A stretch of DNA of 49,782 nt from an uncultured Trueperaceae bacterium (lineage in GTDB: Bacteria; Deinococcota; Deinococci; Deinococcales; Trueperaceae). Where the stretch lies: positions 1 through 49,782 of the forward strand of contig CAJXOA010000014.1 of NCBI GenBank assembly GCA_913057685.1, written 5' to 3'. The first letter of the stretch is position 1. Each line of letters begins with the position of its first letter. Positions 1-49,782 of this stretch are shown here, piece by piece. Both the position numbers and the translations under genes were made by a program. The notes beneath the pieces were generated by a model. The model was not told the DNA's origin. It was given only the letters and a program-made list of their open reading frames with translations, and made no database searches.

Positions 1-735
1 CCAGCCGAGCGCGAAGATCGTTGCGAGGGTGCCGGGGTCGGGCCGGCGCAGGCCGCGCAGGACGCGGTAGCGGCGGTGGCGGAGGGCGACGTAGGCGTAC
101 AGGGCGGCCGCCATGCCGGTGTAGACGAGGGCGGTCGCGACCCCGGTCCCGACGAGGCCGAGGGCGGGGAGGCCGTAGCGGCCGAACATGAGCGCGTCGT
201 TGGCGACGACGTTCGCGGCGATGCCGGCGAGGAGGACGACCATGATGGGGCGGGCGTCGCCGATCCCCTCGAGGAACCCGCGGGCGGCGACGAGGGCGAG
301 GGCGGGGAGGTACCCGAAGGCGACGGCGTCGAGGTACCCGCCGGCGAGGGCGACGGTGCCGGGGTCCTGCCCGAGGCGCCCGAGGAGCGGCCCGACCTCG
401 CGGAGGAGGAGCGTGACGGGGACGCCCATCAGGAGCGCCAGCCAGAGGCCCTGGCGGGCGGTGCGGCCGGCGTCGTCGGGGCGGTCCGCGCCGAGCGCTT
501 GCGAGACGAGGGGGGCGACGGCGAAGAGGACGCCCATGCCGAGGATGAGGGTGGACTGGTAGATCACGCCCCCGAGGGCGATGCCGGCGAGCGCGTCGGG
601 CCCGAGGCGGCCGGCCATCACGGTGTCGACGGTGTTCATGCCGATCTGCGCGAGTTGCGCGGCGATCAGGGGGCCGGCGAGGGCGAGGAGGTCGCGCAGT
701 TCGCGGATCGGGAGGGGGCGGGCGGGGCGACGCAC
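1..735 (-). CDS. MATE family efflux transporter (C-terminus beyond window)
   Basis: Inner-membrane multidrug and toxic compound extrusion antiporter of the NorM type, a family that exports cationic compounds against Na+ or H+. The frame is open from GTG 735 to base 1, giving 245 codons, so the C-terminal part is missing. The first helix carries the family signature QLAQIGMNTVDTVMAGRLG (about residues 25-45), and FLEGIGDARPIMVV (about residue 160) matches the conserved cytoplasmic-loop/helix region. Hydrophobic helices alternate with short loops throughout. The start is set by a TAGCCT -10 box 7 nt upstream and there is no Shine-Dalgarno, suggesting a leaderless mRNA. It is divergent from the ankyrin-M23 gene. 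The family is clear; the substrate is unknown. Confidence 0.88.
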   Translation of the reverse strand, partial: MRRPARPLPIRELRDLLALAGPLIAAQLAQIGMNTVDTVMAGRLGPDALAGIALGGVIYQSTLILGMGVLFAVAPLVSQALGADRPDDAGRTARQGLWLALLMGVPVTLLLREVGPLLGRLGQDPGTVALAGGYLDAVAFGYLPALALVAARGFLEGIGDARPIMVVLLAGIAANVVANDALMFGRYGLPALGLVGTGVATALVYTGMAAALYAYVALRHRRYRVLRGLRRPDPGTLATIFALGW

Positions 736-742
736 GCCCGGG

Positions 743-748
743 AGGCTA
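743..748 (-). promoter_or_regulatory. Leaderless -10 box of the MATE gene
   Basis: TAGCCT on the minus strand, 7 nt before GTG 735; no -35 box is evident. Confidence 0.55.
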
Positions 749-787
749 CCCCGTCGCTCGGGTGGGGCGTGGGGCGTCCGGCCGGGG

Positions 788-793
788 TAGCCT
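788..793 (+). promoter_or_regulatory. Leaderless -10 box of the ankyrin-M23 gene
   Basis: TAGCCT ending 6 nt before ATG 800, so transcription would start on the A of the start codon. Confidence 0.6.
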
Positions 794-799
794 GGGCGC

Positions 800-1945
800 A
801 TGATGCGCGTCGTCGCGGGGATCGTGATCGTGGGGATCGTGGGGGTCGTCGGGTGGTTCGCCGCCGCCTGGGGGGGCGGCGAGGAGGCGGCCGCGCCGCC
901 GGACCCGGGCGCCGTGCTGGTGAGCGCCTCGGACGCGGGGGTGGTGTCGGAGGTCGACGCCGCCCTCGCGGCGGGCGCGCCGACGTCGGCGACCGACGCC
1001 TTCGGGCGGACGGCGTTGATGCGGGCGGCGGAGGCGGGGCACGACGACGTGGTGCGGCGCTTGCTGGCCGCCGGTGCGGACGTGAACGCCCGGTCGGCGG
1101 GGGGGTGGACGGCGTTGATGTTCGCCGTGGACGCCGCCCCGAGCGCCCGGACGGCGCTGCTGCTGTTGAACGCGGGCGCGGATCCGCACGTGGCGGACGC
1201 CGACGGACTCCGGGCGGTGGACCTGGCGGCGGACCACCCGCCGGTGCGGGGGAGCGGGCTGTACGCGCGCCTGCAGGAGTTGAGCGACGGCTTCGACGAG
1301 GTCGCGGAGTTGCGGGGCGGCGACCGCTTCGCGGAGGGCTGGCCGTCGATGTACGTCGTGCCGATCGAGGGCGCGACGTTGTCGTCGCGGGCGAGCCACC
1401 TCCCCGGGGCGCCGCGCAGCTACCGCAACGGCACGCACGAGGGGTTCGACTTCTACGACGGGACGGTGAGCGTCGAGATCGCCTACGGGACGCCGCAACG
1501 GGCGGTGGCGGCGGGGACGGTGATCCGGGCGGACGTCGACTACACGCCGCTGACGCAGGAGGCGTACGACGCATTGATCGCCGAGGCGACGTCGTCGCTG
1601 TCGACGCCGCCGGACGTGCTGGATGCGTTGCGGGGGCGGCAGGTGTGGATCCGTCACCCGGGCGGCTTCGTCAGCCGCTACGCGCACCTGTCCGGCGTCG
1701 CCGAGGGCGTCGTGGAGGGCGCCCGGGTGGCGCAGGGGGCGACGGTGGGGTTCACGGGGAACTCGGGGACGTCGGAGGCGGCGGCGGGGACCGAGGCGGG
1801 CCCGCACCCGCACGTGGAGATCTGGCGCGAGGACGGGACGTACTTGGGGGCGGGCATGGAGCCGCCGGAGATCTACGCGGTGGCGGCGCAGGTGTTCGGG
1901 CTGGACGCCCTCCCGCCGTTCACCGACGGTGGCTTGACCTTCTGA
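800..1945 (+). CDS. Membrane-anchored ankyrin-repeat M23 metallopeptidase
   Basis: Predicted envelope peptidoglycan endopeptidase of 381 aa. Residues 2-25 form one hydrophobic segment (signal anchor). Residues about 55-140 are ankyrin repeats: GRTALMRAAEAGHDDVVRRL, then GADVNARSAGGWTALMFAV, then a third copy. Residues about 200-365 form an M23 (LytM/NlpD-type) domain with the zinc and catalytic residues visible: HEGFD (H about 213, D about 217) and the HxH of GPHPHVEIW near residue 335. An acidic stretch separates two halves of the peptidase domain. All catalytic residues appear present, so it is probably active rather than a degenerate activator. Ankyrin repeats on the presumed outer side of the membrane are unusual and may bind a protein partner. 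The start is fixed by the -10 box 6 nt upstream. Confidence 0.85.
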   Translation: MMRVVAGIVIVGIVGVVGWFAAAWGGGEEAAAPPDPGAVLVSASDAGVVSEVDAALAAGAPTSATDAFGRTALMRAAEAGHDDVVRRLLAAGADVNARSAGGWTALMFAVDAAPSARTALLLLNAGADPHVADADGLRAVDLAADHPPVRGSGLYARLQELSDGFDEVAELRGGDRFAEGWPSMYVVPIEGATLSSRASHLPGAPRSYRNGTHEGFDFYDGTVSVEIAYGTPQRAVAAGTVIRADVDYTPLTQEAYDALIAEATSSLSTPPDVLDALRGRQVWIRHPGGFVSRYAHLSGVAEGVVEGARVAQGATVGFTGNSGTSEAAAGTEAGPHPHVEIWREDGTYLGAGMEPPEIYAVAAQVFGLDALPPFTDGGLTF

Positions 1946-2093
1946 GGGTCCGCCCTGCGGGCCCCACGCCGTGGGGGCGCCTACGCCGAGGGGCCCTACC
2001 GCCGCCGCGCGGGGCGGGGCGCCTGGGGGACGACCGACGACGCGGCGGGCCCGGGGGGGCCCGCCGCGCGCCGTGGGGAACGGTCGTGGGTCG

Positions 2094-2531
2094 TCAGTTG
2101 GCGTCGATGGCGATCTTCTTGACCTTCGCCTCGCTCACCTTGGGGAGCGTGAGGGTCAGCAGGCCGTCGTGGACGCGGGCGGCGACCGCGTCGGCGTCGA
2201 CGCCGTCGGGGAGGCGGAAGGTGCGGCTCAGGGTGCCGCGCGGGAGGCCGCGCCGCCAGTAGCGGCGGTCGTCGCCCTCGTGGGCGGGCAGGTCGGCGCG
2301 GACCGTCAGGTCGCGGTTCTCGAGGGCGACGTCGAGGTCGTCGGCGGCGAGGCCGGGGACGGCCATCTCGAGGACCCACGCCTCGTCGGTCTCGTACAGG
2401 TCGGTGGCGACGTCGGGGCCGGCCGGGGTGGGCGTGGTCGTGCCCTGCGCGAGGTCGAAGAGGCGGTCGACGGCGTCGAACATCGGGTCGCGGGCGAACG
2501 TGCGGGGGCTCTGCATGCGAACGAGTGCCAT
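2094..2531 (-). CDS. Hsp20/alpha-crystallin small heat-shock protein
   Basis: ATP-independent cytoplasmic holdase of 145 aa. The alpha-crystallin domain spans about residues 40-135: DLYETDEAWVLEMAVPGL opens it, and DGLLTLTLPK near the end is the conserved signature. The C-terminal IAI (in KKIAIDAN) is the I-x-I motif that docks into neighbouring subunits during oligomer assembly. ATG 2531 follows a strong AGGAGGGA ribosome binding site. Unlike most genes here it has a real 5' leader of about 53 nt and a near-consensus two-box promoter, so it is probably strongly expressed or stress induced. It lies downstream of the LOG gene on the same strand but with its own promoter. Confidence 0.95.
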   Translation of the reverse strand: MALVRMQSPRTFARDPMFDAVDRLFDLAQGTTTPTPAGPDVATDLYETDEAWVLEMAVPGLAADDLDVALENRDLTVRADLPAHEGDDRRYWRRGLPRGTLSRTFRLPDGVDADAVAARVHDGLLTLTLPKVSEAKVKKIAIDAN

Positions 2532-2590
2532 GGAATCCCTCCTGGATGTGGAATGGGCGCGGGGGCGGACCCCCGTCGCCGAACACCCGA

Positions 2591-2619
2591 AGGATAAAAC
2601 CTGCGTTTGGTCGTGTCAA
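2591..2619 (-). promoter_or_regulatory. Sigma-70 type promoter of hsp20
   Basis: On the minus strand: TTGACA (2614-2619), a 17-nt spacer, TATCCT (2591-2596). The predicted start is about 2584, leaving a 53-nt leader. A perfect 10-bp palindrome GCAACGTTGC (2629-2638) lies 9 bp upstream of the -35 box and could be a regulator site. Confidence 0.8.
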
Positions 2620-2657
2620 GTTTTCCAAGCAACGTTGCGACGGTTTGCTGCGCGCCG

Positions 2658-3371
2658 TCAGTCGCCGTCGCCGGGCACGTCCCGCCCGTTCGGCACCTCG
2701 AAGCCCGCCCGCGTCTCGCTGCGGTAGTACGCCTCGATCGCCGCGGGGATCTCCTCGACGTCGTCCACCAGCTGGAACAGGTGCAGGTCGCGGGCGTGGA
2801 TCGTCCCCTCCCGCACCAACGTCCCCTGCATCCAATCGACCAGCCCCTGCCAGTAGGCGACGTCGACCAGGTACACCGGGAACGGCTTGATCTTCAGCGT
2901 CTGGATCAACGTCAGCGCCTCGAACAGCTCGTCGATCGTGCCGAACCCCCCCGGGAACGCCACGAACGCCGTCGCGTACTTCACCAGCATCACCTTGCGC
3001 ACGAAGAAGTAGCTGAAATCCAACGAATCGGTCTGGAAGCGGTTCGGGCTCTGCTCGTGCGGCAGCGTGATGTTCACCCCCACCGACCGGCCGCCCGCCT
3101 CGAACGCCCCCCGGTTCGCGGCCTCCATGATCCCCGGCCCACCCCCCGTCAACACCGCGTACCCCTGGCCCGCCAACGCCTCGGCCAGGCGGCGCGCCTT
3201 GCCGTACGCCTCGCCGTCCGCCTCCAGGCGCGACGAGCCGAACACCGTCACCGCCTTGCCGACGTCCGCCATCGCCTCGAACCCCTGCGCGAACTCCCCC
3301 AGGATGCGGAACATCCGCCAGGCGTCCTCCGCCATCGCGTCGATCACGTACTGCGTCTCGGTTGCGCTCAT
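2658..3371 (-). CDS. LOG-family (TIGR00730) Rossmann-fold protein
   Basis: 237 aa, of the family long misnamed 'lysine decarboxylase'. Characterised members are nucleoside 5'-monophosphate phosphoribohydrolases (cytokinin-activating LOG enzymes in plants and some bacteria). The two hallmarks are present: GGGPGIMEAANRGAFEAGG around residue 70 and PGGFGTIDE around residue 135, which form the nucleotide site and catalytic pair. ATG 3371 is preferred because a TAGCGT box lies 5 nt upstream and MSATETQYV is the first plausible N-terminus; longer in-frame starts would run into the HAD gene. The physiological substrate in bacteria of this kind is not established. Confidence 0.88.
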   Translation of the reverse strand: MSATETQYVIDAMAEDAWRMFRILGEFAQGFEAMADVGKAVTVFGSSRLEADGEAYGKARRLAEALAGQGYAVLTGGGPGIMEAANRGAFEAGGRSVGVNITLPHEQSPNRFQTDSLDFSYFFVRKVMLVKYATAFVAFPGGFGTIDELFEALTLIQTLKIKPFPVYLVDVAYWQGLVDWMQGTLVREGTIHARDLHLFQLVDDVEEIPAAIEAYYRSETRAGFEVPNGRDVPGDGD

Positions 3372-3376
3372 GCGGG

Positions 3377-3382
3377 ACGCTA
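3377..3382 (-). promoter_or_regulatory. Leaderless -10 box of the LOG gene, overlapping the HAD stop codon
   Basis: TAGCGT, 5 nt before ATG 3371; its first three bases (3382-3380) are the TAG stop of the upstream HAD gene. Confidence 0.5.
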
Positions 3383-4048
3383 CCAGGCGCCCCCATCCGG
3401 CCCCGTACGCCCGTCCCCCACGCAGGCCGGAAGCGCCCCCAAATCCGGCTCCAGGACGTCCGGCGCCGCGCGCCGCAGCGTCGCGGCGTCGTGCGTCCCC
3501 CACGTCACGGCGTACGTCGCGACGCCCGCCGCCCGGCCCGCCTCGAGGTCGTGCACCGTATCCCCCACCATCCACGTCGCGTCCGCCCCCACCGCCGCCG
3601 CGGCCGCCCACACGACGTCCGGCGCCGGTTTCGCCGGCAGGTCGTCGGTGCCCTGCACGTGATCCAGGTACGGCGCCAAGCCGACCGCCGCCACCAGCTC
3701 GCGCGCCATCGCCGTCCGCTTCGTCGTCGCCACCACCGTCCGCAGGCCCCGCGCCCGCAGGGTCTCCAGCACCGCCGTCGCCCCGGGGAACGGCGCGGTC
3801 GTCTCCAGGAACCGCTCGGGGTAGATCCGCCGGTACGCCGCCGCGACCCCCGCCACCCGGTCGGGCGCGAACGCGGCGATCATCGCCTCCAGCGGCCGCC
3901 CGATCTGGGCGCGCACCGCCCCCGCGTCGGGCGCCGGCAGGCCCTGGTCGTCGAACGCCGCGCGGAAGCTCGCGACGATGTCGGGCAGGCTGTCGATCAG
4001 GGTGCCGTCGAGGTCGAAGACCACGGCGCGGGGACGCTCGTCGCTCAC
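3380..4048 (-). CDS. HAD-superfamily hydrolase, phosphoglycolate-phosphatase-like
   Basis: 222-aa cytoplasmic phosphatase of the Gph/PGP subfamily. Motif I is VFDLDGTLIDS (nucleophile Asp about residue 11, acid/base Asp about 13), motif II is the Thr of VVATTKRT, motif III the Lys of KPAPDVV, and motif IV GDTVHDLEAG. The helical cap lies between motifs I and II, as in class C1 HADs that act on 2-phosphoglycolate or similar small phosphoesters. The start is GTG 4048, with TAGCCT 6 nt upstream. Substrate specificity cannot be read from the sequence. Confidence 0.85.
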   Translation of the reverse strand: MSDERPRAVVFDLDGTLIDSLPDIVASFRAAFDDQGLPAPDAGAVRAQIGRPLEAMIAAFAPDRVAGVAAAYRRIYPERFLETTAPFPGATAVLETLRARGLRTVVATTKRTAMARELVAAVGLAPYLDHVQGTDDLPAKPAPDVVWAAAAAVGADATWMVGDTVHDLEAGRAAGVATYAVTWGTHDAATLRRAAPDVLEPDLGALPACVGDGRTGPDGGAW

Positions 4049-4054
4049 CCCGCC

Positions 4055-4060
4055 AGGCTA
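4055..4060 (-). promoter_or_regulatory. Leaderless -10 box of the HAD gene
   Basis: TAGCCT on the minus strand, 6 nt before GTG 4048, in the 31-bp gap after mutS2. Confidence 0.55.
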
Positions 4061-4079
4061 CCCCGCCGCGCCCCCACCC

Positions 4080-6413
4080 TCACACGTCCAAGTGCGCGAC
4101 CGTCACCCCGTGCCCCCCCTCGTACGGCACCGCATCCTCGTACCGCGCGACGCGCGCCTCGCCCCGCAACGTCTCGCGCACCGCGTCGCGCAGCGCCCCC
4201 GTCCCCTTCCCGTGCAGGATCCGCACCGTCGGCACCCGCAGGGCGTGCGCCTCCAGCACGAACTCGCGCACCTTCTCCGTCGCCGCCTCCGCGCGCTCGC
4301 CCCGCACGTTCAACTCCGCATCGAAGCCCGCCCCGAACGACGGGTCCGGCGCCGCCCCACCGTGCGTGACGCGCTCGGGTTCCGGCGCGAGCTCCACCTC
4401 GTCGCGCCCCACCTCGACGCGCAACAACCCCAACTGCACCCACACCCGGTCGCCGCGCACCTCGGTGATCGGCCCCTGCGCGTCGTAGCTCGCGACGCGC
4501 ACCTCCCGACCCGGCACCAGCGGATCCGACGGGGCCGCCCCCCCGCCCCCGGCCGCTCCGGCCGGCGCCCGGCCGCGGTCGCGGCCGGCGTCGCGCTGCG
4601 CCTCGCGGCGCAGGGCACGGATCTCCTCCAGCGCCTGCGACCGGCCCGCCCCCTCGTCGGTCGCCGCGGTCTTGCCGAGCCGCGTCGCGCGCTGCAGCGT
4701 CGCCTGCAACTGCGCGTCCGCCTTCGCCGCCGCCTCCGCCAGCAGCTCGTCCTCCCGCGCGCGCAACCGCGCGATCTCCGCTTCGAGCGACGCCGCCCGC
4801 TCGCGCGCCTCGCCCGCCTCGCGTTCCGCGTCGGCGCGCGCGCCCGCCAGCTGCTCGCGCTGATCCTCGAGCGCCTCCAGCAGCCGCTCCAGGCGCTCCC
4901 CCTCCGGCCCCAACAACGCCTGCGCGCGGGCCAACACCGCCTCGGGCAGGCCCAAACGCTCGGCGATCGCCAGGGCGTAACTGCGTCCCGGCTGCCCCAC
5001 CACCAACTGGTAGGTCGGCGCGAGGGCGTCGACGTCGAAGCGCATCGCGGCGTTGCGGACCCCCGCCGCATCGGACGCGAACACCTTGAGGGGCGCCAGG
5101 TGCGTCGTCACCAACCCCTTCGCGCCCGACGCCAGCACCCGCTCGAGGATCGCCTGCGAGAGCGACGCCCCCTCGTCCGGGTCGGTGCCCGACCCCAACT
5201 CGTCGATCAACACCAACGTCTCCGCGTCCGCCTCCGCCAGGATCGTCTCCAACCGCGTCAGGTGCCCCGCGTACGTCGACAACGACGCCTCGATCGACTG
5301 TTCGTCGCCGACGTCCGCGCGGACCCGCGCGAACCACGGGAGGCGCGGCGGGCGCCCCTCCACCCCCGCCGCCACCGGGAGGCCCGCCTGCGCCATCGCG
5401 ACCGCCAACCCCACCGTCTTCAGCAGCACCGTCTTGCCGCCCGCGTTCGGGCCCGTGATCACCAACAACCGTCGCGCCTCGTCGAGCGCCACGTCGTTCG
5501 CGACGCACCCCTCGACCAACGGGTGGCGGGCGGCGGGCAGCTCGACGTCGTGCGCCTCACTCGGGACCGCCCGCACCAACCCCCAATCCTCCGCCAACCG
5601 CGCCGACGCCGACGCGACGTCGAGCGCCGCGACCGCCTCGAACGTCGCGTCGAGGTCCTCGTGCGCCGCCAACGCCCGCCCCAACTCGAACAGGATCCGG
5701 CGGACCTCGTCGCGCTCCTCGAAGATCAGGAGCGCCAACTCGTTGTTCATCGCCACGACCGACTGCGGCTCGACGAACACCGTCTTCCCCGAATCGCTCG
5801 CGTCGATCGCGATGCCCGGCACCTGCGACTGCGCCTCGGCGCGGATGGGGATGACGTAGCGGTCGCGCCGCAACGTCACGATCGGGTCCTGCACCGCGTT
5901 CGCGTGCCGCTCCAGCAGCGCCTCCAGGGCGCTGCGGATGCGGCCGCGCAACGGCCGCAACCGCCTGCGCACGTCCCGCAACTTCGGAGTGGCGTCGTCG
6001 CGCACGCGGCCCTCGGCGTCCAGCTGCTCGCGCACCGTCCGCAACCAGCCGTCGAACGTCCCCATGCGCGCCGCGAGCGCCCCCAGGCGCGGCTGCTCCC
6101 GCGACGCCGCCGCCCGCCGCAGGTGCTGAACCGCATCCAGCGTGTACGCCACCTGCAGGATCGCGTCGCCCTCCAGCATCCGACCGTCCCGGGCGGCCGC
6201 CACCGCCTCGCGGACGTCCTCGATGCCCCCCAACGGCAGCTCCCCGAGCGCCGCGATCTCGTCGACGCGATCCAACCGCTCCGCCGCGACCGCCGGGGCG
6301 TCGCACGGGGCGAGCGCCTCGGCGGCCTCCATCCCGAAGCGCGTCGCGGCGCGCTCCGCGACCGCGGCGCGCACCCGCGCGAACGACAACGTGTCGAGCA
6401 GGTCGGCCTCCAC
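4080..6413 (-). CDS. mutS2: MutS2 family ATPase/endonuclease
   Basis: 777-aa DNA-branch or ribosome-associated ATPase (anti-recombination in some species, collided-ribosome rescue in Bacillus). It lacks the mismatch-recognition domain of MutS1 and starts directly with the core (MEADLLDTLSFARVR). Walker A is GPNAGGKT (about residue 315) and Walker B is LVLIDELGSGTDPDEGASLS. A long charged coiled coil (about 500-620) leads to a KOW-like segment and a C-terminal Smr domain (about 700-777) with HGKGTGALR. The usual LDLR/LDVR of Smr nucleases reads LNVRG here. GTG 6413 lies 3 nt after the pta stop (TAG CGC GTG), so translation is probably coupled to pta. Confidence 0.95.
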   Translation of the reverse strand: MEADLLDTLSFARVRAAVAERAATRFGMEAAEALAPCDAPAVAAERLDRVDEIAALGELPLGGIEDVREAVAAARDGRMLEGDAILQVAYTLDAVQHLRRAAASREQPRLGALAARMGTFDGWLRTVREQLDAEGRVRDDATPKLRDVRRRLRPLRGRIRSALEALLERHANAVQDPIVTLRRDRYVIPIRAEAQSQVPGIAIDASDSGKTVFVEPQSVVAMNNELALLIFEERDEVRRILFELGRALAAHEDLDATFEAVAALDVASASARLAEDWGLVRAVPSEAHDVELPAARHPLVEGCVANDVALDEARRLLVITGPNAGGKTVLLKTVGLAVAMAQAGLPVAAGVEGRPPRLPWFARVRADVGDEQSIEASLSTYAGHLTRLETILAEADAETLVLIDELGSGTDPDEGASLSQAILERVLASGAKGLVTTHLAPLKVFASDAAGVRNAAMRFDVDALAPTYQLVVGQPGRSYALAIAERLGLPEAVLARAQALLGPEGERLERLLEALEDQREQLAGARADAEREAGEARERAASLEAEIARLRAREDELLAEAAAKADAQLQATLQRATRLGKTAATDEGAGRSQALEEIRALRREAQRDAGRDRGRAPAGAAGGGGAAPSDPLVPGREVRVASYDAQGPITEVRGDRVWVQLGLLRVEVGRDEVELAPEPERVTHGGAAPDPSFGAGFDAELNVRGERAEAATEKVREFVLEAHALRVPTVRILHGKGTGALRDAVRETLRGEARVARYEDAVPYEGGHGVTVAHLDV

Positions 6414-6416
6414 GCG

Positions 6417-8600
6417 CTACCCGGCCGCGGCCCGGTCGGCCGCCTGGCGCGCCTGGATCGCCGTCAACGCGATCGTGTAGATCACGTCGTCGACCAACGC
6501 GCCGCGCGAGAGGTCGTTCACCGGCCGCCGCAGGCCCTGCAGCATCGGCCCGATCGACACGACGCCGGCGCTGCGCTGCACCGCCTTGTACGTCGTGTTC
6601 CCGGTGTTCAGGTCGGGGAAGATCAACACCGTCGCCCGCCCCGCGACGGGACTGTCCGGCGCCTTCGAGGCGGCGACGGAGGCGACCGACGCCGCGTCGT
6701 ACTGCAGCGGCCCATCGACGACCAGGTCGGGCCGCAGCTCGCGCACCCGCTCCGTCGCGGCGCGGACCTTCTCGACGTCGCTGCCCGCCCCCGAATCGCC
6801 GGTCGAGTACGACAGCATCGCCACCCGCGGTTCGATCCCGAAGTACGCCGCGCTGTCCGCCGACTGGATCGCGATGTCGGCGAGCTCCTCGGCGTTCGGG
6901 TCGGGATTGATGGCGCAGTCGCCGTACACCAGCACCTGGCTGGGGAGCGCCATGAAGAACACCGAACTCACCAACTTCGCCTCCGGCGTCGTGCGGATCA
7001 ACTGCATCGCCGGCCGCACCGTCGACGCGGTCGTGTGCACCGCGCCGGACACGAGGCCGTCCACCTCCCCCTCCGCCAGCATCATCGTGCCCAACACCAC
7101 GTCGTCGAGCAGCTGCTCGCGCGCCACCGGCTCCGTCATGCCCTTGTGCGCGCGCAGCTTCACCATCGCCGGGACGTAGCGCTCCCGCCGGTGCGCCGTC
7201 GGCTCGATCACCTCGACGCCGTCCGGGAGCGCCAAGCCGCGCGCCGTCGCGACCCGCGCGACCGCCTCGCGCGACGCGAGCAGGACGGGGCGGGCGATGC
7301 CCCGATCGAACGCCCGGATGGCGGCCTCCACCGTCCGCGGTTCCGCCCCCTCCGGCAGCACGATGCGGGCGTTCGCGGCGCGCGCCTCGGTCACCAGGCG
7401 GTACATGAAGGCGGGCGGCGAGAGGCGCGGCTCGCGATCGGTCGCGATCCGCTCGGCGAGCGCACCGACGTCCAACGCCGACGCGACGCCGTCCATCACC
7501 CGCTCGATCCGGTCGAGGTCGTCGGCGGGCACCTCCAGGTCGATCGCCGCGGCCCGCGCCGCACTGACGTAGCTGTCCTCGGGCACCGTCAACACCGGCA
7601 GGTCGCCGCGCAACGCCGCCTCCGCCAAGTCCGCGATGCGGGGGTCGGGATCGATCCCCCCGGTCAGCACCAACCCCGCGAGCGGCACGCCGTTGCGGGC
7701 CGCCATCGCGACCGCCAGGATGACGTCGTCGCGGTCACCGGGCGTGATGATCAACGTGCCCGGCTGCAGCCGGTGCGTCATGTTCGCCACCGTCCGCGCG
7801 ACGACCGCGACGTCGGCGACGCGCAGGCGCTCCATCGCGCCGGCGTTCCAGACCGTCGCGTCCAACTGCCGCGCGACGTCGAGGGTGCGCGGCGACACGA
7901 GCGCCGGATCCCACGCCACCGTCCCCAGCAACCGGAACGCCGGACCGAGCACCGGCATGCGCGCGCGCAACTCGTCCGGCGTCGGCACCGCCGTCGGCGT
8001 GCGGGCCGCCGCCAACGCCGCCCCGAAGCGTTCCGGGGGCGCCCCGAGCTTGTTGACGATCACGCCGAGCGTCCGCGGGTCGGCCGCGCCGCCGTACGTC
8101 TGCGCGAGCGCCTCGAGCCGCTCGGAGAACGCCTCGGGCGTGCCGTCCGCCAACGCGCCGACGAACAGGATCTCGGCGTCGAACGCCGTCGCGATCGCTT
8201 CGTTGAGGGTGTCGAGCTCCGGATGGTCGGCGGTCGCGACGAGCCCCTCGACGATCCACACGTCGATCTCCGCGTCGCGGGCCGCCTCCTGGGCGCGCCC
8301 GACGACCTCCTCCAGGAGGGTGCCCTCCTGGCCCGCGACGAGGCGCTCCTCGGCATGCGCCCACGAGATCGCCGGGACCGCCAGGACGTCGCTCGTTTCG
8401 CTCACGAAGTGCCCGGAGCGTTCCGGCCCGCCGTCGCCGTCGTCCTCGGCGGCGGCTTCGACGCCGGGTTGTCGAATCGGTTTGTGGAAGCCCACCCGCA
8501 GACCGCTGCGGTCGAGCGCGCGAACCAGGCCCATCGCGACCGTCGTGAGGCCCGCACCGGGCCCGACGGGGGCGAGGAAGAACACGTGCGAGGTCGCCAT
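6417..8600 (-). CDS. pta: Phosphate acetyltransferase (long form)
   Basis: 727-aa cytoplasmic enzyme interconverting acetyl-CoA plus phosphate and acetyl phosphate plus CoA. The three-part long-form architecture is complete: an N-terminal BioD/CobQ-like P-loop domain (FLAPVGPGAGLTTVAMGLVR, about 8-28), a central DRTGG-type domain (about 220-340) and the C-terminal PTA_PTB catalytic domain (about 400-727) with LPEGAEPRTVEAA, VSGAVHTTASTVRPA and FPDLNTGNTTYKAVQRSA. No acetate kinase gene is adjacent, unlike many ackA-pta loci. ATG 8600 is preceded by TACCCT at 6 nt. It is divergent from the MFS gene and probably cotranscribed with mutS2. Confidence 0.97.
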   Translation of the reverse strand: MATSHVFFLAPVGPGAGLTTVAMGLVRALDRSGLRVGFHKPIRQPGVEAAAEDDGDGGPERSGHFVSETSDVLAVPAISWAHAEERLVAGQEGTLLEEVVGRAQEAARDAEIDVWIVEGLVATADHPELDTLNEAIATAFDAEILFVGALADGTPEAFSERLEALAQTYGGAADPRTLGVIVNKLGAPPERFGAALAAARTPTAVPTPDELRARMPVLGPAFRLLGTVAWDPALVSPRTLDVARQLDATVWNAGAMERLRVADVAVVARTVANMTHRLQPGTLIITPGDRDDVILAVAMAARNGVPLAGLVLTGGIDPDPRIADLAEAALRGDLPVLTVPEDSYVSAARAAAIDLEVPADDLDRIERVMDGVASALDVGALAERIATDREPRLSPPAFMYRLVTEARAANARIVLPEGAEPRTVEAAIRAFDRGIARPVLLASREAVARVATARGLALPDGVEVIEPTAHRRERYVPAMVKLRAHKGMTEPVAREQLLDDVVLGTMMLAEGEVDGLVSGAVHTTASTVRPAMQLIRTTPEAKLVSSVFFMALPSQVLVYGDCAINPDPNAEELADIAIQSADSAAYFGIEPRVAMLSYSTGDSGAGSDVEKVRAATERVRELRPDLVVDGPLQYDAASVASVAASKAPDSPVAGRATVLIFPDLNTGNTTYKAVQRSAGVVSIGPMLQGLRRPVNDLSRGALVDDVIYTIALTAIQARQAADRAAAG

Positions 8601-8606
8601 GCCCGC

Positions 8607-8612
8607 AGGGTA
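8607..8612 (-). promoter_or_regulatory. Leaderless -10 box of pta
   Basis: TACCCT, 6 nt before ATG 8600. Confidence 0.6.
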
Positions 8613-8708
8613 TCGCGGGGCGCGCGACGCCGCGTCGCGCACGCCCCGACGCCCGCCCGGCGCCGGCCCCCTTCGGCGAACGTCCGGGGGGTCGCCCCCG
8701 ACGTTCGG

Positions 8709-8714
8709 TAGGCT
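8709..8714 (+). promoter_or_regulatory. Leaderless -10 box of the MFS gene
   Basis: TAGGCT, 6 nt before ATG 8721; no TTGACA-like box 17 nt upstream. Confidence 0.6.
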
Positions 8715-8720
8715 GCCGGG

Positions 8721-9974
8721 ATGCCCGCCCCGCCCGACGCCCCCCGACCCGCCAGCGACTGGCGTCGGGTGCTGGCGGTGATGTTCGTCGCGCAGCTGCT
8801 GGCCGCCGTCGGCTTCTCGACGATCTTCCCGTTCCTCCCGAACTACGTTCACGCCCTCGGGTCGCAGTGGGGGCTCAGCCTCACCTTCCTCGCCGGCGCG
8901 GTGTTCAGCGGGCAGGCGATCACGATGATGATCGCCTCGCCGTTCTGGGGGGCGGTGTCCGACCGCTTCGGCCGCAAACCGATGGTGCAACGCGCGATGT
9001 TCGGCGGGGCGGCGGTCATCTTCCTGATGGCGTTCGTGCGCAGCGCCGAGGAACTCGTGCTGCTGCGCATGCTGCAGGGCGTCCTCACCGGCGTCATCAG
9101 CGCCGCGAACGCGCTCGTCGCCTCGCAGGCGCCGCGCGAACGCAGCGGCTTCGCGCTGGGGGCGTTGCAGACCTCGCTGATGAGCGGGGTCGCCCTCGGG
9201 CCGCTGCTGGGCGGGGTGATGGCGGACGCCTTCGGCTACCGCGCGGCGCACGTCGTGACCGCCTCGCTGCTGTTGTTCGGCGGGATCCTGGTGCAGTTCG
9301 GGGTCCGCGAAGCGTTCGAGCGGCCCACCACCATGCGGCCGTTCACCGGCTTCTTCTCCGACTGGCGGCACATCCTCGCCACCCCCGGCGTGCAGGGCAC
9401 CTTCGCCGCGCGCTTCTTCGCGTGGCTGGCGCGCGGCGTGCTGGTGCCGATCCTGCCGCTGTTCGTCCCCCTCCTGCTCGCCGGGGACGGCCGCACGGCG
9501 ACCTTCACCGGCCTGGTGATCGGGGTCGCGTCGGCCACCAGCACGCTGTCGGCGTTCGGCCTCGGGCGGCTCGGCGACCGCATCGGCCACCGCACGGTGT
9601 TGATCGGCTCGAGCGCCGTGGCGGCCGCCGCCTACCTGCCGATGGCGTTCGTGGAGACCCCCGCGCAACTGCTGCTCCTCAACGCCTTCGCCGGCGTCGC
9701 GATCGGTGGGGTGATGCCGTCGCTGTCGGCGCTGCTGAACGTCGTGACGGAGCAGACCGAGGTCGGCTCGGCGTTCGGGCTGGACAACGCCGTGATCGCC
9801 GGCAGCCGCGCCGTCGCGCCGCTCGTCGGCGTCGGCCTGGCCGCCGCGTTGGGCGGCGGGGAGCTCGGCTACCGCGCGGTGTTCGTGGCCGCCGCCGCGA
9901 TGTTCGTCGCGACGATCCTCATCGCGGTGCGGCTCCGCCCCGCCGGGGCGGTGCAGCCCGCACCGGGCGACTGA
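8721..9974 (+). CDS. MFS transporter, MdtG/drug:H+ antiporter-like
   Basis: 417-aa inner-membrane protein with about 12 hydrophobic helices. The loop 2-3 signature is PFWGAVSDRFGRKPMVQR (about residues 75-95), with a related repeat in the second half (GRLGDRIGHRTVLIGSSA, about 285). ALGPLLGGVMADAFG (about 157-171) resembles the proline/glycine-rich motif C of drug exporters, and the second half contains GVMPSLSALL. The order of motifs is closest to MdtG/TetA-type exporters. Nothing in the neighbourhood names a substrate. A GC hairpin follows the stop. Confidence 0.88.
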   Translation: MPAPPDAPRPASDWRRVLAVMFVAQLLAAVGFSTIFPFLPNYVHALGSQWGLSLTFLAGAVFSGQAITMMIASPFWGAVSDRFGRKPMVQRAMFGGAAVIFLMAFVRSAEELVLLRMLQGVLTGVISAANALVASQAPRERSGFALGALQTSLMSGVALGPLLGGVMADAFGYRAAHVVTASLLLFGGILVQFGVREAFERPTTMRPFTGFFSDWRHILATPGVQGTFAARFFAWLARGVLVPILPLFVPLLLAGDGRTATFTGLVIGVASATSTLSAFGLGRLGDRIGHRTVLIGSSAVAAAAYLPMAFVETPAQLLLLNAFAGVAIGGVMPSLSALLNVVTEQTEVGSAFGLDNAVIAGSRAVAPLVGVGLAAALGGGELGYRAVFVAAAAMFVATILIAVRLRPAGAVQPAPGD

Positions 9975-9978
9975 CGGC

Positions 9979-10002
9979 CGTGCGCCGCCCCGCCGGCGCA
10001 CG
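9979..10002 (+). terminator. GC-rich hairpin after the MFS gene
   Basis: Perfect 9-bp stem CGTGCGCCG (9979-9987) with CGGCGCACG (9994-10002) and a 6-nt loop, starting 5 nt after the stop. There is no T-tract, so intrinsic termination is uncertain. Confidence 0.4.
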
Positions 10003-10028
10003 TCACCCGGTCGGCGCGCGCGACGCGC

Positions 10029-10034
10029 TACACT
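10029..10034 (+). promoter_or_regulatory. -10 box of the TPP riboswitch transcript
   Basis: TACACT. Counting 7 nt on puts the transcription start at 10041, exactly the first base of riboswitch stem P1. Confidence 0.6.
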
Positions 10035-10040
10035 GCCCCC

Positions 10041-10121
10041 GTCACCAGGGGTGCCCGCTGCGCGGGCTGAGATCACACCCTCGGAACCTGACCCCGCTCG
10101 GACGGGCGTAGGAAGCGTGAC
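10041..10121 (+). ncRNA. TPP riboswitch (THI element)
   Basis: Thiamine-pyrophosphate aptamer in the 5' leader of thiB. P1 is GTCAC (10041-10045) with GTGAC (10117-10121). P2 is GGGTG (10048-10052 region) with CACCC (10076-10080). P3 is GCCCG/CGGGC around 10053-10067. The invariant CTGAGA follows at 10067-10072, then ACCTGA at about 10086 and GCGTAGGAAGC before P1 closes. TPP binding in this class stabilises P1 and lowers expression of thiamine uptake and synthesis genes. Confidence 0.93.
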
Positions 10122-10130
10122 CGATCGATT

Positions 10131-10156
10131 CCCTTCCCTGGTGACCGGAAGGGAGA
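10131..10156 (+). promoter_or_regulatory. Ribosome-binding-site sequestering hairpin of the riboswitch
   Basis: CCCTTCC (10131-10137) pairs perfectly with GGAAGGG (10147-10153), which is the Shine-Dalgarno of thiB (ATG 10161). The loop contains GGTGAC (10140-10145), which is complementary to the P1 5' strand GTCACC (10041-10046). This suggests a translational on/off switch. Confidence 0.65.
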
Positions 10157-10160
10157 CCCC

Positions 10161-11321
10161 ATGCCCCACCCCACCCCCACCCGCCGGCCCGCGGCCCCCC
10201 GCACGCAGGCCCCGACCGCCGTCGTCGCGCGCGCCGTGCGCCGCCTCGCGGCGGCACCGGCCGCCGCCGCCCTGCTCGCCGCCCTGCTGGCGGCCCTGCT
10301 CGCCGCCCTCCCCGTCGCCGCCGCGCAGACGGTGACGCTGGTGACGCACGACTCCTTCACGCTGCCCGAAGCGCGCGTCGAAGCGTTCGAGGCGGAGACC
10401 GGCCTCGACCTGCGCCTCGTGTCCGGCGGGGACGCCGGCGCGATGGTCAACCGGGCGCTGTTGACGGCGGGCCGACCGATCGCCGACGCGCTGTTCGGCA
10501 TCGACGACGCGCTGGTCGCCCGCGAGGGCGCCCGCGAGCTGTTCGCGCCGTACGCCGCCGACGGGCTCGCCGCCGTCCCCGAAGGCCTGCGTTTCGCCGG
10601 CGACCGGCTGACGCCGATCACCGTCGGGTACGTCACCCTCAACTACGACCTGGACGCCCTCGAGGCACGCGACCTGGCGGTCCCGACCGACCTGCGGGAC
10701 CTGACCACGCCCGCCTACGCGGGGCAGACGGTCGTCACCGACCCCGCGACGTCCAGCCCCGGCCTGGCGTTCGTGTTGACGACGATCGCCCGCTTCGGGG
10801 AGGGCGGCACGTACGACTGGTTGGACTACTGGGCCGACCTGCGCGACGCGGACGTCCGCGTCACGAGCGGCTGGTCGGACGCCTACTACACCGCCTTCAC
10901 CCGCTACGGCGGCGACCGCCCCATCGTCCTGTCGTACGCCACCAGCCCCGCCGCGGAGGTGATGTTCGCCGAGACCCCGCTCGACGCCGCCCCGACCGGC
11001 AGCCTCCACTGCGACGAATGTGCCTGGCGGCAGATCGAGGCGGCGGGCGTGCTGGCGGGCGGCGACGAGGACGCCGCCGCCCGCGTCGTCGACTTCCTGC
11101 TCGCCGCCGAGACGCAGGCGGCGGTGCCCGAAGCGATGTTCGTCTACCCCGCCCGCGACGACGTGCCGCTGCCCGACGCGTTCGCCGCGTACGCGCCGGC
11201 GCCGCCGGAGGCGGCGGTCGCGACGCTGGACGCCGCGCGCATCGAGGCGAACCAGGCGCGCTGGCTGGAGCAGTGGACGCAGGTCGTGCAGCGCGGGCGC
11301 GCCCCGGACGAGGTGCGCTGA
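10161..11321 (+). CDS. thiB: Thiamine ABC transporter substrate-binding protein
   Basis: 386-aa periplasmic binding protein (TbpA/ThiB family). A long N-terminal region with a hydrophobic Ala/Leu stretch (about residues 30-54) ends at an Ala-Ala-Gln cleavage-like site; there is no lipobox. The mature start TVTLVTHDSFTLPEARVEAF (about 57-76) and GDAGAMVNRALLTAGRPIADALFGIDD follow the ThiB pattern of a two-lobe binder. Identity is supported by the TPP riboswitch directly upstream and by thiamine pyrophosphokinase further downstream. The cognate permease is separated from it by an oppositely oriented AEC gene. Confidence 0.92.
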   Translation: MPHPTPTRRPAAPRTQAPTAVVARAVRRLAAAPAAAALLAALLAALLAALPVAAAQTVTLVTHDSFTLPEARVEAFEAETGLDLRLVSGGDAGAMVNRALLTAGRPIADALFGIDDALVAREGARELFAPYAADGLAAVPEGLRFAGDRLTPITVGYVTLNYDLDALEARDLAVPTDLRDLTTPAYAGQTVVTDPATSSPGLAFVLTTIARFGEGGTYDWLDYWADLRDADVRVTSGWSDAYYTAFTRYGGDRPIVLSYATSPAAEVMFAETPLDAAPTGSLHCDECAWRQIEAAGVLAGGDEDAAARVVDFLLAAETQAAVPEAMFVYPARDDVPLPDAFAAYAPAPPEAAVATLDAARIEANQARWLEQWTQVVQRGRAPDEVR

Positions 11322-11340
11322 CGGCCGCCGTCGCGCCCGT

Positions 11341-12249
11341 TCAGAGGAGGGGCTGCAGCAGCGTCAGGACGATCGGGAGGGTGAGCAGCGACGCGGCGGT
11401 CGTGATCGCGACCGTCTCCCCGACCGGCGCGGGGTCGCCCCCGAACTCGACCGTCATCACGAGGGTGTTCACCGCCGTCGGCATGGCGGTGAGCAGCACG
11501 AGCGCCGCCAGGTCGAGGCCGGTCAGGCCGACGAGCGTCCCGACGCCGAACCCGATGGCGGGCGCCACGAGCAGCTTCAGCGTCGCGGCGCCCCACACCC
11601 GCTTCGTGGGGCGCCAGCGTCCGGTCTTCACGAGCTGCAGGCCCAGGATCAACAGCATCACCGGGATCGCGGCGTCGGCGACGAGCTCCACCACCCGCGT
11701 CGCGGGGAGGGGCAGCGCGACGCCGGCGCGGTTGACGACCAAGCCCGCGAGCGCCGCCCACAGGACGGGGAACCCCGCGACCGTCCGCGCGATCTGCGCC
11801 GGCGTCCGCGCCGCCCCGAACAACACCGGCCCGAGGGTGTACATCAGGAGGGCGGTCGCGACGTACAGGATGACGGCGCGGTCGAGGCCGGCCTCCCCGA
11901 ACGCGAACAGCGCGACGGAGAGGTTGACGTTCGCGCCGTTGCCGAGCATCGACGTGCCCGCCATCGCCCGCCGGGCGGGCCCCGGGAGGCGCGCGCCGAA
12001 CGTCCAGGCGACCGCGAAGATCGTGGCGGCGAACGTCGCGAACCCGAGCACGATCCGCCCCACCGCGATCTCGCCGACGTCGAGGCCGGCCATCGCGCGG
12101 AACGCCAGGAACGGCAGCAGCACGTACAGGCTGGTCCGGTTGAGCGGGGGGACGTCGATGCGGAGGCGGGAGCCGGCGAGCGCGCCGAGCGCGACGACGG
12201 CGAACACGGGCACGACGACGTCGATGAGGACGGAGAGCGAGGCGAGCAC
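11341..12249 (-). CDS. AEC family transporter (auxin efflux carrier/malonate permease-like)
   Basis: 302-aa inner-membrane carrier with about ten hydrophobic helices in two five-helix repeats. The N-terminal repeat carries LNRTSLYVLLPFLAFRAM, the middle has MLGNGANVNLSVALFAFG, and the second half has AAIPVMLLILGLQL and TAMPTAVNTLVM. These are the conserved helix-break motifs of the AEC/BART group, which move organic anions such as malate or auxin-like acids. GTG 12249 has TAGGAT 5 nt upstream. It lies in reverse orientation between thiB and thiP, converging on thiB with only 19 bp between stops. A role in export or uptake of a thiamine-related compound is conceivable but unsupported by the sequence itself. 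Confidence 0.85.
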   Translation of the reverse strand: MLASLSVLIDVVVPVFAVVALGALAGSRLRIDVPPLNRTSLYVLLPFLAFRAMAGLDVGEIAVGRIVLGFATFAATIFAVAWTFGARLPGPARRAMAGTSMLGNGANVNLSVALFAFGEAGLDRAVILYVATALLMYTLGPVLFGAARTPAQIARTVAGFPVLWAALAGLVVNRAGVALPLPATRVVELVADAAIPVMLLILGLQLVKTGRWRPTKRVWGAATLKLLVAPAIGFGVGTLVGLTGLDLAALVLLTAMPTAVNTLVMTVEFGGDPAPVGETVAITTAASLLTLPIVLTLLQPLL

Positions 12250-12254
12250 GCGGC

Positions 12255-12260
12255 ATCCTA
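12255..12260 (-). promoter_or_regulatory. Leaderless -10 box of the AEC gene
   Basis: TAGGAT, 5 nt before GTG 12249. Confidence 0.5.
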
Positions 12261-12270
12261 CCCACCGCCT

Positions 12271-12286
12271 CGGGACGCCCGTCCCG
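12271..12286. repeat. 16-bp inverted repeat between the AEC gene and thiP
   Basis: CGGGACG-CC-CGTCCCG, perfect 7-bp arms with a 2-bp centre, in the 54-bp divergent gap. It may be an operator shared by the two genes; no known regulator is implied. Confidence 0.45.
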
Positions 12287-12303
12287 CGCGCCGGGGGGCG
12301 GCG

Positions 12304-13899
12304 GTGAGGGGGCGCGGCGCCCTCCATCCGGGGCACGTCGCGGCGGTCCTCGCCGCGGCGTTCCTCGCCGTCCTGCTGCTCGCGCCGCTCCTGGCGATCG
12401 TGGCGCGCGGCGTCGCCGCGGCGCCCCTCGCGGCGCTGCAGGAGATCGTGCGCGACCCGTTCTTCGCCGAGCGGTTGGGGCGGACGCTGCTGCAGGCCAC
12501 CCTGTCGACCGTCCTGACGCTCGCGGTCGGCCTCCCCGGCGCGCTGGCGTTCGCCCACTACCGCTTCCCCGGCAAGGCGGCGTTGCGGGCGTCGTTCACG
12601 GTGCCGTTCGTCATGCCGACGGTCGTCGCCGGCGCCGGCTTCCTGGCGCTCGTCGGGCCCGGCGCGCCGCTCGACGTCGGTGCGATGGACACCCTCGCGC
12701 TGGTCCTGGCGGCGCACGTGTTCTACAACCACGCCGTCGTCGTACGGATGGTCGGCGGTTTCCTCGAGGCGGCCGCGCCGCACCTGCGCGACGCCGCCGC
12801 CACCCTCGGGGCGGGGCCGCTGCGGACCGCCTGGCGGGTGACGCTGCCGCTGGCGCTGCCGGCGATCCTCGCCGCCGCCGCGCTCGTGTTCGTCTTCACC
12901 TTCACCAGCTTCGGGGTGATCGTGATCCTCGCGCCCGGCGGGACGTGGAATACCCTCGAGGTGGAGGTGTACCGCAGCGTCGCGCGGTCGCTGCAGCTCG
13001 ACGTCGCCGCCACCCTCGCCGTCGTGCAGTTGGTCGTGGCGATGGCGGTCGCGGGCGCCTACACGGCGTTGCAGGCGCGCAGCGCCGTCCCGCTGCGCAG
13101 CGGCGCGCCGCTGCCCCGCCCGGGGCGGGGCGGGGTCGCGGTGCTGGTCGCGACGCTCGCGCCGCCGCTCCTGCTGACCCTCGCGCCCCTCGCCGCGCTC
13201 GCCTGGCGCAGCGTCGTGCCGCCCGGCGCGGACGGCCCGACGCTGCTGGGGTGGCGCGCCGCCTTCGCGCCCAGCGACCTGCTGGGGGTCGCGTCGGGGG
13301 GGCAGGCCACCTGGACGTCGCTGCGCTTCGCCGGGGTGTCGGCGCTGCTGGCGACCCTCGCGGGCGGCGCCTTCGCGTACGCCGTCGTCCGCGGCGGGCA
13401 CCGGTGGCTCGACCGCGCCAGCCTGCTGCCGCTCGCGACGAGCAGCGTCACGCTGGGCCTCGGGATCCTGCTCGCCTGGCCGGCGTGGGCCGGCACGTTC
13501 GCGGGGCTCGCCGCGGCGCACGCCCTGATCGGCATGCCGTTCGTCGCCCGGGCGCTGCTGCCGTCGCTTCGGGGGATCCCCGCGTCGCGCACGGCGGCGG
13601 CGGCGGTGGCGGGGGCGGGGCCGTGGCGGCGGCTGCTGCGCGTCGATCTGCCCGCCCTCCGGCCGGCGTTGGTGGCGGGCGGCGGGTTCGCCGCCGCGGT
13701 GTCGCTCGGGGAGTTCGGGGCGGCGCTGGTGCTGACCCGCCCGGAGTGGGCGACGCTGCCGGTCGCGATCTACCAGCGGCTGGGGCGGCCCGGCGCGGAG
13801 AACTATGCTGCGGCGATGGCGATGGCGGTGACGTTGATGGTGGCGACCGGCCTGGTGATGGCGCTCCTCGACCGGCTCGGTGGGCGGGGGGAGTGGTGA
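12304..13899 (+). CDS. thiP: Thiamine ABC transporter permease (fused double domain)
   Basis: 531-aa inner-membrane permease with two BPD_transp_1 halves, as in ThiP and FbpB. Each half carries an EAA-type cytoplasmic loop: GAGPLRTAWRVTLPLALPAI (about residue 170) and GAGPWRRLLRVDLPALRPAL (about 440). The first half starts with a strong hydrophobic helix around residues 10-37 (PGHVAAVLAAAFLAVLLLAP). GTG 12304 is the only start that keeps this helix intact; no clear TANNNT box precedes it. The stop overlaps the ATPase start (GTGA), so the two are translationally coupled. The riboswitch lies 2.2 kb upstream, beyond an inverted gene. Confidence 0.9.
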   Translation: MRGRGALHPGHVAAVLAAAFLAVLLLAPLLAIVARGVAAAPLAALQEIVRDPFFAERLGRTLLQATLSTVLTLAVGLPGALAFAHYRFPGKAALRASFTVPFVMPTVVAGAGFLALVGPGAPLDVGAMDTLALVLAAHVFYNHAVVVRMVGGFLEAAAPHLRDAAATLGAGPLRTAWRVTLPLALPAILAAAALVFVFTFTSFGVIVILAPGGTWNTLEVEVYRSVARSLQLDVAATLAVVQLVVAMAVAGAYTALQARSAVPLRSGAPLPRPGRGGVAVLVATLAPPLLLTLAPLAALAWRSVVPPGADGPTLLGWRAAFAPSDLLGVASGGQATWTSLRFAGVSALLATLAGGAFAYAVVRGGHRWLDRASLLPLATSSVTLGLGILLAWPAWAGTFAGLAAAHALIGMPFVARALLPSLRGIPASRTAAAAVAGAGPWRRLLRVDLPALRPALVAGGGFAAAVSLGEFGAALVLTRPEWATLPVAIYQRLGRPGAENYAAAMAMAVTLMVATGLVMALLDRLGGRGEW

Positions 13900-14912
13900 G
13901 CGCCCCCGACCGCGACGGCGGCCCCCTGGAGGTGCGCGGCGTCGTGCGTCGCTACGGCGCGGTGACGGCGCTGGACGGCGTCGACCTCGACGTGCCGGCC
14001 GGCGCGACGGTGGCGCTGCTCGGGCCGTCGGGCTGCGGGAAGTCGACGCTGTTGCGCCTCCTCGCCGGGCTCGAGGCGCCCGACGCCGGCCGGATCACGC
14101 TGGCGGGGGAGGACCTCACGGCGGTCCCGCCCCGCCGGCGGGGGGTGGGGATGGTGTTCCAGGACTTCGCGTTGTTCCCGCACCTCGACGTCGGCGCGAA
14201 CGTCGCCTTCGCGCTGGTCGAGGCCGGCTGGTCGCGGGCGGCGCGCCGCGACCGCGTCGCGCAGCTCCTGGACCGCGTCGGCCTGGCCGGCGCGGAGCGG
14301 AGGCGCCCGCACGAGCTGTCCGGCGGGCAGCAGCAGCGCGTCGCGTTGGCGCGGGCGTTGGCGCCGCACCCGCGGACGCTGCTGCTCGACGAGCCGCTCA
14401 GCAACCTCGATCGGGCGTTGCGGCAGGACCTGGAGGGGGAACTGCGCGAGCTGCTCGCGACCCTGGACGTGCGCGCGGTGTACGTCACCCACGACCAGCA
14501 GGAGGCGTTCGCGTTGGGCGACGTCGTGGCGCTCATGCGGGCCGGCCGCATCCGCCGGGTCGGGCCGCCGGCCGCCCTCCTGGACGCCCCGGGCGACGTC
14601 TGGACCGCGTCGTTCCTGGGGGTGCGCGAGGTCCTCCCCGCGGCGGTCGGGCGGCGGTTGGGGTTCGGGGGGCCGGTGCTGCTGCGCAGCGACGCTTTGA
14701 CGCCCGACCCGGGCGGGCGGGCGTTCACCGTCGAACGCGTCGCGCCGCTCGGGGAGGAGCTCGCCTTCGACCTGCACGACCCCGATGCGGACGTGCACCT
14801 GCGCTGGGTGGGGCGACCGCGGGAGCTGCCCGCCGCCCCGCCGGGGGCCGGCGAGGTGCTGCGGTTGCGCGTCCCCGACACCGCCTGGACGCCGCTGGAG
14901 GACGCGCCGTGA
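13896..14912 (+). CDS. thiQ: ABC transporter ATP-binding protein, probably for thiamine
   Basis: 338-aa ATPase that powers ThiBP. Walker A is GPSGCGKST (about residues 43-51), the signature LSGGQQQR, Walker B LLLDEPLSNLD, and the H-loop is in VTHDQQEA. It is about 100 residues longer than typical ThiQ; the C-terminal part (about 240-338) looks like the TOBE/regulatory extension of CysA/PotA/FbpC-type ATPases. It starts at GTG 13896, overlapping the thiP stop by 4 bp, and its own stop overlaps thiN the same way. Substrate assignment rests on context; on sequence alone an Fe3+ or polyamine ATPase would also fit. Confidence 0.87.
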   Translation: MSAPDRDGGPLEVRGVVRRYGAVTALDGVDLDVPAGATVALLGPSGCGKSTLLRLLAGLEAPDAGRITLAGEDLTAVPPRRRGVGMVFQDFALFPHLDVGANVAFALVEAGWSRAARRDRVAQLLDRVGLAGAERRRPHELSGGQQQRVALARALAPHPRTLLLDEPLSNLDRALRQDLEGELRELLATLDVRAVYVTHDQQEAFALGDVVALMRAGRIRRVGPPAALLDAPGDVWTASFLGVREVLPAAVGRRLGFGGPVLLRSDALTPDPGGRAFTVERVAPLGEELAFDLHDPDADVHLRWVGRPRELPAAPPGAGEVLRLRVPDTAWTPLEDAP

Positions 14913-15556
14913 CGGCGTTGGTGTTGGCCGGCGGGTCGCTGCACGTCACGCCGCGCCTGCGCGCGGCGGTGGCGGGGGCGCGCCCGGTGATCGCCGCCGA
15001 CGGCGGCCTGCGCCACGCGCGCCCCCTGGGCGTGACGCCGGACCTGCTGGTCGGCGACCTCGATTCCGTGGCGGCCGCCGACCGGGCGGCGTGGCCCGGC
15101 CTGGCGGTGGAGGCGTTCCCGACCGACAAGGAGGCGCTCGACCTGGAGTTGGCGCTCGATGCGGCGCGGGCGCGGGGGGCGTCGCGCACCCTCGTCGTGG
15201 GGGCGTTCGGGGGGCGCTTGGATCAGTCGCTCGCCGCGGCGCAGATCGCGGCGCGGCGGGCGGAGGACGGCGCCGACCTGGCGCTGCTCGACGGCGTGCA
15301 GGACGTGCACCCGGTGGCGGCGGGCGGGTCGTTGGCGTTGGCGCTGCCGGCCGGGACGACGTTCAGTCTGCTGGCCGGCGGCGACGCGGCGCGCGTGCGG
15401 GTGCGCGGGGCGCGCTACCCGCTCGACGACGCGACGCTGCCGCGCGGGGTGGGGCGGGGCGTGTCGAACGTCGCGACCGGGGGTGGGACGCGCGTCGACG
15501 TGTCGGCCGGGGTGGTGCTGGTGATCGTGGCGTACGACGGCGCATCGGTGGGGTAG
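14909..15556 (+). CDS. thiN: Thiamine pyrophosphokinase
   Basis: 215-aa cytoplasmic enzyme converting thiamine plus ATP to thiamine pyrophosphate plus AMP. The catalytic N-domain shows VIAADGGLRHA, DLLVGDLDSV, DKEALDLELAL (acidic Mg2+/ATP site) and GAFGGRLDQSLA. The C-terminal beta-domain ends with the thiamine-binding GVSNVAT. GTG 14909 overlaps the ATPase stop (GTGA). Together with ThiBPQ it completes a salvage route from external thiamine to the cofactor. The TPP produced would be used by SucA, encoded 25 kb away in this window, and would also be the riboswitch ligand. Confidence 0.94.
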   Translation: MTALVLAGGSLHVTPRLRAAVAGARPVIAADGGLRHARPLGVTPDLLVGDLDSVAAADRAAWPGLAVEAFPTDKEALDLELALDAARARGASRTLVVGAFGGRLDQSLAAAQIAARRAEDGADLALLDGVQDVHPVAAGGSLALALPAGTTFSLLAGGDAARVRVRGARYPLDDATLPRGVGRGVSNVATGGGTRVDVSAGVVLVIVAYDGASVG

Positions 15557-15583
15557 CGCGCCGGGCGCGCGACGCTCGCCCCC

Positions 15584-15597
15584 TGCAAACGCTTGCA
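15584..15597. promoter_or_regulatory. LacI-family operator O1
   Basis: TGCAAACGCTTGCA, with TGCAA/TTGCA arms around ACGC, typical of LacI/MalR/CcpA-type half sites. It overlaps the putative -35 box TTGCAT (15593-15598). Confidence 0.8.
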
Positions 15598-15621
15598 TTC
15601 CGGGCGCCGGTGCGCCATAGT
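15593..15621 (+). promoter_or_regulatory. Promoter of the LacI-sugar operon
   Basis: TTGCAT (15593-15598), 17-nt spacer, CATAGT (15616-15621). The predicted start is about 15628, between the two operators. Confidence 0.6.
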
Positions 15622-15637
15622 GGCCCCATCGACAGTT

Positions 15638-15651
15638 TGTAAACGCTTGCA
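15638..15651. promoter_or_regulatory. LacI-family operator O2
   Basis: TGTAAACGCTTGCA, 13 of 14 bases identical to O1, with its start 54 bp further on (about five helical turns). It lies just downstream of the predicted transcription start, so a bound repressor would block initiation or elongation. Confidence 0.8.
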
Positions 15652-15680
15652 GTCGTCCCCCGTCGGACGCCAGGAGGCCC

Positions 15681-16670
15681 ATGCCGGACCGTCCCCCCAC
15701 CCTGCACGACGTCGCGAAGCACGCCGCCGTCTCCACGGCGACCGTCTCCCGCGTCGTGAACGGCGGTCCCGTCGCCGAACCCACCGCCCGCGTCGTGCGC
15801 GACGCCATCCGCACCCTCGGGTACGTCCCCAACCCCGCCGCCCGCGGCCTCATCACCGGCCGCAGCGACGTCGTCGGCGTCCTCGTCCCCGACCTCGTCG
15901 GGCCCCTCAACGCCGCCATCGCGCGCGGCGTCGAGGACGTCCTCGAGGCGCACGACAAACTCGCGACGATCATGACCGACCACCGCGACGAGGCGCGCGA
16001 GGCGCGCCGCGTCGCCACCCTCGTCGCCCGCCGCGTCGACGGCCTCGTGCTGATCGGCAGCCACCTGGACGACGCCCACCTCCGCGACCTCGTCGGCGAC
16101 ACGCCGGTCGTGCACGTCGGGGCGGAACGCCCCCCCGGCGCGGACGGCATCCCCGAGGTCCGCATCGACAACGCCGCCGGCATCGACGCCGCCCTCGGCC
16201 ACCTCGCCGCCCTCGGGCACCGCGACGTCGCCCACCTCGCCGGCCCCCGCCGCGACGGCGCGGAACGCCGCGCCGCCATGCACGACCTCGCGCCCCGCCA
16301 CGGCCTCCACCTCCGCGCCGTCGTCGACACCGACTTCAGCGAGGAGAGCGGTCGCGCCGCCGGCGCGACCCTCCTCGCGGAGGGCGACGCGACGGCGGTG
16401 CTGTGCGCCAACGACCGCGTCGCTGCCGGCCTCTACGCCGCCGCCCGCGAGCGCGGCCTGTCCCTCCCCCGCGACCTGTCCGTCGTCGGCTTCGACGACC
16501 TCCCCTGGAGCGGCTACCTCGACCCGCCCCTCACCACCGTCCGGCAGCCGGGCCGCGCCCTCGGGCGCGGCGCCGCCGCCCGCCTCTTCGACCCCGACGC
16601 CGGCGGCGAACTCGCGCCGGTCACACCCGACCTCGTCCCGCGGGGCTCCACCGCCCCACCCCCCCACTAG
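15681..16670 (+). CDS. LacI family transcriptional regulator of the sugar operon
   Basis: 329-aa repressor. The N-terminal helix-turn-helix (LHDVAKHAAVSTATVSRVVN, about residues 8-27) is followed by the hinge helix (NPAARGLITGRS, about 52-63) and a periplasmic-binding-protein-like effector domain (DVVGVLVPDLVGPLNAAI to VVGFDDLPWSGYLDPPLTTV). ATG 15681 is preceded by AGGAGG with a short 3-nt spacing. Two matching operators bracket its promoter, so it probably represses itself and the downstream genes, being released by the imported sugar or a breakdown product. It is the first gene of a seven-gene unit. Confidence 0.93.
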   Translation: MPDRPPTLHDVAKHAAVSTATVSRVVNGGPVAEPTARVVRDAIRTLGYVPNPAARGLITGRSDVVGVLVPDLVGPLNAAIARGVEDVLEAHDKLATIMTDHRDEAREARRVATLVARRVDGLVLIGSHLDDAHLRDLVGDTPVVHVGAERPPGADGIPEVRIDNAAGIDAALGHLAALGHRDVAHLAGPRRDGAERRAAMHDLAPRHGLHLRAVVDTDFSEESGRAAGATLLAEGDATAVLCANDRVAAGLYAAARERGLSLPRDLSVVGFDDLPWSGYLDPPLTTVRQPGRALGRGAAARLFDPDAGGELAPVTPDLVPRGSTAPPPH

Positions 16671-16671
16671 G

Positions 16672-16701
16672 CCGAAACCCGCGCACTCCGGCGCGGTTCG
16701 G
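16672..16701 (+). other. Intercistronic imperfect hairpin
   Basis: GC-rich imperfect stem with a GCGC/GCGC core and flanking CCGAA/TTCGG, in the 79-bp gap between the lacI-type gene and the binding-protein gene. There is no T-tract. It could be an mRNA processing or stability element that raises binding-protein levels. Confidence 0.3.
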
Positions 16702-16749
16702 ACACGCTCCCGAGCCCCCCGCGGCTCGACGGTACGAAGGAGGAAGCCC

Positions 16750-18081
16750 GTGAAACGACTCGTCGTCCCCCTCGCGTTGGCCCTGATCGGCAGCCTGGCG
16801 TTCGCGCAGCTGCGCATGTGGACCACGCAGGTCCAGCCCGAACGCATGGAGGTGCAGGAGAGCATCGCCGCGCAGTTCGAGGCGCAGACCGGCACCTCGA
16901 TCGAGGTGATCCCCGTCGAGGAGTCCGAACTCGCGACGCGCATCACCGCCGCCTTCAGCGCCGGCGACCTGCCCGACCTCATCTACCACCCCGTCAGCCA
17001 GACGATCGGCTGGGCCGAAGCCGGCATCCTCGACGTCACCGCCGCCAGCGAAGTGATCGACGCGCTCGGCGAATCGACGTTCGCGCAGGGCCTGCTGCGG
17101 CTCAACGCCACCCCCGACGGGTACGCCGCGGTGCCCAGCGACGGCTGGACGCAGCTGCTCGTCTACCGCGCCGACCTGTTCGAGGAGGCCGGCCTGGCGC
17201 CCCCCACCACCTACGAAGCGATCGAGGCGGCCGTCGAGGCGCTCCACGACCCGCCGAACACCTTCGGGTTCGTCGCCGCCACCGACGTCGACAACGACTA
17301 CACGATGCAGGTCATCGAGCACCTCTTCCTCGCCAACGGCGTGCAGCTCGTGAACGACGACGGCAGCATCGCCCTCGACGCGGAGAAGACCGCGAACGCG
17401 CTCGAGTTCTACAAGACCCTCGCCGACGCCAGCCCCGAAGGCAACCTCTACTGGCAGCAGTCGCGCGAACTGTACTTCGACGGGCGCGCCGCCATGATCG
17501 TCTGGTCGCCGTTCATCCTCGACGAGATGGCCGGCCTGCGCGACGCCGCCCCCGTCACGATCGGCGACGACCCCACCAGCCGCGAGCTCGCCGCCGCCAC
17601 CGGCATCGTCACGAACCTCGCCGGGCCCGACCACCCCGAGGGCGCCGGCTGGGCGTCGCTCTCGAACTGGGGCATCACCGTCGACGCCGACACGCAAGCG
17701 GCGCAGGCGTTCGTCGAGTGGATCCTCGACGGCGACGCCTACCTCGAGTGGTTGTCGATGGCGCCCGAGGGCCTGTTCCCCGTCCGGAACGGCACGGCGG
17801 ACGCCCCCACCGCCTTCGTCGACGGCTGGGGCGACCTCGACGTCGGCGTCGACCGCCGCGCCTCCCTCGGGGAGCTGTACGGCGAGGACGTCGTGAACGA
17901 CATCGTCGCCGGCCTCGACGTCGCCGACCGCTGGGCGTACACCCAGGGCGAAGGGGCGCTCCTCTCGCGCCTCTACGGCACCCGCGTGATGGCCGAACTC
18001 GTCCGCAGCTACCTCGACGGCGAAGCGACCGTCGAGGAGACCGTCGAACGCCTGCAGAGCCGCGTCTCCGCCCTGCAGTGA
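16750..18081 (+). CDS. Carbohydrate ABC transporter substrate-binding protein
   Basis: 443-aa extracytoplasmic solute-binding protein (SBP family 1, MalE-like). The signal peptide is residues 1-19 (KRLVVPLALALIGSLAFAQ) with no lipobox cysteine. The mature protein has the two-lobe pattern: FEAQTGTSIEVIPVEESEL, DLPDLIYHPVSQTIGWAEAG, YRADLFEEAGLAPPTTYEAI and FYKTLADASPEGNLYWQQ. GTG 16750 sits behind a strong AGGAGGAAG ribosome site. It precedes two permease genes and two carbohydrate-active enzymes, so it should bind an oligosaccharide or a glycosylated compatible solute. No ATPase gene lies in this operon; a shared MsiK/UgpC-type ATPase elsewhere must be used. Confidence 0.93.
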   Translation: MKRLVVPLALALIGSLAFAQLRMWTTQVQPERMEVQESIAAQFEAQTGTSIEVIPVEESELATRITAAFSAGDLPDLIYHPVSQTIGWAEAGILDVTAASEVIDALGESTFAQGLLRLNATPDGYAAVPSDGWTQLLVYRADLFEEAGLAPPTTYEAIEAAVEALHDPPNTFGFVAATDVDNDYTMQVIEHLFLANGVQLVNDDGSIALDAEKTANALEFYKTLADASPEGNLYWQQSRELYFDGRAAMIVWSPFILDEMAGLRDAAPVTIGDDPTSRELAAATGIVTNLAGPDHPEGAGWASLSNWGITVDADTQAAQAFVEWILDGDAYLEWLSMAPEGLFPVRNGTADAPTAFVDGWGDLDVGVDRRASLGELYGEDVVNDIVAGLDVADRWAYTQGEGALLSRLYGTRVMAELVRSYLDGEATVEETVERLQSRVSALQ

Positions 18082-18138
18082 CGCCCACCCCGGGGGCCGG
18101 CCCCGCCGGCCCCCGGGCCCCCCCAGGAAGGACCTCCC

Positions 18139-19395
18139 GTGCGCGGAACCCTCGCCGCCCGCGAAGCTCGCCTCGCCTATTTGATGCTCACCCCGACGTT
18201 CGCGATCGTCTTCGCGATCGTCCTCTTCCCCGTCCTCGCCAATTTCTGGATCGCCTTCAAACCGGTCGAGCTCGGCGACCTCCGCCCCCCCGAACCGATC
18301 GTCCGCGAACGGCTGCGCAGCGACGCGACCGCCGTCGGGGCGGAGGTCGTCGTGCGCTACCAGATGCGCAGCAGCTCGCAGGACGTCGCCATCCGCGACG
18401 TCGTGCTGTTCGACACCCTCCCCGAGGGCCTGACGCTGACGACCGACGAACCGCGCTGCGAGGTCGACGGCACCGACCTCGCCTGCGTCTTCGGCACCTG
18501 GGACGCCGGCTACCGCGAGAACCTCGACCTCACCTTCGAGGCCGGCCCGGCCTACCTGGCGGCCGGCGCCCCCGACCCGCTCGCCAGCCGCCCGCAGATG
18601 CGCGGGCGCGCCCCGAACGTCCTGACCGACTTCACCTTCACCCTCGACAACTTCCGCCGCGTCATCGGCGCCCCCGACTTCTGGCCGTCGCTACGCATCA
18701 CCCTCTGGTACACGGTGTTCGGCACGATCGGCTCGATCCTGCTGGGGCTGTTCGCCGCGCAACTGCTGCACGCCGACTTCCTCGGCAAGGGGTTCCTGCG
18801 CGGCGTGTTCCTGTTCCCCTACGTCGCCCCCGTCATCGCCGCCGCCTTCGCCTGGGCGTTCCTCCTCGACCCCCTCTCCGGGAACGTCAACGCGGTCCTG
18901 AAGGAGTACGGCCTCGTCGAGCAGGCCGTGAACTTCCTCAGCCGACGCACCGCCACGATCGACCTGTTCGGCCTCGAACTCGCCGTCCCCATGGCCCTCA
19001 CGGTCGTCATCCTGTTCGAAGCGTGGCGCTACTTCCCCTTCGCGTTCCTGTTCATCCTCGCGCGCTTCCAAGCGATCCCGCAGGACATGTACGAAGCGGC
19101 GGACGTCGACGGCGCCAGCCCCCTGCAACGCTTCTGGTACGTCACCCTCCCGCAGCTCGTCGGCATCCTCTCCACCCTGTTCCTGCTGCGCTTCATCTGG
19201 ACGTTCAACAAGTTCGACGACATCTTCCTGCTGACCGGCGGGGCCGCCGGCACGAAGACCCTCACGGTGCAGGTGTACGACCAGGCGTTCGCGCTCGCCG
19301 ACCTCGGCGCCGGCGCCGCCGTCGCCGTCGTCCTGTTCGTCATCCTCGCCACCTTCATGGTCCTCTACTTCCGCTTCGCGCCGGAGGGAGAATGA
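18139..19395 (+). CDS. Carbohydrate ABC permease (MalF-type) with inserted DUF11-like periplasmic domain
   Basis: 418-aa inner-membrane permease, about 120 residues longer than a standard MalF-like subunit. TM1 spans about 11-40 (YLMLTPTFAIVFAIVLFPVL). Residues about 45-170 form a soluble insert with a DUF11-like beta-sandwich pattern (VVVRYQMRSSSQDVAIRDVV, FDTLPEGLTL, then EPRCEVDGTDLACVFGTWDAG with two cysteines that could form a disulfide). The canonical permease follows, with the EAA loop EAADVDGASPLQRFWYVTLP near residue 315. By topology the insert is extracytoplasmic, where the binding protein docks. The frame is continuous and codon use uniform. GTG 18139 follows AGGAAGGA. Confidence 0.9.
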   Translation: MRGTLAAREARLAYLMLTPTFAIVFAIVLFPVLANFWIAFKPVELGDLRPPEPIVRERLRSDATAVGAEVVVRYQMRSSSQDVAIRDVVLFDTLPEGLTLTTDEPRCEVDGTDLACVFGTWDAGYRENLDLTFEAGPAYLAAGAPDPLASRPQMRGRAPNVLTDFTFTLDNFRRVIGAPDFWPSLRITLWYTVFGTIGSILLGLFAAQLLHADFLGKGFLRGVFLFPYVAPVIAAAFAWAFLLDPLSGNVNAVLKEYGLVEQAVNFLSRRTATIDLFGLELAVPMALTVVILFEAWRYFPFAFLFILARFQAIPQDMYEAADVDGASPLQRFWYVTLPQLVGILSTLFLLRFIWTFNKFDDIFLLTGGAAGTKTLTVQVYDQAFALADLGAGAAVAVVLFVILATFMVLYFRFAPEGE

Positions 19396-20621
19396 TGCGC
19401 ACCTCGCCGCCCGGCTTCGCCCTCGCGAGCGTCGTCGGCGCCTTCGTCGGCGCCCTCCTCGTCCTCGCCTGGAGCCTGCTCGCCACCCTCACGACGACCG
19501 GCGCCGCCTCCGCCCCGCTCGGCTGGGCCCTCGCCTCCGGCGCCGTCCTCGGCCTCGCCCTCGGCGCTCTCCGTCGCGCCAAGACCACCCCCGCCCCCGC
19601 CGCCTGGGCGGCCGGCGCCACGGTCGGCGTCGCCTGGGCGGCGCTCTCCGGCGGGACGCCGCTCGACCTCGCCCACCCGTTCTGGGGGACGCCCGCCGCG
19701 ATCCTCACGTGGGCGCTGGTGGGCCAAACCGCCCGCTACGGCCTGCGCGACATCGACCTCGTCCGCGTCGATGCGCACGACCGCGAGCGGGTCCTGCTCC
19801 GCGGGTTGCGCGGCGTCGGCTTCGGCTTCTTCGTCACCATCGTCGTCCTGCCGTTCTGGTTCATGGTGGCCGCTTCGCTCAAGCCCCGCGCGGCGTTGTT
19901 GCGCGACCCCACCAACCTCGCCGTCGACCTCTCGCGCGGCGTCGGTGAGCTGCTGGTCGGCTACCGCGAGGTTCTCGTCACCTTCGATTTCGCCCGCTTC
20001 ATCCTCAACAGCAGCTTCGTCGCGATCGTCACCGTCGCCATCACCCTCGCCCTCGCGGTGCTCGGCGCGTACGCCGTGACGCGCCTGCGCTTCCCCGGGC
20101 GGGCCTGGCTGTCGCGCTCGATCCTGTTGATCTACATGTTCCCCGCCATCGTCCTCGTCATCCCCCTCTACGCCATCTTCAGCCAACTGGGGTTGCGCGA
20201 CACCCTCCCCGGCCTCCTCGTCGTCTACCCCGCCACCACCCTCCCGGTCGCGCTGTACATGCTGCGCAGCTACTTCCAGACGCTGCCGAAGGACCTCGAG
20301 GAGGCCGGCATGATCGACGGCTCGACCCGCCTCGGGGTCATCTGGCGCATCACCCTGCCGCTCTCCCTGCCCGCCCTCGCGTCGGTCGGCCTGTACGTCT
20401 TCATGATCGCGTGGAACGAGTTCCTGTTCGCCTTCATGTTCCTCGACAGCCCCGAGATCTTCACGCTGTCGCGCGGCATGGTCGCCCTCGACTCGCAGGA
20501 GGTCCCCCGCCAGTTCCTGATGGCCGGCGCGGTCGTCGTGACGGTCCCCATCATGATCCTGTTCTTCTGGTTCGAGAAGTACCTCGTCGGCGGCCTGACG
20601 TCGGGGGGGGTGAAGGGATGA
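19392..20621 (+). CDS. Carbohydrate ABC permease (MalG-type) with extra N-terminal membrane region
   Basis: 409-aa permease, again about 120 residues longer than usual. Residues 1-115 form an extra hydrophobic region with about four membrane segments (around 9-31, 43-60, 67-90 and 100-112). The standard MalG fold begins near residue 140 (GFFVTIVVLPFWFMVAASLK) and has the EAA loop EEAGMIDGSTRLGVIWRITL and a typical end (FWFEKYLVGGLTSGGVKG). ATG 19392 overlaps the stop of the preceding permease (ATGA), so the two are coupled. The extension resembles no domain I can name. Confidence 0.9.
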   Translation: MMRTSPPGFALASVVGAFVGALLVLAWSLLATLTTTGAASAPLGWALASGAVLGLALGALRRAKTTPAPAAWAAGATVGVAWAALSGGTPLDLAHPFWGTPAAILTWALVGQTARYGLRDIDLVRVDAHDRERVLLRGLRGVGFGFFVTIVVLPFWFMVAASLKPRAALLRDPTNLAVDLSRGVGELLVGYREVLVTFDFARFILNSSFVAIVTVAITLALAVLGAYAVTRLRFPGRAWLSRSILLIYMFPAIVLVIPLYAIFSQLGLRDTLPGLLVVYPATTLPVALYMLRSYFQTLPKDLEEAGMIDGSTRLGVIWRITLPLSLPALASVGLYVFMIAWNEFLFAFMFLDSPEIFTLSRGMVALDSQEVPRQFLMAGAVVVTVPIMILFFWFEKYLVGGLTSGGVKG

Positions 20622-21985
20622 GCGCCGCCCCCGCGCGGCCCCCCGCCCCCCACGCACCGGGCGCGCACGACCCGGCCCCCCTCGACCCCGACGCCCTCGC
20701 GACCGCCGCCCGCGCGCAACTGGCGCGCAACGACGTCGGGACGTTCGTCAAGCCCGCCGAACGCCAGTACCCCCACCAGTGGAACTGGGATGCCGCCCTC
20801 GTCGCGCTCGGGCTGTCCGCGCACGCCCCCGAACGCGCCCGCGACGAGGTCCGCACGCTGCTGCGCGGCGCCTGGTCGAGCGGCATGGTGCCGCACATCC
20901 TCTACCCCCACGGCGCCAGCGACTACCGCCCCGACCCGGACGCCTGGCGCACCGCGGGACGCCACCCCCACGGCCTCCCGACCTCCGGCCTCAGCCAACC
21001 GCCGGTCCTCGCCACCTGCCTGCGCCGCATGCACGACCGCGCCCCCGACGAGCAACGCCCGGCCTGGCGGGCGTTCCTCCGCGAGACCTACCCGGCGGTC
21101 CTCGCCTGGCACCGCTGGTGGCACGAGGCCCGCGACCCGGACCGCACCGGCCTGGCGTGCCTCGTCCACCCGTGGGAGTCCGGCAGCGACGACGCGCCCC
21201 GCTTCGACGCCGCCCTCGCCGCCGTCCCGCCCCTCGCGACGTTGCCGTTCGCGCGGGCCGACCGCACCCACGTCGCCGCCGCCGAACGCCCCAGCGACGA
21301 CGACTACGCCCGCTACCTGGCGCTCGTCGCGCGCTACGCCGACCTCGGCTGGGACGACGCCGCCGTCGTCGCGCACGCCCCCTTCCGCGTCGAGGACCCG
21401 TTCCTGATCGCCGTCCTGCACCGCGCCGACGCCGACCTCGCGGCGATCGCCGACCTGCTCGGCGAACCGCGGGACGCGATCGACGGCTGGCGCGCCGCCA
21501 CGACCGCCGCCTACCCGCAGTTGTGGGACCCCACGCAGGGCCGCTACGCCGCCCGCGACGCCCGCACCGGCCGGCCCCTCCCCCACGCCGGCTTCGCCGG
21601 CCTCGCCGCCCTCTGGGGCCGCCTGGCGCCCACCTCCGTCGCCGACGCCTTCGCCGACGACCTCCGCGCGGCGGACGGTCGCTACCGACACCCGACCGTC
21701 GACCCGGACGCCGCCCCCTTCCAGCCCCGCCGCTACTGGCGCGGGCCGGTGTGGATCGTCGTCAACTGGATGCTCGCCGACGGCTTCGCCGCCTACGGGC
21801 ACGACGACGTCGCCACCCGCCTGCGCGACGACGCCCTCGCGCTCGTCGCGCGACGCGGCTTCTTCGAGCACTACGACCCCGGCGACGGCACGCCCGGCGG
21901 CGCCGCCGGCTTCTCCTGGAGCGCCGCCCTCACCCTCGACCTGCTGCGGTCCGACGGCGCGCCCACCCCCCGAGCGGAGGCCTGA
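20618..21985 (+). CDS. GH63-like glycoside hydrolase (mannosylglycerate/glucosylglycerate hydrolase-type)
   Basis: 455-aa cytoplasmic (alpha/alpha)6-barrel enzyme with no signal peptide. The motifs QWNWDAALVALGL (about residues 50-62) and HPWESGSDDAPRFD (about 185-198) match the MGH1-like GH63 group, whose characterised members split mannosylglycerate or glucosylglycerate into sugar and glycerate; FQPRRYWRGPVWIVVNWML (about 370) is the third conserved block. ATG 20618 overlaps the permease stop (ATGA). Position after a sugar importer suggests it cleaves the imported glycoside. Trehalase-like activity cannot be excluded, but the HPWESG motif favours the MGH group. Confidence 0.82.
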   Translation: MSAAPARPPAPHAPGAHDPAPLDPDALATAARAQLARNDVGTFVKPAERQYPHQWNWDAALVALGLSAHAPERARDEVRTLLRGAWSSGMVPHILYPHGASDYRPDPDAWRTAGRHPHGLPTSGLSQPPVLATCLRRMHDRAPDEQRPAWRAFLRETYPAVLAWHRWWHEARDPDRTGLACLVHPWESGSDDAPRFDAALAAVPPLATLPFARADRTHVAAAERPSDDDYARYLALVARYADLGWDDAAVVAHAPFRVEDPFLIAVLHRADADLAAIADLLGEPRDAIDGWRAATTAAYPQLWDPTQGRYAARDARTGRPLPHAGFAGLAALWGRLAPTSVADAFADDLRAADGRYRHPTVDPDAAPFQPRRYWRGPVWIVVNWMLADGFAAYGHDDVATRLRDDALALVARRGFFEHYDPGDGTPGGAAGFSWSAALTLDLLRSDGAPTPRAEA

Positions 21986-21986
21986 C

Positions 21987-23228
21987 GTGCGCGCCGTCCA
22001 CCTCGCCACCCGCCTCGCCGGCACCGACGGCGTCTCCCTCGAAGCGACGAAGGTCGCGCGCGTCCTCGCCGACCTCGGGTTCGAACGCCGCGACGTCGCG
22101 GGGGAGGTCGAGACCCCCGGCGCCGTCGAGGTCCCCGCCATGCACTTCCGCGCGCCGGAGGCGCGCGCCCTGGGGCGACGCACCTTCCCCGCCGGCGACG
22201 CCCCCGACGACCCCACCCTCGACGCCGACCTCGCCGACGCCGCCGACCGCCTCGCCGATGCGATCCTTCCCGTCGTGCGCGACGCCGCCCCCGACCTCCT
22301 CGTCGTCCAGAACGCCTGGGCGATCCCGATGCACCTCCCCCTCGCCGGCGCCCTCGCCCACGTCGTCGACGCCACCGGCCTCCCGACCCTCTCCCACGAG
22401 CACGACTACGCCTGGGAACGCGACCGCTTCGCCGCCCCCCGCGCCCCCACCTGGATCGCGACGTACTTCCCGTGGGACGCCCCCCACGTGCGGCACCTGG
22501 CGATCAACACCCCCGCCGCCGCGACGCTCGCCGCCCACCGGGGCCTGCACGCCACCGTCGCACCGAACGTCATGGACTTCGATGCGCCGCGCCCCGCCGA
22601 CGCCGACGCCATCCGCGGCCGCGTGCGCGCCGCCCTCGGGCTCGACGCCGACCGGCGCCTGATCCTGCAACCCACCCGCGTCGTGCCCCGCAAGGGCATC
22701 CACCTCGCCGTCGAGCTCCTCGCCCGCCTGGACGACCCCCGCAACGTCCTCGTCGTCACGCACGCGTCCGGCGACGAGGGGGACGCCACCCTCGCCGCCC
22801 TCCGCGCGCAGGCGGACGCCGCCGGCGTCGACCTGCGGTACGTCCCCGACGCCTTCGGCCCCACCCGCGACGCGACCCGCTTCGCGCTGGAGGACGCCTA
22901 CCTCGCCGCCGACTTCGTGACGTACCCCAGCCTCTACGAGGGGTTCGGCAACGCCCTGCTCGAGACCCTGGCCTTCGAACGCATGGCGCTCGTCAACCGC
23001 TACGACGTCTACGTCGCCGACATCGCCCCCGTCGGGCTCGACCTCGTCGAGATCGACGGGGCGCTCGACGACGCCGCCGTCGCCCGCGTCCGCGCCCTCC
23101 TCGACGACCCCGGCACCTGCGCGCGAATTGCGCGGGCCAACCGCGCGATCGCCGCCGCCCACTTCGGCCTGCCCGCCCTCCGCGCGGCGCTCGCCGGCCC
23201 CCTCGCCTCGCTCGGGGTGACGGCGTGA
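21987..23228 (+). CDS. GT4 family glycosyltransferase
   Basis: 413-aa GT-B fold retaining glycosyltransferase. The C-terminal domain has the family's nucleotide-sugar site: PTRVVPRKGIHLAVELLARL (about residues 228-247) and the E-x7-E motif in PSLYEGFGNALLETLAF (about 313-329). The N-terminal acceptor domain begins MRAVHLATRLAGTDGVSLEA. GTG 21987 starts 2 nt after the GH63 stop behind GGAGG, and the stop overlaps the GH13 gene (GTGA). A synthase inside a breakdown operon is odd: it may build a larger glycoside from the imported one (for example mannosylglucosylglycerate) or recycle hexose. Donor and acceptor are unknown. Confidence 0.83.
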   Translation: MRAVHLATRLAGTDGVSLEATKVARVLADLGFERRDVAGEVETPGAVEVPAMHFRAPEARALGRRTFPAGDAPDDPTLDADLADAADRLADAILPVVRDAAPDLLVVQNAWAIPMHLPLAGALAHVVDATGLPTLSHEHDYAWERDRFAAPRAPTWIATYFPWDAPHVRHLAINTPAAATLAAHRGLHATVAPNVMDFDAPRPADADAIRGRVRAALGLDADRRLILQPTRVVPRKGIHLAVELLARLDDPRNVLVVTHASGDEGDATLAALRAQADAAGVDLRYVPDAFGPTRDATRFALEDAYLAADFVTYPSLYEGFGNALLETLAFERMALVNRYDVYVADIAPVGLDLVEIDGALDDAAVARVRALLDDPGTCARIARANRAIAAAHFGLPALRAALAGPLASLGVTA

Positions 23229-24913
23229 GCGCCGACGTGCGGCGCGAAACGCGCGCCCTCTACGGCGACGCGGGCGACGCCGTCGCCGACGACCTCCTCG
23301 CCCTCGCCACCGCCTTCCGCGCGGCCCACCCGGGCGAGGCCGTCCCGGCCGAAGCGCGGATGAACGAACGCGACGCGCTGTTGATCACCTACCCCGACAT
23401 GCTGCAGCGGCCCGGCGAAGCGCCGCTCCGGACCCTCCGCACCTGGCTGGAGGGCCCCCTCGCCGACACGGTCTCCGCCGTGCACGTCCTGCCGTTCTAC
23501 CCGTGGTCGTCGGACGACGGCTTCGCCGTCGAGGACTACCGGGCGGTCGACCCGCGCTACGGCACGTGGGACGACGTCGAGGGCCTCGCGGCACGGCACC
23601 GCCTCATGGTGGACGCCGTCGTGAACCACGCCTCGGCGCAGGGCGACTGGTTCGCCGCCTACCTGCGGGGGGACGCCCCGCACCGCGGCTGGTTCCGCAG
23701 CGAAGCGCCCGACGCCGACGTCCGCAGCGTCGTGCGGCCGCGCACCACGCCGCTGCTGACGAAGTTCGCGGCGGCGGACGGCGACCGGTGGGTGTGGACG
23801 ACGTTCGGGCCCGACCAGGTGGACCTCGACTACCGCGACCCGTCGCTCCTCAAGGAGATGACGGCGGTCCTCCTGACGTACGTCGAGCGCGGCGCCCGCA
23901 TCCTGCGCATGGACGCGGTGACGTACCTCTGGAAGGAGCTCGGCACGCCGTCGGCGCACCACCCGCACACGCACGCGCTGATCCGCCTGTTCCGCGCGGT
24001 CCTCGAGGTGGCGGCGCCCTACGTCGTGCTGCTGACGGAAACGAACGTCCCGCACGCGGAGAACGTCGCCTACTTCGGGTCCGGCGACGACGAGGCGCAG
24101 ATGGTCTACAACTTCGCGCTGCCCCCGCTCCTCCTCCACACCCTCACGAGCGGCGACGTCGGTCCGCTCCGCAGCTGGGCCGCCGACCTGCGCACCCCGA
24201 GCGACGCGACCTGGTTCCTGAACTTCCTCGCCAGCCACGACGGCATCGGCGTGCGCGCCGTCGAGTCGCTCCTCCCCACCGACGCCGTCGACCGCCTGGT
24301 GGAGCGCACCCTGGCGCTCGGCGGGCAGGTCGGCCGGAAGCGCGAAGCGGACGGCCGCGCGACCCCGTACGAGCTGGACGTCAACTACCTCGACGCGCTG
24401 CGCACGCCCGGCGTCCAGGAACCGATCGAGCGGGAGGTCGACCGCTTCGCCGCCGCCCACGCCGTCATGATGGCGTTGCCCGGCGTGCCGGCGATCTACC
24501 TGCACAGCCTCCTCGGCTCGCGCGGCGACCCCGAGCTGGCCCGCTCCACCGGGATCCCGCGCGCCATCAACCGCGCGAAGCTCGATGCGGACGCCCTCCA
24601 CCGCGAGCTGGACGACCCCACCTCGCGGCGCGCCCGCATCCTCCACGCCCTACGGACGCTGCTGCACGCCCGCCGCGCCCACCCGGCCTTCCACCCGAGC
24701 GCACCGCACGCGGTCCTCGACGCCCCGCCCGGCGTGCTGCACCTCCGGCGTGGGCGAACCGACCCGGTCACCTGCATCCACGAGCTCGCGGGGACCGGCG
24801 CGCGCGTCGACCTGCCCGCCGGCCGCGACCTGCGGACCGGCGCACGGGTCGCCGCCGGCCCCCGCGACCTCGCCCCGTACGAGGTGGCGTGGATCGACGA
24901 AACCGCATCCTGA
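23225..24913 (+). CDS. GH13 subfamily 18 glycoside phosphorylase (sucrose/glucosylglycerate phosphorylase-type)
   Basis: 562-aa TIM-barrel enzyme that phosphorolyses an alpha-glucoside to glucose-1-phosphate, conserving the bond energy. The catalytic triad is visible: nucleophile Asp in RILRMDAVTYLWKE (about residue 230), acid/base Glu in LLTETNVPH (about 271) and stabiliser Asp in NFLASHDGIGVR (about 337). ITYPDMLQ near residue 55 and HVLPFYPWSSDDGF near 90 are typical of GH13_18. The NFLASHDGIG form, and the GH63 partner, fit glucosylglycerate phosphorylase better than sucrose phosphorylase, but this is inference. GTG 23225 overlaps the GT4 stop. It is the last gene of the operon. Confidence 0.87.
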   Translation: MSADVRRETRALYGDAGDAVADDLLALATAFRAAHPGEAVPAEARMNERDALLITYPDMLQRPGEAPLRTLRTWLEGPLADTVSAVHVLPFYPWSSDDGFAVEDYRAVDPRYGTWDDVEGLAARHRLMVDAVVNHASAQGDWFAAYLRGDAPHRGWFRSEAPDADVRSVVRPRTTPLLTKFAAADGDRWVWTTFGPDQVDLDYRDPSLLKEMTAVLLTYVERGARILRMDAVTYLWKELGTPSAHHPHTHALIRLFRAVLEVAAPYVVLLTETNVPHAENVAYFGSGDDEAQMVYNFALPPLLLHTLTSGDVGPLRSWAADLRTPSDATWFLNFLASHDGIGVRAVESLLPTDAVDRLVERTLALGGQVGRKREADGRATPYELDVNYLDALRTPGVQEPIEREVDRFAAAHAVMMALPGVPAIYLHSLLGSRGDPELARSTGIPRAINRAKLDADALHRELDDPTSRRARILHALRTLLHARRAHPAFHPSAPHAVLDAPPGVLHLRRGRTDPVTCIHELAGTGARVDLPAGRDLRTGARVAAGPRDLAPYEVAWIDETAS

Positions 24914-24954
24914 CCGGCGGCGCGGCGTACGGCGACGCGGAGGAACCGTTGGGC

Positions 24955-24960
24955 TACCCT
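24955..24960 (+). promoter_or_regulatory. Leaderless -10 box of the Nudix gene
   Basis: TACCCT, 7 nt before GTG 24968. Confidence 0.55.
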
Positions 24961-24967
24961 GGCGGGC

Positions 24968-25435
24968 GTGCCGCCCTCCGCCCACCACGTCGCCGCCGTC
25001 GCCGTCCTGGTCCTGCACGAGGGCCGCGTCCTGGCGTTGCGCCGCGCCCCCGACGCCGAGGCGGCGCCCGGCGTGTGGGAGGCGCTGTCGGGCCGCATCG
25101 AGCCGGGCGAGGCGCCGCGCGCCACCGCCCGCCGCGAGGTGCGCGAGGAGGCGGGCCTCGACGTCGCGGTGGAGGCGCGCCCCTGGACCGCGTACGCCGC
25201 GACGCGGGCGGGGGAACCGATGATCGTGATCGTCTACCGCGCCGTGCCCCACGACGTGCCGGAGGTCGTGCGCAGCCATGAGCACGACGCGCACGCGTGG
25301 CTCGACGCCGACGCCTTCGCGGCGCACAGCCCCATCGCGCCCCTCGTCGACGCCGTCCGCACCGCCCTCGCCGCCGCCCCGCCGGACCCGTCCGCCGCCC
25401 CCACCGAACGACCGGCGGGGCGGCGGGCGCGTTGA
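24968..25435 (+). CDS. Nudix hydrolase
   Basis: 155-aa pyrophosphohydrolase. The Nudix box is complete: G-R-I-E-P-G-E then REVREEAGL (about residues 40-62), so metal-dependent cleavage of a nucleoside-diphosphate-X bond is expected. The N-terminal part (VAAVAVLVLHEGRVLALRRA) is the usual first strand pair. The C-terminal tail is Pro/Ala/Arg-rich and probably disordered. Substrate is unknown; the family includes NADH, ADP-ribose and oxidised-nucleotide hydrolases, and Deinococcota often carry many paralogues. GTG 24968 is set by the -10 box. Confidence 0.9.
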   Translation: MPPSAHHVAAVAVLVLHEGRVLALRRAPDAEAAPGVWEALSGRIEPGEAPRATARREVREEAGLDVAVEARPWTAYAATRAGEPMIVIVYRAVPHDVPEVVRSHEHDAHAWLDADAFAAHSPIAPLVDAVRTALAAAPPDPSAAPTERPAGRRAR

Positions 25436-25455
25436 CGGGCGCGCCGCGCGGGGGC

Positions 25456-25461
25456 TACGCT
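25456..25461 (+). promoter_or_regulatory. -10 box of the aspS leader transcript
   Basis: TACGCT, 7 nt before the leader-peptide ATG 25469. Confidence 0.6.
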
Positions 25462-25468
25462 CGCACGC

Positions 25469-25567
25469 ATGTCCGCCCGTCGGCCCCTCCGCCCCACGAC
25501 GTTCGGCCCCGCCCGCCCGGCGGGAGCGTCGGACGACAATTCGCGTAGGTCGGACCCCGGGGCGTAA
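25469..25567 (+). CDS. 32-aa leader peptide of aspS (putative attenuator)
   Basis: Small open frame from ATG 25469, placed for leaderless translation by the TACGCT box, ending TAA 25567. Residues 22-25 are Asp-Asp-Asn-Ser (GAC GAC AAT TCG, 25532-25543) and the end is Arg-Ser-Asp-Pro-Gly-Ala. AAT is a rarely used Asn codon in this GC-rich DNA. The last codons contain CCCCGGGG (25555-25562), complementary to the 5' arm of the terminator that follows. It sits directly upstream of an AspRS gene, so the Asp/Asn codons are just those whose tRNAs that enzyme would charge. The coding assignment is inferred from this arrangement; no homologue is known to me. Confidence 0.62.
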   Translation: MSARRPLRPTTFGPARPAGASDDNSRRSDPGA

Positions 25568-25588
25568 CGCCGTGCGCAACCGTGCGTC

Positions 25589-25616
25589 GACCCCCGGGGC
25601 TCCCGGGGGTCGTTTT
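25589..25616 (+). terminator. Intrinsic terminator/attenuator upstream of aspS
   Basis: Perfect 10-bp stem GACCCCCGGG (25589-25598) with CCCGGGGGTC (25602-25611), 3-nt loop, then G and TTTT (25613-25616). It lies before, not after, the aspS gene, as expected for an attenuator. An 8-bp alternative pairing with 25555-25562 would break it. Confidence 0.85.
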
Positions 25617-25651
25617 CGTGGCCCCCACCGCCCCTCCCCGAAAGGATCCAC

Positions 25652-26968
25652 GTGAGCGACCCCGTGAGCGACCCCGCGACCGCCTCCGTCCCGCCGCACC
25701 GGACCCTCGCGCGCGACCTCCCCGCCCACGACGGCGAACGCGTCCTGCTGCGCGGGTGGGTGCACGCCCGCCGCGACCTCGGGGGGGTGCGGTTCCTGGT
25801 GCTGCGCGACCGCTCCGGCATCGCGCAGTGCGTCCTGCGCGACGCCCGCATCCCCCTCCCCGAGAGCGCGGTGGAGGTGCGCGGCACCGTCGCGGCGTCG
25901 CCCAAGGCGCCCGGCGGGTACGAGGTGCAGGCGGACGCCCTGGACGTCCTCGCCGAAGCAACCGAACCGCCGCCCGTCGAGCTCCCCAAGGCGTCCTGGC
26001 ACGCGGCGCCCGACACGCTGCTGCAGTACCGCGCGGTCACCGTCCGCACGCCCGACGCGCAAGCGACCAGCAAGGTCGCTGCGGAGCTCGTGGGCGCCTT
26101 CCGGGCGTTCCTCGACGACGAGGCGTTCACCGAGATCTTCACGCCGAAGCTCGTCGCCGCCGGCGCGGAGGGCGGCGCGGACCTGTTCGAGGTCGACTAC
26201 TACGGCAAACGCGCCTACCTGGCGCAGTCCCCGCAGCTCTACAAACAGATCATGGTCGCGGTCCACGAGCGGGTCTACGAGACCGCTCCGGTGTTCCGCG
26301 CCGAGGCGTCGCACACCGTCCGGCACCTCGCGGAGTACCTCAGCCTCGACGTCGAGGTCGGCTTCATCGACGACGAGAACGACGTCATGGACCTCCAGGA
26401 GCGCCTCCTGCGCGCGATGGTACGGCGCACCTGGGCGCGGGCCGCCCCCGAACTGGAGCGGCTCGGGGCGGAAGCACCGTGGGTCGACGCGCCGTTCCCG
26501 CGCATCCCGCTGCTGGAGGCGCGCGCCCTCGTCGCCGACCGCTACGGCCACACGTCGGGCGGCAAGGACCTCGACCCGGAGGCGGAACGCCTCCTCGGGC
26601 GCTGGGCGCGCGAGGAGCACGGCAGCGACTTCGTGTTCGTCACCCGCTACCCCGAGGCCGCCCGGCCGTTCTACACGTACCCGACCGGCGACGGCGGGAC
26701 GCGCGGGCTGGACCTGGTGTTCCGCGGGACCGAGATCACGTCCGGCGGGCAGCGCGTGCACGACCCGGACGTCCTCGTCGCCGAGCTCGAGAAGCGCGGG
26801 ATGGACCCCCGCCGCTTCGAGGGGTACCTCGAGGTCTTCCGGCACGGCATGCCGCCGCACGGCGGCTTCGCGATCGGGCTCGAGCGCCTCACGGCGTTGC
26901 TGGTCGGCCTCCCGAACGTCCGCTTCGCGCGCAGCTTCCCGCGCGACGGCAGCCGCCTCCACCCCTGA
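25652..26968 (+). CDS. aspS: Aspartyl-tRNA synthetase, archaeal-type (probably non-discriminating AspRS2)
   Basis: 438-aa class IIb synthetase. The N-terminal OB-fold anticodon domain (about residues 15-115) has LLRGWVHARRDLGGVRF. The catalytic domain holds motif 2 (VFRAEASHTVRHLAEY, about 210) and motif 3 (GGFAIGLERL, about 408), plus FVTRYPEAARPFYTYP typical of the short archaeal type without the bacterial GAD insertion. The His in GWVHARRD and a Pro in the ASPKAPGG loop are residues associated with non-discriminating enzymes that also charge tRNA-Asn, for amidation by GatCAB. AsnRS is less likely but related. GTG 25652 follows AAAGGA. Expression is probably controlled by the leader attenuator. 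Confidence 0.88.
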   Translation: MSDPVSDPATASVPPHRTLARDLPAHDGERVLLRGWVHARRDLGGVRFLVLRDRSGIAQCVLRDARIPLPESAVEVRGTVAASPKAPGGYEVQADALDVLAEATEPPPVELPKASWHAAPDTLLQYRAVTVRTPDAQATSKVAAELVGAFRAFLDDEAFTEIFTPKLVAAGAEGGADLFEVDYYGKRAYLAQSPQLYKQIMVAVHERVYETAPVFRAEASHTVRHLAEYLSLDVEVGFIDDENDVMDLQERLLRAMVRRTWARAAPELERLGAEAPWVDAPFPRIPLLEARALVADRYGHTSGGKDLDPEAERLLGRWAREEHGSDFVFVTRYPEAARPFYTYPTGDGGTRGLDLVFRGTEITSGGQRVHDPDVLVAELEKRGMDPRRFEGYLEVFRHGMPPHGGFAIGLERLTALLVGLPNVRFARSFPRDGSRLHP

Positions 26969-26996
26969 CCCGCGCGGCGCCGCGCGCCGACGCCGG

Positions 26997-27046
26997 GCGC
27001 CGGGTCGGCGCGCCGGCGCCGCGCGCCGGGTCGGCGCGCCGGCGCC
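26997..27046. repeat. 24-bp tandem direct repeat in the aspS 3' region
   Basis: Two identical 24-bp copies (26997-27020 and 27023-27046, period 26) rich in GGCGCGCC and CCGGCGCC palindromes. They lie between the convergent aspS and secreted-protein genes and could fold into hairpins acting as a two-way terminator. Confidence 0.7.
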
Positions 27047-27063
27047 GCCCGCCGGGGTGGGGC

Positions 27064-27792
27064 TCACTCGCCCAGGCGGAGGGGCGTGACGGGGTCGGCG
27101 CGGAGCGTGAGGTCGATCGGCGCGACCGCGTCGACGCCCCCCGCGCCCGTCAGCAGCCCCTGCAGGTTCACGAGCTCCCCGGTGAGCGTCGCGTCGATCC
27201 GGTAGGCGTCCGGCCCGACCGCCTCGAACCGCTCCAACGTCATCGAGACGGCGGCGCCGCCCATCGCACCCATGCCACCCCCGCCCATGAGCATGCCCTC
27301 CATGGCGCCGAGGGCCCCCATCATCGCCATCGGGTTCGCCGCGTCCGCCCCGCCGGCGTCGGCGAGGTCCTGCACCGCGCCCGCGGCCGCCTCGAGCGAC
27401 GTCGCCAGGACGAACAGGTCGGCGTCGGGGTAGACGCAGGGACAGCCGCTGGGGGGCTCCGCCACGCGCAGCGTCACGAGCAGCAGGCGCCCCTCGCCCG
27501 ATGCGGGGACGGCGGCGACGGACAGCTCCGCGATCTCGCCGTCCGGTCCCGGCCGCCACGAGGCGAGCGGGGGCGCGTCGGGCCCGACCGAGGCGAGGAC
27601 GACCCAGGGGCCGGTGTCCTCCCCGAGGCTGCCCTTCACCGTCCCGACGCGCGCCGCGTCCTCGAACTGCGACGGGTCGATCGGGGGAAGCTGGAGGCCG
27701 GCCCCTCCGAACTGGGCGTGGGCCGCCCCGAGCAGGGCGGCGAGGGCGACGAGGACGACGACGGACGTGGAGCGAGGGGGACGGTGGGGCAT
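27064..27792 (-). CDS. Secreted hypothetical protein with Met/Gly-rich segment
   Basis: 242 aa, family not recognised. Residues about 9-26 (STSVVVLVALAALLGAAHAQ region) form a Sec signal peptide with an AHA-Q cleavage-like site and no lipobox. The mature part has a beta-rich region with EPPSGCPCVYPDADLFVLAT (a C-P-C motif). An Ala/Met/Gly-rich linker (NPMAMMGALGAMEGMLMGGG, about 160-180) follows, then another beta-like segment (YRIDATLTGELVNLQGLL). ATG 27792 has a GGGAGGG site; a TACGCT box at 27815-27820 would give a 16-nt leader. It converges on aspS. The Met-rich linker and CPC could bind copper or another metal, but that is speculation. Confidence 0.7.
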   Translation of the reverse strand: MPHRPPRSTSVVVLVALAALLGAAHAQFGGAGLQLPPIDPSQFEDAARVGTVKGSLGEDTGPWVVLASVGPDAPPLASWRPGPDGEIAELSVAAVPASGEGRLLLVTLRVAEPPSGCPCVYPDADLFVLATSLEAAAGAVQDLADAGGADAANPMAMMGALGAMEGMLMGGGGMGAMGGAAVSMTLERFEAVGPDAYRIDATLTGELVNLQGLLTGAGGVDAVAPIDLTLRADPVTPLRLGE

Positions 27793-27814
27793 GGCAGCCC
27801 TCCCTTCGCCCCGC

Positions 27815-27820
27815 AGCGTA
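27815..27820 (-). promoter_or_regulatory. -10 box of the secreted-protein gene
   Basis: TACGCT on the minus strand; predicted start 27808 leaves a 16-nt leader containing GGGAGGG. Confidence 0.45.
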
Positions 27821-27863
27821 CGACGGAGCGGGCGGCGCGTGCCGCGCGCCGCCGGCGCGGGGC

Positions 27864-28478
27864 TCAGCCGACCGCCGCGCCGAACAACGGGGCGGCGCGC
27901 GCTGCGCGGGGCACGGCGTGGCAGCGCCGACAGCGCGGTTCGTACGACTCCTGCGCACCGACGAGGATGACGGGATCGTCGTAGTGCGCGGGGTGCCCGC
28001 CGATCAGGCGCTGGGTGCGCGTCGCCGCCGCACCGCAGCGGCAGATGGCGGTGAGCTTCTCGACGTGCTCGGCGCGCGCCAGCAAGGTCGGGACCGGCCC
28101 GAACGGCTCGCCCCGGAAGTCGAGGTCGAGGCCGGCGACGACGATCCGCTTGCCGGCGTCGGCGAAGTCCTGCACGAGGTCGACGAGGGCGTCGTCGAAG
28201 AACTGCGCCTCGTCGATCGCGACGACGTCGGTCGCCGCGTCCACCTTCGCCGCGACGTCGTCCGCGCCGTCCACCGCGACCGCTTCGAGCGTCCGGCCGG
28301 CGTGGCTGGCGACCGCGATCGCTTCGTAGCGGTCGTCGATCGCCGGCTTGAAGACCTGCACCGCCTGCTTCGCGATCAACGCGCGGGTGACGCGCCGGAT
28401 GAGCTCCTCGGACTTGCCGCTGAACATCGGCCCGACGACGACCTCGAGCCAGCCACCGCCGTACGGGTGCGCCTGCAT
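27864..28478 (-). CDS. tdk: Thymidine kinase (type II)
   Basis: 204-aa salvage kinase phosphorylating thymidine to dTMP. Walker A is [11 protein letters not shown] (about residues 16-26); [18 protein letters not shown] carries the DEAQFF metal/catalytic motif. A structural zinc site is formed by ICRCG (about 143) and YEPRCRRCH (about 178-186). The substrate lasso region follows the first Cys pair (TRTQRLIGG). ATG 28478 has TACCCT 7 nt upstream. It is divergent from hslV with a 71-bp shared promoter region. Confidence 0.96.
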
Positions 28479-28485
28479 GGGCGTC

Positions 28486-28491
28486 AGGGTA
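28486..28491 (-). promoter_or_regulatory. Leaderless -10 box of tdk
   Basis: TACCCT, 7 nt before ATG 28478. Confidence 0.55.
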
Positions 28492-28536
28492 CCGCAGCCC
28501 GTGCCGCGGAGCGCGGGCCGAGCGAAGCGTCCGCGG

Positions 28537-28542
28537 TAGCCT
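28537..28542 (+). promoter_or_regulatory. Leaderless -10 box of hslV
   Basis: TAGCCT, 7 nt before ATG 28550 (16 nt before the alternative ATG 28559). Confidence 0.55.
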
Positions 28543-28549
28543 CGGGGTC

Positions 28550-29121
28550 ATGACGCGCATGCACGGCACCACGATCGTCGCCGTCCACAAGGACGGCGTG
28601 AGCGCCCTCGCGGGCGACGGGCAGGTGACGCTCGGCGACCAGATCGTCAAGCGGGGCGCGGTGAAGGTCCGCCGCCTCGACCGCGGTCCCGTCGTCGCCG
28701 GCTTCGCCGGCGCGGTGAGCGACGCCTTTACGTTGATGGAGAAGTTCGAGGGGTACCTCGCCGGCGCGAAGGGCGACCTGATGCGCGCCGCGGTGGACAC
28801 CGTCAAGGAGTGGCGCACCGACCGGGCGTTGCGCAACCTCGAGGCGATGCTCCTCGTCGCCGACGCCGAACGCATCCTGAGCCTCTCCGGGGCCGGCGAC
28901 GTCGTCGCCCCCGACGTGCCGGTCGCGGCGGTCGGGAGCGGCGGGGCGTACGCGCAGGCGGCCGCCCGGGCGTTGCTCGAGCACACCGACCTGAGCGCGG
29001 CACAGATCGCGCGGGAGGCGATCCGCATCGCCGGCGACATCGACGTCTACACGAGCGGCAGCGCGACGGTGCTGGCGGTCCCGACCGACGCGGACGCCGC
29101 GGCCGACGGGGAGGCGGACGC

Positions 29122-29125
<4 letters not shown>
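28550..29125 (+). CDS. hslV: HslV (ClpQ) ATP-dependent protease peptidase subunit
   Basis: 191-aa proteasome-beta-like peptidase forming the core of the HslVU protease. The N-terminal nucleophile Thr lies in HGTTIVAV, preceded by the short leader MTRMHG that must be removed, as in Bacillus ClpQ. Conserved [27 protein letters not shown] and [15 protein letters not shown] follow. It overlaps hslU by 4 bp (GTGA). The start is chosen from the -10 spacing; ATG 28559 would give a leader of only MHG. Confidence 0.96.
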
Positions 29126-30441
<1,316 letters not shown>

Positions 30442-30470
30442 CCCCCGCGGCCCCCGCGGACCTCGCCCAC

Positions 30471-30509
30471 ATGGGGGCTCGCTCGCATGGGGGGGCGCGC
30501 CCACATGGT
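30471..30509 (+). repeat. ATGGGGG-phased imperfect repeat downstream of hslU
   Basis: ATGGGGGCTCGCTCGC, then ATGGGGGGGCGCGCCCAC, then ATGGTGG within the 145-bp hslU-brp gap. The first unit matches 12 of 14 bases of the repeat unit found at 43888-44012 on the other strand. The rest of this gap shows nothing further except the brp promoter. Confidence 0.4.
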
Positions 30510-30574
30510 GGCCGCGGCCACGAAGGTGCGGGGGGACGGTGCCGCCTCCCACGGTCCCGCCGCCCGCGCGGGCG

Positions 30575-30580
30575 TAGCGT
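30575..30580 (+). promoter_or_regulatory. Leaderless -10 box of the Brp/Blh gene
   Basis: TAGCGT, 6 nt before ATG 30587. Confidence 0.55.
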
Positions 30581-30586
30581 CTCGGC

Positions 30587-31651
30587 ATGGTGACGACCCG
30601 TTCCTCCGCCCCGTCGGCGCGCCGCACGCCGGACGGGGGTCCGTTCGACCGCCTCGCCCGCACGGTGGCGACCACCGGCTGGATCGCCGTCGCTGCGGCG
30701 GTCGCGGTGGCGGTCGTCGCGCCGGACGCGGCGGCGGCCGCGATGTTCGTACCGCTGTTGATCGGCATCGTGCTGTTCGGCCTGCCGCACGGCGCGCTCG
30801 ATCACGTCGTCCCGGCCCGCGTGGGCTTCGCGTGGGGCCGGACGCCGGTGGGCGTCACGGTCTTCCTCGGGGCGTACCTGGCGCTCGCCGTCGCGACCCT
30901 CGCGGCGTGGACGGTCGCGCCCGCCGCGACGTTCGCGGCGTTCCTGGTCGCGACGGTCGCGCACTGGGGGCAGGGCGACCTGCGGTTCTTGCAGCTGCAC
31001 CTCGGGCGCCGCGCCCTCGGGCTCGCCGACGCGCTGGCGACCGGTGGACTGCGCGGCGCCCTCCCGGTCGCGCTGCCGGTGCTGGCGTACCCCGACGTCG
31101 TCGCGAGCCTGATGGGGCACGCCGCCACCGCCGTCGGGGCGGGCGGCGCCCTGCCCGACCCGGCCGCCGCACCGGTCCAGCTCGCCACCGCCGCCTTCCT
31201 GGCGGTCGCGGGGGCGGGGTGGGTGGCGACGCTGCGTCGCGCCTGGGCGACGCGGGCCGGCGTGACGCTCGACGTCGCGGAGGTCGCGCTGCTCGTCGCG
31301 ACGTTCCTGCTGGTGCCGCCCTACCTGGCGATCGGCGTGTACTTCCTGTTCTGGCATGCCCTGCGGCACCTGGTGCGGCTGTTGGTGTTGCGGCCGCGCG
31401 AGCGGCGCGACGTCGCGCAGGGGCGGACGGTGCGCGGGTGGGGGCGCCTCGCGCGCGACCTGGTGCCGATGACGGTCCTCGCGATCCTCGTGCTGGTCGG
31501 GTTGTGGGCGTGGGCCGCGCCGCGGCTGGACGGGGTGGAGGGGTACGTCGCGACGTACCTGGTGTGGATCAGCGCCCTGACGATGCCGCACATGGCGGTC
31601 GTCGCCGCGATGGACGTCGCGCCGGACGCCGCCCGGCCGGTGCGGGCCTGA
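30587..31651 (+). CDS. blh: Brp/Blh family beta-carotene 15,15'-dioxygenase
   Basis: 354-aa integral membrane enzyme expected to cleave beta-carotene into two retinals. The histidine motifs thought to bind iron are present in order: GLPHGALDH (about residues 65-73), AHWGQGD (about 124), FWHALRHLVRL (about 255) and TMPHMAVV (about 332), set among about nine hydrophobic helices. Retinal in bacteria normally serves a microbial rhodopsin; none is encoded in this window, nor any carotenoid synthesis gene. It has its own leaderless promoter and converges on the GT2 gene with 3 bp between stops. Confidence 0.85.
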   Translation: MVTTRSSAPSARRTPDGGPFDRLARTVATTGWIAVAAAVAVAVVAPDAAAAAMFVPLLIGIVLFGLPHGALDHVVPARVGFAWGRTPVGVTVFLGAYLALAVATLAAWTVAPAATFAAFLVATVAHWGQGDLRFLQLHLGRRALGLADALATGGLRGALPVALPVLAYPDVVASLMGHAATAVGAGGALPDPAAAPVQLATAAFLAVAGAGWVATLRRAWATRAGVTLDVAEVALLVATFLLVPPYLAIGVYFLFWHALRHLVRLLVLRPRERRDVAQGRTVRGWGRLARDLVPMTVLAILVLVGLWAWAAPRLDGVEGYVATYLVWISALTMPHMAVVAAMDVAPDAARPVRA

Positions 31652-31654
31652 CCC

Positions 31655-32406
31655 TCACGCCCCCTCGCCGCGCCGCTCGCGGTGCACCGCGACGTGGTCC
31701 TTCTGGACGACGTCGAGGGCGTGCTTGGCGGTGAACCGCGCGAACGCGTCGCTCCGCGCGCCGGCCTTGCGCGCCGACGTGTTCGCGTCGTGCACGCGGT
31801 AGCCGACCCCGAGACCGTCCAGGTGCGCGAGCGGGACCCCGGCATCCAGGACGCGCAGGATCCAGTCCCAATCGAAGTAGCTGCCCATGGCGGGGTCGAA
31901 GCGACCCAGGCGGGCGTGCAGCGCCGCGGGCCACGCCAGGCCGACGGTGAGGACGGTGTTGTCCTCGCGCAACGACGCGGCGGTGGTGGGGGGGTCGAAC
32001 GGTTCGCGGCGGCCGTCGGCCTCGAACTCGAACCAGCCGCCGCGGTGCACGAGCGCCTCGCCGCGCGCGAGGCGCGCGGTGACGGCGGCGAGGTGGTCCG
32101 CGTCGAGGAGGACGTCGTCGTCGTCGAGCAGCATCACGACGTCGCGGTCCGGGCTGCCGCCGGCGAGCGCCGCCGCCAGGGCGGCGTTGCGGGCGTCGAC
32201 CTGCCCACGGCCGGGGTTCGCCTGCGCCCGCGCGCGGGGGTCGGCGAAGGCGTCGACCGCCGCGAGGCCGGCGCCGTCGCCGTCGTCGATCACCCACGCC
32301 CGCCACGCGCCGTGCGTCTGCGCCGCGACCGACGCGAGCGCCTCCGCGAGGCGGCCGGGCCGGTCCTTCGTGGGGGTGAGGACGTGGACGGTCGCAGGCG
32401 CCTCGC

Positions 32407-32410
<4 letters not shown>
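31655..32410 (-). CDS. GT2 family glycosyltransferase
   Basis: 251-aa GT-A fold enzyme with no membrane segment. The nucleotide-sugar domain starts [20 protein letters not shown] and carries the metal-binding DxD in [17 protein letters not shown] (about residues 90-106). [15 protein letters not shown] (about 185) and the W-containing acceptor loop are typical of GT2. GTG 32410 overlaps the glgX stop by 4 bp (GTGA), suggesting coupling with a glycogen-related gene, but donor and acceptor are unknown. Confidence 0.82.
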
Positions 32411-34533
<2,123 letters not shown>

Positions 34534-34541
34534 GGCGGTCC

Positions 34542-35447
34542 CTACCCGCCCGCGGCGCGCGGGCCGGCGGCGGGGGACGGCTCCGCGAAGCGGAGCTCGT
34601 TCGCGGTGACGTCCGGCACCGCCCGGGCGGCGAAGGCGAGGAGCCCGTCGCGGTCGGGCGGCCCCAGGTGGTAGCGGAAGTTCGCGAGGTAGCGCAGCAT
34701 CGTTTCCGGCGTCACGCCGGCGGTCGTCGCGGCGGCCGCCGCGACGTCGGCGAGGTGCCCGAGGCCCCGCTCGCGGGCGGCGCGCAACTTCGCGACCATC
34801 CGCGCCGACGGCGGTCGGTCGCGGCGGTACGCCCACACCGCGAACGTGAACGGCAGGCGCGTGAGGTCGTACCAGCGTTCCCCGAGGTCGCTCAGGTACG
34901 GACGGACGCCGCCGACCTCGCGGCGGGCGACGCCCTCGCGGAGCGCGGCGTCGCCGATCAACAGCGCGCCGTCGTGCTCCGCGAGCATCGCGCCGAGGTC
35001 GTGATCCGCGTGCGGCACGAGGGTGGCGCGCACGCCGGACGCGGCGAGCAGCACCTCGAGCAGCGCGACGCTGGTGGCGCTCGCGGTCGTCACCGCGATG
35101 CGGGCGCCGTCCAGGTCCGCCCAGGGGCGGTGGTGGAACAGCGTGACGCTGTGCACCGGCCCGAGGCTGGCGACGGAGAAGTCGGGGAGGGCGGCGAGGG
35201 TGTGGCGGTGGCGGAGGAACTCGACGGAACTCATCAACGTCAGGTCGACGTCGCCGGCCAGGAGCGCGGCGTTGAGTTCGGTGGGGACGCCGGACACGAA
35301 GCGGGCGACGTGCCCGTCCTCGTCCCACGCCTCGAGGCCCCAATGGAGCGGCGCGACGTTCGTGTACGCCACCACGCCGAGGCGTTCCTCGCCCGCACGC
35401 CGGTCGTGGGGCAGGTCGCGAGCGGTCGTGGGGGCGAAGCCGGTCAC
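34542..35447 (-). CDS. mqnA: Chorismate dehydratase MqnA (futalosine menaquinone pathway)
   Basis: 301-aa enzyme removing water from chorismate to give 3-[(1-carboxyvinyl)oxy]benzoate, the first step of futalosine-route menaquinone synthesis. The periplasmic-binding-like fold shows [17 protein letters not shown] (about residues 25-41), [14 protein letters not shown] (about 68), [15 protein letters not shown] (about 120) and [16 protein letters not shown] (about 195). GTG 35447 overlaps the mqnE stop by 4 bp, giving the next enzyme of the path directly upstream. The C-terminal tail after about residue 285 is unconserved. Confidence 0.92.
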
Positions 35448-36685
35448 GCCAGCGGGCGCGCGGGGTGCACCTCGAGTTCGGTGTAGATCGCGTCGCGCTT
35501 GACGGGCGTGCGGCCCGCATCCTGAATGAGGCGGATCAGTTCCCCTTCGGTGATGCCGGTCTCGGTCGAGGCGCCCGAGGCGTGCGCGATGCGCTCGTCG
35601 GAGATCGTGCCGTCGACGTCGCTGACGCCCGCACCGAGGGAGACCTGCACCAGTTCGGGGGTGATCATGATCCAGTAGCCTTTGACGTGCGGGACGTTGT
35701 CCAGCACGACGCGGGCGACCGCCAGGTTGCGGAGGTCGTCGAGGCCGGTCGTGAACTCGGTCTTGCCGATCTCCCGCGCGAGTTGGTTGTTGTCCGGCTG
35801 GAAGGCGAGCGGCACGAAACTCATGAAGCCGGGCGCCTCGTCCTGCAGGTCGCGAATCCGCATCATGTGGTCCAGGCGCTCCTCGAGCGTCTCGACGTGC
35901 CCGTACAGCATCGTCGCGTTCGTGGGGAGGCCCAGCTCGTGCGCGGTGCGGTGCACGTCGAGCCAGCCGTCGGCGTCGACCTTGGCGCGGGCGATGCGCC
36001 GGCGGACGCGTTCGGCGAAGATCTCCGCGCCGCCGCCCGGCATGGCGATCAGGCCGGCGTCCTTCAGTTCCGAAAGGACCTCGCGGTACGACACCGGCGC
36101 GGTGGTGCCGGCGGGCCGGGCGATGCGCGTGAAGTGGTGGATCTCCGCCGCGGTCCAGGCCTTGACCTGGTAGCCGCGTTCGGTGAGGCCGCGCGTGAGG
36201 TCGAGGTAGTAGTCCCAGCCGCGTTTCGGGTGGTGGCCGGAACTGATGTGGATCTCGACGAGGTCGGGCGTGGCGTGCTTCTCGACGAACGCCCAGACGT
36301 CGGGGAGGTCCATGTCCCAGACGCCCTCCTGGTCCATCGTGCGTTGGAACCCGCAGAAGGTGCAGCCGACGTAGCAGACGTTCGTTTGCGACAGCCGGAG
36401 GCTGTGCACGTAGTACGCCTTGTCGCCGACCTTCTCGGCGCGGACGGCGTCGGCGAGGGCGGCGAGGCCGGGCAGGTCGGGCGTCGCGAAGAGGGTCATG
36501 CCCTCCTCGAACGTCACCCGCCCGCCGCTCAGGACCTTGTCGGCGATGCGCGCGAGGGCGGGGTCGTGGATGGGGGCGGCGTGGCCGTTCGGCAGCGGCA
36601 CGACGGTCGCGGGCGCCCCCGCGGCGGGCCCGGCCGACCTCTGGGTCGGCGTCGCGCCCGTGGCGGCGGTGGGGGGTCGCGTCAT
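35444..36685 (-). CDS. mqnE: Aminofutalosine synthase MqnE (radical SAM)
   Basis: 413-aa radical-SAM enzyme that adds the adenosyl radical to the MqnA product to form aminofutalosine. The 4Fe-4S motif is CYVGCTFC (C-x3-C-x2-C, about residue 105). [36 protein letters not shown] and [17 protein letters not shown] identify MqnE rather than the related MqnC. A Pro/Ala-rich N-terminal extension (about 1-38) is extra. ATG 36685 has TAGGTT 6 nt upstream. It is the first gene of a unit mqnE-mqnA-(glgX-GT2). Confidence 0.92.
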
Positions 36686-36691
36686 GCCGTC

Positions 36692-36697
36692 AACCTA
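36692..36697 (-). promoter_or_regulatory. Leaderless -10 box of mqnE
   Basis: TAGGTT, 6 nt before ATG 36685, in the 52-bp gap after lpdA. Confidence 0.55.
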
Positions 36698-36737
36698 GCA
36701 GCGCGGGCGCGGTCGCGCGGTGTTCCGGCCCGCCAAC

Positions 36738-38165
36738 TCACACGTGCAGCGCGCGGTCGTGCACCGCGAGCGCCGCCTCCTTCAGCGTCTCCGACAGCGT
36801 GGGGTGGGCGTGCACCGTCCGCGCCAGGTCCTCGGCGCTGGCGCCGTACGTCATGGCGGCGACCGCTTCGGCGATCAGGTCGCCGGCGTGCGCGCCGATG
36901 ACGTGCACGCCCAGGATGCGGTCGGTCTCATTGTGCGCGAGGATCGTGACCTTCCCGCCGGTCGCCTCGAGGGCGCGGGCGCGGCCGTTCGCCTGGTAGG
37001 GGAACGACCCCTTGACGTAGTCCGTGCCGGCCGCCTTCAGCGCCTCCTCGCTCGCGCCGACCGTCGCGATCTCGGGGTCGGTGTACACGACGCCGGGCAC
37101 CAGGTCGTAGTCGACGTGCGCCACGCCGGTGACGATCCCCTCGACCGCCGCGACGCCGTCCTCCTCCGCCTTGTGCGCCAGCATGGGGCCGTGGATGACG
37201 TCGCCGATCGCGTACACGCCGGGCACGTTCGTCGCGAAGCGGTCGTCGACCTCGATGCGGCCGCGGTCGTCGGTCGCGACGCCGACCGCGTCCAGCCCGA
37301 GCCCTTCGGTGTTCGGGGTGCGGCCGGTGGCGAGCAGGACGCGTTCCGCTTCGACGTCCTCGCCGCCCTCGACGCTGACGACGGCGCGGCGGGTCGTGCC
37401 GCGGCCCTTGCGCGTCACGCCGGTCACGCGCGCACCGAGGCGGAAGGTGAGGCCCTGCTTCGTGAAGGTCGTGCGCGCCTGCTTCGCGAGCGAGGCGTCC
37501 ATGCCGGGCAGGATGCGGTCGGCGTACTCGAGGACCGTCACGTCGCTCCCGAGGCGGGACCAGACCGACCCGAGCTCCAGACCGATGTAGCCCGCACCGA
37601 TCACCGCGAGGCGCTTCGGGACGGCGTCGAAGGCGAGGGCGCCGGTGGAGTCGACGACGACCGTGCCGTCGACCTCGACGCCGGGCAGCGACGCGGGGCG
37701 CGACCCCGTCGCGAGCAGGACGTGTTCGGCGGCGAGGGTCGTCGTGCCGTCCTCGCCGTCGACGGCGACCTCGCCCGGGGCGGTCAGTCGGCCGGTCCCG
37801 GCGTAGCGGGTGACGCCGTTCTTCTTCATCAGGAACGCGACGCCGTCGGTGTTCGCCGCCACGACGGCGTCCTTGCGCGCCATCATGGCGTCCAGGTCGA
37901 GGGTGGGGGCGTCGACGCGGACGCCGTGCACGGCGAGGCCGTGCGCGGCGTGGTGGTACTGCTCGCTGGACTCCAGCAGCGCCTTGCTGGGGATGCACCC
38001 CACCCGCAGGCAGGTGCCGCCCAACGTGGGTTCCTTCTCGACGATCGCGACGTCGAGACCGAGTTGCGCGCCGCGGATGGCGGCCACGTACCCGCCGGGT
38101 CCCGCGCCGATGACGACGAGGTCGTGCGTGGCGGGCGTGTCGGGGGTGGGGCTGGGGTTCGCCAT
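36738..38165 (-). CDS. lpdA: Dihydrolipoyl dehydrogenase (E3)
   Basis: 475-aa FAD enzyme reoxidising the lipoyl group of E2 with NAD+. FAD site LVVIGAGPGGYVAAI (about residues 16-30), redox pair GGTCLRVGCIPSK (about 48-60), NAD site AVIGAGYIGLELGSVW (about 190), second FAD contact GVYAIGDVIHGPMLAHKA, and catalytic His-Glu in HAHPTLSETLKEAAL near the C-terminus. Third gene of the 2-oxoglutarate dehydrogenase operon, 4 bp after sucB, so it should serve that complex; it may also serve other lipoyl complexes. Confidence 0.97.
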   Translation of the reverse strand: MANPSPTPDTPATHDLVVIGAGPGGYVAAIRGAQLGLDVAIVEKEPTLGGTCLRVGCIPSKALLESSEQYHHAAHGLAVHGVRVDAPTLDLDAMMARKDAVVAANTDGVAFLMKKNGVTRYAGTGRLTAPGEVAVDGEDGTTTLAAEHVLLATGSRPASLPGVEVDGTVVVDSTGALAFDAVPKRLAVIGAGYIGLELGSVWSRLGSDVTVLEYADRILPGMDASLAKQARTTFTKQGLTFRLGARVTGVTRKGRGTTRRAVVSVEGGEDVEAERVLLATGRTPNTEGLGLDAVGVATDDRGRIEVDDRFATNVPGVYAIGDVIHGPMLAHKAEEDGVAAVEGIVTGVAHVDYDLVPGVVYTDPEIATVGASEEALKAAGTDYVKGSFPYQANGRARALEATGGKVTILAHNETDRILGVHVIGAHAGDLIAEAVAAMTYGASAEDLARTVHAHPTLSETLKEAALAVHDRALHV

Positions 38166-38169
38166 GGGG

Positions 38170-39411
<1,242 letters not shown>

Positions 39412-39487
39412 CGTTCACTCCCTCCCGGGGCCGGGAACGGGCGCATGCGTGCGGGGGTGGATGGGTGCGGCGCGCGACCGGTCGGGC

Positions 39488-42304
39488 TCACGCGTCGTCC
39501 TCGAAGGCGGCGTGCAGGAGCTCCTCCTGCTCGAGTTTGTGGCTGGTGCCCGACCCGGTGGCGGGGCTCGCGGAGGCGGGCCGGAGGACGCCGTCGAAGC
39601 GACGCCCGAACGCCTCGCTCCCCCAGGCGGTGCGCAGGAAACTCCAGGCGCCCATGTTCGCCGGTTCCTCCTGCACCCAGCGCAGGGGGGCGCGCTTGGG
39701 GTAGCGCGCGAGCACCTCGGCGAGGGCGGCGTCGGGGCGGGGGTACAGCTGCTCGAGGCGCAGGATGGCGACGTCGTCGCGACCGCGCCGCTCGCGTTCG
39801 GCGACGAGGTCGTGCGCGACCTTGCCGCTGCAGAGCAGGATGCGCTTGACGCGCTTCGCGGCGCTCTTCGTGGCGAACGCGCCGTCGTCCATCACCCGCT
39901 GGAAGCGGCCGTGCGTGAGGTCCTCGAGGGGCGACGTCGCGTCGGGCGAGCGCAGCAGGCTCTTGGGCGTCATGACGACGAGCGGCTTGCGCCAGGGGCG
40001 CAGCACCTGGCGGCGCAGCAGGTGGAAGATCTGCGCGGGCGTCGTGGGGTAGGTGACCTGCAGGTTGTCCTCCGCCGCGAGCTGCAGGAAGCGCTCGAGG
40101 CGCGCCGAGGAGTGCTCGGGGCCCTGCCCCTCGTAGCCGTGCGGGAGCAGCATCACGAGGCCGGACAGGCGGTTCCACTTGTCCTCGCCCGACGCGATGA
40201 ACTGGTCGATGATGACCTGCGCGGCGTTCACGAAGTCGCCGAACTGCGCCTCCCACGCCACGAGCGCGTCGGGCGCGTCGAGGCTGTAGCCGTACTCGAA
40301 CCCGAGGACGCCCGCCTCGCTGAGGGGGCTGTTGGCGATCTCGACGGGGCCCTGGTCCTCCGCGACGTGCGCGAGGGGCACGTACGTGCGCGCGTCGTTG
40401 CGGTGGTGCAGGACGGCGTGCCGGTGCGAGAACGTCCCGCGTTCGCTGTCCTGGCCGGTCAGGCGGACGCGGACGCCGTCGGCGGCGAGGCTGGCGAACG
40501 CCAGCGCCTCGCCGGCCGCCCAGTCGAGGGGCGCTTCGCCGTCCGCCATGCGGCGGCGGGCCTGCAACGCCCGCGCGATCTTCGGGTGCGGCGTGAAGTC
40601 GTCGGGGACCGTCGCGGTCGCGTGCAGGAGGCGCGCGGCGGTGGCGGCGTCCACGCCGGTATCGACGTCGGGCACGTCGCCGTCGTCACCGCCGGCGTAG
40701 GGGCCCCACACCCCCTCGCCGTGCGAGTAGTGCAGTTGGAAGTCGTCGCTGCGCGCGACCGACAGTTCCCCCTCGAGGTGCTCGCGGCGGGCCTCCGCGA
40801 TCGCGTCCGCCTCCTCGCGCGTCACCTCGCCGATCGCCAACAGCCGCTCGAGGTACGCCTCGCGGACCGACGTGCGGCGTTTGATGACGTCGTACATCTC
40901 GGGTTGCGTGAAGCCGGGTTCGTCCCCCTCGTTGTGGCCGTGCCGGCGGTAGCAGTACATGTCGATCACGACGTCGCGCTGGAAGCGCTCGCGGAAGTCC
41001 ATCGCGAGTTCGATGACCTGCGCGACCGCTTCGGGATCCTCGCCGTTGACGTGCAGGATGGGGGCCTGCAGCATCTTCGCGACGTCGCTGGCGTACGGGG
41101 TGCTGCGGCTCTGCTCCGCGTCGGTCGTGAAGCCGAGTTGGTTGTTGACGATGACGTGCAGCGCGCCGCCCACCCGGTAGGGCTCGAGGTCGGACAGGTT
41201 CAGCGTCTCCTGCACGATCCCTTCGCCGATGAACGCCGCGTCGCCGTGGATCAGGATCGGCATGCCGCGCACGCGGCGGGTGTCGCCGACCCGGTCCTGC
41301 TTGGCGCGGACGCGACCCAGCACGACCGGATTGACGAACTCCAGGTGGCTGGGGTTGAAGGCGAGCGAGAGGTGGACGGTCTCGCCGGTCTCCGTCGTCC
41401 AGTCGCTCGAGTACCCGAGGTGGTACTTGACGTCGCCGCTGCTGCGGTGCATCTCGGGGTCGACGTCGTCGAACTCGCGGAAGATCGTGCGGGGGCTCTT
41501 GCCCATGATGTTCGCGAGGACGTTGAGGCGGCCGCGGTGCGCCATGCCGAGGACGATCTCGCGGACCCCCTGGCGGCCGGCCTTCTCGATCGCCTGGTCC
41601 AGGAGCGGGATCAGCGTCTCGCCGCCCTCGAGGCTGAAGCTCTTGGCGCCGACGTACTTCTTCTGGATGAAGTGCTCGAAGATCTCCGCGTCGGTCAGCT
41701 TCGTGAGGATGCGCAGCTGCGTCTCGCGCGACAACGTCAGGCGGTTGCGGGTCGCCTCCATGCGGTCGCGCAGGAACGTCCGCATCGCCAGGTCGTCGAT
41801 GTGCATGAACTGCGCACCGATCGCGCGGGTGTACGTCTCGCGCAGCCCGTCGATCAGCCCCCCGAGCGTGTCGGCGCCCGCGACGCCGGACGCCAGGACG
41901 GGGGCGTCCATGTCGGCGTCGGTGAAGCCGTACGTCGCGGGGTCGAGTTCGTGCACGCCGTTGGGGTCCGGCGTCGAGGCGTCCTCGGCGAGGGGGTCGA
42001 GGTGGGCGACGCGGTGGCCGAGGACGCGGTAGTTGCGGGTCAGTTTGTCGGCGCGGTGCTGCAGGTCGCTCGCGCCGTCCCCACCGGCCCGCGGGGGCCC
42101 GCGGAAGACGCTGCGGGGGAGGAACGTGGGCCCGAGGTCGGGGCGGCCGCGTAGGCCGCCCTCGGGGGCGCCGGCGTCGTCGAAGTAGCGCCGCCAGGCC
42201 TCGGGGACCGCGGCGGGGTCCCGGAGGTAGGCGACGTACATGTCTTCGGCGAACGCCAGGCTCGAGCCGTGGAGGGGCGGGTCCGAGGCGTCGGAATCGG
42301 GCAT
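39488..42304 (-). CDS. sucA: 2-oxoglutarate dehydrogenase E1
   Basis: 938-aa thiamine-diphosphate enzyme that decarboxylates 2-oxoglutarate and succinylates E2 in the TCA cycle. The N-terminal E2-binding segment reads SSLAFAEDMYVAYLRDP (about residues 13-29). TPP-site motifs are MAHRGRLNVLANIMGKSP, GDAAFIGEGIVQETLNLS and RRHGHNEGDEPGFTQP; the C-terminal transketolase-like part has VAWEAQFGDFVNAAQVIIDQ and EEPANMGAWSFLR. ATG 42304 is taken because MPDSDASDPPLHG leads directly into the conserved start; TAGAAC 10 nt upstream is only a weak -10 match. It is divergent from the sugar kinase. Its cofactor would come from the thiamine locus at 10-15.5 kb. Confidence 0.97.
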   Translation of the reverse strand: MPDSDASDPPLHGSSLAFAEDMYVAYLRDPAAVPEAWRRYFDDAGAPEGGLRGRPDLGPTFLPRSVFRGPPRAGGDGASDLQHRADKLTRNYRVLGHRVAHLDPLAEDASTPDPNGVHELDPATYGFTDADMDAPVLASGVAGADTLGGLIDGLRETYTRAIGAQFMHIDDLAMRTFLRDRMEATRNRLTLSRETQLRILTKLTDAEIFEHFIQKKYVGAKSFSLEGGETLIPLLDQAIEKAGRQGVREIVLGMAHRGRLNVLANIMGKSPRTIFREFDDVDPEMHRSSGDVKYHLGYSSDWTTETGETVHLSLAFNPSHLEFVNPVVLGRVRAKQDRVGDTRRVRGMPILIHGDAAFIGEGIVQETLNLSDLEPYRVGGALHVIVNNQLGFTTDAEQSRSTPYASDVAKMLQAPILHVNGEDPEAVAQVIELAMDFRERFQRDVVIDMYCYRRHGHNEGDEPGFTQPEMYDVIKRRTSVREAYLERLLAIGEVTREEADAIAEARREHLEGELSVARSDDFQLHYSHGEGVWGPYAGGDDGDVPDVDTGVDAATAARLLHATATVPDDFTPHPKIARALQARRRMADGEAPLDWAAGEALAFASLAADGVRVRLTGQDSERGTFSHRHAVLHHRNDARTYVPLAHVAEDQGPVEIANSPLSEAGVLGFEYGYSLDAPDALVAWEAQFGDFVNAAQVIIDQFIASGEDKWNRLSGLVMLLPHGYEGQGPEHSSARLERFLQLAAEDNLQVTYPTTPAQIFHLLRRQVLRPWRKPLVVMTPKSLLRSPDATSPLEDLTHGRFQRVMDDGAFATKSAAKRVKRILLCSGKVAHDLVAERERRGRDDVAILRLEQLYPRPDAALAEVLARYPKRAPLRWVQEEPANMGAWSFLRTAWGSEAFGRRFDGVLRPASASPATGSGTSHKLEQEELLHAAFEDDA

Positions 42305-42364
42305 CTCGTGCGACGTTCTACCACGGACGAACGTCCCGCCGGCCGCCCCGCGGGACGTGCGCGC

Positions 42365-42370
42365 TACCCT
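42365..42370 (+). promoter_or_regulatory. Leaderless -10 box of the PfkB kinase gene
   Basis: TACCCT, 6 nt before ATG 42377. Confidence 0.6.
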
Positions 42371-42376
42371 GGGGGC

Positions 42377-43369
42377 ATGGCCCGCGTTCTGACCCTCGGG
42401 GAGCTGCTGATCGACTTCGTGCCGGACCGGACCGGCGTCACCGTCGCCGACGCGGAACGGTTCGTCAAAGCGGCGGGCGGTGCGCCCGCCAACGTCGCGG
42501 TGGGCGTCGCCCGGTTGGGGGTCGCGTCGGGCTTCGTCGGGAAGGTCGGCGACGACGCCTTCGGGCACTGGCTCGCGGGCGTGCTTCGCGACGCGGGCGT
42601 GGACGTGGCGCAGCTGCGGTTCGACGCGACCGCCCGAACCGCCCTCGCCTTCGTGTCGCTCGACGCCGACGGCGAGCGCGACTTCCTGTTCTACCGCCAC
42701 CCCTCCGCCGACCAGCTGCACCGCAGCGAGGACCTCGACCGCGAGGCGTTGGCGCACACCGACGTCCTGCATCACGGCAGCATCAGCCTGATCCAGGAGC
42801 CGTCGCGCAGCGCGACGCTCGCCGCGATCGACGCCGCACGGGCGGGCGGCGCGACCATCAGTTACGACCCGAACCTGCGCCTGGCGTTGTGGCCCGACGC
42901 GGACGCGGCGCGCGCCGGCATCCGGTCGGTGTGGGACCGCGCGCACGTGATCAAGGTGGCCGAGGACGAACTGGCGTTCCTGACGGGAGGGACCGACGCC
43001 GACGCGGCCCGCACGCTGTGGCACGACGACCTGGCGTTGTTGGTCGTGACGCGCGGCGCGGCGGGGGTCGACTGGTTCACGCCGAACGACGCCGGCCACG
43101 TGCCGGGGGTGCGGGTGACGCCGGTCGACACGACCGGGGCGGGGGACGCCTTCGTCGCGGCGCTCTTGGCGGCGTGGAGCGAGAACGCGGACCTCGCCGG
43201 CGACCGCGCGGCGCTGGAGGCGGCGCTGTACGGCGCGAACGCCTACGCGGCGCTCACGACGACGCAGCCCGGGGCGATCCCCGCGCTCCCCGACCGCGCG
43301 ACGTGGTCGGCGTTCCTGGACGCGGCGTCGAGCGGCGTGGACGACGGACGCCCGGAGGCGTCCGGCTAG
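42377..43369 (+). CDS. PfkB family carbohydrate kinase (fructokinase-like)
   Basis: 330-aa ribokinase-fold sugar kinase. GGAPANVAVGVARLG (about residues 34-48) is the first PfkB signature and VDTTGAGDAFVAALLAAW (about 250-268) the second, including the catalytic Asp in GAGD. LGELLIDFVP at the N-terminus and the lack of a nucleoside-type lid suggest a fructokinase or 2-keto-3-deoxygluconate kinase. Sequence alone does not settle which. Its neighbour sucA gives no clue to the sugar. Confidence 0.87.
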   Translation: MARVLTLGELLIDFVPDRTGVTVADAERFVKAAGGAPANVAVGVARLGVASGFVGKVGDDAFGHWLAGVLRDAGVDVAQLRFDATARTALAFVSLDADGERDFLFYRHPSADQLHRSEDLDREALAHTDVLHHGSISLIQEPSRSATLAAIDAARAGGATISYDPNLRLALWPDADAARAGIRSVWDRAHVIKVAEDELAFLTGGTDADAARTLWHDDLALLVVTRGAAGVDWFTPNDAGHVPGVRVTPVDTTGAGDAFVAALLAAWSENADLAGDRAALEAALYGANAYAALTTTQPGAIPALPDRATWSAFLDAASSGVDDGRPEASG

Positions 43370-43463
43370 GGATCGACGGCGTCGGGTGGCGTCGAACGGC
43401 GCGAGCGCCGGGGAACGATCAGGGGGTCGATCCGGGGGGATTCGGCTCCCGGCGAACGGCACG

Positions 43464-43506
43464 AAAAAACCCGCCGAAGCGGGCGACCGGTGCTCTTGGT
43501 TTGATG
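43464..43506 (-). ncRNA. Putative tiny RNA 1 (promoter-to-terminator unit)
   Basis: Predicted about 43-nt transcript from the start set by TATTCT (43513-43518) to a terminator hairpin CCCGC-TTCG-GCGGG (43470-43483) with TTTTTT (43464-43469). No start codon with a ribosome site, and no tRNA fold, is visible. It is the partner of the unit at 44002-44042. Confidence 0.5.
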
Positions 43507-43512
43507 CTTCAG

Positions 43513-43541
43513 AGAATACGACGATATGCGGCATTCGTCAA
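43513..43541 (-). promoter_or_regulatory. Strong two-box promoter of tiny RNA 1
   Basis: TTGACG (43536-43541), 17-nt spacer, TATTCT (43513-43518) on the minus strand. A 19-bp stretch around the -35 box is identical to that at 44070-44088. Confidence 0.75.
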
Positions 43542-43887
43542 GGGGTTGCATGCGTCCGGCGTTCGCAGGGCCCCAACCGGCCCGAATCCGCCGTGAAACC
43601 GGCGGAACGGCGCCCCCCAAGCGCCCGACGTCGGGCCGGTCCGCCCCCCGGACCGGCGTGGACGCGCGCACCCGTCCACCGCGCCCGATCGATGGACCGT
43701 GCCGCCGTGCGGACCGGACGCCGGCCGCCCCGCCGTGCGGGCGCCCCCGCGCGACCTCAGGTCGGGTGCGGTCCCGCCACCAACGCACGGGGGACCGGGG
43801 ACGGCGGGGCTCGGGGGACCCGGGCGGGGACGCGAGCCGTGGGAGGCGACCGGGACGCCGAACCGAGAGCCTGAGGAACGAGGCGTC
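43542..43887. other. Gene-poor spacer
   Basis: GC-rich DNA between the two tiny units. Open frames run through it on both strands but encode only Arg/Pro/Gly-rich low-complexity sequence with no recognisable domain. I see no gene here. Confidence 0.6.
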
Positions 43888-44012
43888 ATGAACCACGCCC
43901 CAGGTACGGGGCCGCATGAACGAGGGGTCGAGCACGGGGGCCATGAACGAGGGCCCGACGAACGAGGCCCATGAGCGAGGACCCATGAACGAGGACCCAT
44001 GAAAAAAGACCC
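43888..44012 (+). repeat. ATG-phased 14/28-bp degenerate tandem repeat
   Basis: Units begin with ATGAAC or ATGAGC at 43888, 43916, 43943, 43971, 43985 and 43999 (spacings 28, 27, 28, 14, 14). The core is ATGAACGAGGACCC. The last unit, ATGAAAAAAGACCC, merges into terminator 2, so its A-run provides the terminator's T-tract on the minus strand. Confidence 0.75.
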
Positions 44013-44042
44013 GCGGCGGCGGGTCCTGCGCTTGCGTCTATA
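44002..44042 (-). ncRNA. Putative tiny RNA 2 (promoter-to-terminator unit)
   Basis: Predicted about 41-nt transcript from the start set by TATCTT (44049-44054) to the hairpin GACCCGC-CGCC-GCGGGTC (44008-44025) plus TTTTTT (44002-44007). This terminator would also end transcripts from the XdhC-MocA gene just upstream. Confidence 0.5.
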
Positions 44043-44048
44043 AAGGAA

Positions 44049-44077
44049 AAGATACCCCGGTATACGTCATTCGTCAA
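44049..44077 (-). promoter_or_regulatory. Strong two-box promoter of tiny RNA 2, inside the end of the XdhC-MocA gene
   Basis: TTGACG (44072-44077), 17-nt spacer, TATCTT (44049-44054). The -35 box forms the last Leu-Asp codons of the upstream gene. The spacer contains the near-palindrome GATACC-CC-GGTATAC (44051-44065). Confidence 0.7.
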
Positions 44078-45899
44078 GGGGTTGCAGCGAACCCTCCGTC
44101 GCGAGGGGGTTCGGCGTGGATTCGCGGCCCCTCGTGGTCCCTTCGCGGGGTCCGATGGGGCCGTCGGGCCCCGGAGCCAACCCCCGCGCCTGGGCGTCGG
44201 CGGGCGCGTCGACGTCGCCCGCATCCGCCAGCGCGACCGCCGCCACCCCCTCGATCGCCGCCAGGTCCGCCGCAAGACCGCGATCGGGCGTCCCCCCACC
44301 GGTGGGCACGACGCCGTCCCCCTCCCCGCGGAGGCGCGCCACGAGCGGCGCGGGCAGGACGGCCGGCGCCCCGAGCCGGCCGTCGGGGTACCGGCTCGCC
44401 GCCCCCACCGCCCGGTCCGCCGCCCGCCGGAGGGCCACCAGGTGCGCCGCGTCCACCCCCGGCATGTCGGGGAGCAGCACCAGCACCCGCGCCCCCTCCG
44501 GCGCCGCACGGACCCCCGCCCGCAGGCTCGCCCGCAGCCCCCCACCGGCGTCCGGCACCGTGGCGAGCCGCGCGGGGGGCGCGACGGCGTCCGCCACCGC
44601 CGACGCCGTCTGCGCCACGACGACGGTGCCGTCGCACGTCGCCTCCGCGAGGCGAACGGCGCGCGCGAGGAGGCTCTCCCCCGCCCCGTCCCGCAGCAGC
44701 GGCTTGCCGGGTCCGGCCCACGCGCCCATGCGCGTCGCCGCACCGGCGGCCGGCACGACCGCCCACACCGGTGCGGCGGCGGCGCGCAGGTCGGCCACCA
44801 GGCGCGCCGCGACGGCGGTGGCGATCTCCTCGGGCCCGCGCGCCCCGATCGCCATCCCGGCGGGTGCCTCCAGCCGGACCGCCGACGGCCCGTCGCCGGC
44901 GACGGCCTCCGCCGCCGCCCGCAGGGCGCCCGCGCGCACGTCGCTCCCGATCGCCCCCACCCAGCGCGCCCCGTCGCGCGCCGCGGTGGCGACCAACGCC
45001 GCGTCCAGCTCCAGGCGGTGCGACGCCGCCAACGCCCACGCGCCGGGCGGCACCGTTCGCGCCTCGAGGGCGCGGGCGTCGCACGGCCACACGTCGGGCC
45101 GGCGGCCCGCCGCCGCCTCGACGGCGTCCGCCGCGGCCGCCACCGCCGCGCGGGCGGGATCGACCAGCGTCACCGTCCAGCCGTGCGCCGTCAGGGTCCG
45201 CGCAACGGCGACCGCATCCCCGTCCGCGCCGGTGACGACCAGCTCCGGCGCCGCCGGCGCGACGTGCGCCCACCCCCCCGCGACCGCATGCAGGCGCGCC
45301 CGCACGTCGGGCGCGGCCGGCGCGAGCGGGGCGTCGCGCACCGCCCGCCGCACCGCCTCCGGCGCGACCGTCGCGGCGTACGACGCCCCCTGCACCGCCC
45401 ACCCGGCGGTCCCGGCGTCGGTCCCCCACCGCCGGGCGGGACGACCGTCGGCCGTCGCCTCCGCCCACGCCCGCCAGGCTTCCGCGTCCGGCCCGGCGGG
45501 ATCGACGGCTTCCGCGAGGACAGTGAGGACCCCGCCGCAGGCGACCCCGAGCCCCAGCGGGTCGTCGTCGCGGAGGTCCAACCGCCAGGTCCGCGCCGGC
45601 GTGCCGGGCCGCACCTCCCGGGCGCGGGCGGCGACCTCCGCCTCGAGGCAGCCGCCCGACAGCCGGCCGGCGACCGGCGCGGGGGGCGGACCGTCGACGG
45701 GGGGTGCGGGCGCGTCCCAGCCGAGGACCAGCTGCGCGCCGGGCTCCGCGTAGCCGTGCCCGTCGCGCGCCAGGAGCGTCACCAGCACGCTCGGGAGGCC
45801 GGCCTCCAGGTGGGCGACGAGGGCCGCCCCCACCTCGCGCGGCGTCCCGACGCGCGCCGCCGCGAGGTGGGCGGGTTGGCGGCGGTCGCCCGCGCTCAC
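44067..45899 (-). CDS. XdhC-MocA fusion: molybdenum-cofactor chaperone plus nucleotidyltransferase
   Basis: 610-aa protein that matures the molybdenum hydroxylase encoded upstream. Residues about 15-80 are the XdhC/CoxI N-domain (VGTPREVGAALVAHLEAG, GRLSGGCLEAEVAARA). About 230-390 is the XdhC Rossmann domain (LVVTGADGDAVAVARTL, WVGAIGSDVRAGALRAA, PAGMAIGARGPEEIATAVA). About 395-590 is a MocA/MobA-type nucleotidyltransferase (VVPAAGAATRMGAW, LLPDMPGVDAAHLVAL, VVPTGGG) expected to attach CMP to the cofactor. GTG 45899 overlaps the large-subunit stop (GTGA). XdhC and MocA are usually separate genes; the fusion links insertion and cytidylylation. The 3' end overlaps the tiny RNA 2 promoter. Confidence 0.87.
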   Translation of the reverse strand: MSAGDRRQPAHLAAARVGTPREVGAALVAHLEAGLPSVLVTLLARDGHGYAEPGAQLVLGWDAPAPPVDGPPPAPVAGRLSGGCLEAEVAARAREVRPGTPARTWRLDLRDDDPLGLGVACGGVLTVLAEAVDPAGPDAEAWRAWAEATADGRPARRWGTDAGTAGWAVQGASYAATVAPEAVRRAVRDAPLAPAAPDVRARLHAVAGGWAHVAPAAPELVVTGADGDAVAVARTLTAHGWTVTLVDPARAAVAAAADAVEAAAGRRPDVWPCDARALEARTVPPGAWALAASHRLELDAALVATAARDGARWVGAIGSDVRAGALRAAAEAVAGDGPSAVRLEAPAGMAIGARGPEEIATAVAARLVADLRAAAAPVWAVVPAAGAATRMGAWAGPGKPLLRDGAGESLLARAVRLAEATCDGTVVVAQTASAVADAVAPPARLATVPDAGGGLRASLRAGVRAAPEGARVLVLLPDMPGVDAAHLVALRRAADRAVGAASRYPDGRLGAPAVLPAPLVARLRGEGDGVVPTGGGTPDRGLAADLAAIEGVAAVALADAGDVDAPADAQARGLAPGPDGPIGPREGTTRGRESTPNPLATEGSLQPLDE

Positions 45900-48061
45900 G
45901 TCCAGCGGGCCGGGAGGTGCCGGGCGCGCGGCCCGCCGGCCGCGACGACGGCGTTCGCGATCGACGCCGCGACCGGCCCGAGCGGCGGTTCGCCCATGCC
46001 GTGCGGCACGTCGTCGCCCTCGAGGATCACGACCTCGACGTCGGGCACGTCGCTCGCCCGCGCGAATGCGTACGTGTCGAAGTTCGCGGGACCGACCCGG
46101 CCGTCCTCGATGCGGACCTCCTCGTGCAGGAGCGAGGACACGCCCCACGCGACCGAGCCCTCCACCTGCTGGCGGACGCCGTCGGGGTTGACGACCACCC
46201 CCGGGTCGACCGCCACGACCACCCGGTGCAGGACCGGCGCGCCGTCCACGAACGACGCCTCGGTGACCTGCGCGACGCACGTCCCGACGTCGACCGACGC
46301 CGCGACGCCCCGCCCCCGCCCCTCGGGCAGCGGGGCGTCCCAATCGGCCGCCTCCGCCGCCGCGCGCAGGACGGCGGCGAGGCGCCGTTGCACGTCGTCC
46401 TCCTCCTCGTTCAGGTGCGCGAGGCGGAACGCCAACGGGTCGGCGCCGGCGGCGGCGGCGAGCTCGTCGAGGAAACTCTCGGTCGCGAACACGTTCGGCA
46501 GCAGCCCCAGGCCGCGCCACCAGCCGGTGGGGACGGGCAGCTCGACGCGTTCGGCGACGGTCGCGCGGCGGGCCATCCCCCCGTACGGCGACGTCGCCCC
46601 CCGCCACGCCCCGAAATCCGCACCGAGCAGCGGCTGGGCGGCGGCGGGGAGGAAGGGGAACGCCACGTCGCCGCTCGCTTGGCGGTGCCGCCACGCCGCG
46701 ACGCGACCGTCCTCCAGGCGCGCCTCGAGGACGTTGTGGACCGGCGGCCGGAGGTAGCCGTGGCGGAACTCCTCCTCGCGCGTCCAGGCGACGTGCACCG
46801 GCACGCCCGCAGCGCGCGAGAGGCGCGCGGCGTCGGTCGCCACCTCGACGTTCAGGCGGCGCCCGAACCCACCCCCGAGCCACGTCGCGGTGACCGACAC
46901 CGCGTCGCGCTCGAGGCCGGTCGCCTCCGCCAGGAGGTCGCGCACCAACGTCGGGCTCTGCGTCGCGACGTACGCCTCGACGCCCCCGTCGGTGACGTGC
47001 ACCAGCGCGGCCTGCGGCTCCAGGTGCGCGTGCGCCGCCATCGCGGTGCGGAACTCCGCGCGGACGTCGGTGCGCCTCCGCAGGTCGCGGGTCGGGTCGC
47101 CCTCGCGCTGCACGACGACGCCCGCGCCGGGGTCGTCGTCGCCGCGGACGGTGGTGGCGGCCTCCACCGCCTCCTGGGTGACCGGCGTCTCGGGGCCCTC
47201 CCACGTCAGGTCGAGCGCGGCGACGCCCTTCTCCGCCGCGCTCCGGCGGGTCGCGACGACGCCGGCGAAGCCGTCCTCGAGGACGACGTCGGTCACGCCC
47301 GGCACCTCCCGCGCGCCGCCCGCCGCGGCGGCGGTGAGGCGGGCGCCCAACCGCGGGGGGCGCGCCACCGCGCCGTAACGCATGCCCTCCATGCGGGCGT
47401 CGAGGCCGTACCCGCCGGTGCCCGCGAGCTTGTCGGCCAGGTCGACGCGCGGGCGCGCGCGGCCGATCTCGCGGTACGCCCCCTTCGCCTTGAACGGCGG
47501 GAGCTCGTCCGGCACCGCGTCGGGGTCGAGGCGGCCGGCGACGTCCTCGTACGCCAGCGCCTCGTCCGGCCGGTCGCGGTGCAGCAGGCGTCCCTGGTCC
47601 GCGACGACGCCCGCGACGTCGACGCCCCAGGCGTCGGCGGCGGCGGCGCGCAGCATCTCGCGGGTCAGCGCCGCCGCCTCGCGCAGCGGCCCCCAACTGC
47701 CGGACACCGACGCGCTCGCGCCGGTCCCGTTGCGGTCGTTCAGGCCACGGTCGGTCGGGGCGGAGCGGACGGCGAGCCGCGCGAGCGGCCACTCGAGCTC
47801 CTCCGCCGCGATCTGCGCGAGGGCGGTGTGGATCCCCTGCCCCATCTCGACCTTCGCGAGGTACAGCGTCACGCCGCCCTCGCCGACCTCGATCCAGGCG
47901 TCGGGCGGCGCGTCGATCCCGCCGGGCGGGCTGGCGCCGTCGAGGACGCGGGCGATCGCGAGGCGGCCGGCGGGCACCCCGAAGCGCCAGCCGACCCACA
48001 CGCCCGCCCCGACCGCGGCCGTCCCGATCAGGAAGCCGCGGCGCGTGAGGCGGGGGCTCAC
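45896..48061 (-). CDS. Molybdopterin-binding large subunit of a Tat-exported hydroxylase (IorB-like)
   Basis: 721-aa MoCo subunit of the xanthine-oxidase family, closest in plan to isoquinoline 1-oxidoreductase beta or periplasmic aldehyde dehydrogenases. A twin-arginine signal (TRRGFLIGTAAVGAGVWVGW, residues about 5-24) would export it folded together with its 2Fe-2S partner. Cofactor-region motifs are KVEMGQGIHTALAQIAAEEL (about 74-93) and TWLGGGFGRRLNVE (about 335); the catalytic Glu is in HGMGEPPLGPVAASIANAV near the C-terminus. GTG 48061 overlaps the small-subunit stop. The substrate (N-heterocycle or aldehyde) cannot be read from the sequence. Confidence 0.9.
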   Translation of the reverse strand: MSPRLTRRGFLIGTAAVGAGVWVGWRFGVPAGRLAIARVLDGASPPGGIDAPPDAWIEVGEGGVTLYLAKVEMGQGIHTALAQIAAEELEWPLARLAVRSAPTDRGLNDRNGTGASASVSGSWGPLREAAALTREMLRAAAADAWGVDVAGVVADQGRLLHRDRPDEALAYEDVAGRLDPDAVPDELPPFKAKGAYREIGRARPRVDLADKLAGTGGYGLDARMEGMRYGAVARPPRLGARLTAAAAGGAREVPGVTDVVLEDGFAGVVATRRSAAEKGVAALDLTWEGPETPVTQEAVEAATTVRGDDDPGAGVVVQREGDPTRDLRRRTDVRAEFRTAMAAHAHLEPQAALVHVTDGGVEAYVATQSPTLVRDLLAEATGLERDAVSVTATWLGGGFGRRLNVEVATDAARLSRAAGVPVHVAWTREEEFRHGYLRPPVHNVLEARLEDGRVAAWRHRQASGDVAFPFLPAAAQPLLGADFGAWRGATSPYGGMARRATVAERVELPVPTGWWRGLGLLPNVFATESFLDELAAAAGADPLAFRLAHLNEEEDDVQRRLAAVLRAAAEAADWDAPLPEGRGRGVAASVDVGTCVAQVTEASFVDGAPVLHRVVVAVDPGVVVNPDGVRQQVEGSVAWGVSSLLHEEVRIEDGRVGPANFDTYAFARASDVPDVEVVILEGDDVPHGMGEPPLGPVAASIANAVVAAGGPRARHLPARWT

Positions 48062-48543
48062 GTGGCGTCCTCGTCCGCGCCGGCGCGGACGCGCCGTGCG
48101 GCGTCGGTCGCCGCGCGGCGCAAACGGGCGTACGTCCCGCAGCGGCACAGGTTCGCGTCGAGGCCCGCGATCAGGGTGGTGTCGTCGACGTCGGGCGTCG
48201 CCTCCAGCGTGGCGGTCAACTGCATCTGCCAGCCGGACATGCACCAGCCGCACTGCGGGACCTGGTGCTCGAGGAGCGCGTCGCGCACGTGCGCCGCGAC
48301 GCTGCGCGGCGCGGGCGCCGCATCGACGGTGCGCACCTCGCGGCCGGCCGCGACGGAGAGCGGGGTCTGGCAGGAGCGGACGGCGGTCCCGTCGAGGAGG
48401 ACGGTGCAGCTGCCGCAGTAGCCGGCCCCGCAGCCGTAGCGGGTGCCGGGCAGCGCCAGGTCGTCGCGCAAGACCCAGAGCAGCGGTTCGTCGTCGGGGG
48501 CGTCGACCTGGACGGGGCGCCCGTTCACACGGAGGTCGGTCAT
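48058..48543 (-). CDS. 2Fe-2S small subunit of the molybdenum hydroxylase (IorA-like)
   Basis: 161-aa electron-transfer subunit. The plant-ferredoxin-like cluster is YGCGAGYCGSCTVLLDG plus the later Cys in VRSCQTPLS (about residues 36-60). The second cluster domain has PQCGWCMSGWQMQ (about 98-110) and LCRCGTYARLRRA (about 131-143). It lacks a signal peptide, so it should travel with the Tat-tagged large subunit. ATG 48543 is set by TACCCT 6 nt upstream; it is the first gene of the small-large-XdhC/MocA operon. Confidence 0.93.
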   Translation of the reverse strand: MTDLRVNGRPVQVDAPDDEPLLWVLRDDLALPGTRYGCGAGYCGSCTVLLDGTAVRSCQTPLSVAAGREVRTVDAAPAPRSVAAHVRDALLEHQVPQCGWCMSGWQMQLTATLEATPDVDDTTLIAGLDANLCRCGTYARLRRAATDAARRVRAGADEDAT

Positions 48544-48549
48544 GGGGGG

Positions 48550-48555
48550 AGGGTA
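48550..48555 (-). promoter_or_regulatory. Leaderless -10 box of the molybdenum hydroxylase operon
   Basis: TACCCT, 6 nt before ATG 48543. Confidence 0.6.
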
Positions 48556-48560
48556 CGACG

Positions 48561-48574
48561 GCGGGCGCGCCCGC
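48561..48574. repeat. 14-bp perfect palindrome in a divergent promoter region
   Basis: GCGGGCGCGCCCGC, between the -10 boxes of the hydroxylase operon and the dehydratase gene. It may be an operator, though in DNA this rich in GC it could be chance. Confidence 0.35.
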
Positions 48575-48604
48575 GACCGCAAGCCGGCGCACGCCGGCGC
48601 GGGC

Positions 48605-48610
48605 TACGAT
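48605..48610 (+). promoter_or_regulatory. Leaderless -10 box of the dehydratase gene
   Basis: TACGAT, 7 nt before ATG 48618. Confidence 0.55.
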
Positions 48611-48617
48611 GCCGCGC

Positions 48618-49625
48618 ATGACGCCCGACGACGTTCGCAGCGCGACGGCACGCCTTGCGGGCCGCATCCACCGGACGCCCCTCCTCCCCCTCGCCGACGC
48701 CGGGCCCGCCCGCGTCGGGCCGGCCCTGTGGGCGAAACCGGAGAACCTGCAGCGCACCGGGTCGTTCAAGCTGCGTGGGGCGATGCACGCCCTCGCGGCG
48801 ATGGATCCCGACGTCCGGGCGCGGGGGGTGGTGACGCACTCGAGCGGGAACCACGGGCAGGCGCTCGCCGCGGCCGCCGCGGCGTTCGAGGTGCCCGCGA
48901 CGGTGGTGATCCCCGAGGGCGCACCGGACGTGAAGGTCCGCCGCACCGAAGCGTGGGGCGCGCGGGTGGTGCGCTGCGCGAACGACGACGCCGCCCGCAC
49001 CGCCGTCGCGGACGAGGCGGTGGAGGCGACCGGTGGGACGCTGATCCCGCCGTTCGACCACCCGTGGATCGTGGCGGGTCAGGGCACCGCGGCGTGGGAG
49101 GTCGCCGACGACCTGCCGGACGTCGCGAACCTGCTGGTGTGCGTCGGCGGGGGTGGGCTGTCCGCCGGGTCGGTCCTGGCGTTGCAAGAGCGGGCGCCGG
49201 ACGCCCGCGTGATCGGGGTCGAACCGACCCTCGCCGCCGACGGCCTCGCGTCGCTCCGGGCCGGGGAGCGCATCACCTGGCCGGCGGCGGACGTCACCCG
49301 CACCGTCGCCGACGGGGTGCGCACGCAGGCGCTCGGCGCGGTGCCGTTCGAGATCCTCCGCGAGGGCCTGCACGGCATCGTGACGGTCGACGAGGAGGCG
49401 ATCCTCGACGCCGCCGCCTGGTGGTTGCAGGTCGGTGGGCAGGTCGTCGAGCCGACCGGCGCGTTGACGCTCGCGGCGTGGTGGCGGCTCGTCGCGGCGG
49501 GCGGCGCGGTGGACGGCGTGACGCTGCGCGACGGCCCGACGGTGCTGGTGATCAGCGGTGGGAACGCCGCACCCGAGCGCCTGGCCTCCCTCGCGACCCG
49601 CCCGCTGCCCGGCGCCCGCCCCTGA
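48618..49625 (+). CDS. PLP-dependent threonine/serine dehydratase or serine racemase
   Basis: 335-aa fold-type II enzyme. The PLP lysine is in TGSFKLRGAMHAL (Lys about residue 54), the phosphate/substrate loop is SSGNHGQALA (about 77-86) and the phosphate cradle is VGGGGLSAGSVLAL (about 180). There is no C-terminal ACT domain, so it is a catabolic-type threonine dehydratase or serine racemase rather than the isoleucine-feedback-regulated IlvA. ATG 48618 is fixed by the -10 box. It is divergent from the molybdenum hydroxylase operon. Confidence 0.9.
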   Translation: MTPDDVRSATARLAGRIHRTPLLPLADAGPARVGPALWAKPENLQRTGSFKLRGAMHALAAMDPDVRARGVVTHSSGNHGQALAAAAAAFEVPATVVIPEGAPDVKVRRTEAWGARVVRCANDDAARTAVADEAVEATGGTLIPPFDHPWIVAGQGTAAWEVADDLPDVANLLVCVGGGGLSAGSVLALQERAPDARVIGVEPTLAADGLASLRAGERITWPAADVTRTVADGVRTQALGAVPFEILREGLHGIVTVDEEAILDAAAWWLQVGGQVVEPTGALTLAAWWRLVAAGGAVDGVTLRDGPTVLVISGGNAAPERLASLATRPLPGARP

Positions 49626-49644
49626 CGACGGCCGGGGGACGGGC

Positions 49645-49650
49645 TAGCAT
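49645..49650 (+). promoter_or_regulatory. Leaderless -10 box of the last gene
   Basis: TAGCAT, 6 nt before GTG 49657. Confidence 0.5.
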
Positions 49651-49656
49651 GGACGC

Positions 49657-49782
49657 GTGCCGCTCCTGACCGCCGCCATCGGGCTCGCCTTCGCCGCCTT
49701 CCTGGCGCTCGTGTGGGCGGTGTGGCTGACGCTGGGGCTCGCCCGCCGGCCGCGCCGGCCGCGCGCGGGGGAGCGGCCCCCC
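49657..49782 (+). CDS. Membrane protein, N-terminal fragment (runs off window)
   Basis: 42 codons visible from GTG 49657. One hydrophobic helix covers residues about 3-28 (LTAAIGLAFAAFLALVWAVW), followed by an Arg/Pro-rich positive stretch ([12 protein letters not shown]), that is, an N-out/C-in anchor by the positive-inside rule. The family cannot be named from this piece. The start rests on the -10 box; a nearby ATG (49649) gives only a seven-codon frame. Confidence 0.55.
   Translation, partial: MPLLTAAIGLAFAAFLALVWAVWLTLGLARRPRRPRAGERPP

Follow-up and report, generated by a model that had tools for sequence, protein, structure and literature searches.

A candidate asparagine-sensing leader-peptide attenuator ahead of the non-discriminating aspartyl-tRNA synthetase gene aspS2 in Trueperaceae and their relatives

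In D. radiodurans and T. thermophilus, a second aspartyl-tRNA synthetase (AspRS) and GatCAB make asparagine on tRNA-Asn (PMC4206432), and no description was found in the open-access literature of how organisms that make asparagine in this tRNA-dependent way adjust the pathway. The stretch of DNA analysed here, 49,782 nt from an uncultured Trueperaceae bacterium (the window), raises this question at the gene for such a synthetase, aspS2 (25652–26968, + strand; GTG start at 25652 with AAAGGA upstream), which is preceded by a short open reading frame (ORF) and a hairpin. The 438-residue product passes the curated cut-offs of two NCBIfam models of aspartate--tRNA(Asn) ligase (NF003483, 533.6 bits with a cut-off of 353; TIGR00458, 375.8 bits with a cut-off of 368.4), and its best PDB match is 1n9w/3kfu, the non-discriminating, archaeal-type aspartyl-tRNA synthetase 2, in entries that we take to be from Thermus thermophilus; the earlier assignment of the gene to a non-discriminating AspRS is borne out by both. 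We propose that the intervening region is very probably a ribosome-mediated transcription attenuator, which would tune aspS2, as the regulated gene, to the supply of charged Asn-tRNA.

Layout of the leader in the window

The leader begins with a promoter-like sequence on the + strand (25432–25461), in which a -35 element, TTGACG (25432–25437), and a -10 element, TACGCT (25456–25461), are separated by an 18-nt spacer. The -35 element overlaps the stop codon of an upstream Nudix-like gene (24968–25435), and the promoter was not picked up by a generic sigma-70 promoter scan of the window. A leader ORF of 32 codons follows on the same strand (MSARRPLRPTTFGPARPAGASDDNSRRSDPGA*; 25469–25567, TAA at 25565–25567), and because its ATG is placed only 7 nt past the -10 box it is probably leaderless. 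Within it lie the putative control codons GAC GAC AAT (GACGACAAT, Asp-Asp-Asn; 25532–25540, + strand), of which the Asn codon, 25538–25540, is the conserved one, and its final codons contain segment 2 (CCCCGGGG; 25555–25562, + strand; seven-nucleotide conserved core at 25556–25562), the predicted 5' strand of an antiterminator. The same sequence is repeated at 25592–25599, with which segment 2 can pair. Segment 3 (CGACCCCCGGG; 25588–25598, + strand), recognized from the terminator scan, folds and pairing counts, would serve both as the 5' arm of a terminator and as the 3' strand of the antiterminator, while segment 4 (CCCGGGGGTCG and TTTT; 25602–25616, + strand), delineated by the terminator scan, folds and compensatory changes, provides the 3' arm of the terminator.

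The promoter box, the ORF, the Asp-Asp-Asn codons, segment 2 and aspS are all found in the order and at the positions reported in the initial annotation. The terminator had been described there as a perfect hairpin of 10 bp with TTTT; the hairpin and the T-run are present, but the terminator scan gives 11 perfect pairs around a 3-nt loop (25588–25612), followed by TTTT to 25616. The motif GAYGAYAAY is not rare in the window (two matches, with 1.1 expected), and from the window alone the case for an attenuator is moderate. What decides the reality of the element is its conservation, since the architecture is shared by 93 genomes and the excess of Asn is confined to the reading frame. Elsewhere in the window, a TPP riboswitch (RF00059; 10037–10132, + strand; 58.8 bits, E 4.5e-9) is the sole Rfam match at the gathering threshold.

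Conservation, control codons and spacing across the order

The check that had been suggested for this locus, a search upstream of aspS2 in related genomes for the short ORF, the Asp/Asn codons and the paired segments, was carried out across five families of the order (f1–f5). A leader was recognized mechanically as a TTG-box followed after 15–19 nt by TANNNT, a start codon 4–13 nt further on and an ORF of 5–50 codons; where several starts fitted, preference went to TTGAC, to ATG and to a gap of around 8 nt, with Asn content ignored. By this rule, a leader is present upstream of aspS2 in 93 genomes, including that of the window and representing all five families: 30 Trueperaceae (f1; L066, one of these, is the same element as in G006), one f2, ten f3, 49 f4 and three f5. 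The ORF is kept in all 93, at lengths of 7–37 codons, in the shared order promoter, leader ORF, antiterminator segment, terminator and aspS2, and the pairings show compensatory changes in the Trueperaceae. The sequence TTGAC-N17/18-TANNNT is found at this site in 92 of the 93 leaders and TTGATT in the remaining one, the box itself being part of the search rule, and the start codon lies 7–11 nt past the -10 box in every leader (the rule allowed 4–13 nt), leaving no space for a Shine–Dalgarno sequence. In two Trueperaceae genomes (G023 and G024) the contig ends inside the leader and the remnants carry the same motif; in one f2 genome (G039) the leader is absent upstream of aspS2, which directly follows another gene. 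Genus g20 of f4 is taken to be Thermus because G074 encodes an AspRS2 nearly identical to 1n9w; those of G070, G076 and G101 are close. In the Trueperaceae alignment, a GCGTCG-like block is frequent directly after the leader stop codon, where it might form a helix within the loop of the antiterminator or serve as a site for a protein.

The leader is also confined to aspS2 and present once per genome. In 61 relatives searched with a covariance model built on it, no genome gave more than one strong match, and this lay at aspS2 wherever the site could be checked. The best extra match (G016, 28.9 bits) was rejected as a second copy: it follows an rpsT-like gene and looks like the terminator of that gene. 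No such leader was found at asnS or gatB in the eight genomes examined; in most of these, a TANNNT-like box precedes the start of both genes by about 7 nt, and they appear to be leaderless themselves (L133–L148).

Asn is present in 75 of the 76 distinct leader peptides and Asp in 57. Over 84 distinct leader DNAs, Asn codons account for 133 of 1040 in-frame codons (12.8%), compared with 8 of 956 (0.8%) and 4 of 956 (0.4%) in frames +1 and +2, and this restriction to the reading frame shows the signal to be one of translation. Since AAT (71) and AAC (50) both occur, it is the residue, Asn, that is conserved rather than one codon. In four genes of the window that were counted for comparison, Asn makes up 0.8% of the residues and is never encoded by AAT, and Asp makes up 8.6%; relative to this background Asn is about 15 times more frequent in the leaders, whereas Asp, at 10.9%, is little above it. 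The conserved Asn codon of the window leader is itself AAT, while the four genes use AAC only (10 versus 0).

The position and company of the Asn codon follow the clades. Of the 29 distinct Trueperaceae peptides, 21 have Asn at the ninth codon before the stop and, likewise, 21 have Asp at the tenth. Many Thermus leaders carry Asn-Asn without Asp (MRPRLLNNG*, MCPRSLNNA*), genus g28 of f3 has MRWARNNNA*, leaders that we call Meiothermus-like (a guessed genus name) read MLRADDNL* and the f5 peptide is MKCFFNNSADDDN*. The sole leader without any Asn (MPDALHRSTATDPGPARLGA*; G027, L018) retains the promoter, antiterminator and terminator. Its genome has three asnB-family matches and might for that reason depend less on sensing Asn; a general link between possession of asnB and loss of the canonical Asn codons was considered and dropped, as G003, G005 and G021 have asnB and yet keep Asp-Asp-Asn.

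The initial annotation had read the leader as a mixed Asp/Asn sensor. The Asn codons of that reading hold almost throughout the order, while Asp as an obligate part does not, being absent from 19 of the 76 peptides, many of them Thermus-like. A sensor in which Asp codons weigh as much as Asn codons would account for the Asp that comes before Asn in the majority of Trueperaceae, f5 and Meiothermus-like leaders, and AspRS2 can in principle also charge tRNA-Asp; we nevertheless judge it rather unlikely, given that only one leader lacks Asn, that Asp barely exceeds its background frequency and that a bacterial-type AspRS1 also supplies Asp-tRNA-Asp. The near-invariance of Asn, set beside an Asp that a quarter of the leaders dispense with, suggests a sensor of Asn first, in which Asp would be an accessory or tolerated neighbour and not one element of an obligate Asp-Asp-Asn signal.

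The distance from Asn to the antiterminator is nearly fixed within clades. Counted from the start of the last Asn codon, the seven-nucleotide core lies 18 nt further on in 19 of 29 Trueperaceae; from the first Asn, the interval is 16 nt in nine of ten f3 genomes and 14 nt in 22 of the 26 that are Thermus-like. Meiothermus-like leaders mostly have 9–13 nt, a tighter margin. In Trueperaceae the core ends 2 nt ahead of the leader stop codon, and in the Thermus-like leaders it is found at the stop or immediately past it. With a footprint that reaches about 12–15 nt ahead, a ribosome stalled at Asn would leave the core entirely or almost entirely exposed, whereas one at the stop codon would cover it. 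This is the geometry of an attenuator, in which the control codons expose the antiterminator strand and the stop codon hides it.

Two other explanations of the hairpin meet the same evidence. In the window, the Nudix-like gene runs in the same direction as aspS2, and the hairpin could merely terminate that upstream gene, with the short ORF incidental; the comparison contradicts this reading, which we reject as most improbable, because the hairpin is separated from the upstream gene by a conserved promoter, the leader is kept while the sequence upstream of the promoter varies between clades, and neither frame-specific Asn nor near-fixed spacing would be expected of it. T-boxes control aminoacyl-tRNA synthetase genes in other phyla, and a T-box or another known riboswitch might here read tRNA-Asn or tRNA-Asp directly. 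Searches of the leader with all of Rfam 15, including the T-box family RF00230, gave no match at the gathering threshold and only a chance-level one (BcKCsr7) at a relaxed threshold; moreover, the length of the leader varies widely, and what is conserved is a feature of the peptide and not a structured aptamer. On these grounds a riboswitch reading has also been set aside as scarcely credible.

Alternative pairings and the mode of termination

An attenuator requires that the two structures exclude each other, and the pairing of 25555–25562 with 25592–25599 in the 5' arm of the terminator, claimed at the outset, is recovered by folding. In the minimum free energy fold of 25541–25625, which begins after the Asn codon, segment 2 is paired with the terminator 5' arm and no terminator is formed, whereas in the fold from 25563, from which segment 2 is left out, the terminator forms. 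Across 27 Trueperaceae sequences, 95.2% of antiterminator cells are paired, compared with 72.3% for the best slid control, and two pairs (four cells) are altered on both sides; for the terminator, 97.7% of cells are paired in Trueperaceae, with compensatory changes in four pairs (nine cells). All three segments, which read CCCGGGG / CCCCGGG / CCCGGGG in the window, are changed in step in G033 (CTTCGGG / CCCGAAG / CTTCGGG) and in G011 (TTGGGG / CCCCAA / TTGGGG). Trueperaceae segments also pair better with their own partners than with swapped ones, none of 10000 permutations being as good, although shared ancestry inflates this test as well as the pairing counts. The modest covariation of the antiterminator reflects a helix that is mostly a G-run on a C-run. 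The swap test gave no covariation signal in f3, where swapped partners were slightly better, or in f4, where there was no difference; in both it is uninformative because the sequences share the same G/C runs. The folding energy of the window leader did not differ significantly from that of shuffled sequences (z = -0.10 and 0.22 for the longer folds and -1.84 for the terminator alone). No conserved pause or protector hairpin of the trp 1:2 type was recognized by eye in the Trueperaceae alignment; such a hairpin is not required in all attenuators.

The hairpin is followed by 4–9 T within 10 nt in the window, in nearly all other Trueperaceae and in f3, f5 and Meiothermus-like leaders. In the window, a predicted intrinsic terminator stands between the leader ORF and aspS2, and T-runs mark most f1, f3, f5 and other f4 leaders. 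In the Thermus-like genus of f4 the T-run is weak or absent (median of two T in 10 nt), and the lack of a U-tract means that termination there may not be intrinsic. The hairpin of these leaders (G074, G076, G080, L181–L183), built from some seven C and seven G, lacks a T-run and lies near the Shine–Dalgarno sequence of aspS2. The output in this genus may thus be translational, or may depend on another or atypical mode of termination. That part of the order uses translational control, the hairpin not being an intrinsic terminator but blocking initiation or making the mRNA accessible to Rho, is a tentative proposal that draws on the high stability and location of the Thermus-like hairpin; the T-runs found in the window and in most other clades speak against it, and we hold it to be possible but not probable. 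Since the three-segment logic is kept, the sensor would be the same whichever output is used.

Asparagine supply and the proposed switch

Taken with the conserved ORF, its control codons, their spacing and the mutually exclusive pairings, the original suggestion of a leader-peptide attenuator before a non-discriminating AspRS gene is strongly backed by the comparison. Transcription would begin at or beside the leader ATG, and a ribosome would enter the ORF from its 5' end. When Asn-tRNA-Asn is scarce, the ribosome would pause at the conserved Asn codon or the adjoining Asp codons, leaving free segment 2, which starts about 15 nt downstream in Trueperaceae; segment 2 would then pair with segment 3, the terminator would not form and aspS2 would be transcribed. 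When Asn-tRNA is plentiful, the ribosome would reach the stop codon, which in the window starts at 25565, 3 nt past the final base of segment 2, and cover that segment, allowing segments 3 and 4 to form the terminator and end transcription.

The control codons match the pathway that aspS2 serves. AspRS2 would make Asp-tRNA-Asn, which GatCAB would turn into Asn-tRNA-Asn, so that what the switch would sense is the final product of asparagine synthesis on tRNA and not the amino acid in the name of the enzyme; given that AspRS2 and GatCAB make asparagine on tRNA-Asn, an Asn sensor at aspS2 amounts to end-product control. GatB is present in 101 of 111 genomes and, like a separate bacterial-type AspRS1 and AsnRS, is nearly universal in the order, while the asnB family is scattered, with members in 34 of the 111. 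Because AspRS1 is also present, the Asn-rich leader fits AspRS2 as an asparagine-biosynthetic enzyme rather than a housekeeping AspRS. The window's own genome encodes AsnRS, AspRS1, AspRS2 and GatB plus AsnB, and AspRS2 is consequently not its sole possible source of asparagine; the AsnB is of the glutamine-dependent asparagine synthetase type (start MCGFVGLW; G000:C12, L149, minus strand). We consider it likely, with somewhat less assurance than for the attenuator itself, that the element is order-wide, probably ancestral, and autoregulates tRNA-dependent asparagine synthesis through Asn-tRNA.

If the attenuator works as proposed, the cell probably makes more AspRS2 when asparagine is short, and a product-sensing attenuator at aspS2 in Trueperaceae, Thermus and three further families would answer how the pathway is adjusted. 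The idea is testable in the genetically tractable Thermus thermophilus. The phylum and the sensed amino acid would both be new for leader-peptide attenuation, which would also take in a mis-acylating synthetase, and the leader offers a sequence signature for the annotation of AspRS2 genes.

Leader-peptide transcription attenuators are established for trp, his, pheST, ilv and leu, with proteobacterial and actinobacterial examples, and the aspS2 leader resembles them in layout: codons for the amino acid to be sensed lie in a short ORF, and overlapping, alternative antiterminator and terminator structures stand ahead of the regulated gene. In pheST, aminoacyl-tRNA synthetase genes are under such attenuation, and there, as proposed here, a synthetase gene responds to ribosomes that stall on codons for the amino acid ultimately supplied to the tRNA; PheRS, however, charges the sensed amino acid directly, whereas AspRS2 would supply Asn only via GatCAB acting on Asp-tRNA-Asn. 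The T-box likewise adjusts synthetase genes to tRNA charging, often through a terminator, but it reads uncharged tRNA without translation, whereas the aspS2 leader has no T-box match and would rely on translation. We know of no earlier attenuator that governs a tRNA-dependent route of amino-acid biosynthesis or uses Asn control codons.

No earlier report of an Asn-codon leader at aspS2 was found in the open-access literature, nor any match in Rfam 15. Neither Deinococcus nor Thermus nor aspS is mentioned in the main text of PMC2965389, a survey of terminators, and PMC2659441 offers only a predicted RNA motif at a Shewanella aspS. Related in kind, as far as these sources describe them, are a regulatory upstream ORF at Corynebacterium ilvBNC (PMC10272879) and the leaderless transcripts of mycobacteria (PMC4633059): an upstream ORF regulates an amino-acid gene and leaderless starts are common in actinobacteria, but the aspS2 leader differs in gene, codons, sequence and phylum, and no homology is claimed. 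From the classical trp, his, pheST, ilv and leu attenuators, the candidate leader is set apart by its apparent sensing of Asn ahead of an aspartyl-tRNA synthetase gene, by an ORF that is probably leaderless and often very short (down to 7–10 codons), by three segments that seem to suffice with no conserved 1:2 pause hairpin recognized, and by its occurrence in the phylum Deinococcota.
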